44,253 nt of DNA from a virus. Positions 1-44,253 of the stretch are shown in pieces. A program made the translations under genes and the position numbers. The DNA lies in IMG/VR virus record IMGVR_UViG_3300017779_000023, positions 1-44,253 of that record; one strand, written 5' to 3'. Every line of letters starts with the position of its first letter. Position 1 is the stretch's first letter. Below the pieces are notes generated by a model. The model ran no database searches. It was not told where the DNA came from and was given only the letters and a program-made list of their open reading frames with translations.

Positions 1-234
1 ATGTATAACATTAAAGGTGGTGGTGAATGGTATGATGCAAGTTACCACGGTTTGTTAGTACATAGAGATTATGAGGCTAAAAATACTAAAGTAAAAGTAT
101 TAAAAGTTAAGTTTCAAAACTTAGGCGAAAACGGTGGTGAATCATTTTTTACCTGGGAACCTAAGTCAGGATCTTTTGTACCACAAGTTAATGTTTTAGA
201 CGAGAAGAATGACAGCAGCCTTCCGTGGGAATAA
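1..234 (+). CDS. Replicative DNA helicase (DnaB/gp4-like), C-terminal fragment
   Basis: The 77 visible residues look like the end of a phage replicative helicase of the DnaB/T7 gp4/Twinkle type. The stretch GGGEWYDASYHGLLVHRDYE resembles the last RecA-core strands, where a loop is followed by an Asp or His position and an Arg (the 'aD.gl.v.Rdy' pattern). Hydrophobic strands (VKVLKVKFQNLG) and a Gly/Trp-rich tail follow. The frame is open from base 1, so the methionine there is probably internal and the gene is cut by the window edge. The Walker motifs would lie outside. It leads a + strand operon and overlaps the next ORF by 26 bases. The family call is from pattern memory of a short tail, so confidence is moderate. 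Confidence 0.6.
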   Translation: MYNIKGGGEWYDASYHGLLVHRDYEAKNTKVKVLKVKFQNLGENGGESFFTWEPKSGSFVPQVNVLDEKNDSSLPWE

Positions 235-484
235 AAAACATGGTATGGGTAGTTATACCCGTACACCCGAAGAAGAAAAAGCTGCTTTATGGTGTATTAA
301 AAATGATATATGTATAACTCCAAGAGCAATAAAATGGGGAGAAAGGATATGGGTTGTAGATATTGAAAAAGGTAAATACCCTAATAGACAAAAACTAGGT
401 ACGTCTGATCCCTTTGGACCAAACACAATATGGGAAAAAGTATCAGAGTATCAATTATATTATTATAAAAAATATGCGAAATAA
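209..484 (+). CDS. Conserved small phage protein of unknown function
   Basis: This 91-residue protein has no recognised function. It is Trp/Tyr-rich, with a basic N-terminus, a central ICITPRAIKWGERIWVVDIE segment and a C-terminus ending EYQLYYYKKYAK, which recalls small phage proteins with an 'iWek..eYy.yYY.KY' ending. The start at 209 overlaps the helicase by 26 bases and has GAGAAG a few bases upstream, a weak purine-rich site. An ATG at 245 (residue 13) would remove the overlap and is an alternative start. The next gene overlaps its 3' end by 11 bases, indicating translational coupling within the operon. Confidence 0.6.
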   Translation: MTAAFRGNKKHGMGSYTRTPEEEKAALWCIKNDICITPRAIKWGERIWVVDIEKGKYPNRQKLGTSDPFGPNTIWEKVSEYQLYYYKKYAK

Positions 485-1115
485 ATTTTACAACGCTAAC
501 GAAGCTTTTAACTGTATATGGTATGAGTTAAGAACTAAAGGTATAGACTTTGATAATACAAAAGCTTTATTTAACGTAGGTTTTACAATAGAAAATCCGT
601 TAGATAATCATATTAAAAATAAGTTTAGAGAGTGGAAACATGAGTATGCAGAGGCTGAGTGGCAGTGGTATTTATCAGGTAATAATAGCATTAGAAAATT
701 AGGTGCTATATATGGTAACATACCACCAATATGGGTAAAGATGGCTAATCGCAAGGGTTTAGTAAATAGTAATTATGGTTGGCAATGGCAACGTAATAAT
801 CAATTAGAATACGTTATCAAAAAGCTAAAGAAAAATAAAGACACTAGACACGCGGCAATTAGTATATACGATTGTAAAGAGCATGACGAATACAAGAAAG
901 ATACCCCTTGTACGTATGCTGTTCAATTTACAATTATTGATAACAAATTAAACATGTCTGTTTATATGCGTTCTAATGACATCTGGTACGGTTTCTGTAA
1001 CGATCAATACTGTTTTAGTATGTTACAAAAACTTGTAGCAGAAAGATTGTCTATTGACGTTGGGTGGTATTACCATCACGCACATAACATGCATTTATAT
1101 AACGATAAATTATGA
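474..1115 (+). CDS. Thymidylate-synthase-fold enzyme, probable dCMP hydroxymethylase
   Basis: From the ATG at 474 the protein has 213 residues and belongs to the thymidylate synthase/deoxynucleotide hydroxymethylase fold. Visible landmarks are the nucleotide-loop motif NSNYGW (98-103), phosphate-binding R125, catalytic cysteine C146 in DTPCTYAVQF, R166 in MRSND and the C-terminal YHHAHNMHLY. The base-specificity position, Asn177 in E. coli thymidylate synthase, falls at D177 in RSNDIWYGFCND. T4 gp42 (dCMP hydroxymethylase) has Asp at the equivalent place in a near-identical RSND...GF.ND context. This favours a dCMP substrate and a 5-hydroxymethyl product over dTMP synthesis. An upstream in-frame ATG at 414 would add 20 residues that fit the family poorly and would lengthen the overlap to 71 bases, so 474 is preferred. 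The product is inferred from motif, not activity. Confidence 0.8.
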   Translation: MRNKFYNANEAFNCIWYELRTKGIDFDNTKALFNVGFTIENPLDNHIKNKFREWKHEYAEAEWQWYLSGNNSIRKLGAIYGNIPPIWVKMANRKGLVNSNYGWQWQRNNQLEYVIKKLKKNKDTRHAAISIYDCKEHDEYKKDTPCTYAVQFTIIDNKLNMSVYMRSNDIWYGFCNDQYCFSMLQKLVAERLSIDVGWYYHHAHNMHLYNDKL

Positions 1116-1906
1116 CATATTATATTTATCATATTCCTGGTAAAAAAATTGGTGTAACGTGTGACCTTAATAACCGGGTTACAGTTCAACAAGGTTATGG
1201 TCCAGGTGAATATGAAATATTAGAAACTTCTAATGATATAGATTTTATATCAAATAAAGAAAGAGTATTACAAAGAGAATATGGTTACCGAGTAGATATG
1301 GTTCCATATAAAAAATTAAATAGAAAAATTATGATGGACTTAAACGTAACTGAACAAACTACTACTTTTCCTTGTCCAGTGGATAAATTAAAAGGCAGAT
1401 TATTTGATATGATCGGCTATGAATGGACAACAGAACATGGTTCTTTTGAAATTACTACAGAATCAATAGACTGGATAATAAATAATGTAAAAACTTCCAT
1501 GTTTAATAATGATAGATCTTATATATACAATAAAGCTTTTTCGGTATGGTCTGAAAATGCCATTGGTACTATAAGAGCACCTAAAAATGTTAAATGTTCT
1601 AAAAAGCCACTTAAAATGTTTAATAACATTAGAGATTGGGCCGAACAAAGAGGTTTATATACTAAAGGTGATACAAAAACTCAATTAATCAAACTACAAG
1701 AGGAAATGGGTGAGCTAGCTAAAGCTACACTAGAAAACGACAAGCCAGAAGTTATAGATGCTATTGGTGATATGGTTGTGGTATTAACAAATCTAGCACA
1801 TTTAAATGGAGTACATATTGAAACTTGTATAGCTGAAGCTTATAAAGTTATATCAAAACGTACGGGCAAAATGGTTAATGGAACATTTGTTAAAGATGCA
1901 GATTAA
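1112..1906 (+). CDS. GIY-YIG-like domain fused to MazG-type NTP pyrophosphohydrolase
   Basis: The 264-residue protein appears to have two domains. Residues 1-65 resemble a GIY-YIG fold: YIYHIPGKKIGVTCDLNNRV supplies the YIY and KIG elements and the conserved Arg (R22), with a later ERVLQREYGYRVD helix. Residues 169-262 form an all-alpha MazG-like domain with EEMGE (197-201), E213..D216 and D220, the metal-binding acidic residues of nucleotide pyrophosphohydrolases, and the usual IGDMVVVLTNLA helix. The roughly 100 residues between are not recognised. The start ATG overlaps the previous stop as ATGA (1112-1115). MazG enzymes hydrolyse NTPs or dNTPs and fit the neighbouring nucleotide genes. 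The N-terminal call is weaker, because the second YIG tyrosine is replaced by Lys. Confidence 0.78.
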   Translation: MTYYIYHIPGKKIGVTCDLNNRVTVQQGYGPGEYEILETSNDIDFISNKERVLQREYGYRVDMVPYKKLNRKIMMDLNVTEQTTTFPCPVDKLKGRLFDMIGYEWTTEHGSFEITTESIDWIINNVKTSMFNNDRSYIYNKAFSVWSENAIGTIRAPKNVKCSKKPLKMFNNIRDWAEQRGLYTKGDTKTQLIKLQEEMGELAKATLENDKPEVIDAIGDMVVVLTNLAHLNGVHIETCIAEAYKVISKRTGKMVNGTFVKDAD

Positions 1907-2120
1907 AACAGAAGATAAGATAGTACAAACAGTACTAAGGAAGATGGACGATCGTAGTATTGTTGGCCAAAAAAAATATGGTCAAACAATGCAAAACGAA
2001 ATAGAAACTGGTAAGAAAGACTTAATTATGTTTTTAACCGATGTACAAGAAGAAATAATGGATGCTTTACTGTACATTGAAGCTGCTAAAAAATGTATTG
2101 AAGATGAAAAGAAAGATTAG
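1896..2120 (+). CDS. Small helical protein, NTP-pyrophosphatase-like
   Basis: From the ATG at 1896 the protein has 74 residues. It contains DRSIVGQKKYGQTM followed by KDLIMFLTDVQEEIMDALLYIEAAKK. The EE..DA..YI helix after a 'KYG.T' segment is a layout seen in small phage proteins related to all-alpha NTP pyrophosphatases (MazG/DUF5664-like). This is a resemblance rather than a firm assignment. An ATG at 1878 would add six residues (MEHLLK). The 1896 start gives an 11-base overlap with the MazG fusion, in keeping with neighbouring junctions. Its end overlaps the resolvase start at 2104. A role in nucleotide-pool control is inferred from motif and position only. Confidence 0.6.
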   Translation: MQIKTEDKIVQTVLRKMDDRSIVGQKKYGQTMQNEIETGKKDLIMFLTDVQEEIMDALLYIEAAKKCIEDEKKD

Positions 2121-2544
2121 AAGAAAACGAGGTCCTGTTGTTAGTAAAAAAATTACTGTAGACGGGATTAAGTTTGCTAGCGGACTAGAAGCGTATATGT
2201 ATAAAGCTCTTAAACGAGCTGGTATAGACGCAGCTTACGAAGGTAGTACATACACAATATTTCAAGGGTTTGACTTAAACAAAACTTGTTATGAAAGATG
2301 TGCTAATGGTAAGGGTGACTACAAAGATAGAGGTAATAAAAAAATACTACCCATTAAATATACGCCAGATTTTATTGGTAAAGGTTTTATAATAGAAACT
2401 AAAGGTAGAGCTAACGAAGCTTTTCCTATGAGATGGAAATTATTTAAACATTATGCGGAGCATAATTTAAACTCTGTATTGTATAAACCTCAAAACCAAA
2501 AAGAATGTGATAAAACAGTAGAATTAATTTTAAATAATGGCTAG
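2104..2544 (+). CDS. T7 endonuclease I-like Holliday junction resolvase
   Basis: The 146-residue protein starts at the ATG at 2104, with a basic leader MKRKIRRKRG. It carries a PD-(D/E)XK nuclease core laid out as in T7 endonuclease I (gp3): E29 in FASGLEAYMYKAL, D89 in KYTPDFIGKGF, and E98-x-K100 in IIETKGRANEAF. These match the roles and spacing of T7 residues E20, D55, E65 and K67. Such enzymes cut branched DNA before packaging and can degrade host DNA. An in-frame ATG at 2062 lies deep inside the previous gene and would add residues from its frame, so 2104 is preferred. A downstream small gene starts within its last codons. Confidence 0.8.
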   Translation: MKRKIRRKRGPVVSKKITVDGIKFASGLEAYMYKALKRAGIDAAYEGSTYTIFQGFDLNKTCYERCANGKGDYKDRGNKKILPIKYTPDFIGKGFIIETKGRANEAFPMRWKLFKHYAEHNLNSVLYKPQNQKECDKTVELILNNG

Positions 2545-2674
2545 ACTAGTATTACAAAACTACAAGTGGAAACCTAAAAAGAAAAGACCAGGCGTACACA
2601 GTAAAAATAGAAACACAAAACAAAAATCAGGTAAGTATTACTCAGGTACTCCTTACCGTGGACAAGGTAGATAA
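2537..2674 (+). CDS. Small very basic conserved phage protein (45 aa)
   Basis: This 45-residue ORF starts at the ATG overlapping the resolvase stop (2537 versus TAG at 2542-2544) and ends TAA at 2672-2674. The product is strongly basic, with WKPKKKRPGVHSKNRNTKQK followed by SGKYYSGTPYRGQGR. A Lys-rich 'KRPGVHSK' segment with a 'Y.GQGR' ending is a pattern recalled from small phage proteins of unknown function. The charge suggests nucleic-acid binding, which is inference. Tight packing on both sides, with the next ATG at 2676, supports it as a real gene. Confidence 0.65.
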   Translation: MARLVLQNYKWKPKKKRPGVHSKNRNTKQKSGKYYSGTPYRGQGR

Positions 2675-2675
2675 T

Positions 2676-2816
2676 ATGAAAAGATGGGAATTAAGTTTTG
2701 GCCTTTTTGAAGGCCTGTTGTTTGGGTATAGAAATTACCCAGACGTAGATAATAATAAAGTTGATCACGTATTTTACGTGTTCATATTCGACATTTGTTT
2801 AACATTACAATATTAA
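2676..2816 (+). CDS. Small conserved phage protein (46 aa)
   Basis: A 46-residue ORF begins one base after the preceding TAA and ends three bases before the nrdB ATG. It reads MKRWELSFGLFEGLLFGYRN, then a hydrophilic turn, then DHVFYVFIFDICLTLQY. The two amphipathic or hydrophobic segments, with FGLFEGLLFG near the N-terminus and a 'vdicL' ending, recall a small phage family of unknown function. It is not clearly a membrane protein. The exact fit between neighbouring genes is the best evidence that it is translated. Confidence 0.6.
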   Translation: MKRWELSFGLFEGLLFGYRNYPDVDNNKVDHVFYVFIFDICLTLQY

Positions 2817-2819
2817 AAT

Positions 2820-3788
2820 ATGGGATTATTTGATAACAGAGTAGCATATAAACCTTTTGAGTACCCTGAGTATTATACTGAGGGTTGGTTGAAACAAGCT
2901 CAAGCATTTTGGTTACACACAGAAATACCTATGTCAGGTGATGTTAAAGACTGGAACGAAAAACTAACAGATGCAGAAAAAAACCTAGTAGGAAATATTT
3001 TACTAGGTTTTGCACAGACTGAGTGTGCAGTATCTGATTATTGGACTCAGAAAGTAGTATCATGGTTTCCTAAACACGAAATACAGCAAATGGCCATGAT
3101 GTTCGGATCACAAGAAACAATACATGCTGTAGCTTATAGTTATTTAAATGAGACATTGGGACTTGAAAACTTTGAGGCGTTTTTACATGAGCCAGCTACG
3201 GCTGAGCGTTTTGATAATCTCGTTTCATATAATGGCTCCGATCCTATTGAAATTGGTAGATCATTGGCTATTTTTAGTGCTTTTGCAGAAGGAGTTTCTT
3301 TATACTCTGCTTTTGCAGTACTCTATAGTTTTCAGCTACGTAATTTACTCAAAGGTATTGGCCAACAAATGAAATGGTCTGTAAGGGACGAATCACTACA
3401 TTCTCGCATGGGGTGTAGATTATTTAGACATATGTGTGAAGAAAAAGATTTTCTTGCAGAAACATGCAAGCCACATATTATAGATGCAGCACACACAATG
3501 CATGATGCTGAAATGAAATATATAGATAAGATGTTTGAAGCTGGCGATATTGAAGGGTTGAAGTCTTATGATCTTAAACAGTTTATAAAGAAAAGACTAA
3601 ATGAAAAGCTTGTGGAGCTCGGATATAAAAAACTCTCAAAAGAATTTAGTTACGACAAAGAAGCCGCGAAAAAATTGGATTGGTTTTATCATCTTACTGG
3701 TGGGCATACTCATACCGATTTTTTTGCTATCAGGCCGACCGACTACAGTAAAGCAAATGAGGGAGAAGATTTCGAAAATATCTGGTAA
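2820..3788 (+). CDS. nrdB: Class I ribonucleotide reductase beta subunit
   Basis: The 322-residue protein is the radical-generating small subunit of class I ribonucleotide reductase, which with NrdA reduces ribonucleotides for phage DNA synthesis. All six di-metal ligands are visible: E68 (QTECAVSDYW), E99 and H102 (SQETIHAVAY), E157 (SAFAEGVSLY), and E191 and H194 (VRDESLHSRM). Y106 sits at the position of the E. coli radical tyrosine Y122, four residues after H102. The first ligand is Glu rather than the Asp of E. coli NrdB. The C-terminus ends with acidic and aromatic residues (GEDFENIW), plausibly the tail that docks on NrdA. Length fits compact phage NrdB proteins. The ATG follows the previous stop by three bases. 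Confidence 0.95.
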   Translation: MGLFDNRVAYKPFEYPEYYTEGWLKQAQAFWLHTEIPMSGDVKDWNEKLTDAEKNLVGNILLGFAQTECAVSDYWTQKVVSWFPKHEIQQMAMMFGSQETIHAVAYSYLNETLGLENFEAFLHEPATAERFDNLVSYNGSDPIEIGRSLAIFSAFAEGVSLYSAFAVLYSFQLRNLLKGIGQQMKWSVRDESLHSRMGCRLFRHMCEEKDFLAETCKPHIIDAAHTMHDAEMKYIDKMFEAGDIEGLKSYDLKQFIKKRLNEKLVELGYKKLSKEFSYDKEAAKKLDWFYHLTGGHTHTDFFAIRPTDYSKANEGEDFENIW

Positions 3789-3791
3789 TAA

Positions 3792-4037
3792 ATGAATAGA
3801 AAAATATTAAAATTTTTAGTTAGAAACAGAAGACTAACACCAAGTGAAAGAATAGCCAGTAGAGTTGGTTATATGGGTGCTGGTTTTCTTGTAGCTGCTC
3901 AATGGACTGTAGAACCTATGCTATACATAGCTGGGTTTTGCTGTGTCCTTGTTCAGGTAGCCTCAAGAAAACAATGGAACTTAGTAGCATTAAACATAAA
4001 TGGTTTAATAGCTTGGATTAGTCATTTAATAAAATAA
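3792..4037 (+). CDS. Small membrane protein between nrdB and nrdA
   Basis: The 81-residue protein has a basic N-terminal region (MNRKILKFLVRNRRLTPSER) and two likely transmembrane segments: VGYMGAGFLVAAQW to about residue 52 (MLYIAGFCCVLVQVA), and NLVALNINGLIAWISHLI at the C-terminus. No function is recognised. It lies three bases after the nrdB stop, and nrdA begins one base after its stop, so it is co-translated with the reductase genes. A link to nucleotide reduction is not supported by any motif. Its position may only reflect operon packing. Confidence 0.75.
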   Translation: MNRKILKFLVRNRRLTPSERIASRVGYMGAGFLVAAQWTVEPMLYIAGFCCVLVQVASRKQWNLVALNINGLIAWISHLIK

Positions 4038-4038
4038 T

Positions 4039-5760
4039 ATGTGGAGTAATAGATGGAAAAAAGGTCAGGATTACCCAGAGTGGGCAGATGCTGACGTATA
4101 CAAAAAAACAATACAAGGAGGGTATTTATACAATGGAGAGACGCCAAGAGAAGCTTATACAAGAGTCGCTGAAACAGTTGCGAGAAGATTACAAAAACCG
4201 GAGATGGCGAAAACGTTTTTTGATTACATTTGGAAAGGTTGGCTTTGCCTTGCTAGCCCTGTACTTAGTAACACAGGCACTGAAAGGGGTTTACCTATAT
4301 CTTGTTTTGGCATCGATGTTGCAGATTCTATTTTAGACATCGGTAATAAAAATTTAGAAATGATGCTGCTAGCTAAACACGGCGGTGGTGTTGGTGTAGG
4401 TATAAATCAAATTCGTCCTGCAGGTGCAAAAATAACTGGTAATGGTACATCAGATGGTACTGTACCTTTTTGTAAAATATATGATTCAAGTATATTAGCT
4501 ACAAATCAAGGTGCTGTTCGTAGAGGTGCTGCATCAGTTAATTTAAATATAGATCATGCTGATTGGGAAGACTGGTTAGAAATAAGAGAACCTAAAGGCG
4601 ATATAAACAGACAATCATTAAACTTACATCAGTGTACTATAATTGGTGATAAGTTTATGCGTAAGCTTAGAGATGGTGATAAAGTCGCAAGACGTAAATG
4701 GGGTAAACTATTACAAAAACGTAAAGCAACTGGTGAGCCTTATATAATGTATAAGGGTAATGTAAATAAAAACAACCCTTCATCATATAAAGATAATGCT
4801 CTAAAAGTGTTTATGACAAATATATGTTCAGAGATCGTATTGCATACAGATGAAAATCATAGTTTCGTGTGTTGTTTATCTAGTTTAAATCTAGCTAAAT
4901 ATCACGAGTGGAAAGATTCTAATTTAATATATGATAGTATATGGTTTTTAGACGGCGTGTTAGAAGAGTTTATACAAAAAGCAAAAAACAGAAGAGGATT
5001 TGAAAATGCTGTAAGATCTGCTGAAAAAGGTAGAGCGCTTGGTTTAGGTGTTTTAGGTTGGCATACATACTTACAACAAAAAGGATTACCTTTTGAAGGA
5101 TTATTATCACAATATGAAACAAGAAGAATATTTAGTCAAATTAAAATCGAAAGCGAAAGAGCTAGTATGGCTCTTGCAGAAACATATGGAGAACCTTTGT
5201 GGTGTGTTGGAAGTGGTTTTCGTAATACTCACCTACGTGCCATTGCTCCTACTGTTAGCAATAGTAAACTTAGTGGAAACGTTTCACCAGGCATTGAGCC
5301 ATGGGCTGCCAACGTTTTTACGGACCAAAGTGCTAAAGGTACTTTCATACGTAAAAATCCTACGTTAGTGGATATTTTAGAAAAACACAATTTAAATACT
5401 GAAAAAATATGGGACAAAATTTTAACAGACGGTGGTTCAATACAAGGTATCAAACAATTAGAGAAAATTACATTGGGAGATCACGACATACCAATCAAAG
5501 AAGTATTCAAAACTTTCAAGGAAATAAATCAATTGGAGCTTGTTAATCAAGCAGGTATAAGACAGCAATATATTGATCAATCAGTTAGTTTAAACTTAGC
5601 ATTTCCTGCACAAGCAGATCCTAAATGGATTAATAAAGTTCATTTAGAAGCTTGGAAAAAAGGTATTAAGACTTTGTATTATATGCGTACTGAGTCAGTA
5701 CTAAGAGGAGATATAGCTGATCAAGCTATGAGTGAAGACTGTATGAGTTGTGACGGATAA
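4039..5760 (+). CDS. nrdA: Class I ribonucleotide reductase alpha subunit, no ATP cone
   Basis: The 573-residue protein is the catalytic subunit of class I ribonucleotide reductase. It shows active-site cysteine C89 (GLPISCFGID), the N261-C263-E265 motif (TNICSEIVLH) with the thiyl-radical cysteine C263, the partner cysteine in FVCCLSSLNL (C278/C279), the radical-transfer tyrosines Y547-Y548 (KTLYYMRTES), and a C-terminal CMSC pair (C568, C571) for re-reduction by thioredoxin or glutaredoxin. It is about 190 residues shorter than E. coli NrdA and starts directly in the catalytic domain. There is therefore no N-terminal ATP cone, so classical dATP feedback inhibition is probably absent, as in many phage enzymes. 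It ends the + strand operon just before a terminator. Confidence 0.95.
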   Translation: MWSNRWKKGQDYPEWADADVYKKTIQGGYLYNGETPREAYTRVAETVARRLQKPEMAKTFFDYIWKGWLCLASPVLSNTGTERGLPISCFGIDVADSILDIGNKNLEMMLLAKHGGGVGVGINQIRPAGAKITGNGTSDGTVPFCKIYDSSILATNQGAVRRGAASVNLNIDHADWEDWLEIREPKGDINRQSLNLHQCTIIGDKFMRKLRDGDKVARRKWGKLLQKRKATGEPYIMYKGNVNKNNPSSYKDNALKVFMTNICSEIVLHTDENHSFVCCLSSLNLAKYHEWKDSNLIYDSIWFLDGVLEEFIQKAKNRRGFENAVRSAEKGRALGLGVLGWHTYLQQKGLPFEGLLSQYETRRIFSQIKIESERASMALAETYGEPLWCVGSGFRNTHLRAIAPTVSNSKLSGNVSPGIEPWAANVFTDQSAKGTFIRKNPTLVDILEKHNLNTEKIWDKILTDGGSIQGIKQLEKITLGDHDIPIKEVFKTFKEINQLELVNQAGIRQQYIDQSVSLNLAFPAQADPKWINKVHLEAWKKGIKTLYYMRTESVLRGDIADQAMSEDCMSCDG

Positions 5761-5816
5761 AATTTTGGAAGAAGCGCGCGTGAGGAAATGAGGGTTAGGT
5801 GGGATCCAAAATAATT

Positions 5817-5840
5817 AAAGGGGCGAAAGCCCCTTTTTTT
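5817..5840. terminator. Rho-independent terminator between convergent operons
   Basis: The palindrome is AAAGGGGC-GAAA-GCCCCTTT followed by more T. The GGGGC stem is at 5820-5824, the GNRA-type GAAA loop at 5825-5828 and GCCCC at 5829-5833, with a run of seven T at 5834-5840. On the + strand it is a strong terminator for the nrdA operon. On the - strand the RNA also has a short U run after the stem (UUUAAUU), so it may act in both directions. The stop codon of the - strand gene (5839-5841) lies within its T tract. Confidence 0.9.
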
Positions 5841-6054
5841 ATTTCTTTATTTTTTCTACAGCTGATATACCAAAGCAACCAAGTGTAACCCATACAAATG
5901 AGTTATAAACTACTTCATTTATAATTAAATCTTTATCTGCTATCAAACTTGTTAATAAATCAGCTATAGCAAACAAAGTCATTACTATAAAAGACGCAAA
6001 TCCTATTACGTTCTTTTCGTTTATATCGTTTTTATCTTTAAATAAAGCCCACAT
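5839..6054 (-). CDS. Two-helix membrane protein, holin candidate
   Basis: The 71-residue protein has a hydrophilic N-terminus (MWALFKDKNDINEKNVIGF) and two predicted membrane segments, FASFIVMTLFAIADLLTSLI and SFVWVTLGCFGISAVE, with a short loop between and a basic tail (EKIKK). Small size, two helices and charged ends suit a class II-type holin, but no family motif proves it. It is the last gene of the - strand operon, four bases after the fibre gene, and its stop lies in the terminator. It might instead be a virion or inner-membrane accessory protein. Confidence 0.6.
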   Translation of the reverse strand: MWALFKDKNDINEKNVIGFASFIVMTLFAIADLLTSLIADKDLIINEVVYNSFVWVTLGCFGISAVEKIKK

Positions 6055-6058
6055 AATC

Positions 6059-7744
6059 TTATAGTTTAATTTTTAAATCACCAGCAGATGTTTTATATAC
6101 ATCACCAGCGGATAATCCACCTGTACCAGCAGCGCTGTCATCAGCGTACGTAGGAACAACCATTCTTATTTTACCTGCAAAAACAGCAGATAAATTTGAA
6201 TTACCTGGATCTACATAATGATTACCAGTTTGTGAGTCAATAAATTTGTGAGCAAAAATCTCACCAATACCAGATATCTCTTGATTAGTATTGTTTATAT
6301 TAATTCCATTTATAGTATCAGTGTTATTAGCTACTACAGTTCCTGTTGTAACTATGTTTCCTGCTACATCCATATTTCCTGATACATCTACACTACCAGC
6401 GGGAGATAAGTTTCCATTAACATAAGAGTTTGTTGCTTTAACAGTAACCACATCTAAACCACCTGAGGAAATCTTTATATTTCTATTTGATGAGTTGTTA
6501 AAAGCAACCCCAGATCCTAAAACAGTTAACCCTTGATTAGCGTCATAATAAACTGGACCACCTGTTCTCACATCAAACTCTACTGCATTTTCAGCTGATA
6601 CAATATTACCGTTAACATCTTTAAAGCCAATTATCTGTGTTATAGCTCTACTTGTTGCTCCATTTGTTTGTCCAGCAGGACCAACAGCGTTTAAACCATG
6701 TATTACATCACCAGCTTGCAGACTTGCATAAACATCTCTATTAAAATCTCCGTTACCACACCATCCTGGTTGATTTACATTGAAAGAAACGTCGGTACCA
6801 CCTTGTTGGTCAAACCTAGTTTTGTAAGTAGTTAAACAATTTCCACCGTTGGCATCAGCATCAGCTTTAATCAACACATCACTGTCTGAAGTTATTTCAG
6901 AAACTCTAATTGGTCCGTGAAAAATAGATTTTTTATCACTAGCGCTTAACTCAACAACAGCTGTATAACTACCACTATCTCTAGTTTGTATTTCAAATAC
7001 ATTATCAGCTTCAGATGAAAGCTTCCAATGATCACTGTTGTTATCACCCGCGTCGGCTTTTAGTTCTATTTGAGCAGCTTGATCTTGCCCAGCTTTAACT
7101 ACAATAACACCATTGACAAGTGTTCCTTCATTGCTAGTTTCAAACTTTTTTACGTTGTTATAATATAACTCTACAGCACCGTCTTTTTTAAACAAAGCCA
7201 TTGTGCCATCAGTAATAACACCACCACCTGTTATTGCAATTTGTGGATCGCTAGTATCTAATATAGATGTTGATAAAGTAGGGTCATGATATATTTGAAA
7301 ATTGGCATTAAACGCATTAATTGGATCTACACCAAATCTTATTCTTGAATTATCAGCTAAACTTACATTACCATTAAACATTGATGATCCTGATATATAT
7401 ATCTCTTTCCATCGCTTTAGTGTATTACCTAATGTATATGTATCAGTTACATCAGGTATTATACTAGACACTATTTCAGCTCCAAAAGCTATTGTGTCAG
7501 TGTCAGCATTACCAAATGTTAAGTTACCGTCTATAGTTGTATTACCTGTTACAGATAAGTTACCACCAACGGTTAAGTTACCGGAATAACTTCCATCAAT
7601 ACCGGTTAAGTTAATGTGTTTTTTTAACGATCCTACAGTATAGTTTCTTGTAACATTGCCTTTAGCCGAATCTCCATCAGACCCAACAAGTATGTCAACA
7701 TCTTGAACTGTTGTATCCGTTACTATTGTGTGTATTCTAGGCAT
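6059..7744 (-). CDS. Tail fibre / receptor-binding appendage protein
   Basis: The 561-residue protein has the composition of a phage fibre: Gly, Asn, Asp, Thr and Val-rich and nearly Cys-free. Its N-terminal part has short repeats (GNLTVGGNLSVTGNTTIDGN, then GNLTFGNADTDTIAFGA) typical of triple-stranded beta fibres in marine phages. Similar turns recur near the end (DVSGNMDVAGNIVTTGTV). The opening MPRIHTIVTDTTVQDVDILV and the segment TVGSLKKHINLTG probably anchor the fibre. No S74 chaperone domain is seen at its C-terminus, unlike the fibre at the right edge of the window. Receptor binding is inferred from composition and module position. Confidence 0.75.
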   Translation of the reverse strand: MPRIHTIVTDTTVQDVDILVGSDGDSAKGNVTRNYTVGSLKKHINLTGIDGSYSGNLTVGGNLSVTGNTTIDGNLTFGNADTDTIAFGAEIVSSIIPDVTDTYTLGNTLKRWKEIYISGSSMFNGNVSLADNSRIRFGVDPINAFNANFQIYHDPTLSTSILDTSDPQIAITGGGVITDGTMALFKKDGAVELYYNNVKKFETSNEGTLVNGVIVVKAGQDQAAQIELKADAGDNNSDHWKLSSEADNVFEIQTRDSGSYTAVVELSASDKKSIFHGPIRVSEITSDSDVLIKADADANGGNCLTTYKTRFDQQGGTDVSFNVNQPGWCGNGDFNRDVYASLQAGDVIHGLNAVGPAGQTNGATSRAITQIIGFKDVNGNIVSAENAVEFDVRTGGPVYYDANQGLTVLGSGVAFNNSSNRNIKISSGGLDVVTVKATNSYVNGNLSPAGSVDVSGNMDVAGNIVTTGTVVANNTDTINGININNTNQEISGIGEIFAHKFIDSQTGNHYVDPGNSNLSAVFAGKIRMVVPTYADDSAAGTGGLSAGDVYKTSAGDLKIKL

Positions 7745-7756
7745 AATTTTTTATTT

Positions 7757-8158
7757 TTAATTGTTTTTTCTTGGATCGTCCTTAGCGGGATTACCAGTGT
7801 TTATTTTTCCAGATCCACTTCGTTGTATTCTTGGTGGAGTTGTATTAGTAGTATTAGGTACAACCTTGTCACTACTTTTATTTTTATATATTGGTGTATA
7901 GTTATTATAGTTATAATACATGTGGTTATATGGATAATAGTTTGTTCTAGGATAACTTATATTATTATAATTATATATTGGCCTTATAACATCTATTGGA
8001 AGCTTTAAAGTGTCACCCTGTGACGTTATAGCTAAAACATGTGTTATTTGTGGCTTAGGTGTTTTATAAACCGTACAGCTACTTATAGCAACCAAAAACA
8101 TGAATAGCGCAAACATTATCATTATAGCTATTTTATCTTTTGGGTGTTCTAATTTCAT
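7757..8158 (-). CDS. Outer-membrane lipoprotein, Tyr/Asn-rich; o-spanin candidate
   Basis: The 133-residue protein has a lipoprotein signal: a basic N-terminus (MKLEHPKDK), a hydrophobic segment (IAIMIMFALFMFLVA) and the lipobox ISSC with C28 as the lipidated cysteine. The mature part is short, with a run rich in Tyr and Asn (residues 61-90, such as NYYPYNHMYYNYNNY) and a Thr/Pro/Gly/Lys-rich tail. It lies near the endolysin and the membrane coiled-coil genes, so an outer spanin is possible. The mature domain does not have the usual Pro-rich o-spanin look, so this is only a candidate. The start overlaps the upstream stop as ATGA at 8155-8158. Confidence 0.65.
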   Translation of the reverse strand: MKLEHPKDKIAIMIMFALFMFLVAISSCTVYKTPKPQITHVLAITSQGDTLKLPIDVIRPIYNYNNISYPRTNYYPYNHMYYNYNNYTPIYKNKSSDKVVPNTTNTTPPRIQRSGSGKINTGNPAKDDPRKNN

Positions 8159-8316
8159 TTCTTCATTTTATATGGTACAGCTTTATTTAAAGCTTGTCTT
8201 CTAGCTTCACAACCACAAGGTATATTTAAACCTTCTGATACTTTATCAACAACTGTTTTAATACCAGTTGCGCTTGTGAATTTATGTATTGTGTCTCCTA
8301 GTCCTCTTGATTTCAT
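8155..8316 (-). CDS. Small conserved protein with C-terminal CGC motif (53 aa)
   Basis: From the ATG at 8316 the product is 53 residues: MKSRGLGDTIHKFTSATGIK, a short helix (TVVDKVSEG), then IPCGCEARRQALNKAVPYK. The layout 'GLGDTI.KFT.ATGIK..VD...CGCE.R...LN...PY' recalls a small family found in Flavobacteriia and their phages, function unknown. The CGC motif might bind a metal, which is speculative. An in-frame ATG at 8361 would overlap the upstream gene by 41 bases. The 8316 start leaves a four-base gap after the upstream TAA and begins at the conserved part, so it is preferred. Confidence 0.65.
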   Translation of the reverse strand: MKSRGLGDTIHKFTSATGIKTVVDKVSEGLNIPCGCEARRQALNKAVPYKMKK

Positions 8317-8320
8317 AATA

Positions 8321-8569
8321 TTAACATTTCCATCTACGTCTAGCGGCTTTACCTCTTTCACCGGTCCAACCTTTTGATCTAGCGCAAAATGATTTTCTAC
8401 GTTTAGCAGCTTTACTACCAGGTTTTACTTTACCTGTTACAGCTGTTTTTAATTTACTACCAGGGTTTTTTCTTTTATATGCTGCTACACCCTTTTTGGT
8501 CATACCAGCACCTTCTTTAGTTGACCTAAAGTTTCTGTTTTTACCCTTTGTAGTTTTTCTTATTGCCAT
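8321..8569 (-). CDS. Small Lys/Arg-rich protein (82 aa), DUF6321-like
   Basis: The 82-residue protein is very basic: MAIRKTTKGKNRNFRSTKEG, then GAGMTKKGVAAYKRKNPGSK, then GSKAAKRRKSFCARSKGWTG and a basic tail ending RRRWKC. The 'G.T..G...Y....PGSKL..AVTG' block followed by 'KAAKRRKSFCAR' is the pattern I associate with DUF6321 phage proteins; this label is from memory. The basic composition suggests DNA or RNA binding, possibly a DNA-condensing or virion-internal protein. Its start overlaps the stop of the upstream mini-gene at one base (TAATG). It belongs to an array of eight similar tiny genes. Confidence 0.72.
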   Translation of the reverse strand: MAIRKTTKGKNRNFRSTKEGAGMTKKGVAAYKRKNPGSKLKTAVTGKVKPGSKAAKRRKSFCARSKGWTGERGKAARRRWKC

Positions 8570-8688
8570 TAGTATTTTCTTTTCTTTTTCTTTTTTAGCT
8601 TTTTAAAATCTAAGCCCGTGATTTTATTAAAAGGCGGAGCCATCCTAGCTATTTTCATTTGTTTAGCTGTTAGTTTTTTACCAGGCAT
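8569..8688 (-). CDS. Tiny Lys-rich protein (39 aa)
   Basis: The 39-residue ORF reads MPGKKLTAKQMKIARMAPPF followed by NKITGLDFKKLKKKKKRKY. The N-terminal half is an amphipathic helix, and the tail is almost entirely Lys/Arg. It begins two bases after the upstream mini-gene ends and finishes in a TAATG junction with the next gene, strong positional evidence for translation. Similar 'MPGKKLTAKQMKIA' proteins are recalled from marine phages, without a known function. Confidence 0.6.
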   Translation of the reverse strand: MPGKKLTAKQMKIARMAPPFNKITGLDFKKLKKKKKRKY

Positions 8689-8690
8689 AA

Positions 8691-8801
8691 TTATCTTTTT
8701 TTACGTTTAACTCTTTTTTTCTTACGGTTAGGATTACCTTTACCACCGTCTTTTTTACTTGCCCAAACCGCTTTGCGTTGAGCTGCACTTTTGTATCCCA
8801 T
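8691..8801 (-). CDS. Tiny Lys-rich protein (36 aa)
   Basis: The 36-residue ORF reads MGYKSAAQRKAVWASKKDGG followed by KGNPNRKKKRVKRKKR. The N-terminal AAQRKAVWASK helix resembles small marine-phage proteins with an 'SAAQRKAVWAS' signature, and the tail is poly-basic. It lies nine bases after the neighbouring 85-residue gene and two bases before the next. No function is known; nucleic-acid binding is suggested by charge only. Confidence 0.6.
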   Translation of the reverse strand: MGYKSAAQRKAVWASKKDGGKGNPNRKKKRVKRKKR

Positions 8802-8810
8802 AATTATAAT

Positions 8811-9068
8811 TTATTTTTCACCACATTTTTTACTAGGGTTACCAACTTGAACCCAGTTTTCTTTTTGAAACCAATCACGTAATGTTGCACCTTTTTTTCT
8901 AGCACCTTTAACATTTGATTTACTAGATCTTTTGTATCCACCGCCTTTAGCAGCTTTACGTTTAGCTCTAAGAACTTTAGCTCTTTCAGCTTTACTCATA
9001 GATCTAACTTTAGCAGCTGGTAAGCATACTTTTTTAGTTCCACCACCTTTTACTTTACTTTTTGGCAT
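8811..9068 (-). CDS. Small Lys-rich protein (85 aa) with KVCLPAAKVRSMS and RDWFQKE motifs
   Basis: The 85-residue protein has three visible blocks: MPKSKVKGGGTKKVCLPAAK followed by VRSMSKAERAKVL, a basic middle AKRKAAKGGGYKRSSKSNVK, and GARKKGATLRDWFQKENWVQ followed by VGNPSKKCGEK. The 'KGATLRDWF..E.WV.V' ending is the most distinctive part and recalls small phage proteins of unknown function. Two Cys residues, one near each end, might pair or bind metal. It overlaps the upstream 35-residue gene by 14 bases. It is one of the larger members of the tiny-gene array. Confidence 0.7.
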   Translation of the reverse strand: MPKSKVKGGGTKKVCLPAAKVRSMSKAERAKVLRAKRKAAKGGGYKRSSKSNVKGARKKGATLRDWFQKENWVQVGNPSKKCGEK

Positions 9069-9162
9069 TACTTTTAATTTTTTTACAACTACCAGGTGAA
9101 TATGGCTTTTTACCTTTAACAGGTGAGTAACCAGGCCAACATCTACCTTTTTTCTTTTTCAT
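9055..9162 (-). CDS. Tiny basic Cys-containing protein (35 aa)
   Basis: The 35-residue ORF reads MKKKKGRCWPGYSPVKGKKP followed by YSPGSCKKIKSNAKK. A 'CW.GY.PV.GKKPYS.GSC' core holds two cysteines 18 residues apart within a Pro/Gly/Lys-rich sequence, which could form a disulphide or a metal site. The start is joined to the upstream stop as TAATG at 9162 and its end overlaps the 85-residue gene by 14 bases. Similar short proteins are recalled from marine phages; function unknown. Confidence 0.62.
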   Translation of the reverse strand: MKKKKGRCWPGYSPVKGKKPYSPGSCKKIKSNAKK

Positions 9163-9299
9163 TACTTCTTTTTAATAGGCGTATGCCCACAACCTTTTTT
9201 CTTAAAAGCTAAATGCATTTCCATTGTTTTAGCGTTTTTAACGCTACCGTCTTTGCAATACATCTTGTGAGGTTTGAATTTTTTCTTATCTTTCATCAT
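9162..9299 (-). CDS. Tiny basic protein with Cys/His pattern (45 aa)
   Basis: The 45-residue ORF starts at tandem ATGs (9297-9299 and 9294-9296) and reads MMKDKKKFKPHKMYCKDGSV, KNAKTMEMHLAFKKKGCGHT, PIKKK. The residues H11, C15, H29, C36 and H39 could form a small zinc-binding site, but the spacing does not match a named finger. The stop joins the next start as TAATG. It has the same charge bias and packing as the rest of the array. Confidence 0.62.
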   Translation of the reverse strand: MMKDKKKFKPHKMYCKDGSVKNAKTMEMHLAFKKKGCGHTPIKKK

Positions 9300-9310
9300 A
9301 GCTTTAATAT

Positions 9311-9451
9311 TTATTTTTTCTTGCCACCTCCAAATTTAGCGGGTCCACCAGCTTTAGTACATCTTACACCCCAACCAGAGGCATAAGCACTAGGCCAAAC
9401 TTTAAATTTTCTTTTTGCTGCTGCTTTACAAGGTCCACTTATTTTTCCCAT
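9311..9451 (-). CDS. Tiny basic protein with PSAYASGW motif (46 aa), DUF5872-like
   Basis: The 46-residue ORF reads MGKISGPCKAAAKRKFKVWP, SAYASGWGVRCTKAGGPAKF, GGGKKK. The 'KFKVWPSAYASGW.V......GG' core is close to what I recall of DUF5872, small proteins of unknown function found in phages and environmental genomes; this label is from memory. It lies two bases downstream of the endolysin stop and is the first gene of the Lys-rich array in transcription order. Confidence 0.68.
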   Translation of the reverse strand: MGKISGPCKAAAKRKFKVWPSAYASGWGVRCTKAGGPAKFGGGKKK

Positions 9452-9453
9452 AA

Positions 9454-9918
9454 TTATATAACTTTATATTTAGTTTTATTATTTTCATCTCTGTATGCTT
9501 GTAAACACCTTTTTCTATTTTTATCAGGCGATACATAACTCACGTGCACCCAGTCTGGATTTTCATCGGTGCCAAATTCCCATATCATCTGATCGTAATC
9601 TAAATTTGCTTTGATCCAGTTATACATTTCTGCGTTACTAGCATTACCATATGTGTCATCAATATCAATTGCTTGACCATGACAATGTTGTGATTTAGAA
9701 CTTCCGCCAATAGCTTTATTAAGTTCAGGTCCACGATAAAACGAATTGATCTTTATAGGACCTCCTACGTGCATTCTAAGAGGTTCAAATACTTTTTCTG
9801 AAATATTTATCATATTAACTAAATGATCATCAGATGGATCATTTTTTAAACCAAGCCTTAAAGCGGTTGTGCTATACACACCTTCTTTATAACTAACGTG
9901 TTTACTTAGTTTATTCAT
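9454..9918 (-). CDS. Endolysin, M15-family peptidase
   Basis: The 154-residue protein is a zinc D-Ala-D-Ala carboxypeptidase/endopeptidase of the M15 type, expected to cut peptidoglycan peptides at lysis. The signature S76-x-H78-x-x-G81-x-A83-x-D85 (SQHCHGQAID) supplies two metal ligands, E114 in MIWEFG fits the catalytic glutamate, and H125 in WVHVSY supplies the third ligand. The segment KINSFYRGPELNKAIGGSS upstream matches the 'itSgyRs..lN..vGG...S' approach of the family. There is no signal peptide, so a holin is needed for access to the wall. It forms a TAATG junction with an 11-codon ORF upstream. Confidence 0.9.
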   Translation of the reverse strand: MNKLSKHVSYKEGVYSTTALRLGLKNDPSDDHLVNMINISEKVFEPLRMHVGGPIKINSFYRGPELNKAIGGSSKSQHCHGQAIDIDDTYGNASNAEMYNWIKANLDYDQMIWEFGTDENPDWVHVSYVSPDKNRKRCLQAYRDENNKTKYKVI

Positions 9919-9953
9919 TATTTACAAATACAAATTGGACAAAATGGACACAT
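9918..9953 (-). CDS. Possible 11-residue cysteine-rich peptide MCPFCPICICK
   Basis: The 40 bases between the thioredoxin-like gene and the endolysin are filled by an 11-codon ORF, ATG at 9951-9953 and TAA at 9918-9920. It encodes four cysteines in a CPxCPxCxC pattern. It starts five bases after the upstream stop and ends in a TAATG junction with the endolysin, the same arrangement as proven-length neighbours. It may be a translated metal-binding micropeptide or a coupling leader that delivers ribosomes to the endolysin start. Its length alone gives no statistical support. Confidence 0.4.
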   Translation of the reverse strand: MCPFCPICICK

Positions 9954-9958
9954 AATAT

Positions 9959-10369
9959 TTAAAATTTAGAAGCTTGATTAACTTCGTTTATACTTTCTTG
10001 AATTTCTTTTAAACCTGCAGGCAATTCAAGGTCTAAACCTGCTTTAAAAACTGTTTCTTTTATACCACCTTTAAATATAATAATTGTAGGTGCCATACGA
10101 ACTCTATATTTCTTTTTTGCAACTGGAGCTTTAGCTATATCAACTCTATAATATGTCGCGTCTTGTAGTTGTTCCCACTCAGCAAAACAATTAACTTCAT
10201 TAAACTTAGCCCAAAATTCAACAACAATAGGTTTACTATCATCATCACCAAAAGCATGGTGTTCACTTATTTTATCTTCAAAGTTTTGATCTGTAATCCA
10301 GTACTTATCAGGAACTTCTGATTGGCTGAATGATAAAAAAGGTATTAATATTAAAATTAAGTATTTCAT
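9959..10369 (-). CDS. Exported thioredoxin-fold protein lacking the CXXC pair
   Basis: The 136-residue protein has a signal peptide (MKYLILILIPFLSFSQS, Bacteroidetes style) followed by a thioredoxin-like fold. It shows the VVEFWAKF strand-helix at residues 49-56, the RVDIAK strand, and the cis-proline loop MAPTIIIFKGG with P94. In place of the WCGPC active site it reads FNEVNC, leaving one cysteine (C61). Disulphide exchange by the usual two-Cys mechanism is therefore unlikely. A binding or structural role in the periplasm, or single-Cys chemistry, is possible. The start joins the upstream stop as TAATG at 10369. Confidence 0.8.
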   Translation of the reverse strand: MKYLILILIPFLSFSQSEVPDKYWITDQNFEDKISEHHAFGDDDSKPIVVEFWAKFNEVNCFAEWEQLQDATYYRVDIAKAPVAKKKYRVRMAPTIIIFKGGIKETVFKAGLDLELPAGLKEIQESINEVNQASKF

Positions 10370-10689
10370 TATCTATTTTTTTGTATATCGTATAATCTTT
10401 CATCTATCTTATCTAACTGCTCCATTATGTCTTCAACATCTTCTTGAGTGTCTAATATTGTCTGACGAATCAATTCGTCTTTTAAATCATATTCGATTCT
10501 ATCAATAACAGGTTCAGGTAATTCTTTAGCTAAAGCTATATCTTGCTTTAAGCTAAACCAGACTCCAGCTAAAGATATTATAGCGAATATTACAGCACCT
10601 ATTGTTTTTAATGATATAGCAAAATCTGATTTACCATCACCATCTATATCTATACCCATTGATGTATTTTCGTCGAGTTTTTTTGCCAT
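10369..10689 (-). CDS. Membrane-anchored coiled-coil protein with DxDxDG loop (paralogue 1)
   Basis: The 106-residue protein has an N-terminal acidic loop, GIDIDGDGKSDFAI (D14, D16, D18), resembling a dockerin/EF-hand calcium loop. One transmembrane helix follows (IGAVIFAIISLAGVWFSL), then a long charged coiled coil ending in ILDTQEDVEDIMEQLDKIDE. Topology with a short N-terminus and a helical C-terminal arm resembles an inner-membrane spanin or a haemolysin XhlA-type accessory protein; neither is proven. It is clearly related to the adjacent upstream gene, with a shared 'IKT.IG..I.I...AG.WF.L...I' core. Both ends are tightly packed, including TAATG at 10369. Confidence 0.68.
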   Translation of the reverse strand: MAKKLDENTSMGIDIDGDGKSDFAISLKTIGAVIFAIISLAGVWFSLKQDIALAKELPEPVIDRIEYDLKDELIRQTILDTQEDVEDIMEQLDKIDERLYDIQKNR

Positions 10690-10690
10690 T

Positions 10691-10993
10691 TTATTTCTCT
10701 TTTAATTCTTCAATTGTAGCTATAAGTTTTTCTACATCTTTCTGTAGGTATTCAATTCTTAAATCTTGCTTAGCATCATCAGGTAACGCTCCCATTTCTC
10801 CTCTAGGCCATTTTATTCTAAACTCGTCGTTTAATGTTTGATTATATTCAAGTCTCATTATAGAAGCTTCTATGTTACTAATTTTTGCTGTTAAATCAAA
10901 CCATATACCAGCCACGGTAACTATACCTATAACTATACCTATTAACGTCTTTATATCAAGTTTTACTTGAGATTTTTCTGAAAGTTCTTCCAT
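10691..10993 (-). CDS. Membrane-anchored coiled-coil protein (paralogue 2)
   Basis: The 100-residue protein has a cytoplasmic-like N-terminus (MEELSEKSQVKLDIKT), one membrane helix (LIGIVIGIVTVAGIWFDLTA) and a coiled-coil arm ending LQKDVEKLIATIEELKEK. The middle contains DEFRIKWPRGEMGALPDDAK, a Pro/Gly break missing from its downstream paralogue. It could be an i-spanin, a holin accessory or a virion membrane-contact protein; context near the endolysin supports lysis but does not prove it. The start joins the barrel gene stop as TAATG at 10993, and one base separates it from the next gene. Confidence 0.68.
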   Translation of the reverse strand: MEELSEKSQVKLDIKTLIGIVIGIVTVAGIWFDLTAKISNIEASIMRLEYNQTLNDEFRIKWPRGEMGALPDDAKQDLRIEYLQKDVEKLIATIEELKEK

Positions 10994-12177
10994 TATCTAA
11001 AAGTTATATTAAGACCAAAATTACTTGAGTATATTTTACTATCCCAAAACTTAGTATATTCACCTTCAATAAAAACTCCTAGCGATTTACTAATTTTCCA
11101 ACCGAACATTAATCCAACTTGATAGTCAGACCATTGTTCTGGTTTAGAATCTTTTATTAAACCACCTTTACCCCAGTTGTTTCTGTTAAGGTAGTTAAAA
11201 TCATCATCACCAGCTAAATATTTATGGTAAGGCATAATCCAATTACCAAAAGCATGTAGCCAAAAATTATTCTTATAATGGTAAAAATCTAAACCAATTA
11301 TAGGTGCTATTTCACTATACGGAGCTAACGTGCCCCATATTTCATTGTTATATCTGTTCATTAAATCTCCAAATACCCTGTCTCTAAAATCACGATCTCC
11401 ATATGCAACTATTTCTCCATCTTCATTTTTCCATATCCAATCATATGTTATGCTACCTGATGTAAAATCTGTGTATGTTGTAAAGTGATCACTATACCCG
11501 TATTCATAACCTAAAGAATACCAAGGATTAGCAGTATATTCGTTTCCAAAATCATCTATAGCTATCTCATTTAACCATATTTCTATAGGATTATATCCAT
11601 AAGCTCTTTCGTGTGTACGATATATTGCACCAGCAGACACGCTTAGTTTCTTACCTATAGGTAACCTGGCTCTTACTTCGCCAGACGTGTATTTAAACCC
11701 TACATTACCAGATTCTCTATTTTCAAATTTTACTATGTGATATTTACCTGTATGCCTTATAAATAATCTTTTATTATTAAATTCATCACCATTCATACGT
11801 TGCTTTTCCCAATGCAACATATATTCTAAACCCTTTACAGCTGATGTTGGGGCTGATAAACCCACGTTGTTTTCGGTACCATTATAAAAATTACCTGGTT
11901 TACTTTCGTAACCAAATCTCGCAAGCTTACGTATACCTACGCCATATCTATAATCAAACGGATGATATACTGTTTGATCTATTACATCTGGTATAGCATA
12001 TAAATTCTGTGGATCAGTTCTTATAAAATACTCTGGCACTTCAGATTTAGCATTACCTATATTTCCAGCCGCGTATACTGTACCGTATTTTAAGAAATCA
12101 TTGTATAATTCTTTAAAAAATTGTGCATTAGCATTGCTGCTTAATAGCATAATTAGTATAAATAGCAAATGTCTCAT
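10993..12177 (-). CDS. Exported outer-membrane beta-barrel-like protein
   Basis: The 394-residue protein starts with a signal peptide (MRHLLFILIMLLSSNANAQ, likely cut after A18) and continues with alternating aromatic/polar strands typical of a beta barrel, for example FKYTSGEVRARLPIG followed by KKLSVSAGAIYRTHER, and SDYQVGLMFGWKISKSLGVF. The last strand, SNFGLNITFR, ends with an aromatic residue next to the C-terminus, as in outer-membrane proteins. It has no recognised enzyme motif. Similar proteins are recalled from marine bacteriophage sequences. A role in altering the host surface (receptor masking, superinfection exclusion) or in lysis is inference. A virion role is the alternative, given its place after the structural genes. 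Confidence 0.7.
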   Translation of the reverse strand: MRHLLFILIMLLSSNANAQFFKELYNDFLKYGTVYAAGNIGNAKSEVPEYFIRTDPQNLYAIPDVIDQTVYHPFDYRYGVGIRKLARFGYESKPGNFYNGTENNVGLSAPTSAVKGLEYMLHWEKQRMNGDEFNNKRLFIRHTGKYHIVKFENRESGNVGFKYTSGEVRARLPIGKKLSVSAGAIYRTHERAYGYNPIEIWLNEIAIDDFGNEYTANPWYSLGYEYGYSDHFTTYTDFTSGSITYDWIWKNEDGEIVAYGDRDFRDRVFGDLMNRYNNEIWGTLAPYSEIAPIIGLDFYHYKNNFWLHAFGNWIMPYHKYLAGDDDFNYLNRNNWGKGGLIKDSKPEQWSDYQVGLMFGWKISKSLGVFIEGEYTKFWDSKIYSSNFGLNITFR

Positions 12178-12213
12178 ATGTTAAGTCTTATATTATTTTA
12201 ATATCACTTGTTT

Positions 12214-15200
12214 TTACCTTTTCTTAAGTTTTTTTATTCTTGAAGGTGCTTTATTTCCTCTTCTTTTCTTTAAGTTTTTTATTCTAGAATTAGAAGATCT
12301 TGATTTTTCATATGGGTTAACGCCTACATCCCAAGTACTCCAACCTAAAGACATAGCTATTCTTTGCCAAGCAGCATGCTCGGTATCCATAGCTTCTTTT
12401 AAATTATTTATTTTTGATACAGCTCTATCTAACGGCACGTTAGTTGTAGCTGATATAACATTACCTATGGCTAAATAAGAAGGATTATCTAATCCCCAAC
12501 CATTATTTTTTATTTGTTTTTTGTTTAGCTTGTATGTTTGAGCCGCACTATATAATTTTCTTAGTTTACTACCAATAGGTGGAGATATGTTAGCCGCCTC
12601 TATAATAGTATAAGCATGATCAGCTGATCTTTTATTTTCTTGTTCTAAAAACTTCATGATAACATTTTTACCTGTAGAAGCAACCGCGCCATATATACCA
12701 CTTCCTCTTAGTATAGTATCAGCCATACTATTTGCTGTTCTTAATTTTTTAGCATCCCAATTTAAATCTTCTTCATCTTCACCACCAAACAACAACCCAA
12801 ACAAAGCGTTTTGTAAGGAAGTAAACATAAAGTTTTGTATAGCCCCATAATAAGCTATTTTAGACACATTAGTTTTCCAATCACCTCTACCAGCTACTAG
12901 ATTTTTAAATGACTTTTTAATTTCTCTAGTATACTGCATTGGTGTATTTTGAAAAGCTAGTATTAATCTACCTAATGGACCTGCTTGTTGCATTGATATT
13001 CTATCAGGTCTTGCTGACTGCTGGTTTCTTTCTGTTATTTCTCTAAAATCTGTAAAAGCTTTTTTCTCAGCAGCTTGTTGATCCAAACCTTCTTTTAAAT
13101 ATTTATTTAATCTATTTCTATAGAAAGTCGCACCACCAGAAGCAATAGCAAAGCTATCAGCTATTTGCGTAGGTAAAAAACCTTTTTTAAGTAAATAAGA
13201 TATAGCTGCATTAACTTTGTTTTTAGAGTTAGCAACAGCACTAGCTATTTCAGCTTCTTGTATATCACTTTGTAGACCTGATCTTCTTTGCTTTAAAAAG
13301 TCAGAGTTAAATATTCTACTAAAGTCTTTCCAGTATTGTGGTTGATTAGCAAAAGCAGCACCGGCTTTTAATGGGTTGTTGTCACTCCAGTTAACATAGT
13401 TTATACTAGATATCGTTTGTAATATTGCCGATCTACTATTAAAAAACATTATAGCGCCAACAGAGTTGTTGGTCCAATTCATAAAACCGTTGACCAATCT
13501 GTTCTGTCCAAAGTTTCTATTAGTACCGTTTTCCATACGATATAATATGTCATCTAAAGCTTCTCTGAATCTAGTACCATATATAGCCTCTATTTTATTC
13601 ATATTCTTCTTAGAGAATATAACATCTTTATTTGCTTTCCAGTCTTTTAAATATCTAGCTCTACTTACTGTATTGCTTATATCGTTCATATCGCTGATTA
13701 AATTACCAGCAACCCATGAATCAGTAGGTTTTAAATAACCTGATTTAATTTTGGTAACCTTAGATACTTTATCGGCAAACTCTTTTAAACTAATATCACT
13801 ATTAACTATTTTCTTTAATTCTTTTAAATCAGTTTTAGATATACCTGGAATAGTGTGTCCAGCTTTATCATATAAATAAGCTCTTATAGCTTGATCATAA
13901 CTAAAGTTATTATAATTAGTTTTCTTACCTAATAGCTTGTTTACATCTTTGTATTGTTTACGCAAAGCCCTAAAGTCATTAGCCATAGTTTGCCTAGCGT
14001 TGTTTATATCCGCTGTGCCCCTAGCAAATGGTTTAAATAAATTTTTATTAAACCACTCCATTTGTTTATCACCTTGTTTACCTTTACCTAAAAAAGAATA
14101 TATTAAGCCTTCAAAGTCTTCAGCTGAAGGTGGTAAAAAGAATTTATATTTACCTTTACCCTCGCCTAAGCTTCTAGCAGCTGCATCAGAATATGTTTTA
14201 AAGCTTAATGTACCTGTTGTTTGTTCTATTATGTCATTAAAATCTTTATCTAGTGCTTTGCTAGATTTAGCTATAGCTTGTTGAACATCTGACTTAACAT
14301 CGATAACACTTAAAACATCTTGCACGGCTTTAACGTTTTTATACGCGTCATCAGCAAAATAAAAATCATTATAACCATCTACGGCCTTACTTAACACCCA
14401 ACTTGCTTTAGCTTGTGGTGTACCATCTTCTAAACCAGTTATATTTTTTATAGGTATATCTAAACCTAAACCTTTTAAAAACTTTTGTATGGCTGGTGCT
14501 GACGCTTGTGGTCTAGCTGTTAATATAAATATATCTTTGTTACCAAACTTTCCTTGACGTTTTTGTGCAAGTTCAAACAACGGTCCTTTTGTTCCACCAA
14601 TAACTTCATTAAAATCACTAAAATCAAACTCAGTAACTTTATCTGCTATTTGTTCTGCTGTAGCTGCAAATTCAGTAGCATTTAATTCTATAGTGCTACC
14701 ATCTTTCATTTTAGCCCTAACTTTGCTTTTTGTTTTAGCAAGTGTATCATCAAAGTCAAACACACTAATACCTTTTCTTAGTTTATTACCTTGTCTAGCT
14801 ACAGACGCTGCTTGATCTAATAAATCAAACTCATTAAGCTGTTGATCTATTGTAGATTTACTTGACAACACCATGTTTTCGACAGCCGCTTGCTCTTGTT
14901 GTTTTGATCTTTGTTTAAAGTCCTCTAGTTGTTTACCAGCTAAGTTATCTATCATCATGTCATACTTAGATTTACCAGTAGTAAAATCATAAGTTGCTTT
15001 AGCTAGTGGTATATCATACATAAACCTCATATCACCAAGTGGACTATTTTTACCTAATATTTTATCTAAGTTATTAAAGTTTTTTGTAGGTCCTAGTGAC
15101 TGTTCAAAACCTTTTCTAGTAGTATGAAAGTCTTGCTCAAATGTGCCATTATATAAAGACATAGTAGTTAGTGCAGATACAGTACTGCTGTCAACAACAT

Positions 15201-18200
15201 GCTCACCTTTTATAGCAAAGTTTTGTGGACCATCTATTAAGTATACAGAAGTAAAAGGAGCTAAAGCTCTATCAGACATTACTTCGTTAGTATTAGCTTG
15301 TTTATCTCTAAAAACATACTCAATAGCGTTATCTCTATCAGGCGTACTATCAACCCATCGTTGTATAGAAGAGTTAATAGCTAAATCAAAGTTTTGTAAA
15401 GAGTTCATAACACCTTGACCTTCTGTTTCAGCTTTTAAAAAGTTGTTTACTCTTTTTATCTTTTGTGCCCTACTGATATTTTCTCCTGCTATTTTGTTTA
15501 TAAAACCTATTTCATTTGGTCCTAGTTTTTTAGAGTTAGCAGGTTCAAAGTTATCTATACCTCCATCAAAAAACTTTTTATAATATTTTTTTAATGCTGG
15601 ATCTGTTAAATCTTTATATGAAGGCGCATTACGTAGTCTATCAATAAACTCTTGTTTAAAGTTGTTACCTAAACCTCTTGCGTCAAATTTAAAAAAGCTT
15701 GTTATAAAAGCGCCCTCTGTTTTACCGCGTTTAGATTTTTGTAATTTTAATAATTCTTTTGGTAACAAACCTTTATCTATCATGTCAAATAAATAAGTTT
15801 CAACATGATCTTCAATAACATCTTGACCTTCTTGTGTTATTTCTGTTGAATTAAGCCAATACGTTTGTAATGATTTTATTTTGTTTAAAAATGGTAGATT
15901 ACTTAATACAATCTTTTTATATGCAGCTCCTTGTTTAACAGCTGCAGGTATATTTTTAATTAAAGCATTTTGTATTACGTTACCTACTATATCACTTTCT
16001 AAAGTACCATCAATAAAGTTTTGTAATACAATAGCTTGCTCTATACCCTCATAACCTAAATCAGTTAAAGCGCTAGTCATTATATCACCATTACTACCTT
16101 TTGAAAACTTAACGTTTGGATCTCTATTTATTTGTTTTGATATTATAGCTATATCATTTTCTTGTGACTGTATGCCTAATAGCTCGTTTATTTGTTCTCT
16201 TTTAGCTAAAACATCAGGTGATTGCACAACTTCCATTGTAGCATCAAACGCAAGCTCTACACCTATTTCATTAGCTAAAGCATCTTTTCTAGTACCTTTT
16301 TTTGATGGAGCTACATCTTCACCTAAGTAAAAATCTAAAAACTGTTTATCAGTAGGCGTCTTCTTTTCGTACAACGTAGGACCTGACAATCTGTTCACAT
16401 CTTTAGGTAGTAAACCTTTAGCCACGGCATCATCAACTTCTGTAGGACTTAAATTTCTTTTTACTTCTTTAGTAAATATTCTATTTTCAGGGCTAGCTGT
16501 TCTTTCAAATCTAACTAAGGTAGATATTGGTAAATTATCTACTATACTTTTTTTGTTTTTATTTAAAAAATTTTTATAGTTTTCTCTAGTACCCATCAAT
16601 TTAGCAATAGGTGTTTTTAATTCTACTCTATATCTTTTTGTTAGTTCTTTTACAAATTGTTTATTGTTTACCTCTGGTAGTCTAGTTCCAAATGTTTTTT
16701 GTACAGCATTTTTTACTTTAGTAACAAGTTCTTGTCCTATGCCTAGTTGTCTTCTAAATTTAGACCTAGTAGGACTTGTAACATCGGGTTGACTAGACGT
16801 GTCCGCAACTTGTTTAGCACCGGCAGATTCTGTAACGTCTTGCTCAAAGGCAGCTTTAGTTGCTGCTGTACCTTTTTTAAATACGTTACCAATTTTGTTT
16901 TTAAGTTGAGAGTTTATCCAACCTGATAAACTATCATTTTTACTAGGATCAAATCTTCTTATATGTGGTACTAACTCTGCTATTGTTGATGCTATAAAAT
17001 CTTCTTGTGAAAAACCAGGAGGCTTGTCAACAGGTATTTTACTTTTAATTAAACCATCAAGTAATCCATTGCTATATAAATCAGATATTACTTTTTCTGA
17101 TTCAAAAACACCAGGTCTACCCATGTTGTTTATATCGTCTTCAATACTTTTAGAAGATTTAGTTGTAACTTTACCACTTGAATCTCTTACTTCTATATCA
17201 GCAAGCTCACCACCTATTTTAGCACCTTCTTTTATAGTAGCTAACAAACCTTTACTAAACTTACCTTTCTCTACACTTTTGTTAAAATCTTTTATAAAGT
17301 TATATACATCCTTACCTGTATTAAATTTACTTTTAACACCTATGCTACTTAATATGTTTCTTTTTAAATTACCTAATTGCTTAAACATACCCTCTTGCTG
17401 TGCTTCATAAGGTATATAACCTTGAGTTATAGCATCGGAAAAAGCTGTTAACATTTCTTCTGCTCTAACGTTTTTAGGGTTATCTCTATATTGATTAAGC
17501 CTTTGTACTATATAGCTATTTTCACCTAACAACTTAGGGTCTATTTTAACTAACTCACTAGCTAAACCCGCGGCTAGCTGTTGTGTAGCGGCTGGATTAT
17601 CTTTTATAGTAGATAATAAAGCACCGTGTAGTAACTCGTGCTGAGCTACTGTAATTGCTTTTTCTTTTTTAGCTACATCTTCATTTATAACTATTTCTTG
17701 TCTACCGTCAGGATATTGTACTATAAATCCTTGATCAGTAGACTGTTTCATTTTTATTTTTTTCTTAGGATCTTTTATGTCTTTATTTAGATCTTTTATT
17801 TTTTGTTTAACAGTTTTGCTATTTTCTTTACTAAAACCTATATTTAAATCATCTGCTAGCTTTTGAGCACCTTCCATAGTACGTCTAGATATTTCTTCTC
17901 TACCAGCTGTAATATCACTATCAGCTATACGTTGATCTAGTTCTTTTATTTGATTATCTATTTTTACTGTTGTAGCTGGATCTTTATCTATTTTTTGTCT
18001 TAATAAAGCTTGCTTTTGTCTTATTAAATCTATTTGTTGAGCTGTCACCGTTTCAGGTGATACGTTAATTGCTTTTAATATATCAGCGCCATACTCAATA
18101 CCTTGATCTAAATCAGCCACAACTTTTTTCCACTTATCTTTTCTAGCTTTAGTTCTAGCTCTATCAAATTTTGTTTGCGCAGCAAGTCTTTGTTCTTTTA

Positions 18201-20145
18201 AAGCTTCTAAAACTCTAGCACCGTCTATTCTATATGCATTAAATACAGCCTCTCTTGTTTGTTTAATATCACCAGATATACCAAATGGTGCGAATACACC
18301 TGATAAAGCTAGTGTAGCAGCCGCTGTCTCTTCTATTACTTGACCGTTCATTATATCAAGATCCATATTTTTACCTACAGATATTTTTGCTATATCACCA
18401 AAACCAACATCTAATAATTCTTCGCCAAATTCAGCAACTGGTCTTGCAAAAAAGTTCATTGCAGCTGTTTTAATACCTTGTTTAGTAGCGGCACTTTTTA
18501 AGTTTTGTACTAAAGTACCCATTGTTGCTTTTCCAGCGGCACCAAAAAACAAATTAGCATCAGGCATGATTGCTTGACTTAAACCAGTACCAAAAGATTT
18601 TATTGTAGAATATATAGCAGCCTTACTATCATCAAGCCCCATCTCTTGACCTTCAAAATAATTATCTATAGCTGTCATTTTAAATGCAGCTTTCATACCG
18701 TTAAAAGTACCTTGTGTTAGTGGGGTGTTTCTACCAAATAGCTTTACAGCATCTTTGAAATTACCTTTACGCATAGCCGCTATAACACCTATAGTAAAAG
18801 GTAACATTTGAGCCGTGGTCTTAGCAGCGTTTTTACCACCAAAACCATCGCTAAAATCTAATACATATTCTTCACCTTCAGCCACACCTAAAGCGTTATT
18901 ATTGCTTACATACTTTTTATATAGATCATTTAAGTAGTCGGTACCAGTATAATAATCAACATCTTCGCTAGCTTCTGTTCTACCTCCAAATAAGCCTCTT
19001 GCACCTGATATATGAGTATCCATTATATTCGCTAACCAAAGAGACGTACCACCTGTAAAATCTATAGCTACAGTACCTAATTCATCAATAAAAGTACCTA
19101 TTATATCTCCACTTTGTCTTACAAAACTATCGCTTTCTATATTTCTTTGAGTCCACTCCTTAAAATCATCTGTCATTTCAAAGTTATTAGCAAAAACTCC
19201 TTCAGCTATATTAAACTTATACTCTTGAGCTAGATCGTTTCTTTGATCTTCGTATTTTTGTTTTAAATTATTTCTTTCAGTTTCTGATAATTTACTAAAA
19301 TCAATATCATTTATTTCTTCGCTAAGCATTTTTAGCCTACGTTTTAATACTTTACTCTTAGCTTCTGATAATATAGCTTCTTTACTATCTTTACTGCCAG
19401 ATAAAGAAACTAAATCATCATTATAAGCTAATTTTTCTAGTTGTTTGTTTGTTAGAGTGTTAAGTAATTCACTTTGTATTTCTTCGTCAATACTAATTTT
19501 TTCGTCTTGTGGCACGAAACCAAAAGTTAAAAATCCAGATGTGTTTTGTTTTTTTGCTGTGGTTAAGTTATCGAACGCTAACTTAGTTTTTTTATATGAA
19601 GAGTTGTTAATTAACTGTTGGTATTCGTAATTATTTTTTAATGAGTTGTCATATTCAGCTTGAACTTTGTCTTCAAGTTCTTGACCTTGTAAATAAAAAT
19701 TTCCTGATTTTTCTTGATTACTATAAAAATTTCTAGCAAATCCTGATTGTCTTTCAGCTTTTGCTATAGATTCATTTTCTAGATTTTTCTGTTCGTTATA
19801 CGTGTTTATTTTACTAGTAGCCAAACCATCTTCTATTTGTTTTAGACGTTTGTCTATTTCTTGTATTTTACCAACAGCCATAGGTGGCGTTTTTTTCTTT
19901 TGTTCAAGAAGATCTTGATATTCTTTGTTGTTGGTTAGTTTTATTCTATTAGTAAATACGTCAAAATCTTCTTGTGTAAATTCATCTGAATGTTGCTGCT
20001 CTACATCTGGTTCACTATTTGGATTTTCAAACTGTATACCTTGACCGCCAGAAACTTGATTATCAAACTCCCTCATTTTATCTGCTATCTCACTAGGTTT
20101 TAAACCTTGATCTATGAGATATCGCATATATTGCTGTCTATTCAT
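12214..20145 (-). CDS. Giant polyvalent virion protein (2643 aa) with HEXXH and HAD-like motifs
   Basis: This one gene fills 18% of the window. The N-terminal 350 residues are charged and helical. Around residues 800-850 lies HELLH (836-840) in ITVAQHELLHGALLST, a zinc-metallopeptidase signature. Near 1065 is RFDPSKNDSLSGWINSQLKN, a helix pattern common in phage polyvalent proteins. Residues about 1790-1960 form a HAD-like hydrolase: motif I FDFDDT (D1797, D1799), ILTARP near 1874-1879 and FADD at 1930-1933. The C-terminal third (about 2225-2520) is Ala-rich and amphipathic (NSRSAILQTISSINYVNWSD; LGRLILAFQNTPMQYTREI), as in large internal virion proteins that enter the host with DNA. Adjacent ejection proteins support delivery. 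Substrates of both enzymatic domains are unknown. Confidence 0.85.
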   Translation of the reverse strand: MNRQQYMRYLIDQGLKPSEIADKMREFDNQVSGGQGIQFENPNSEPDVEQQHSDEFTQEDFDVFTNRIKLTNNKEYQDLLEQKKKTPPMAVGKIQEIDKRLKQIEDGLATSKINTYNEQKNLENESIAKAERQSGFARNFYSNQEKSGNFYLQGQELEDKVQAEYDNSLKNNYEYQQLINNSSYKKTKLAFDNLTTAKKQNTSGFLTFGFVPQDEKISIDEEIQSELLNTLTNKQLEKLAYNDDLVSLSGSKDSKEAILSEAKSKVLKRRLKMLSEEINDIDFSKLSETERNNLKQKYEDQRNDLAQEYKFNIAEGVFANNFEMTDDFKEWTQRNIESDSFVRQSGDIIGTFIDELGTVAIDFTGGTSLWLANIMDTHISGARGLFGGRTEASEDVDYYTGTDYLNDLYKKYVSNNNALGVAEGEEYVLDFSDGFGGKNAAKTTAQMLPFTIGVIAAMRKGNFKDAVKLFGRNTPLTQGTFNGMKAAFKMTAIDNYFEGQEMGLDDSKAAIYSTIKSFGTGLSQAIMPDANLFFGAAGKATMGTLVQNLKSAATKQGIKTAAMNFFARPVAEFGEELLDVGFGDIAKISVGKNMDLDIMNGQVIEETAAATLALSGVFAPFGISGDIKQTREAVFNAYRIDGARVLEALKEQRLAAQTKFDRARTKARKDKWKKVVADLDQGIEYGADILKAINVSPETVTAQQIDLIRQKQALLRQKIDKDPATTVKIDNQIKELDQRIADSDITAGREEISRRTMEGAQKLADDLNIGFSKENSKTVKQKIKDLNKDIKDPKKKIKMKQSTDQGFIVQYPDGRQEIVINEDVAKKEKAITVAQHELLHGALLSTIKDNPAATQQLAAGLASELVKIDPKLLGENSYIVQRLNQYRDNPKNVRAEEMLTAFSDAITQGYIPYEAQQEGMFKQLGNLKRNILSSIGVKSKFNTGKDVYNFIKDFNKSVEKGKFSKGLLATIKEGAKIGGELADIEVRDSSGKVTTKSSKSIEDDINNMGRPGVFESEKVISDLYSNGLLDGLIKSKIPVDKPPGFSQEDFIASTIAELVPHIRRFDPSKNDSLSGWINSQLKNKIGNVFKKGTAATKAAFEQDVTESAGAKQVADTSSQPDVTSPTRSKFRRQLGIGQELVTKVKNAVQKTFGTRLPEVNNKQFVKELTKRYRVELKTPIAKLMGTRENYKNFLNKNKKSIVDNLPISTLVRFERTASPENRIFTKEVKRNLSPTEVDDAVAKGLLPKDVNRLSGPTLYEKKTPTDKQFLDFYLGEDVAPSKKGTRKDALANEIGVELAFDATMEVVQSPDVLAKREQINELLGIQSQENDIAIISKQINRDPNVKFSKGSNGDIMTSALTDLGYEGIEQAIVLQNFIDGTLESDIVGNVIQNALIKNIPAAVKQGAAYKKIVLSNLPFLNKIKSLQTYWLNSTEITQEGQDVIEDHVETYLFDMIDKGLLPKELLKLQKSKRGKTEGAFITSFFKFDARGLGNNFKQEFIDRLRNAPSYKDLTDPALKKYYKKFFDGGIDNFEPANSKKLGPNEIGFINKIAGENISRAQKIKRVNNFLKAETEGQGVMNSLQNFDLAINSSIQRWVDSTPDRDNAIEYVFRDKQANTNEVMSDRALAPFTSVYLIDGPQNFAIKGEHVVDSSTVSALTTMSLYNGTFEQDFHTTRKGFEQSLGPTKNFNNLDKILGKNSPLGDMRFMYDIPLAKATYDFTTGKSKYDMMIDNLAGKQLEDFKQRSKQQEQAAVENMVLSSKSTIDQQLNEFDLLDQAASVARQGNKLRKGISVFDFDDTLAKTKSKVRAKMKDGSTIELNATEFAATAEQIADKVTEFDFSDFNEVIGGTKGPLFELAQKRQGKFGNKDIFILTARPQASAPAIQKFLKGLGLDIPIKNITGLEDGTPQAKASWVLSKAVDGYNDFYFADDAYKNVKAVQDVLSVIDVKSDVQQAIAKSSKALDKDFNDIIEQTTGTLSFKTYSDAAARSLGEGKGKYKFFLPPSAEDFEGLIYSFLGKGKQGDKQMEWFNKNLFKPFARGTADINNARQTMANDFRALRKQYKDVNKLLGKKTNYNNFSYDQAIRAYLYDKAGHTIPGISKTDLKELKKIVNSDISLKEFADKVSKVTKIKSGYLKPTDSWVAGNLISDMNDISNTVSRARYLKDWKANKDVIFSKKNMNKIEAIYGTRFREALDDILYRMENGTNRNFGQNRLVNGFMNWTNNSVGAIMFFNSRSAILQTISSINYVNWSDNNPLKAGAAFANQPQYWKDFSRIFNSDFLKQRRSGLQSDIQEAEIASAVANSKNKVNAAISYLLKKGFLPTQIADSFAIASGGATFYRNRLNKYLKEGLDQQAAEKKAFTDFREITERNQQSARPDRISMQQAGPLGRLILAFQNTPMQYTREIKKSFKNLVAGRGDWKTNVSKIAYYGAIQNFMFTSLQNALFGLLFGGEDEEDLNWDAKKLRTANSMADTILRGSGIYGAVASTGKNVIMKFLEQENKRSADHAYTIIEAANISPPIGSKLRKLYSAAQTYKLNKKQIKNNGWGLDNPSYLAIGNVISATTNVPLDRAVSKINNLKEAMDTEHAAWQRIAMSLGWSTWDVGVNPYEKSRSSNSRIKNLKKRRGNKAPSRIKKLKKR

Positions 20146-20161
20146 ATCTATAGCTGTTTAT

Positions 20162-22066
20162 CTAGTTTCTAATGTATTTATCCATGACCATTATATCACC
20201 ATCGTCATATTCTTTTATTAGTTTATCTAATTCTTCTTTTTGTCTAGTTGTATTATCAGGATACTCTTGAGCTAATCTGCTTTTAATTATTTTAACATCT
20301 TGAATATATTTTGCAGCAGTAAACATGTCTCTTACTGGTCCATCTTCTAAAAACTCATAAGGATCTACAGTATAAGCTGCGTTGTAGTTATTTTGAACCA
20401 ATTCATCAACCATTAAATTAGCGGTTTTAGTAAATCCTGCATCTCTCTCTTTTTGAGTACTGTAACCCAACCTATCCATATAATAATTCATATAACCATC
20501 TTGAGATCTCATGTTATAAATTTTTTGTGTTTTAGAAGTTTGATCTTCCGTGTCGCTTAAAAACACTGTTAATTCACCACTAGATCTATCAAAATTACTA
20601 TCATATATATTTTTCTTGCTACCATCAACAGTTATGTTAGATTCATTTAAATTAGCTAATTCTACATTTTCAAAATCAGTTACATTAAAATCAGCAAAGT
20701 CTTGTGATGATATTTCAGATATATATTGATTTTTAAAATTAGGATCTTTCATTAGTGTTTCAAACTCCTTTTGACTAGGTATTTGTTCTGAATAAGTTGC
20801 AGCAAATTGCCAATTATCAATTTCAAAATTATAAGTACCATCTTCGTTTTTAACAACATTTCTTGGTAATAGTTTGTTATCTTTAAAATTATCATAGTTG
20901 TTTACTAAAGATGCGTTGTCTGTGTTTACTTCTAAAAACCTACCTGATTGATCTGATATTGTAATCTCTCTTAAGTTAGGTTTAGGAGGAGTGTTGTTGT
21001 TGGAGTTGTTGTTGTTCTTAGGTGGTGTAATTACTTTTTCTTTTGGAGTTCTTAATGCTCCAAGCTTATCTTTTATAAGTGTATCAAGAAAATTGTTTAC
21101 AGCTGCAGTATGCTCGGGATTATCTGCATCATACCTAGTTGTTTTAAAGCCAGCCATGTTATTAAATATAAAAGCTGGATTAGTACCCTCTTCTGATAAC
21201 ACTGCATTTCTTGCGTTAACTATATCTTCTTGGTATTGTGTATTCCAGTCTACAGCTTTGTTAGTTTCAGCTAAAGCTTTTTTATCTATAAAATCAATTT
21301 TAGTATCTATATTATCGCTTATTGCTTTTCTGTTTTCACCTGCGCCTCTGGCAAATATTCCTTTAGCCGACTGCAATTGCATGTTATGAAGATAATTATC
21401 TTTAGTTCCGTCGTTCCATTTTAAATAACCACCTTTAGCCTTATTTCCTTTATTATCTTCAAACACTATTTCAAACTTACCATCTCTACTAGCAACATGA
21501 TCCATAAACCTTACGGCCTCTTGATTATTAGCTATTGTTGTGTAGTCTATATCACCATTGTTTTTTACAAAATCACTTAAAGGACCAGATATACCATCTT
21601 TTATAGTTTTGATATAACCTATTCTATTTAAAACCTCTTTTTTTTGCTTTCTTGTTAAATCTTTATAAGTTAACTTATCGACATCTGTTTTAGCGTCTCT
21701 TTCGCCAATACCTAAAAATCCTTTTCTTTCTTTTGTTTTTCTAGTTTCTATAACATTACCAGATTCATCTAAAGCAACATTACCAATCAAACCATCTACT
21801 TGTTCTTGTATTGATGCAACTAAATTTTGACCTCCGCCTTCCATAGCTTCAGATATTTCATCTACACCACCTTTTATCTTTTGTAATAAACTTGGTGGCA
21901 TTGCCGCTATAGCTTCACCTGCTTCTTTTATTGACTTTTGTATTTGTTCATTAGCAGCACTAAAGTCACCAACTTTTGCAACATCACCACGTGCGTATGC
22001 ACCAGTACCTTGTTTTATACCGGGATTTTTAATGTTAGGATCGAATCTTTCTATATTTAAAGCCAT
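20162..22066 (-). CDS. Internal virion/ejection protein with Asn-rich linker
   Basis: The 634-residue protein is highly charged and mostly helical, without a recognised enzyme motif. The N-terminus (MALNIERFDPNIKNPGIKQG) resembles small phage ejection-module proteins. A low-complexity linker, PPKNNNNSNNNTPPKP near residues 350-366, separates two halves. The second half contains mixed strands (REITISDQSGRFLEVNTDN) and an acidic C-terminus (KEYDDGDIMVMDKYIRN). It lies between the giant protein and a small Gly/Ala-rich protein, an order like T7 gp14-15-16, so a role in the internal core or DNA ejection is likely. It is 16 bases upstream of the giant gene. Confidence 0.6.
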   Translation of the reverse strand: MALNIERFDPNIKNPGIKQGTGAYARGDVAKVGDFSAANEQIQKSIKEAGEAIAAMPPSLLQKIKGGVDEISEAMEGGGQNLVASIQEQVDGLIGNVALDESGNVIETRKTKERKGFLGIGERDAKTDVDKLTYKDLTRKQKKEVLNRIGYIKTIKDGISGPLSDFVKNNGDIDYTTIANNQEAVRFMDHVASRDGKFEIVFEDNKGNKAKGGYLKWNDGTKDNYLHNMQLQSAKGIFARGAGENRKAISDNIDTKIDFIDKKALAETNKAVDWNTQYQEDIVNARNAVLSEEGTNPAFIFNNMAGFKTTRYDADNPEHTAAVNNFLDTLIKDKLGALRTPKEKVITPPKNNNNSNNNTPPKPNLREITISDQSGRFLEVNTDNASLVNNYDNFKDNKLLPRNVVKNEDGTYNFEIDNWQFAATYSEQIPSQKEFETLMKDPNFKNQYISEISSQDFADFNVTDFENVELANLNESNITVDGSKKNIYDSNFDRSSGELTVFLSDTEDQTSKTQKIYNMRSQDGYMNYYMDRLGYSTQKERDAGFTKTANLMVDELVQNNYNAAYTVDPYEFLEDGPVRDMFTAAKYIQDVKIIKSRLAQEYPDNTTRQKEELDKLIKEYDDGDIMVMDKYIRN

Positions 22067-22077
22067 ATTATTTTATT

Positions 22078-22749
22078 TTAACCAAATTGTTTTGCGGCAC
22101 CTAATCCAGCACTAACAGCATTTGGTATAGCTGAACCAAATATACCTATTGATTGTTGTTGTAAAGCGTTTGCGTTTGTTTGATAACCCGTTTGTAAACC
22201 AGCTAATCTATCTAACTGAGCATTATCTCTGTTTTCTTGTGTTTCAAACTTATAAGCTTCTCCTTGAGCTCTCATTGATTGTATTCTTCTTGCTTCACCC
22301 ATACGAGCACCCATAAGATCTTGAGCACCTTGAGCTCTCATTATTGAATTTTTAGCCTCTTGTTGACCTATAGTATTAGCTATTTCTCTACTAGATCTGT
22401 TAGCACCAAACATTAAAGCCGTAGCACCACCCCCACCATAACCAAACCTTAAAGCTTGATCAGTCATGTTTGCTAAATTAACATCAGACATTTCTCTTTC
22501 AAATTCAGCTGCACCAGTTGCAACTTGTAAGTTATCAAACTGATTACTTAACATAGAGTCTAAACTAGTCATACCAGCAAAAGGATCTATAACATCCTGT
22601 CTGTTTCTTTCTTTTTCGTCTATCTTGTCTTGTGTTGCTTGTGCTGCTCTACGGTTGTTCTTTGCTGCTTTAGCCGCCATACTACCTGTTACCGCGCTAC
22701 CTATCAAGGAAGCTCCACCAATAATTGCTGCTCCTACTATAAAACTCAT
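22078..22749 (-). CDS. Small internal virion (ejection) protein, gp14-like in character
   Basis: The 223-residue protein opens with a hydrophobic Gly/Ala segment (MSFIVGAAIIGGASLIGSAV) that could cross a membrane, followed by Ala-rich helix (AAKAAKNNRRAAQATQDKID), Gln/Ala/Met-rich central helices (QEAKNSIMRAQGAQDLMGAR) and another Gly/Ala segment near the end (AVSAGLGAAKQFG). This mix of small-residue helices and hydrophobic ends is typical of podovirus internal core proteins that form an ejection channel. Sequence identity to a named family was not established. The start overlaps the cupin gene stop as ATGA at 22746-22749. Confidence 0.65.
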   Translation of the reverse strand: MSFIVGAAIIGGASLIGSAVTGSMAAKAAKNNRRAAQATQDKIDEKERNRQDVIDPFAGMTSLDSMLSNQFDNLQVATGAAEFEREMSDVNLANMTDQALRFGYGGGGATALMFGANRSSREIANTIGQQEAKNSIMRAQGAQDLMGARMGEARRIQSMRAQGEAYKFETQENRDNAQLDRLAGLQTGYQTNANALQQQSIGIFGSAIPNAVSAGLGAAKQFG

Positions 22750-23348
22750 ATTTTTTTATTTTTTGTTAATTGTTTAAATTCTTCTAAAGATATAGCTGGA
22801 TCATTAAAGTCTTTAGCTATAACTTCATTTTCTATTTCAGCTACATCCGTCTTATCAGTAGCATGAACAGTTATAAACACACAATCAGTGTGAGTATATA
22901 TAATTCTTTTTGTTCCTGGTTTTGTTATACCATGATGAGGTGCTTGTATATGTTTAACGCCGTCTTCAGTTAATATTGACATTTTACCTTTCATAAGAAA
23001 AAATGGATGTTCTTTTTTATGTATTTTAGTAACTAACAATTCACCAGCAGGGTTAAATATTTCCCTTACATAACAACCGTCAGCAAAACTATGTTTTACT
23101 GGATTTTTTTCTTGTATTTCTTTTTGTGATAAAGCAACACTTGAATTAATTAACTTGTCCTCAAAATCAACTATTTTATTTCTAAAAGTTTGTCTTCTTA
23201 CAAGTTCTTGACCTATTTCGTACGCTTCATCAAAATTAAAAGTATGCTTTATACCTAATTCTTTAGTTTTTTCAACAAACTGTTTTTTTAACTCTTTTTT
23301 TGATAAAGGATTTTTTTCAGCCTGTTCGTTTATTTTATTTAATTCCAT
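22746..23348 (-). CDS. Cupin-domain protein
   Basis: The 200-residue protein has a helical N-terminal region (1-85) and a cupin at about 86-165. Motif 1 is REIFNPAGELLVTKIHKKEH with H110, H114 and G121 (KGKMS). The second block is HHGITKPGTKRIIYTHTDCV with H153, closing with FITVHAT. Several metal-ligand-type His are kept, so a bound metal is possible. Cupins of this 'GtllvgkiHk.eH...l.kG...vlTEdG' type occur in many environmental phages without a proven function. Its position between the stabilisation proteins and the ejection cassette suggests a virion or assembly role rather than metabolism. Confidence 0.78.
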   Translation of the reverse strand: MELNKINEQAEKNPLSKKELKKQFVEKTKELGIKHTFNFDEAYEIGQELVRRQTFRNKIVDFEDKLINSSVALSQKEIQEKNPVKHSFADGCYVREIFNPAGELLVTKIHKKEHPFFLMKGKMSILTEDGVKHIQAPHHGITKPGTKRIIYTHTDCVFITVHATDKTDVAEIENEVIAKDFNDPAISLEEFKQLTKNKKI

Positions 23349-23354
23349 TTAATT

Positions 23355-24740
23355 TTATTTTTTAGTTGGAGCTCTCAACACTACACCTAACACTTCTGAA
23401 CCTACAGCAAATAATTCTGCTTTATCAGCTGACGATGTTTCTGATGGTATCCAATACTGAAGTTTAACGTCAGAATAATAACCCTTAACACCAGTTGTAT
23501 TAAACTGAGAACCATCTTGAAAGTAATCAACAGCTTTATTTCTTAATTCAGAAAAGTAAAAACCTTCTTTTTTAACAAAACCTATAGTATCAGTTCCAAC
23601 TAAAGTACCTTCTTTTGGTATAACATAAGATTTGTTAACATCATCATAACTATTGTAACCACTTATACTGTTACCACCTGTTGAAAACTCTTCCATGCTC
23701 CAACCTGTAGTTCCTTCGTAATTTATAGTTAAAAATGTTTTAACAGCATTAGGTTGATCATTAAAAACAAATTTAACATAAGCTGGATCTGGAAAACTTT
23801 TACCATAAAAATTACTTCTTGTAACTGAATCATCATGGTGTTTATACATATCATATTCATTAAATGTATAAAATTCATTATCTAAACTAACACCAAACGT
23901 TGGTTTGTATGTAAAGAAAGATGTCCAACCTTTTACTCTTTCACTATAACACAGGGTTCTATAACCACTTTGATTTATAAGTATAGCGCTTCCAGTATTA
24001 TCTGCACTACTAATATTTAAATCAACACCATCAACACCTCCTTGTAAAGATACTATATACTTACCTTTTTGCTCGTCAAAAGCCCCATATATTCTATTAC
24101 ATGTTTTTAGGTTATCTTTAAAAAAGTCCTTCATACCTGATTGTGATATTAGCTCTATACCGCTACCACCACCAGCTCCACTTGATAATCTACACACAAC
24201 ACCCCTGTCTTTGTCTGCAAAGTATTTTCTATTACCAAATACAGCAAAACTTTCAGGATGTGTACCTATACCGTATTTACCAGAGTAAGGTGTTATTTGA
24301 CCAATTACATTTTTACCTGAAGTTGTTATAGCTTGACCTTCAGCTGTAAATATAGCGTCTTTATCAATTAAAGCTCTATTTACTTTATTTTCTTGAAATA
24401 TATTTAAGTTAGTATCCTCTGCGTGTAGTTTTTGTATACTACCTTGTGATATATCAACTGCTCTAGTTATATCTTCACCAACAGGAAACTGATTTAACTC
24501 GTTTATTTTTGTTCTTGAATTATATATACCACTATGAATTAAAGCGTTTGTTCTTTTTTGCTCACCGTATTCTTCGTCAACTAAATGAGCTCTAGCACCA
24601 TAATCCATTTGCTTACCATTAAACTCACCTTTAATTCTTGACTCTTCTACATGCCACTGACCATCAGCTTGACCATTACTGTCAACACCACTTGTTAGTA
24701 TTATCGAATTAAAATATGAAACTTCTATAATTGCACCCAT
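23355..24740 (-). CDS. Tail structural protein (stabilisation/tubular type)
   Basis: The 461-residue protein is rich in beta strands, Gly, Tyr and Ser, with no enzymatic motif. Blocks such as YGIGTHPESFAVFGNRKYFA, RIYGAFDEQKGKYIVSLQGG and TLCYSERVKGWTSFFTYKPT are repeated Trp/Tyr-rich blades. They recall a beta-propeller-like stabilisation or tail-tube B protein of podoviruses, in which surfaces are checked by 'geNRiYWT'-like strands. It may be the second half of a split stabilisation protein whose first half is the neighbouring 1111-residue gene, 11 bases upstream. The C-terminus ends SEVLGVVLRAPTKK. Confidence 0.6.
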   Translation of the reverse strand: MGAIIEVSYFNSIILTSGVDSNGQADGQWHVEESRIKGEFNGKQMDYGARAHLVDEEYGEQKRTNALIHSGIYNSRTKINELNQFPVGEDITRAVDISQGSIQKLHAEDTNLNIFQENKVNRALIDKDAIFTAEGQAITTSGKNVIGQITPYSGKYGIGTHPESFAVFGNRKYFADKDRGVVCRLSSGAGGGSGIELISQSGMKDFFKDNLKTCNRIYGAFDEQKGKYIVSLQGGVDGVDLNISSADNTGSAILINQSGYRTLCYSERVKGWTSFFTYKPTFGVSLDNEFYTFNEYDMYKHHDDSVTRSNFYGKSFPDPAYVKFVFNDQPNAVKTFLTINYEGTTGWSMEEFSTGGNSISGYNSYDDVNKSYVIPKEGTLVGTDTIGFVKKEGFYFSELRNKAVDYFQDGSQFNTTGVKGYYSDVKLQYWIPSETSSADKAELFAVGSEVLGVVLRAPTKK

Positions 24741-24751
24741 TTATTTATTTT

Positions 24752-27700
24752 TTAACAGTTTGGACATATTTGATAACCTGAACCTATTACACCATTACTT
24801 ATTTCGTATTGAGCACCTAAAGCATCTACAAAATAACCTGACTGATTAGCTAACAATCTAGTTTGTAACGTAGAATCTACGTATATAATATTACCCGTGT
24901 AAACCCCATTTTGATCACCAGGAACACCACTTCCTGATCCCTGTATACCGTAATATTGTGTTGAAGCATCGTCACAAAACATAGTACAAGCTGTTGTTGA
25001 ACCACCATGTGCCCAACCATTAAGAGTGTTAGAGGTTGAAGCGTTTAATATTATAGTTGCTGTACCTGTTAAACCACCGTTATCCGTAACTGTTAAAGTT
25101 AAATTTTTTGGTTGTAGAGCTTGACCAAAAAAACTAGAATAATTAAAGGTATTATTTGCCGTTATAACAAATCTACCATTTGGAGATTGTGACAAGGTAA
25201 ACATACCACTATTATTACCACCTAAACCTTGAGATAATACTCCTGATAAACCTGATTTATTATCGTTATTTGTTGTTCTAGCTGATCCATTTACAGCAGG
25301 TACGTTTGCTATAAAAGTACCATTACTAGCCGTACTAGCAACAGTTACCTCAACACTAGTAGCTGATGGATTAACGTTTGTTACATTTATTGTTATATCT
25401 TGCGTGACATATGCTCCGTTAGCTTGTATAGCCTTAACATTTACAGTAAAGTTATCTTCACTATTATTTTTAAATAAAAACGTATCATTTGTTTTTAAAT
25501 ACCAAGCTCCACTATCTAATATAGCTACAAATCTACCATTTTGATTTGTACCGTTTGATATACTCAATACTTGAAAAGTTGATATAGTTTGACCACTAGA
25601 TGGCGTTGCACTTAACGTACCTATTGTTGTTCCACTAGCAGCACTTTCAGTAAAACTATCAGTAGTATTACCATCTATTCTTATATCGCTAGGTGCGCCA
25701 GTAGTGTTGTTCATTAATAAATTTAAATCATTTACTAGACCACTAGTTGATGTTTCATAAAATATATCAATTTTAGACTCAAAAGGTTTTGTTTCAAAAA
25801 CAGTTAAGTTAGTGCTATTACCATATGGATAACCAAATGGGAAGGTTCCACTGTTAGAAGGATTTACTTGTACGTTTTCAGAGCTTGAGGGTGCGGCTAA
25901 TTCTGTAAATAAATTTGGTAGCTCAGCAACCTGTGGGTTTGAATTAGAATTAAATAAAAATCCGTAAGGTCTTAGCCTTGATTCAAAATAATTACTAATA
26001 TTTGCTTGGCTCGCTAAACCTTGATCAATAGCAGATCCAATACTTAACACATCAATATACTCTTGACGAACACTACCAACATTTTTAGATTTTTCAGGTA
26101 TACCACCACTATCACCAACAACTTTAGGAAATAATTTAACATCAGAGCTTGTTACACCCTCTCTGTTAATATCTGTATCTTTATTCAAAGATCTAGGTAC
26201 TTTGTTTATGTTATCGCCATAAAGTGTAAACCAGCTTTTACCTTTTGTATTAGTTTCTATTTTACCTGATATTATTTGAGTACTACCACCGGTAGTTGTA
26301 GAAGTTACACCCTCTGTCGACCAAGAGTTACCAGGTGAAAAACCATATACATTATAATAATCCTGCTCTGTTTGTTTAACAACAAGTTTCCAAGAAAACC
26401 AACCATTTGGGTTATCAGTAGCGTACGCTTTAACAGCTTCAACTAACCTAGTATCTTTGAACTCTATGTTTAAAGCTTTGCCAATAATATCAGACTCTGA
26501 TTGAGACCAGCTATATGAATTATTTGGACCGTATTCGTGAAAATCTTGATTTTCAACATCTACAGTATGTGTGTCTGTTAATTCACTGTCTGTGTTTGTA
26601 GATAGTATTACAGGTGATTGTCTACCAAATCTATCTGATAAAACAACACCAGCTTGATAAGTTCTTCTTTGTTTTATATTATGATACTTGTAAGCATTTT
26701 TATTATACTGAAGCAAACCAGTTGTTGCGTTTGTTTCGTTAGCGCCTTTAACTTGACTATTTAATAAAAAGTTTATACCTTTTCTACCATCTTCATCTGT
26801 TGGTAAATCATAACCTAAAGTTAAATTACCATATATTAACCTATTAGATACTAATTCTTGTGATTTAGATCTTACGGGTATTTTATCACTAACTCTTATA
26901 GTTTGTCTTTCTGGTAGTGTTTTAAAAGGTTTTTCAGATTTATATATATAATCTATAGTTTGCCTATAGTATGTTGTTCCAGAAATAGGTGTTATAGCAT
27001 ATGATTTAAAAGGTGATGATGTTTCTAACTGTTTTTCAGCTATATTTATTACGTCAACTATTTTTATTGATATACCATCAGACTCTTTTAATACTATCTC
27101 TATTGATTTTAATTTTAAATCATTACTATATGTTGTTCCAGGATCTGAATTAGAAAATTCGTCTACGTTAGGTAATGGTATACGCATTGTAATTTTATCA
27201 TATGCGTTTTCCATTATATCAACTATTGTTTTTTCAGCAACTGTTCTTACGCTTGTTGAAACTTTAGCTTCGTTTGTAGTGCTATTTGTTTGGTTAGCGT
27301 TATATGCTAGTGAACCGTTATTTAACGGTTTAAATACAACCTGAGTAAATGGAGATATTATTGAGTATTGATTATCTTCGTATTTATATCTATAACCAAA
27401 TCTTACAAATCTGTCTTTTAAATAATCTGATTTTATACCACTTACAGAAGTAGGATCTGTTGTTAAAAGAGTTGTTCCATCACCAGCACCACTAGTATTC
27501 GTTAAAAATGGAGCTTGATATGGTGAGACTTTAGCTACAGATATTTTTTCCTCACAGTTATAATAACTACCATCTAATTTAGCTAAGTCAATATCAATAC
27601 CTCTTGGTTGATTATAGTTATCTGTAAAAAATAAATAATTATCTATAGTGTTTATACCTGTGATTAAATGATTTTTACTAAAATTTAAAAAAGGTCCGTT

Positions 27701-28087
27701 AACTAATACAACAGGTGCGTTAGATCCTTCTTGCATTATTATTTTACAAACATCACCATCTGCTACACTTGCTCTATCCATGTTTATAATACTTTTACCT
27801 GTTAAACCAGAAAAAGTTGTTACAAACCAAAATATTCTATTTGCAGAAACGTCCACATGAGCGCCAATAACTTCACCATTTTTATTGTTAAAGTCAGATC
27901 TCCAACCCTCAGTAACATCATAAGCTAATTTATTACCTAAAGCATTTTCAATAGCACCTACATCAGAGTCTTCACTATTTGTTATAAGTATATTTTGACC
28001 CTCTCTATATTCGCCTTTTGGTACAAGCCTCTCATCAAGGTCTTGATTCATCTTACCTTTTATGAAAATGTTTTTTAACTGTGGCAT
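24752..28087 (-). CDS. Large tail stabilisation protein with cadherin-like domains
   Basis: The 1111-residue protein begins MPQLKNIFIKGKMNQDLDER and continues LVPKGEYREGQNILITNSED, a signature of P22-like tail-stabilisation proteins in which conserved strands surround 'GEyreg.N'. ANRIFWFVTTF and NYLFFTDNYNQPRGIDID are propeller-type strands. Residues about 800-905 and 905-1020 look like cadherin-type beta domains (IDGNTTDSFTESAASGTTIG; FTVNVKAIQANGAYVTQDIT; LTLTVTDNGGLTGTATIILN), common decorations of marine phage and Bacteroidetes surface proteins. The last 90 residues form a Cys-containing module (CTMFCDD ... YQICPNC). The virion location is inferred from family and operon. Glycan or surface adhesion by the added domains is possible. 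Confidence 0.75.
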   Translation of the reverse strand: MPQLKNIFIKGKMNQDLDERLVPKGEYREGQNILITNSEDSDVGAIENALGNKLAYDVTEGWRSDFNNKNGEVIGAHVDVSANRIFWFVTTFSGLTGKSIINMDRASVADGDVCKIIMQEGSNAPVVLVNGPFLNFSKNHLITGINTIDNYLFFTDNYNQPRGIDIDLAKLDGSYYNCEEKISVAKVSPYQAPFLTNTSGAGDGTTLLTTDPTSVSGIKSDYLKDRFVRFGYRYKYEDNQYSIISPFTQVVFKPLNNGSLAYNANQTNSTTNEAKVSTSVRTVAEKTIVDIMENAYDKITMRIPLPNVDEFSNSDPGTTYSNDLKLKSIEIVLKESDGISIKIVDVINIAEKQLETSSPFKSYAITPISGTTYYRQTIDYIYKSEKPFKTLPERQTIRVSDKIPVRSKSQELVSNRLIYGNLTLGYDLPTDEDGRKGINFLLNSQVKGANETNATTGLLQYNKNAYKYHNIKQRRTYQAGVVLSDRFGRQSPVILSTNTDSELTDTHTVDVENQDFHEYGPNNSYSWSQSESDIIGKALNIEFKDTRLVEAVKAYATDNPNGWFSWKLVVKQTEQDYYNVYGFSPGNSWSTEGVTSTTTGGSTQIISGKIETNTKGKSWFTLYGDNINKVPRSLNKDTDINREGVTSSDVKLFPKVVGDSGGIPEKSKNVGSVRQEYIDVLSIGSAIDQGLASQANISNYFESRLRPYGFLFNSNSNPQVAELPNLFTELAAPSSSENVQVNPSNSGTFPFGYPYGNSTNLTVFETKPFESKIDIFYETSTSGLVNDLNLLMNNTTGAPSDIRIDGNTTDSFTESAASGTTIGTLSATPSSGQTISTFQVLSISNGTNQNGRFVAILDSGAWYLKTNDTFLFKNNSEDNFTVNVKAIQANGAYVTQDITINVTNVNPSATSVEVTVASTASNGTFIANVPAVNGSARTTNNDNKSGLSGVLSQGLGGNNSGMFTLSQSPNGRFVITANNTFNYSSFFGQALQPKNLTLTVTDNGGLTGTATIILNASTSNTLNGWAHGGSTTACTMFCDDASTQYYGIQGSGSGVPGDQNGVYTGNIIYVDSTLQTRLLANQSGYFVDALGAQYEISNGVIGSGYQICPNC

Positions 28088-28091
28088 TTAA

Positions 28092-29270
28092 TTAATGTTT
28101 AATTTGTTTCGACTTACCTCTCATCACTTGAGCTATTTCAGATGATTTAAAGTTAGACAACCTTATTTTAGCATTACGCATTGCTGCTTTTCTTTCTTTT
28201 CTATATCTATTTATTACAAACTCAGGAACACCAGCCCTTGTTGATAGTATGTTAAATACTAAACTTTTATACATACCATCTTCTGCAAACTTATGTATTT
28301 TCATTTCATCATCTGTAGCTAAACCATCAGATAAATATTTAAAAGTTATACTTCTATCTTTTAAATCACTGCTAAATGATATTTTACCATTTAACTCATC
28401 TATTACAAACACACCATTGTGTTGTGATACTTCAGGTTCTAATCCATATCTTAAACCTGTATTAGCAACCCTATCAGTGTGATATGTTTGATTATAAAAA
28501 TAATCATTAGAGTTTAAACTACCACTTACGTTGTGTAGATCAAAGTCTTTAAAATTTTCTGATATTCTAGGTTCGCCAGTTAATAAGCTTTCATCTGTAA
28601 ACAAATACTCATAATCTGAATCTTGTAATATAGATTGTGAAGGCTTTGATGTTAACCTTGAAGGATATATAATATGCTCAACACCACCATTGTCAAACCA
28701 AGATAATCTAACGTAGTTAACATAATCTTGAGGCATTGGAATACTAAGTGAAGGTGGTATTTCAATTTCTTGTATTTTTTCTGTTCTGTTTATATCGTAA
28801 TTAAATTCTTGTAATATTCTTTTAGCGTGAAACAAAACTTCAGATCTTTTTACAGAGTTTACTAGTTTACCATCACCCACATAACCAACCATAAAGTTAC
28901 TTACTAAATCTTTTAATGATACATATCTATAGTTGCCGACAACATCGTTATGTAAAGATATCGTTATAACATCTGCGCTAGCTATTGTTACACTACTAGA
29001 CAAATCACTATTTATATAATCTACGGTCTTTTTTACAAAAGTTATACTAACTTTTCCGTTAGCTGTCGAAAATGTATAGTTATCAGCGCCTTGAACTTGA
29101 TTATTTAATTTTACAGTAAAATCAGATATTGTTTTAGGTTTGTATAAAAAACCATCAGGAAAAGTAAATTTACATCTTGGTATAGAGTTGACTTCGGATC
29201 CTTCACTACCTTGAAATAATTTTGTTTTATTATAATACTGAAACGCTGTAGTTGTTTGTAATAATCCCAT
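28092..29270 (-). CDS. Tail/neck structural protein (adaptor or tubular A type)
   Basis: The 392-residue protein has an N-terminal beta domain (KFTFPDGFLYKPKTISDFTV followed by KLNNQVQGADNYTFS), a helical middle and the segment EIEIPPSLSIPMPQDYVNYV, where a 'P.DYV.y.r' turn is common to head-to-tail adaptor proteins. The C-terminal region (RAGVPEFVINRYRKERKAAM and RNAKIRLSNFKSSEIAQVMR) is basic and helical, as in tail-tubular protein A-like subunits. It sits between a second adaptor-like gene and the stabilisation protein. A neck role is inferred from these features. The spacing to both neighbours is 2-4 bases. Confidence 0.62.
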   Translation of the reverse strand: MGLLQTTTAFQYYNKTKLFQGSEGSEVNSIPRCKFTFPDGFLYKPKTISDFTVKLNNQVQGADNYTFSTANGKVSITFVKKTVDYINSDLSSSVTIASADVITISLHNDVVGNYRYVSLKDLVSNFMVGYVGDGKLVNSVKRSEVLFHAKRILQEFNYDINRTEKIQEIEIPPSLSIPMPQDYVNYVRLSWFDNGGVEHIIYPSRLTSKPSQSILQDSDYEYLFTDESLLTGEPRISENFKDFDLHNVSGSLNSNDYFYNQTYHTDRVANTGLRYGLEPEVSQHNGVFVIDELNGKISFSSDLKDRSITFKYLSDGLATDDEMKIHKFAEDGMYKSLVFNILSTRAGVPEFVINRYRKERKAAMRNAKIRLSNFKSSEIAQVMRGKSKQIKH

Positions 29271-29272
29271 GT

Positions 29273-30325
29273 CTATTGTTGTTTAATTCGTTGTTGCGCA
29301 ACTAAGTAGTCTGCTCCTAGTTTTGTTATTATTTGATCTTTCATGATAAGTCCCGCCATTGACAGGATAGATAATACTAAAGCAGGTTCTTCAGAAGGAT
29401 GCAGTTCAAAATCAGTTGAACCTTTTGTACTTGTACCATATACATCTTCGTTTCTCAATGTTAACACAACGTCTGTTGAACCTCCTATAGCTGGATTACC
29501 AACGTCTTTGCTTATAGTTATAGTATCACCAACTTTATAACCTGAGCCAGCTTTATTTATTCTTACACTTGTTACTGTGTTACCATCTATTATTATTGTT
29601 ACATTACCACCAACACCATTACCATTTGTAGTAAAACCTGAAGTTAAGCCAATTAATCCACTATAACCTGCGCCAGCAGCGTTAACTCCATCAGTTGTAT
29701 TAGTTGATACTATACCTATATTAGCATTACCTAACACTAAACCATCAGCAATATATGGGTTACTGTCATATACGTTTGTGCCAAATGTTGCATTTCTACT
29801 ATATCCAAACCTAGGATCTGTAGGTGTCTTTATATAATCTATTGATATATCGTCAGATGTGTTAGGCTCTACAACTATTGTTGTTCCACCGTTAGATGTT
29901 GTTGTTTTGTAATATATAGGAAAATCTGATGTGGGTTTTGTTAATGGAGACGAAAGCATGTAAGATAATTCACTTTTATCTATTTCTTCTAATGATATTG
30001 TTTTGTTTGCAATGTTTAAATCTATAAGCTTATATATATCATTTGGTAAAACTAAGTTACCAGATGTTAATGTTTTTATTTCTGTTTTATAAAAAGCTTC
30101 TATTCTTTCTTTTGTTTTCTTTGGTAAATCAGCATAACCCGCGTTAGTTCTACCAAATGTATCTAAATTTAACATTTTATTATATTCATAAAAAGCTAAA
30201 TCTAATAATTGATATTGTACTTGTTTAGCTATTTTATTAAACTCATCAGGAGTTAAAAATCCTCTTTGCTCTTTGTTCAAGATAGACAAAACCGTTTTGT
30301 ATACTGTGTTTACATTTATAGCCAT
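29273..30325 (-). CDS. Head-to-tail adaptor-like structural protein with inserted beta domain
   Basis: The 350-residue protein has a helical N-terminus (VYKTVLSILNKEQRGFLTPD; EFNKIAKQVQYQLLDLAFYE) and LVLPNDIYKLIDLNI, a turn found in adaptors (gp4/gp11-like), followed by strands that frame a 'D...KtPtdPrFGY' segment. Residues about 190-290 form a Gly/Thr-rich insert with AGAGYSGLIGLTSGF and INKAGSGYKVGDTITISKDV, a decoration domain with the 'GSGYkvGD' motif seen in many marine virion proteins. The C-terminal helix resumes at PSEEPALVLSILSMAGLIMK. It is preceded by a large hairpin just upstream of its ATG. Confidence 0.6.
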   Translation of the reverse strand: MAINVNTVYKTVLSILNKEQRGFLTPDEFNKIAKQVQYQLLDLAFYEYNKMLNLDTFGRTNAGYADLPKKTKERIEAFYKTEIKTLTSGNLVLPNDIYKLIDLNIANKTISLEEIDKSELSYMLSSPLTKPTSDFPIYYKTTTSNGGTTIVVEPNTSDDISIDYIKTPTDPRFGYSRNATFGTNVYDSNPYIADGLVLGNANIGIVSTNTTDGVNAAGAGYSGLIGLTSGFTTNGNGVGGNVTIIIDGNTVTSVRINKAGSGYKVGDTITISKDVGNPAIGGSTDVVLTLRNEDVYGTSTKGSTDFELHPSEEPALVLSILSMAGLIMKDQIITKLGADYLVAQQRIKQQ

Positions 30326-30338
30326 ATTTTTTTTATTT

Positions 30339-30370
30339 AATAGTCATCGGGCCCGAAGGCCCGGACTATT
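30339..30370 (-). promoter_or_regulatory. Strong UUCG hairpin upstream of a structural gene (attenuator or processing site)
   Basis: In - strand RNA the hairpin has an outer stem AAUAGUC/GACUAUU (30364-30370 with 30339-30345) and an inner stem CGGGCC-UUCG-GGCCCG (30348-30363), with a two-base AU bulge. The UUCG tetraloop is very stable. What follows in the transcript is A-rich (UAAAUAAAAAAAA), ending at the ATG at 30323-30325, so it lacks the U tract of a standard terminator in this direction. It may act as a partial attenuator, an RNA stabiliser or a processing site between the capsid-side and tail-side genes. Confidence 0.6.
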
Positions 30371-30375
30371 TATTT

Positions 30376-31128
30376 TTACTTTAGTTTCTTTTCTATTGAT
30401 TTGTATACTTCTATACCTTCATCAGTTTTAAAGAAAGCAGCTAAAGCTGAGTAAGCGTTCTCATCAAAAGGAACAGTTACTATTTTTTTACCTGTTTTTG
30501 TCCAAGTAAAAGTTCTTTGATCGTTTGATAACGTAAGTATACTAGCTTCAACAGCTTTTATACCCATATTTCTAATATTTATATTGTCATCATTCGCGAG
30601 TTCTAAGAACAATTTTGGGTTGTTTTTAGCGAATATAAGTAAATCACGTTTAAGCTCCTTAGATTTCATGCTAGATACCTTAGAACCTAATTCTGTTCTT
30701 AATATTGCTTCCATTTGATCAACCTCCATTTGCTTTGCAGCATTTAAAGCTTCAATCTCTAACTCTAATATATCTAGGTCTGATTCTGCTTGTATCTCAT
30801 TATCAACCTCTGAAAATTTTCTATTAGCATCGGGGTGATATAACGAAAGTAATTTTTGTAGTGTTACTTCATTTTTAGGTACATAAAGCATACCATCTCT
30901 AAATATAATGTGACCTAATCTTTGAGGTCCTTTCATTTCGTCAACGAATACTGTTTTTTGATTTTTACAATATTTCATTTCTCTTTCGTGGCCAGCTTGC
31001 TCATCAAAGTAATATAAGTTTTTTGATTTTACTATGTGTGTTACTGGTATTTTTTCGGTTGTTAATTCATACAACCTGTCTTTTATTTCCCACTGTTTTA
31101 CAGTAGGTTCTTTTATTTTTTGTTTCAT
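30376..31128 (-). CDS. Unassigned protein downstream of the major capsid gene
   Basis: The 250-residue protein has no recognised function. The N-terminal half is mixed alpha/beta (VTHIVKSKNLYYFDEQAGHE; HIIFRDGMLYVPKNEVTLQK), where VPKNEVTLQKLLSLYHPD resembles a small binding domain of phage proteins. A long acidic helix follows (ESDLDILELEIEALNAAKQM), then basic helices and an EAYKSIEKKL-type end. It lies between the capsid terminator and the UUCG hairpin, so it is likely transcribed by read-through and set apart in expression from its neighbours. A head-completion or virion-accessory role is inference. Confidence 0.55.
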   Translation of the reverse strand: MKQKIKEPTVKQWEIKDRLYELTTEKIPVTHIVKSKNLYYFDEQAGHEREMKYCKNQKTVFVDEMKGPQRLGHIIFRDGMLYVPKNEVTLQKLLSLYHPDANRKFSEVDNEIQAESDLDILELEIEALNAAKQMEVDQMEAILRTELGSKVSSMKSKELKRDLLIFAKNNPKLFLELANDDNINIRNMGIKAVEASILTLSNDQRTFTWTKTGKKIVTVPFDENAYSALAAFFKTDEGIEVYKSIEKKLK

Positions 31129-31149
31129 GATATAATATAATTAAAAAGT

Positions 31150-31189
31150 TAAAAATAAAGAGGAGGGGCGGTACGTATACCACCCTCTC
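31150..31189 (-). terminator. Terminator after the major capsid gene (UACG loop)
   Basis: In - strand RNA the stem is GAGGG-U-GGUA / UACC-G-CCCCUC around a UACG tetraloop (31163-31187, one bulged C and one G-U pair). It is followed by CUUUAUUUUU (31151-31160) and further U-rich sequence. It lies 14 bases after the capsid stop codon. A hairpin plus U tract directly after the capsid gene is the usual phage device for high capsid output with partial read-through. Confidence 0.85.
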
Positions 31190-31204
31190 AACTTTATATA
31201 GTTA

Positions 31205-32662
31205 TTATCTGAATAATACGAAATTATTCGCAGCTTGAACAACAAGACATCTTTCAGATAGATAATGTACTTCCATAGCGTCTAATGCAGAAGTAGCTGC
31301 TCCCACAGATCCAGTGATCCATGATTTCATCTTTCTGTCATCAGCTTGTGAAGCTCTATATCTAACGTGTAAGAATGGTCTATTAATATTCTTGCCCATA
31401 CCTTGATCGTAAACGTTTGTAGTTCCAGCAGGAATTAAAACACCTTCGACTTTTCCAGCAGTGGCACCATCGTTAATTAACCCTCTTGTAGATTTGTTGT
31501 TTAAGTATTTCCAGTCAGATTTGTAGAAGTCATAAGAACCTCTTCTGAAACCAGAGAAACCTAAATTTAAAGCCATATCTTCAGAGTTGTTAAATACACC
31601 ATAGTGAGTTTGACCAGCAGTATGTGAGTTAACACCAGCTAACATATTATCAAATGCTAAATTAGCAGATCTATCTAAGAAAAGCATATTTTCTTCAATA
31701 GCACCTTGCTTGTCTAATTCACCAAGTAATACGTCAAAGTCAGCTAGATCATCAGCAGCGCCATCGAACATGCCACTATCTGAAACCATACCTCTACTTT
31801 CGATAGCTTCAAAAAGACCTTCAGTACCAGTACCAGTTACTACAGAGTTAGCGTTTTTGCTAACGCCTTCAACAACTGACATTTCTAAGTAATCTTCAAA
31901 TCTTTTTCTTGTATCACCAGCAGATTTTAAATACCATAAGTATCCACCTTGTCCTGATTCACCAGAAACTTCGATCCAACCAATTTGAGAAGCATCAGAT
32001 CCTGAAACAACATATTTATCTTTAATGATAATAGGTTTGTTGCTAAAAGATTTGAACTCAGCTTCAACTGATTGGTCCATAGCTCCAGTTCCTTTTCCAA
32101 AGTCAGAACCGTACACAAAGAATTTAATAGTAGCTGTGTTTTCAGCAGCTATACCAGCTAAATCTTTAAATGTAGCAGCGCCAAAAGGTTGTAACGTTAG
32201 CGTGTTTGTTGCAGCTTCTATACCTGCAATACATTGCGCTTTTGTAACAACTTTATCAGAACCTGTTACGATTTGACAAACAACTGTTTGTCCTTTTCTT
32301 ACCGCGTGAGCAATTGAATCACCTGATTGATTATCAATATCTTTAATTGAGTCAGCAGTAATCACACCACTTGTAGTGTGTATTGTAGCTTTATAAGCTA
32401 AATGAAGTCTACCTTGCTCAGACCAAACAACTTGGTCAGCAGTCATAGCTTCTTCTGCACCGATCATACCTAAGAATCCGCTGATAGATCTGTCTCCATA
32501 TCTTTCAACTTCAGCTTCGTATAAATCAGGCAGGTATTGTTGAGCCCATCCTTGTCCAGCAGTACTAGCTAAATCTAAATAAGATCCAGTAGTAATGTTT
32601 TTAGCGTAGTTTGGGGATACCAAACCACCGACAGCAGGGCCAGTAAAGTTTACACTTGCCAT
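31205..32662 (-). CDS. Major capsid protein
   Basis: The 485-residue protein is called the major capsid protein from its place after portal and scaffold, its length, its own terminator and its sequence character. It begins MASVNFTGPAVGGLVSPNYA, continues with LPDLYEAEVERYGDRSISGF, a long-helix segment typical of large HK97-fold capsids, and has Gly/Ala-rich beta regions (GSDASQIGWIEVSGESGQGG) and a C-terminal strand (RCLVVQAANNFVLFR). By eye its coding sequence is richer in G/C third positions than its neighbours, as expected for a highly expressed gene; this was not measured. No direct family match was confirmed. Confidence 0.85.
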   Translation of the reverse strand: MASVNFTGPAVGGLVSPNYAKNITTGSYLDLASTAGQGWAQQYLPDLYEAEVERYGDRSISGFLGMIGAEEAMTADQVVWSEQGRLHLAYKATIHTTSGVITADSIKDIDNQSGDSIAHAVRKGQTVVCQIVTGSDKVVTKAQCIAGIEAATNTLTLQPFGAATFKDLAGIAAENTATIKFFVYGSDFGKGTGAMDQSVEAEFKSFSNKPIIIKDKYVVSGSDASQIGWIEVSGESGQGGYLWYLKSAGDTRKRFEDYLEMSVVEGVSKNANSVVTGTGTEGLFEAIESRGMVSDSGMFDGAADDLADFDVLLGELDKQGAIEENMLFLDRSANLAFDNMLAGVNSHTAGQTHYGVFNNSEDMALNLGFSGFRRGSYDFYKSDWKYLNNKSTRGLINDGATAGKVEGVLIPAGTTNVYDQGMGKNINRPFLHVRYRASQADDRKMKSWITGSVGAATSALDAMEVHYLSERCLVVQAANNFVLFR

Positions 32663-32684
32663 AATTTTTAATTTTTAATGTTTG

Positions 32685-33884
32685 TTAATAATTTTTAAGT
32701 TTAATTTTAAGCTTTGAACTATCGTCACCGCTAATAACTCTTACTTTAGTTCCGTCAGCATCTACAACTTTAGACGTTTTTCTAGGATCCATATTAATAT
32801 TCTTGGCTTCACTAGTCATCTGTTTAACTGCGTCTGACTTTCCTTGTTCGTAAAAATGATTAGCTATTGCGTCAGCGTTTGATGCTGCAAATAATGTTTT
32901 ATGGTAGTCACTAGCATTTTTTAAAAACCTTGTTTCTTTATCTATATATGGTTTAAAGATATTCATAAAATCACTTTGACTTTCCTTAACACTACCAGCA
33001 TCTTTAACGTTGTAACGATATTTCTTGTCTCCAACTTGAAAATCAAAACCTTTGAAGTTCTCATTAAAAACTTTATCTGTTTCTTTGTTAAAATGCAGCT
33101 TTGCTTTTTGCTGTAGTTCGCTAGCCTGTTCTTGCTCTTTATTGTAACGGTTAAAAAAGTTTTGTGCTTTTTGCTGTTCAGGAGTTAATCTTGACCCTAA
33201 CTTAAGATCTTGATAATATTGATCCTTCATCTTTTGCAAACTGCTTTTAGCTTCAGCAACCGCTTCTTTATAAGCAAGCTTTTTACGTTTTACGTCTCTT
33301 GGTTCATCTACCTCTTCGTCAAAACTAAATTTATCTTCAATAAGAAAATTAATTTCATCTTGAGTCAAATGCCCCTTTGTTTGTTTATAATAATTGTTTA
33401 ATAAAACACTATCATCAACTTTAGAATAATCCGTGTTGAGCTTGACGTAGTCCTCTAACGTTCCACCAGTCTCATTCATAAACTCAACGAGTTTTTGTAC
33501 GTTTTCTGGTAGTTCCATCCCTGGAGTTTTTTCTTTAGAAGGTTTTAAATCTTCTACTTTTTCTTCAGTAGCTGATGTTTCTTCAGTTGTTTCAACAACC
33601 TCTTCATCGGTTACTTCTTCAATGACAGAAGTTTTTACTTCTTCATTTTTTTCTTCTTTGACGATTTTTTCTTCATTACTTTTTTCGTCATTTTTGATTT
33701 CTTTCCGTAAGGCATCTTTTTCGTTTTTATTGGTTTCACTTAAGTTTAACTTATAAGAACCATCACCTTGTAGGTTTGATTCTTTTTTTGGCTCTTCAGC
33801 TTTTGGTTCCTCAACTTTAGCTTCTTCCGCTTTAGTTTCAGTTACTTCTTGCTCAACAACCTGTTCTTGTTTTTCATTTTCCAT
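32685..33884 (-). CDS. Scaffolding protein
   Basis: The 399-residue protein has a very acidic, low-complexity N-terminus (residues 1-115), with repeats of KVEEPKAEEPKKE type and Glu/Lys/Thr runs. A helical middle follows (residues about 180-260; VAEAKSSLQKMKDQYYQDLK), then a C-terminal region with basic patches (SSKLKIKLKNY) as used by P22-type scaffolds to bind the coat. It is encoded between portal and capsid, the usual scaffold position. No protease motif was seen. Its coat-binding role is inferred from charge pattern and position. Confidence 0.82.
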   Translation of the reverse strand: MENEKQEQVVEQEVTETKAEEAKVEEPKAEEPKKESNLQGDGSYKLNLSETNKNEKDALRKEIKNDEKSNEEKIVKEEKNEEVKTSVIEEVTDEEVVETTEETSATEEKVEDLKPSKEKTPGMELPENVQKLVEFMNETGGTLEDYVKLNTDYSKVDDSVLLNNYYKQTKGHLTQDEINFLIEDKFSFDEEVDEPRDVKRKKLAYKEAVAEAKSSLQKMKDQYYQDLKLGSRLTPEQQKAQNFFNRYNKEQEQASELQQKAKLHFNKETDKVFNENFKGFDFQVGDKKYRYNVKDAGSVKESQSDFMNIFKPYIDKETRFLKNASDYHKTLFAASNADAIANHFYEQGKSDAVKQMTSEAKNINMDPRKTSKVVDADGTKVRVISGDDSSKLKIKLKNY

Positions 33885-33910
33885 AATATAATATAATTAA
33901 ATAGTTAAAG

Positions 33911-36328
33911 TTATCTTGGATCAAATTGTTCTAATCCAAAGCCACCTAAATTGTCAAAGCCAGCAGACTCAAACTTTTTAGCCGGTAAATCTTTTTTTCT
34001 TTGCTCTATAAGCTCACTTTGTTGCGATGCTTGTATTTTAGTTCTTTCGTCTTTACGATCTTCTTTATACTTATCTTTATCATTAATCACTTGCATTTCT
34101 TGTGATTTTAACCTCATGTTAAGATCAAATTCAAATTTCATTAATTCTCTTTTTATAGCAGCTTCTTTTTCCATCTTCATTATATCAAACTGAGCCTGCG
34201 CTTCTGCTATTTGTACCTTACTAGATGCTATACCTTGTTGCTTTTGCATATCGGCAGCAGCAGCAGCTTCAGCAGCTTGAGCGTTTGATTGTGTTTGAGC
34301 TTGAATATTTTGCATTTGATTAGCCCTATCAGTCTCTTGTTTTTTCTTTCTTCTTAATTTTAGCATTTGATTAGCTAATTTAAGATTTTTTATCTCTCTA
34401 ATATCGATAGCATCTTCTAAATGTATTTGTTCTTTTTGTAAAGCTATTTGTATATTGTTTTCAAGCATTTGTTTTTCTTCCTCATCAGGCATTAAATCTA
34501 AAAATATACCAAAATCATGAAGATGTAATTCTTTTATTTCGTCTAAAGTAGCTACATTAAATCTACCTAATGAATTTACAAATTGATTTTTAGTGTTAGA
34601 ATACTCTAATACGTCAGAAACTCTAAGAGAAATACACTCAGCAAGTTTTAATGTTAAATATAAACCACCTTGTAATATATGTCTTGTAGCAGTGTTACTA
34701 TTTGCTGCTGCTAATTTTTGAACACCTACCAATGCATTTCTATCTGGTATACTAGCATCTCTTGCTTCGTTTAAACCAGTAACATCTCTCATCATTTGCA
34801 TATAATGATTATAAGAGTTTATTAAACTAGCTAACTTAGCATTACCACCACTAGACTGTAATTCCTGTATTGGGACTTTACCTTGGTTAAAATCACCGTC
34901 TTGAGTCATTGATCTACCAATTATACTACCAGTTTGAAAATACATATTAAGTGCTTCCTGTGGGTTGTAATTTGTACCATTACCTAAATCAACTTCAGCT
35001 AAACCATCGGCATCTAAATAAACACCATCTGGAACCATTCTTGATAATACTTGTTGTAGTTTTAAATGTGTCAACTGTATCATATCTGCAAAGCTAGTCA
35101 TACGACTAACTAAAGACTCAGCTTTACCTTTATATATTCTAGGTGCAACTATATTGTATGACATGTGGCATTTAGTTATATTAGAATCTGGCCTAGTCAT
35201 ATTTTCAGCCATACCCCAGTCTAACATTTTATCATGCCCTATTAACTTAGCGCCACAGTATAAAACTTCAATAGCTCTATCCACTTTTTGAAATCTAGCT
35301 CTAGAGTCTTTTGGTGGATTAAAGTTACTATCTTTTTTTAACGCTTTATCAGCACCACTTGATGTTTGTTTTATCTTATACGTTTGATTTGCATAAGTCT
35401 TGTACTCAAAATACATTATATTAATAAGTGAATCTTGAGATTGTCTAGGTCCACTGTAACTATTATATCTTTCAGTAGCTGCTCCAGACTTTTCAATTTC
35501 TTTAATTTCTTCTTCAGTTAAACTAGGATACTGTTTTTTAAGTTCAGCAACAGTTATTTGTCTAACTTCACCTACATAATATAGATCTTCAAAGTAAGGT
35601 GAATCACTATATGAATAAACAACATTAGCAGGATCAACATACTCTATTTTTATACCTTCAGCTGTATTAAAAGTATTTTTAACACAAGCTATACCAAGTA
35701 CACAAATATCGTAATCTAATCTTTTCTTTATTAAATCATAATCATTTAAATCTAAAACGTTGTTTAAAGCTTCTTCTTCTGCTATTTCAATACTTTGTTT
35801 ATAATCTAACTGCATGTGTAATGATAACTCTTCATCATCATTAGGTAGAGTGTTAGGATCATTATTAAAAGCAGGTATACCTAGTTGTGATTCTACAGCT
35901 TGATAATATTCTCTGTTATTTATATCTAACATCATGCTTTTTACGTACTCAGTTCTTTTCTGAGATGAAGCAGGATCTTGTGAATAAGCTTTTAATTCAT
36001 ATGTTCTATCAGATATACCATTAACTACTATATCTACAAATTTAGGTATAATAGGTACTGGTTTCCAGTCTAAATTTAAATAAGACAAATCACCATTAAT
36101 AGATAACTCGTCTTTATATTTTTGTATACTTTGCTCACCTCTAGCATATAATCTTAAATCATTATATCGTTGTCTAGAATTGTAGTATTTTGTTGAACCA
36201 GAATCTTTTTTAAACCATTCACTTTCTATAGCACGACCAACTTGGGCGCCATACTCCATGCTAGATTTCTCTGAATCTGACACAGCGTGACTTGGAAAAG
36301 AGCTTTTTGGTTTTGTTTTAAATGCCAT
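33911..36328 (-). CDS. Portal protein, P22-like
   Basis: The 805-residue protein forms the portal ring at the packaging vertex. The N-terminal region has RYNDLRLYARGEQSIQKYKD and LNLDWKPVPIIPKFVDIVVN, close in layout to P22-like portals. The core has EYVDPANVVYSYSDSPYFED and MQMMRDVTGLNEARDASIPD, a typical portal clip/wing turn. Residues about 650-760 form a long helical barrel region with an Ala-rich coiled coil (QAQTQSNAQAAEAAAAADMQ). It begins one base after the terminase stop and is larger than P22 portal (about 725 residues), mainly from the C-terminal extension. Confidence 0.88.
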   Translation of the reverse strand: MAFKTKPKSSFPSHAVSDSEKSSMEYGAQVGRAIESEWFKKDSGSTKYYNSRQRYNDLRLYARGEQSIQKYKDELSINGDLSYLNLDWKPVPIIPKFVDIVVNGISDRTYELKAYSQDPASSQKRTEYVKSMMLDINNREYYQAVESQLGIPAFNNDPNTLPNDDEELSLHMQLDYKQSIEIAEEEALNNVLDLNDYDLIKKRLDYDICVLGIACVKNTFNTAEGIKIEYVDPANVVYSYSDSPYFEDLYYVGEVRQITVAELKKQYPSLTEEEIKEIEKSGAATERYNSYSGPRQSQDSLINIMYFEYKTYANQTYKIKQTSSGADKALKKDSNFNPPKDSRARFQKVDRAIEVLYCGAKLIGHDKMLDWGMAENMTRPDSNITKCHMSYNIVAPRIYKGKAESLVSRMTSFADMIQLTHLKLQQVLSRMVPDGVYLDADGLAEVDLGNGTNYNPQEALNMYFQTGSIIGRSMTQDGDFNQGKVPIQELQSSGGNAKLASLINSYNHYMQMMRDVTGLNEARDASIPDRNALVGVQKLAAANSNTATRHILQGGLYLTLKLAECISLRVSDVLEYSNTKNQFVNSLGRFNVATLDEIKELHLHDFGIFLDLMPDEEEKQMLENNIQIALQKEQIHLEDAIDIREIKNLKLANQMLKLRRKKKQETDRANQMQNIQAQTQSNAQAAEAAAAADMQKQQGIASSKVQIAEAQAQFDIMKMEKEAAIKRELMKFEFDLNMRLKSQEMQVINDKDKYKEDRKDERTKIQASQQSELIEQRKKDLPAKKFESAGFDNLGGFGLEQFDPR

Positions 36329-38542
36329 TTATTCTATAATTTTCGATGTTGTTCCTTTATTGTTAAATTTAGACAGTCCAAATTTTACTGTTAATTTTGT
36401 TTTATCCGCAACAGGTTTGTATAAATTTTTATTACAAGCCATTATTGCTAAACCAGAACTAATAGTAGCATCGTACTTAGTTCTGTTATTTATATTAAAT
36501 TTAGACCAATCATTTAATGTATTACTAAAATACATATCTCCATAACCTAAATCTTCTTTTAATCCAACATATTTTTGTATGTATGTTTCAATAGCTGCAG
36601 CGTGTGCTTGTTTTATATCTTCACTTGAATTAGGTATACCACCTATTTCTTTTTCTGCTACAGATAATTTATTCCATATCTTATCAGGTCTATTCATTGA
36701 ATAACCTCTATAACCTCTACGTTTTAAATAATATAATAGTCTAGGTTTATTGTTTTCTGCTAATAGTGGCATACCATAAAATACTAATGCCATTAACACA
36801 TCTTCAAAAAATGTTTCAGCGGTTTGTGGTCTAGCTATATATTCTAAAAAAAAGTGATTAGGTGGTGCATCTTCCATACTAAACTTAGTAAGACCATGCA
36901 AAGAACCTTTTGAACCTTTGTTATCAACTGTTCCTGATATATCGTAACTATCACAACCAAAAGCACCCACGTGCTCATTGCCAGGATATTTAAATCCATT
37001 TTTTAATATAATATTGTTTTGTAAGTTATAACTAGGTATCCAACTTACTAAAAATCTACCTTGATTATCTGGGTAAAATATAACTCTAGTATCTTGTACG
37101 CCGTTATCCCATTTAAAACTACCCCTTGTGACTAAAGTTGAGTTTTTAAAATCATTATTAAAATCTATTTGTTCATAAATTTTAACTAGATTAAATATAC
37201 TATTTTGTGTTTCGTCTCTAAAAGCATGATCTTCTGTTCTTGGAAACTGTCTATAAAACTCATTTAAAGCATCCTGATCGCTTTTTAAGCCATCTGCTTC
37301 GTTCTGCCAATGATCTATAACCCCTACGTCAATAAAGTCGTTGTATGGACCTTTAATCTCTTCTTGTGGCGTTTCGAATACAGGTAATCCATAAGAATCA
37401 ATGAATCCTTCGTAATTCCATTCCATAGGTATGAACAAACTATATAATCCCGAGCTTGTCTGTCCATTGCGGTTTCTTTTTGTAACGTCTGAGTCATAAT
37501 ATATTTTTTTAAAATTATCACCACCTTTGTCTAACGCGTTACTTGTAGAACCCATCATACATTTACCAATAATTCTACTACCTAATCGTAGTGTTGTTTT
37601 TGTAACCCTCCAGTTATTTTGTATATTATTAGGCCTCTCCCATTTACCACTTTCATCATGTACTAATAATTTTAACTTTTCACCATCATAACTATTATCA
37701 CCAGTATTTTTCCAATCAATAGTTGTATCTAGCCCTTCAAGTTCATTATCACTACTACCTTGTTCTATTTTTCTTCTAGTTAATTTACTAGCAGGTACTC
37801 TATATGCTAATTCTGTTTTAGGTCGATCCATACCATCTTGAATCGGTTTAAAAAAGAAAGGGTAATTAACTGATATTGGTACAACTTTGTCAGTAAACAT
37901 TTTCTTAGCATCTGGACCAGTTTTAGAAAGTATACCATATCTAGCGTCACTAGATATTGTAGCTAAATTAACTGTTTCACCAGAAGCCATAAACGAAAAA
38001 CCAGATCGTCTATTTTTTAAATAACACATACCATAACATCTAGTATCAGCTTTACAAGCCTCCCAAAATATATAAAATAATCTGTTTGCTTCTCTAAAAT
38101 CTGGTTTACCTACATCTATCTTACTCCACTGTAAATACATGTAGTGTGTTCCTGTTAAATATGTTGGGGTTTGTTTGTTTTGATACCAAAAACCTTCTTC
38201 TCTTCTTTTAAACTCTTCGTCTATATAATCTATATATTGGCTTTTGAAACTATTAGGGTATTCTTTCCAATCAAATATTGTTTTGATTTTCTGTAGTGGT
38301 TTGGGTTGCTCTGTTACCTCCCATTTATTGGTTTTAAACTTATGTATGTTTTTAGGTTGTTTTGGTAATGCTATCCTAAGATTTTGGATTTCATATATTT
38401 CACCAATTTCACCAGTTTTTGATATAATGATAATATCATGTTCTTTATTGTATCCATATTTCCATTTTTTACTCTTGTTAAGCCTTTTTATAGTATTTAT
38501 TTTAATAGGCTCAATAACTTTGAATAATGTTTGGTTATACAT
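36329..38542 (-). CDS. terL: Terminase large subunit
   Basis: The 737-residue protein is the packaging motor ATPase/nuclease. An ATPase core is visible: an adenine/Walker A-like motif KNRRSGFSFMAS (176-187), which lacks the classical GKT and so is a deviant P-loop as in many terminases, and Walker B LLVHDE (292-297, D296/E297). The nuclease domain follows, with GAFGCDSYDISGTVD near residue 530 supplying an early acidic metal ligand. The N-terminal 90 residues (MYNQTLFKVIEPIKINTIKR) are an extension beyond the ATPase. The ATG overlaps the small-terminase stop in a TAATG junction at 38542. Identity rests on these motifs plus the portal-scaffold-capsid order. Confidence 0.9.
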   Translation of the reverse strand: MYNQTLFKVIEPIKINTIKRLNKSKKWKYGYNKEHDIIIISKTGEIGEIYEIQNLRIALPKQPKNIHKFKTNKWEVTEQPKPLQKIKTIFDWKEYPNSFKSQYIDYIDEEFKRREEGFWYQNKQTPTYLTGTHYMYLQWSKIDVGKPDFREANRLFYIFWEACKADTRCYGMCYLKNRRSGFSFMASGETVNLATISSDARYGILSKTGPDAKKMFTDKVVPISVNYPFFFKPIQDGMDRPKTELAYRVPASKLTRRKIEQGSSDNELEGLDTTIDWKNTGDNSYDGEKLKLLVHDESGKWERPNNIQNNWRVTKTTLRLGSRIIGKCMMGSTSNALDKGGDNFKKIYYDSDVTKRNRNGQTSSGLYSLFIPMEWNYEGFIDSYGLPVFETPQEEIKGPYNDFIDVGVIDHWQNEADGLKSDQDALNEFYRQFPRTEDHAFRDETQNSIFNLVKIYEQIDFNNDFKNSTLVTRGSFKWDNGVQDTRVIFYPDNQGRFLVSWIPSYNLQNNIILKNGFKYPGNEHVGAFGCDSYDISGTVDNKGSKGSLHGLTKFSMEDAPPNHFFLEYIARPQTAETFFEDVLMALVFYGMPLLAENNKPRLLYYLKRRGYRGYSMNRPDKIWNKLSVAEKEIGGIPNSSEDIKQAHAAAIETYIQKYVGLKEDLGYGDMYFSNTLNDWSKFNINNRTKYDATISSGLAIMACNKNLYKPVADKTKLTVKFGLSKFNNKGTTSKIIE

Positions 38543-38811
38543 TATTTAGATCTTCTTTCTGCAAAACCTTTAAAACTACTTTTAGTTTCAATAGGTTTAT
38601 CGTTTAATATTGCTTCTTCTTCTTGTATTCTAGTTAATATTTCAAAAGCATCGAATATTGCTAGTTTTTTTGTAGCAGCCGCGTTTTTTAGTCTGTCAGC
38701 AGATATATCATCTTCTGAATCTACTATAGGTTCTTTTGCAACCTTAATTAATTCTTCAACTGCTTTTTGCCCAGCTTGGATTATATTTTTCTTCGTTTCC
38801 TTGATATTCAT
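38542..38811 (-). CDS. Probable terminase small subunit
   Basis: From the ATG at 38811 the product has 89 residues and is helical: MNIKETKKNIIQAGQKAVEE, then KEPIVDSEDDISADRLKNAA, then a helix TKKLAIFDAFEILTRIQEEE and a basic tail (KGFAERRSK). Position directly before TerL (TAATG junction), small size and helical make-up support a small terminase, but no DNA-binding motif is evident. An in-frame ATG at 38856 would add 15 residues and lengthen the overlap with the GroES-like gene from 56 to 101 bases, so 38811 is preferred. The choice of start is not certain. Confidence 0.6.
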   Translation of the reverse strand: MNIKETKKNIIQAGQKAVEELIKVAKEPIVDSEDDISADRLKNAAATKKLAIFDAFEILTRIQEEEAILNDKPIETKSSFKGFAERRSK

Positions 38812-39334
38812 ATTTAATTGAAATAAAATTGTTGTTAATTTTATACAAAAGCTCATTATCTATAATAAACTCGTGTTCTATGTTAGGCCTAAAACCAACT
38901 AAATCGCCTTTATTAAAAACACCATCAGTATATTTAACTATACCAGTATTTGGTTTTTCTATATTGTTTTTAAATTTTTCTTTATTTACAATAGGGTGAA
39001 CAAAGCAAAAACCATCAACAGCAACCCATTTTTTATCTACTTTATATAAATATATTTGATCTAAAGAACAGTGGTATAGTTCGTCGCTTATATAATTACC
39101 ACTATTACGTCTTTTACCTTTAACGTCATACCACTCTCTAAAAACATTATGATGAACAATTATTTCATCACCTTTTTTTATATTAGTTTCAAAAGATTTA
39201 GGGGTTGCTAATACTATAGCTTTTCTATTAACACTTAAATGATTAGATATATTAGTATTTAATATAAGTTTATCATTAGTATTGTTATATCTTTTTCCTT
39301 TGGGTTTAATTAAGAAATTAAACAAGCCTTTCAT
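38756..39334 (-). CDS. GroES/Cpn10-like protein
   Basis: The 192-residue protein carries a co-chaperonin-like barrel. From about residue 37 it reads RKAIVLATPKSFETNIKKGD and EIIVHHNVFREWYDVKGK, then SLDQIYLYKVDKKWVAVDGFC, and later GDLVGFRPNIEHEFIIDNEL. The 'i.kGDeIivhh' turn followed by a 'lDqIylY' strand matches the beta barrel of GroES/Cpn10. It is longer than host GroES (about 97 residues) because of a C-terminal part that looks like a second barrel. Phage T4 gp31 shows that a phage GroES analogue can assist capsid folding with host GroEL. Such a role fits its position two genes before TerL, but it was not shown. Confidence 0.7.
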   Translation of the reverse strand: MKGLFNFLIKPKGKRYNNTNDKLILNTNISNHLSVNRKAIVLATPKSFETNIKKGDEIIVHHNVFREWYDVKGKRRNSGNYISDELYHCSLDQIYLYKVDKKWVAVDGFCFVHPIVNKEKFKNNIEKPNTGIVKYTDGVFNKGDLVGFRPNIEHEFIIDNELLYKINNNFISIKYEYQGNEEKYNPSWAKSS

Positions 39335-39552
39335 TAATATTCTAAATTATACTCAACCGCTATAGCCATATTTTTATTAAAATCTTTCCAAGGTAAAACA
39401 TCTGTACCTTTTGAAATAAAAATACTAAACTTAGTGTCTGTTTCAATTATTTCAGAAATCGTATGCCCTCCGTAAACCTCTTGGCCTACGGAGTAGTGCA
39501 TAGCTTCATTCTTGTAATCTTTACCGATACTAATCTTCCTTATCAGATTCAT
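39334..39552 (-). CDS. Small conserved protein of the head module (72 aa)
   Basis: The 72-residue protein reads MNLIRKISIGKDYKNEAMHY, SVGQEVYGGHTISEIIETDT, then FSIFISKGTDVLPWKDFNKN and a final VEYNLEY. The pattern 'IRKISIGKDYKnaMHY.VGQ' with a C-terminal 'EYN' is one I recall from marine phage genomes near terminase, without assigned function. The start lies inside the preceding coding sequence by 23 bases, and its stop overlaps the GroES-like start as TAATG (39334). Full-length use of the N-terminus fits the recalled pattern, so the ATG at 39552 is kept. Confidence 0.65.
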   Translation of the reverse strand: MNLIRKISIGKDYKNEAMHYSVGQEVYGGHTISEIIETDTKFSIFISKGTDVLPWKDFNKNMAIAVEYNLEY

Positions 39553-39817
39553 TTTCTTCTATAGGCTTTATAGTTCCATCTTGAAGATTTACAGATACTT
39601 TACCATATTTTTCTTCAAGAGTTTTTTGAAGATCATTTAAATCAACTTGTGCGGCTTTTATTTGCTCAACACCTATTGTTTTTTGAACTTCTAAACCACC
39701 TACCTGCAATTGCAAGTTATTGATTTGACCTACTTTTTCTTGAACTGATTTTAATTCTTTATCAGTAATCTTGTTTACATCTTGAGCGATGTCCTCTACT
39801 TTTACGTCTTTTTCCAT
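39530..39817 (-). CDS. Coiled-coil protein (95 aa)
   Basis: The 95-residue protein is mostly one helical stretch with heptad-like spacing (VNKITDKELKSVQEKVGQIN; GVEQIKAAQVDLNDLQKTLE), then a strand KVSVNLQDGTI and an acidic end (ENESDKED). No family was recognised. It might be a scaffold- or head-associated helper. It lies 26 bases downstream of the 125-residue gene and overlaps the 72-residue gene. Confidence 0.6.
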   Translation of the reverse strand: MEKDVKVEDIAQDVNKITDKELKSVQEKVGQINNLQLQVGGLEVQKTIGVEQIKAAQVDLNDLQKTLEEKYGKVSVNLQDGTIKPIEENESDKED

Positions 39818-39843
39818 TTTATTTAAATTTAATTGTTAAAAAA

Positions 39844-40221
39844 TTATACGTCCGTGTAGTCTTTCCAAGCGTCTTCAGCTTTCATAGCTGTGTAAGCTTG
39901 AACCACAGGGTTTTTAGCTGTAGCGCTTACCCCCATAACAAAACTTCCGCTAACTGAAGCAAAGTCGTCATTGTATTTACCTACGGTGTCTCTATGCGCT
40001 TTGTCTTTCCAGATTTTAGCTGTATAATTACCTTGGGTATTTTTTACTACCACGTCTTCATAAACAGCATTCGTCTTTATAGACCCATCAGAGTTGTACA
40101 CGGCTGCTGTTTTTAATCTATTCTCAGTGTGTTCATTACAAGAGTAGTTTACACTGACAATTTTTACATAAGCATCACTAAGTGTGATTCCTTTGTAGTT
40201 ATAAGATCCTTTTAATGCCAT
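39844..40221 (-). CDS. Small beta-rich protein, probable virion component (125 aa)
   Basis: The 125-residue protein is beta-rich: MALKGSYNYKGITLSDAYVK, IVSVNYSCNEHTENRLKTAA, NTQGNYTAKIWKDKAHRDTV and a helical ending (YTAMKAEDAWKDYTDV). A 'YKGi...dAYvkI..v' opening is frequent in small virion proteins of marine phages. The function is unknown. The 59-base gap upstream of its ATG (40222-40280) is among the longest on the - strand and could hold a promoter, but no -7/-33 pair was convincing. Confidence 0.6.
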   Translation of the reverse strand: MALKGSYNYKGITLSDAYVKIVSVNYSCNEHTENRLKTAAVYNSDGSIKTNAVYEDVVVKNTQGNYTAKIWKDKAHRDTVGKYNDDFASVSGSFVMGVSATAKNPVVQAYTAMKAEDAWKDYTDV

Positions 40222-40280
40222 TGTTTTTTTTTTAAGTTATTTCTATGTTTATATTATTACGCTATTTTCACGTTTTTTAC

Positions 40281-40835
40281 TTATACCCACTTGTTATCAG
40301 TTAATGTAATGTAAATTATATCTAAAGTATCATCATTATACCACTTTTTAGTGTTATCATCTAATGTTATTGTTTTGTAAGTATTTTTATTTCTAGGTAT
40401 ATCGCTGTTTATACCCCATGCTGTTTGAACTAATATACAACCTTCATTACATATACTTTTAACATCATCAGAAAATGACTCTAGATCATATGTGTTATCT
40501 TGATCGGCATCCATATAAACACCATTAAATTTATCAGTTATATTGTTGATTGTTGTTTTCCAATCACCTAGTATAACTTCAACATTAGATTTACCATTAG
40601 CCCATTGTAAAGCTTTGTTGTATATTTCTTCCTCTATTTCTACTATAACATGTTTATCAGGATTACTACTTTGTATTTTATTAGCAGATATACCTAATCC
40701 AAAACCTATTTCTAATATATTGCCACCATTTTCTGATACTATATCAGCAGCGGCCTCTTCATACAAAGTAACATCAGAGTGCATTACTATTATATCATCT
40801 TTGTATATACTGTTATCGTTTATTACTATAGCCAT
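40281..40835 (-). CDS. SAM-dependent methyltransferase, GAMT/RMT2-like
   Basis: The 184-residue protein is a class I (Rossmann) methyltransferase. Residues 17-50 read VMHSDVTLYEEAAADIVSEN and GGNILEIGFGLGIS: motif I LEIGFGLG at 41-48, preceded by an 'M....e..y...A' helix. Motif II is VIVEIE with E66 for the ribose, then LGDWKT (D91) and FNGVYMDAD (D109). 'LEIGFG.GISA..IQ' and 'GDW....' are shared with guanidinoacetate N-methyltransferase and arginine methyltransferase 2-like enzymes. The substrate in a phage is unknown. It lies among small tail/virion genes, so a virion or host protein substrate is more likely than DNA, but that is inference. Confidence 0.82.
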   Translation of the reverse strand: MAIVINDNSIYKDDIIVMHSDVTLYEEAAADIVSENGGNILEIGFGLGISANKIQSSNPDKHVIVEIEEEIYNKALQWANGKSNVEVILGDWKTTINNITDKFNGVYMDADQDNTYDLESFSDDVKSICNEGCILVQTAWGINSDIPRNKNTYKTITLDDNTKKWYNDDTLDIIYITLTDNKWV

Positions 40836-40845
40836 TTTTTTATGT

Positions 40846-41484
40846 TTAACAACTTTCTGTAAATCCTGATTGCCATTCAGATCCAGTCCATCTTCCTTTA
40901 TGATTACCGTCCGAGTAAGATATTAACCCACTAGGTTGAGCACTATCGTCGCAAGTAACGTTACTGTAAATAGGTTCTTGCAATTGTAAAACTAAATTAG
41001 TAGACATATCTGCCTGTGCGTATACAGTTACCGTATCAGTACTATTACAAACCAAAGAATGACCAAATTTACCTGTAGCATATTTAAATGTATGTGGTCT
41101 ACGTGTTGTTGTAGCGTTATCTACACTAGAATATGTTGTACCAACTGAATTTGTAGCGTACGCTCTAAAATAAACAGTTTGACAATTAGTAAAATTACCA
41201 GCTGGTGGTATTACTCTGGAATAACTACCTGTACCGCTTCCTAAAGAATCAGTAACTTGAGTTACACCGCTTCCACCTATTACTGGGTTAGAATTAGTTG
41301 TTGAATAAACAAAACCTCTACCCGTAATACTTGATCCACCGTTACCAGATATTGCTCCATCTGCAGAAAAATTATTCCAGTTTATTGAGCTAGAGTTTAT
41401 AGTAACACCAGTAGGTGCTGTAGCGCTAACTGTATCTTTATCGTACCCGTAAAAATCTCTAAATTGATATGGTATTGGTGCCAT
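40846..41484 (-). CDS. Tail-associated protein with fibronectin-like domain and Cys-rich tail
   Basis: The 212-residue protein opens MAPIPYQFRDFYGYDKDTVS. Residues about 25-130 form a beta domain of 'Ssi.wn.FsadGai..NGGs.IT.RGFVYS' type with TVYFRAYATNSVGTTYSSVD, which is the fibronectin/Ig-like 'rayAtN..Gt.Ys' pattern of Bacteroidetes surface proteins. The last 65 residues contain four Cys and a module (VCNSTDTVTVYAQADMSTNL ... FTESC) that may be related to the end of the 1111-residue stabilisation protein. Start and upstream stop share a TAATG at 41484. A cell-surface or fibre-accessory role is inferred. Confidence 0.65.
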   Translation of the reverse strand: MAPIPYQFRDFYGYDKDTVSATAPTGVTINSSSINWNNFSADGAISGNGGSSITGRGFVYSTTNSNPVIGGSGVTQVTDSLGSGTGSYSRVIPPAGNFTNCQTVYFRAYATNSVGTTYSSVDNATTTRRPHTFKYATGKFGHSLVCNSTDTVTVYAQADMSTNLVLQLQEPIYSNVTCDDSAQPSGLISYSDGNHKGRWTGSEWQSGFTESC

Positions 41485-42134
41485 TAGTTTCCTAGTTCAT
41501 TTGTTTGTGTGGTTGTTGTATTTGTTATAACAACTTTTATTTTTAATGACACGTTACCTGGTCCTACACAAGTATACAAACCGTTTGAGTTAGCACCAGC
41601 AAAGGTTATATAATAAGTTCCATTTGCTAACCTAGTCGTTCCAGAGCTATTAGTGTAATACTTGTGACCGTTATAAGTGTGAACTTTAGCTAATCTTTCC
41701 CAAGCTCGATCTATCGTGTGACCTCCTACAGTAGCTGTTAGTGTAGTTTCATAATATTGATCTTGTTTTGAAAACGTACTACTTGTTTTGCCTGTACCAT
41801 CTAAATCAGATCTAACATAAACAGTTACAGCTGAATTTAAACTACTGCTATTATGCATTTGTAAACTAGTTTGACAAGAACCTGGAGCTTCACCACCTAT
41901 ATTTACAACCACCGTTGTTAAAAGTGCAAAACCAGCATCTAATGGATGTGCTGTACTAGCTGTATTTATAGTAGGGTATGTTTCTCCCGAGGTTACAGCT
42001 CCACCCGTATTACCACCATTAATAAGATTATACATTGATATTGGACCAGTAATACTACCGCTACCGTAAGTACCGTGTTTACACTCTTGAGCTATATCTA
42101 GCATTGATAATGTTCCTGATGATGGTACTGCCAT
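41484..42134 (-). CDS. Tail appendage protein with MAVPSSG N-terminus
   Basis: The 216-residue protein begins MAVPSSGTLSMLDIAQECKH and continues GSITGPISMYNLINGG. A 'MAVPSSG.lsm.diA.E' opening is common among phage tail and fibre-tip proteins and probably marks virion attachment. The rest is beta-rich, with Gly, Thr and Asn (TVYVRSDLDGTGKTSSTFSK; GTYYITFAGANSNGLYTC). It is joined to its neighbours by TAATG at both ends (42134 and 41484), so expression is coupled to the large fibre upstream. Its exact place in the tail tip is unknown. Confidence 0.65.
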   Translation of the reverse strand: MAVPSSGTLSMLDIAQECKHGTYGSGSITGPISMYNLINGGNTGGAVTSGETYPTINTASTAHPLDAGFALLTTVVVNIGGEAPGSCQTSLQMHNSSSLNSAVTVYVRSDLDGTGKTSSTFSKQDQYYETTLTATVGGHTIDRAWERLAKVHTYNGHKYYTNSSGTTRLANGTYYITFAGANSNGLYTCVGPGNVSLKIKVVITNTTTTQTNELGN

Positions 42135-44253
42135 TACTTAATTTGTTTTTTAAGTTCTTCTACTTCTGCTTTTAAATCTTTTATTGCTTCAATTAAATAA
42201 CCAGTTATATTACCATAAGCAACGGATTTAAATTCACTATCGTTATTTACTAACTCAGGTGCTATTTTTTCTAATTCTTGAGCTATAACACCACTACCTT
42301 TTTTATCATCTTTAGTAAAGCTAACGCCACGCATATCATAAACTTTAGAACCATCTAACGTTTCTACATCTGTTTTTAATCTTTGATCTGAGTAAGCTAC
42401 AATGTCTGAGCTTGCTGTTACAGTACCTGTAATACTTATAGATTGTTCAAAGCTTGAAGTTCCGTCAGAAGCTATTGTTAGTCTATTGTTTCCTCCGTTA
42501 GTAGCAAATGACATTGAATTATTATTGTGATCATAAGCTATGTAACCTGCGTAAGCTTGATCACCCGAAGAACCATCTGCAAAACATAAATATTGTTTTT
42601 GGTTAGCTGCAGTACTTAATAATGTCATTCCGTTTTCATCTTCAGCTTTTACAACAAGTTTGTTACCATAGTAACTTCCTGGTGAAACAGTGCCAATACC
42701 AACTTTTCCTTCATTTCTAACAAACATACCTGTACCAGTGTTTGTATAAACTCCTAATGAAAAAACACCTGTATTAGCAGTAGTATCAACAGCTAAACCA
42801 TAAGCAGACGTTGCTGTGCTTGTTATTTGACAAGCCCATTCGCTAGCAGCATTTTGTACAACTTTTAGTCTTGTATTTGTTGCTCCAGTTGTGCCAATTA
42901 ATACATTACCATCTGATTGAATACGCATTCTTTCTGTAGGCGCTGTATCAGTTGCATCAGTATCTCTTGTTAAAAAAACTAAATCTCCTTTTGTGTAACT
43001 ACCTGTAGAAGTTTGTTTTAGTCCAATGTAAGCAGGAGAATTTGAAGCACCTCCTGTATATCCAAACCCTATTGCATATACTGCTCCCGAAGTATTATAA
43101 CTTGTTGTACCTAACTGTATATAACTATTAGCTGTAGTAAATGATGTTGGTGCAGAACTTCCACCTCCTACATCAATAGTTAATTGAGCACTAGGCGATG
43201 TTGTTCCAATACCTACGCGCTTGGTCGCGTCTATCATCATAGCTGAAGCAGATGTCATATATGAACTAGATCCGCCTCCATCAGGACCAGCTACCCAAAA
43301 ATGTAATTCTCCAGTATTCCAGTTAGAGTCTGCACCTTGACCTGTTTTTTTACCACCAATAGCTCCATATACTGATGAGTAATTACCTGATTCAGCCAAT
43401 GCACTAAAAGTTATTAATGGTGAATGAGTGGAGTTTGTGCTACTGTGATTATAAAGATTTAAACCTAAAGAATAACCTATCGCTGTTGAGTTACTGTTTC
43501 CTCCGCTAGCTAATGTTAAAATTGGATCTCTACCATCAGTAATCCATCCAGCTCCATTAGTAGTAAGTGTTCTACCATTACTTCCAGAATTTGTATAATT
43601 ATAATTTCCAGAATCTGTATTACTCATGCTGTAAAAACTTCCACTTGCAGCATTGTTAACATTAAAACCACCTGCTGTGTTGCTAGTTCCAATTCCTACA
43701 TGACCGTTTGTAGATTTTAAAACAAAATTATCACCACTACCGCTATTAGCTATAAATTCAAAGTTTTGATCAACCCTAAATCTATATGAATCTTGTCCTG
43801 AAGTTGAACTACCCCATCTTTGTAAGTTTTGCTCTCCATCTTTAACTATTGCAACTTGAGTTCCTGATACAGCACTTCCTCCTGTATTTATATATAAACC
43901 ATCACTAAATACATCCCCTGCAAAAGTTGCATTTTTATTTGCAGCTATTGTTAAAGCTAAATCACCGTCAGGTGTACCAGTAAGACCGTCGTTAGTATTA
44001 TTAACGTAAAACTCAAAAAATCCATTTGCCGCTGTTCTACCTGCAACTATTTTAGCTACACCATTATTTCCAAACTGCAAGCCTCTCCACATTAATCTTG
44101 TAGCATAATTTGCGGTATCATTGTATCTCGTTTCTAAATAATCAGCACTTGAATTACCTACTGTAACATTATTTTCTAACCTAGTTGTAGCACCTTGAAC
44201 TGTTACATTTCCTGCAAAAGTTGCTGTGCCTGAGGTTAAAACTAAATCATCTG
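42134..44253 (-). CDS. Tail fibre with C-terminal S74 intramolecular chaperone (5' partial)
   Basis: The frame stays open to the right edge of the window, so the N-terminus is missing. The methionine at 44090-44092 is internal, since another 53 codons continue upstream in frame (SGTATFAGNVTVQGATTRLE and so on). Of about 705 visible residues, most are Gly/Ser/Thr-rich fibre sequence with 'ATFAGDVFSDGLYI' and 'rVGIGTTSPSAQLTI' repeats. The last 85 residues are a peptidase S74 chaperone: the SDQRLK motif with the Ser-Lys dyad five residues apart, then GVIAQELEKIAPELV and a coiled coil (LIEAIKDLKAEVEELKKQIK). This domain trimerises the fibre and is then self-cleaved. Confidence 0.88.
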   Translation of the reverse strand, partial: DDLVLTSGTATFAGNVTVQGATTRLENNVTVGNSSADYLETRYNDTANYATRLMWRGLQFGNNGVAKIVAGRTAANGFFEFYVNNTNDGLTGTPDGDLALTIAANKNATFAGDVFSDGLYINTGGSAVSGTQVAIVKDGEQNLQRWGSSTSGQDSYRFRVDQNFEFIANSGSGDNFVLKSTNGHVGIGTSNTAGGFNVNNAASGSFYSMSNTDSGNYNYTNSGSNGRTLTTNGAGWITDGRDPILTLASGGNSNSTAIGYSLGLNLYNHSSTNSTHSPLITFSALAESGNYSSVYGAIGGKKTGQGADSNWNTGELHFWVAGPDGGGSSSYMTSASAMMIDATKRVGIGTTSPSAQLTIDVGGGSSAPTSFTTANSYIQLGTTSYNTSGAVYAIGFGYTGGASNSPAYIGLKQTSTGSYTKGDLVFLTRDTDATDTAPTERMRIQSDGNVLIGTTGATNTRLKVVQNAASEWACQITSTATSAYGLAVDTTANTGVFSLGVYTNTGTGMFVRNEGKVGIGTVSPGSYYGNKLVVKAEDENGMTLLSTAANQKQYLCFADGSSGDQAYAGYIAYDHNNNSMSFATNGGNNRLTIASDGTSSFEQSISITGTVTASSDIVAYSDQRLKTDVETLDGSKVYDMRGVSFTKDDKKGSGVIAQELEKIAPELVNNDSEFKSVAYGNITGYLIEAIKDLKAEVEELKKQIK

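Follow-up and report, generated by a model that had tools for sequence, protein, structure and literature searches.

Eight small basic genes of a marine flavobacterial phage share modules with fused cyanophage proteins and are candidates for head-internal peptides

The head of bacteriophage T4 holds small basic proteins, IPI, IPII and IPIII together with fragments of gp67 and gp68, that are cut after L/I-x-E and bind DNA at low salt (PMC9026906, PMC9958956). The internal proteins are present at about 300 copies each per head and are dispensable in the laboratory, and L/I-x-E is the cleavage motif of T4 gp21 (PMC9026906). In cyanomyoviruses, the T4-GC 119 proteins (P-SSM2 PSSM2_123, S-SM1 SSM1_115) and S-SCSM1 ORF29 are encoded in the terminase/structural region. 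DUF6321 (PF19846), the C-terminal module of long cyanomyovirus proteins, corresponds to PHROGs 4689, 727, 3477 and 10346, all of unassigned function; a literature search for DUF6321 found no mention, and one for DUF5872 (PF19197), a family likewise of unassigned function, returned one gene table, that of an algal giant virus.

The window, the whole 44,253-base virus record analysed here, encodes a terminase and a portal related to those of Flavobacteriales phages, and the virus that bears the array is a marine flavobacterial phage. A virion structural protein, probably the major capsid protein, is encoded at 31205-32662 and is also present, at 54-68% identity, in relatives that carry the same endolysin; the contigs of those relatives measure 69-71 kb, which makes it probable that the window covers roughly two thirds of a genome. 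The array consists of eight minus-strand ORFs with ATG starts, encoding in ascending coordinates products of 53 (8155-8316), 82 (8321-8569), 39 (8569-8688), 36 (8691-8801), 85 (8811-9068), 35 (9055-9162), 45 (9162-9299) and 46 aa (9311-9451). It is flanked directly upstream by an M15 endolysin (9454-9918, minus strand; PF08291 E 2.6e-14, phrog_894 'endolysin' E 1e-28) and on the other side by a 133-aa lipoprotein-like gene (7757-8158, minus strand), which shares an ATGA overlap with the last array gene and is present in 54 of 80 endolysin loci.

An earlier note on this DNA, made from the sequence alone, had placed all eight ORFs after the endolysin, and all are present as it described. Its wording of the products as strongly basic and mostly Cys-bearing agrees with a pI of 9.9-12.0, a net charge of +7 to +27 each (summing to +123 over 421 aa) and exactly two Cys in six of the eight, with none in the products of 8569-8688 and 8691-8801. 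The 53-aa product is less basic than the other members, and nearly every small ORF of the whole window whose product reaches a net charge of +0.2 per residue belongs to the array. TAATG, said to join several of the genes, links two pairs only, at 9162 and 8569, and is lacking at the other junctions; the adjacent genes at 9055/9068 share a 14-nt overlap.

All eight ORFs are real genes under purifying selection at the protein level. Homologues gathered from 160 related loci gave pooled pN/pS values against the window of 0.24 (46 aa), 0.20 (45 aa), 0.36 (35 aa), 0.37 (85 aa), 0.50 (36 aa), 0.29 (39 aa, on 6 relatives), 0.27 (82 aa, on 132 relatives) and 0.34 (53 aa), with 0.24 for the endolysin control; these values pool partly redundant loci, some of them dependent on one another through overlap between the metagenome samples. 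A lack of protein-level selection, raised in the earlier note as a possible objection, is thus not what the relatives reveal. The longest head-to-tail chain of ORFs of at least 35 aa is eight in the window, against a maximum of three in 2000 dinucleotide shuffles, and the strand opposite the array gives a chain of one. The ORFs are small and library matches are few for five of the eight, as would befit chance ORFs in AT-rich, Lys-codon-rich DNA, but the selection on every gene, the retention of the genes through rearrangement and shuffled chains that never exceed three leave that reading a negligible probability, and we regard spurious ORFs as ruled out by the selection and shuffle tests. The remark that most members fall below usual gene-calling cutoffs was overstated: the shortest ORF is 108 nt, and homologues of similar size are annotated as genes in other phages. 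The Prodigal default minimum is 90 nt.

Pairwise comparison of the eight products revealed no pair above z = 3, which bears out the earlier statement that none is a copy of another. Each belongs to a family of its own, unrelated to the other seven, and tandem duplication of a single gene is ruled out by the lack of any similar pair. The 82-aa product is a member of DUF6321, matching PF19846 at 44.5 bits (curated gathering cut-off 28.5, E 2.4e-11); it stands alone in the window, in contrast to its C-terminal position in the long cyanomyovirus proteins. The 46-aa product, which carries a WPSAYASG motif and two Cys, matches phrog_27331 (E 2.7e-7) and gives only a weak match to PF19197, over positions 10-40 of the 116-position model at 15.6 bits, below the cut-off of 27.5. 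The 85-aa product does not match PF19197 itself, but P-SCSP2 gp22, its unpermuted relative, covers positions 55-112 of that model (E 5e-14). By sequence comparison, the two products are related to the two halves of DUF5872 but are not classed as members of it: in the window the family is split over two genes, both below the cut-off, with the second half circularly permuted.

The permutation is seen in two non-overlapping hhalign matches of swapped order (E 4e-6 and 1e-5) and in a match of the 85-aa product to phrog_23735 in two stretches (E 1.3e-4); among the collected loci, the module order is permuted in 40 ORFs versus ordinary in 7. The 53-aa product has an invariant CGC and matches phrog_32048 (E 9.8e-4); Nonlabens phage P12024S encodes a homologue upstream of TerL. 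The remaining products, of 35 aa (CWPGY...C motif), 36 aa (KSAAQRKAVWAS motif), 39 aa (with a SAR11-phage homologue) and 45 aa (conserved H11/C15/H29/C37/H39), fall into no family among Pfam, PHROGs and NCBIfam, and the NCBIfam search of the array products gave nothing above cut-off. AlphaFold models are modest (pLDDT 78 for the 82-aa and 61 for the 85-aa product) and yielded no fold match in the PDB; in a viral structure library the matches were mostly other DUF6321 proteins, with one entry named 'Virion protein [S-SCSM1]'. A PDB sequence search with the 82-aa and 53-aa products and P-SSM2_123 gave no match. Ribosomal-protein mimicry was rejected, the sole match, to L20, being at chance level (E 0.65).

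The order and content of the array vary among relatives whose endolysins are 75-86% identical. One locus (L025) reads endolysin-46-45-85-35-53-36-39-82-133 and another (L064) endolysin-133-82-(53)-46-35-36-45-85, and in a third (L076) most of the set lies upstream of the endolysin. That every gene is conserved despite this rearrangement strongly supports its status as a functional unit. In close relatives, products of the array are also found fused: 35+85 in L048, L036, L041, L002 and L083, 36+46 in L027, L083 and L002, 85+82 in L098 and 45+46 in L038. As no member of the array is a copy of another, these fusions suggest a shared task, and the array is an interchangeable set of modules. Three members in known families, modules fused elsewhere and a set shuffled among relatives all go beyond what the earlier note had described.

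In cyanomyoviruses, the 85-like, 46-like and DUF6321 modules and a CWxGY-type module resembling the 35-aa product are joined on a single protein of 271 (P-SSM2), 427 (S-B43), 495 (S-SM1), 517 (S-SCSM1) or 609 aa (S-SRM01). Pairwise comparison with the P-SSM2 fused protein gave z 9.5 for the 46-aa product, z 10.1 for the 82-aa product and z 3.0 and 4.7 for the halves of the 85-aa product, and on this sequence likeness we take at least these three to be the same modules as in the cyanophage protein. The 35-aa product is a probable counterpart of the CWxGY-type module, matched by eye only, and the comparisons made showed no cyanophage counterpart for the 36-, 39- and 45-aa products. The modules are widespread: of 50,697 phage records, 480 contain a match to P-SSM2 PSSM2_123 (271 aa), which in 264 cases extends across at least 80% of that protein, and DUF6321 relatives are encoded in at least 590 viral-contig stretches.

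Prohead-protease-like sites cluster just before the modules in the fused proteins, an observation that is new here. Overlap between metagenome samples makes some loci dependent on one another; for this reason the 119 fused ORFs of viral contigs, plus four from isolates, were thinned to 21 non-redundant proteins. In these, hydrophobic-x-E/small is 3.3 times commoner within 30 residues ahead of a module start than it is elsewhere, whereas decoy motifs with D, K, Q, T, N or R at P1 give ratios of 0-1.3. This wider motif, picked after viewing a few sequences, some of them in the test set, occurs at 48 sites in the 78 windows before module starts versus 16.0 +/- 3.8 expected (maximum 33) from 5000 shuffles, and the strict published L/I-x-E passes too (48 sites versus 24.7 +/- 4.4). 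Residues were shuffled locally within windows because the linkers are Glu-rich. A hydrophobic residue stands at P3 in 48%, versus 12% at P2 and 24% at P4; a composition artefact was rejected as the source of the sites, the P3 signal having persisted after local shuffles, decoys and neighbouring positions.

The linkers before the 46-like module differ among proteins (EEVVTE/A, GELVDE/G, EVELNE/A, GFEMQE/A), so the motif is retained and the linker is not. Cutting of the fused cyanophage proteins at module starts is a prediction from their sequences. In S-SCSM1 the predicted pieces measure 91 (+15), 65 (+7), 32 (+7) and 81 (+15) aa, similar to the 85-, 46-, 35- and 82-aa products of the window, and between them lie linkers that are acidic, 44 (-10) and 69 (-12) aa long. 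Seven of the eight window peptides hold no such site, and cutting would not be needed.

Published virion proteomes include two of the DUF6321-containing fused proteins. S-CREM2 gp137 (108049-109521), whose C-terminus is DUF6321, the sole array module in the protein, was detected by 4 unique peptides in virions purified on CsCl (PMC10665884 Table 3), at 4.1% coverage with peptides that may fall outside the DUF6321 module. S-SCSM1 ORF29 (517 aa), which carries all four modules, bears the label 'virion protein' in MK867354.2, and 45 virion proteins of that phage were identified by MS (PMC9602691). S-SZBM1_192, also a DUF6321 protein, is absent among the 30 detected virion proteins of its phage (PMC9146016 Table 1); trypsin easily misses Lys/Arg-rich peptides, which bears on this non-detection. 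S-SCSM1, S-SZBM1 and S-CREM2 each encode a prohead protease, itself found in virions. The passages searched of the P-SCSP1u cryo-EM and P-SSP7 purification papers do not report the small proteins. Evidence for presence in virions thus comes from the fused proteins of S-CREM2 and S-SCSM1, and by analogy the peptides of the window phage would be virion components as well.

In several unrelated phages the gene neighbourhood is that of head assembly and packaging. The fused gene lies in the TerS-TerL interval in S-N03, S-CREM2, S-SM1 and S-SZBM1, downstream of TerS in S-SRM01, directly upstream of TerS in P-SSM2, and upstream of TerL in S-B43, S-TIP28 and S-SCSM1. Mini-genes sit between scaffold and MCP in P-SCSP2 (a cyanopodovirus) and in HTVC142P, HTVC119P and Ran EXVC014P (T7-like SAR11 phages), just after MCP in P-SCSP1i, and after MCP and a cement protein in DSL-LC04. 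They adjoin M15 or lysozyme genes in the window, pelagiphages, S-CRES3, CRP-207 and MW202753; linkage to lysis genes is not conserved, as homologues occupy head/terminase modules in several phages. In the window and many pelagiphages the array is beside the endolysin and away from head genes, which counts against a place inside the head.

We consider the array, with a probability of about 0.6, to be a group of late-region mini-genes whose small basic products join the prohead as it assembles and stay in the capsid with the DNA, in the manner of the T4 internal proteins. The set is probably packed with the DNA because at least three of its modules are shared with a cyanophage protein that is found in virions and seemingly pre-marked for cutting. 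The cyanophage polypeptide would be cut inside the prohead into module-sized basic peptides, and the flavophage would reach the same end product through separate genes. The peptides would sit on the packaged DNA, an association that their charge makes plausible, and may be carried out with it when a cell is infected. Disulphides may form between the conserved paired cysteines when the virion reaches oxidising surroundings. Among the roles listed in the earlier note, the virion-internal one is favoured by fused homologues in two cyanophage virion proteomes, head-gene locations and protease-like sites, and nothing was found for ribosome or membrane targeting. More tentatively, and at somewhat under even odds, marine tailed phages may share an exchangeable 'protamine kit' for packaged DNA, made up of capsid-internal basic modules delivered either as a prohead-cut polyprotein (T4-like cyanophages) or as shuffled mini-gene arrays (flavobacterial, SAR11 and T7-like marine phages).

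The high variability of order and content among close relatives is also what accessory effectors would display, and T4 IPI, which acts against the GmrSD endonuclease, is a precedent (PMC9958956) for peptides that are packaged in the head and do their main job after ejection, as host-takeover or counter-defence effectors whose variable content reflects an arms race. We hold this unlikely: all eight genes are under purifying selection, and the modules turn up in phages infecting SAR11, cyanobacteria and Bacteroidota alike, a spread that favours a role independent of the host. Similarly unlikely is a part as late cytoplasmic helpers of assembly or packaging (scaffold or terminase co-factors) that are left out of the mature virion: such helpers would fit genes adjoining scaffold, capsid and terminase genes and the failure to find S-SZBM1_192 in virions, but DUF6321 proteins were detected in the virions of S-CREM2 and S-SCSM1. 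The M15 and lysozyme neighbours could point to cationic, lysis-associated peptides acting with the adjacent endolysin, a role that we judge very improbable, as the homologues of T7-like phages and cyanomyoviruses lie away from lysis genes, in head/terminase modules, and neither hydrophobic nor signal segments appear in the sequences. The same two grounds, gene location elsewhere and the lack of hydrophobic segments, led us to reject lysis or membrane peptides.

The modules are among the common unnamed marine-phage proteins, and the combination of mini-gene arrays, fused cyanophage virion proteins and protease-like sites turns them into a concrete, testable proposal for head-internal peptides. 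If it is true, several families would be annotated at once, a switch between polyprotein and mini-genes in phage head proteins would be revealed, and structural biologists would gain candidates for internal proteins, which are hard to see by cryo-EM. Pfam, PHROGs and NCBIfam matches included no homology to IPI, IPII or IPIII, so the array peptides would 'work like' the T4 internal proteins and are not members of them. They differ from the T4 proteins in forming a set of eight, six with paired Cys, and in having no propeptide of their own. The T4-GC 119 proteins and S-SCSM1 ORF29 share the 85-, 46- and 35-like and DUF6321 modules with the window but carry them on a single polypeptide with linkers and prohead-protease-like sites, whereas the flavobacterial phage encodes them as separate genes.

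The 85-aa array product (window 8811-9068) is a natural circular permutant of a DUF5872-half protein found in cyanophages and phages of SAR11. This permuted arrangement also occurs in 40 ORFs of related loci and is typical of endolysin-linked flavophage loci. In the 45-aa array peptide (9162-9299, minus strand), residues H11, C15, H29, C37, and H39 are retained by nearly all relatives and possibly form a miniature zinc site. Outside the array, a second 45-aa basic ORF on the plus strand (2537-2674), containing ..KKKRPGVHSKNRN..YRGQGR, resembles by eye HTVC028P gp25 and HTVC010P gp39, both of which belong to the cluster of small genes that each of these phages carries close to its endolysin.

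The minus-strand gene at 7757-8158 encodes a protein of 133 aa whose hydrophobic N-terminus ends in ISSC, and in relatives this gene often lies immediately downstream of the M15 gene; its product is a candidate lysis lipoprotein, outer spanin-like in character. One very long minus-strand ORF of the late region (12214-20145) spans 2643 aa and probably encodes a large virion or ejection protein.

Among the cyanophages, the fused protein of the reservoir phage S-SRM01 (3323-5152 of its collected locus, L166) bears an additional domain, DUF5661, in its N-terminal part (E 1e-13). In both S-CREM2 (gp136, L170 1496-2209) and P-SSM2 (PSSM2_125, L177 3661-5652), a neighbouring gene for a low-complexity, Lys-rich protein adjoins the gene for the small terminase subunit. 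S-CREM2 gp136 is likewise detected in virions of that phage and may represent another internal head protein.
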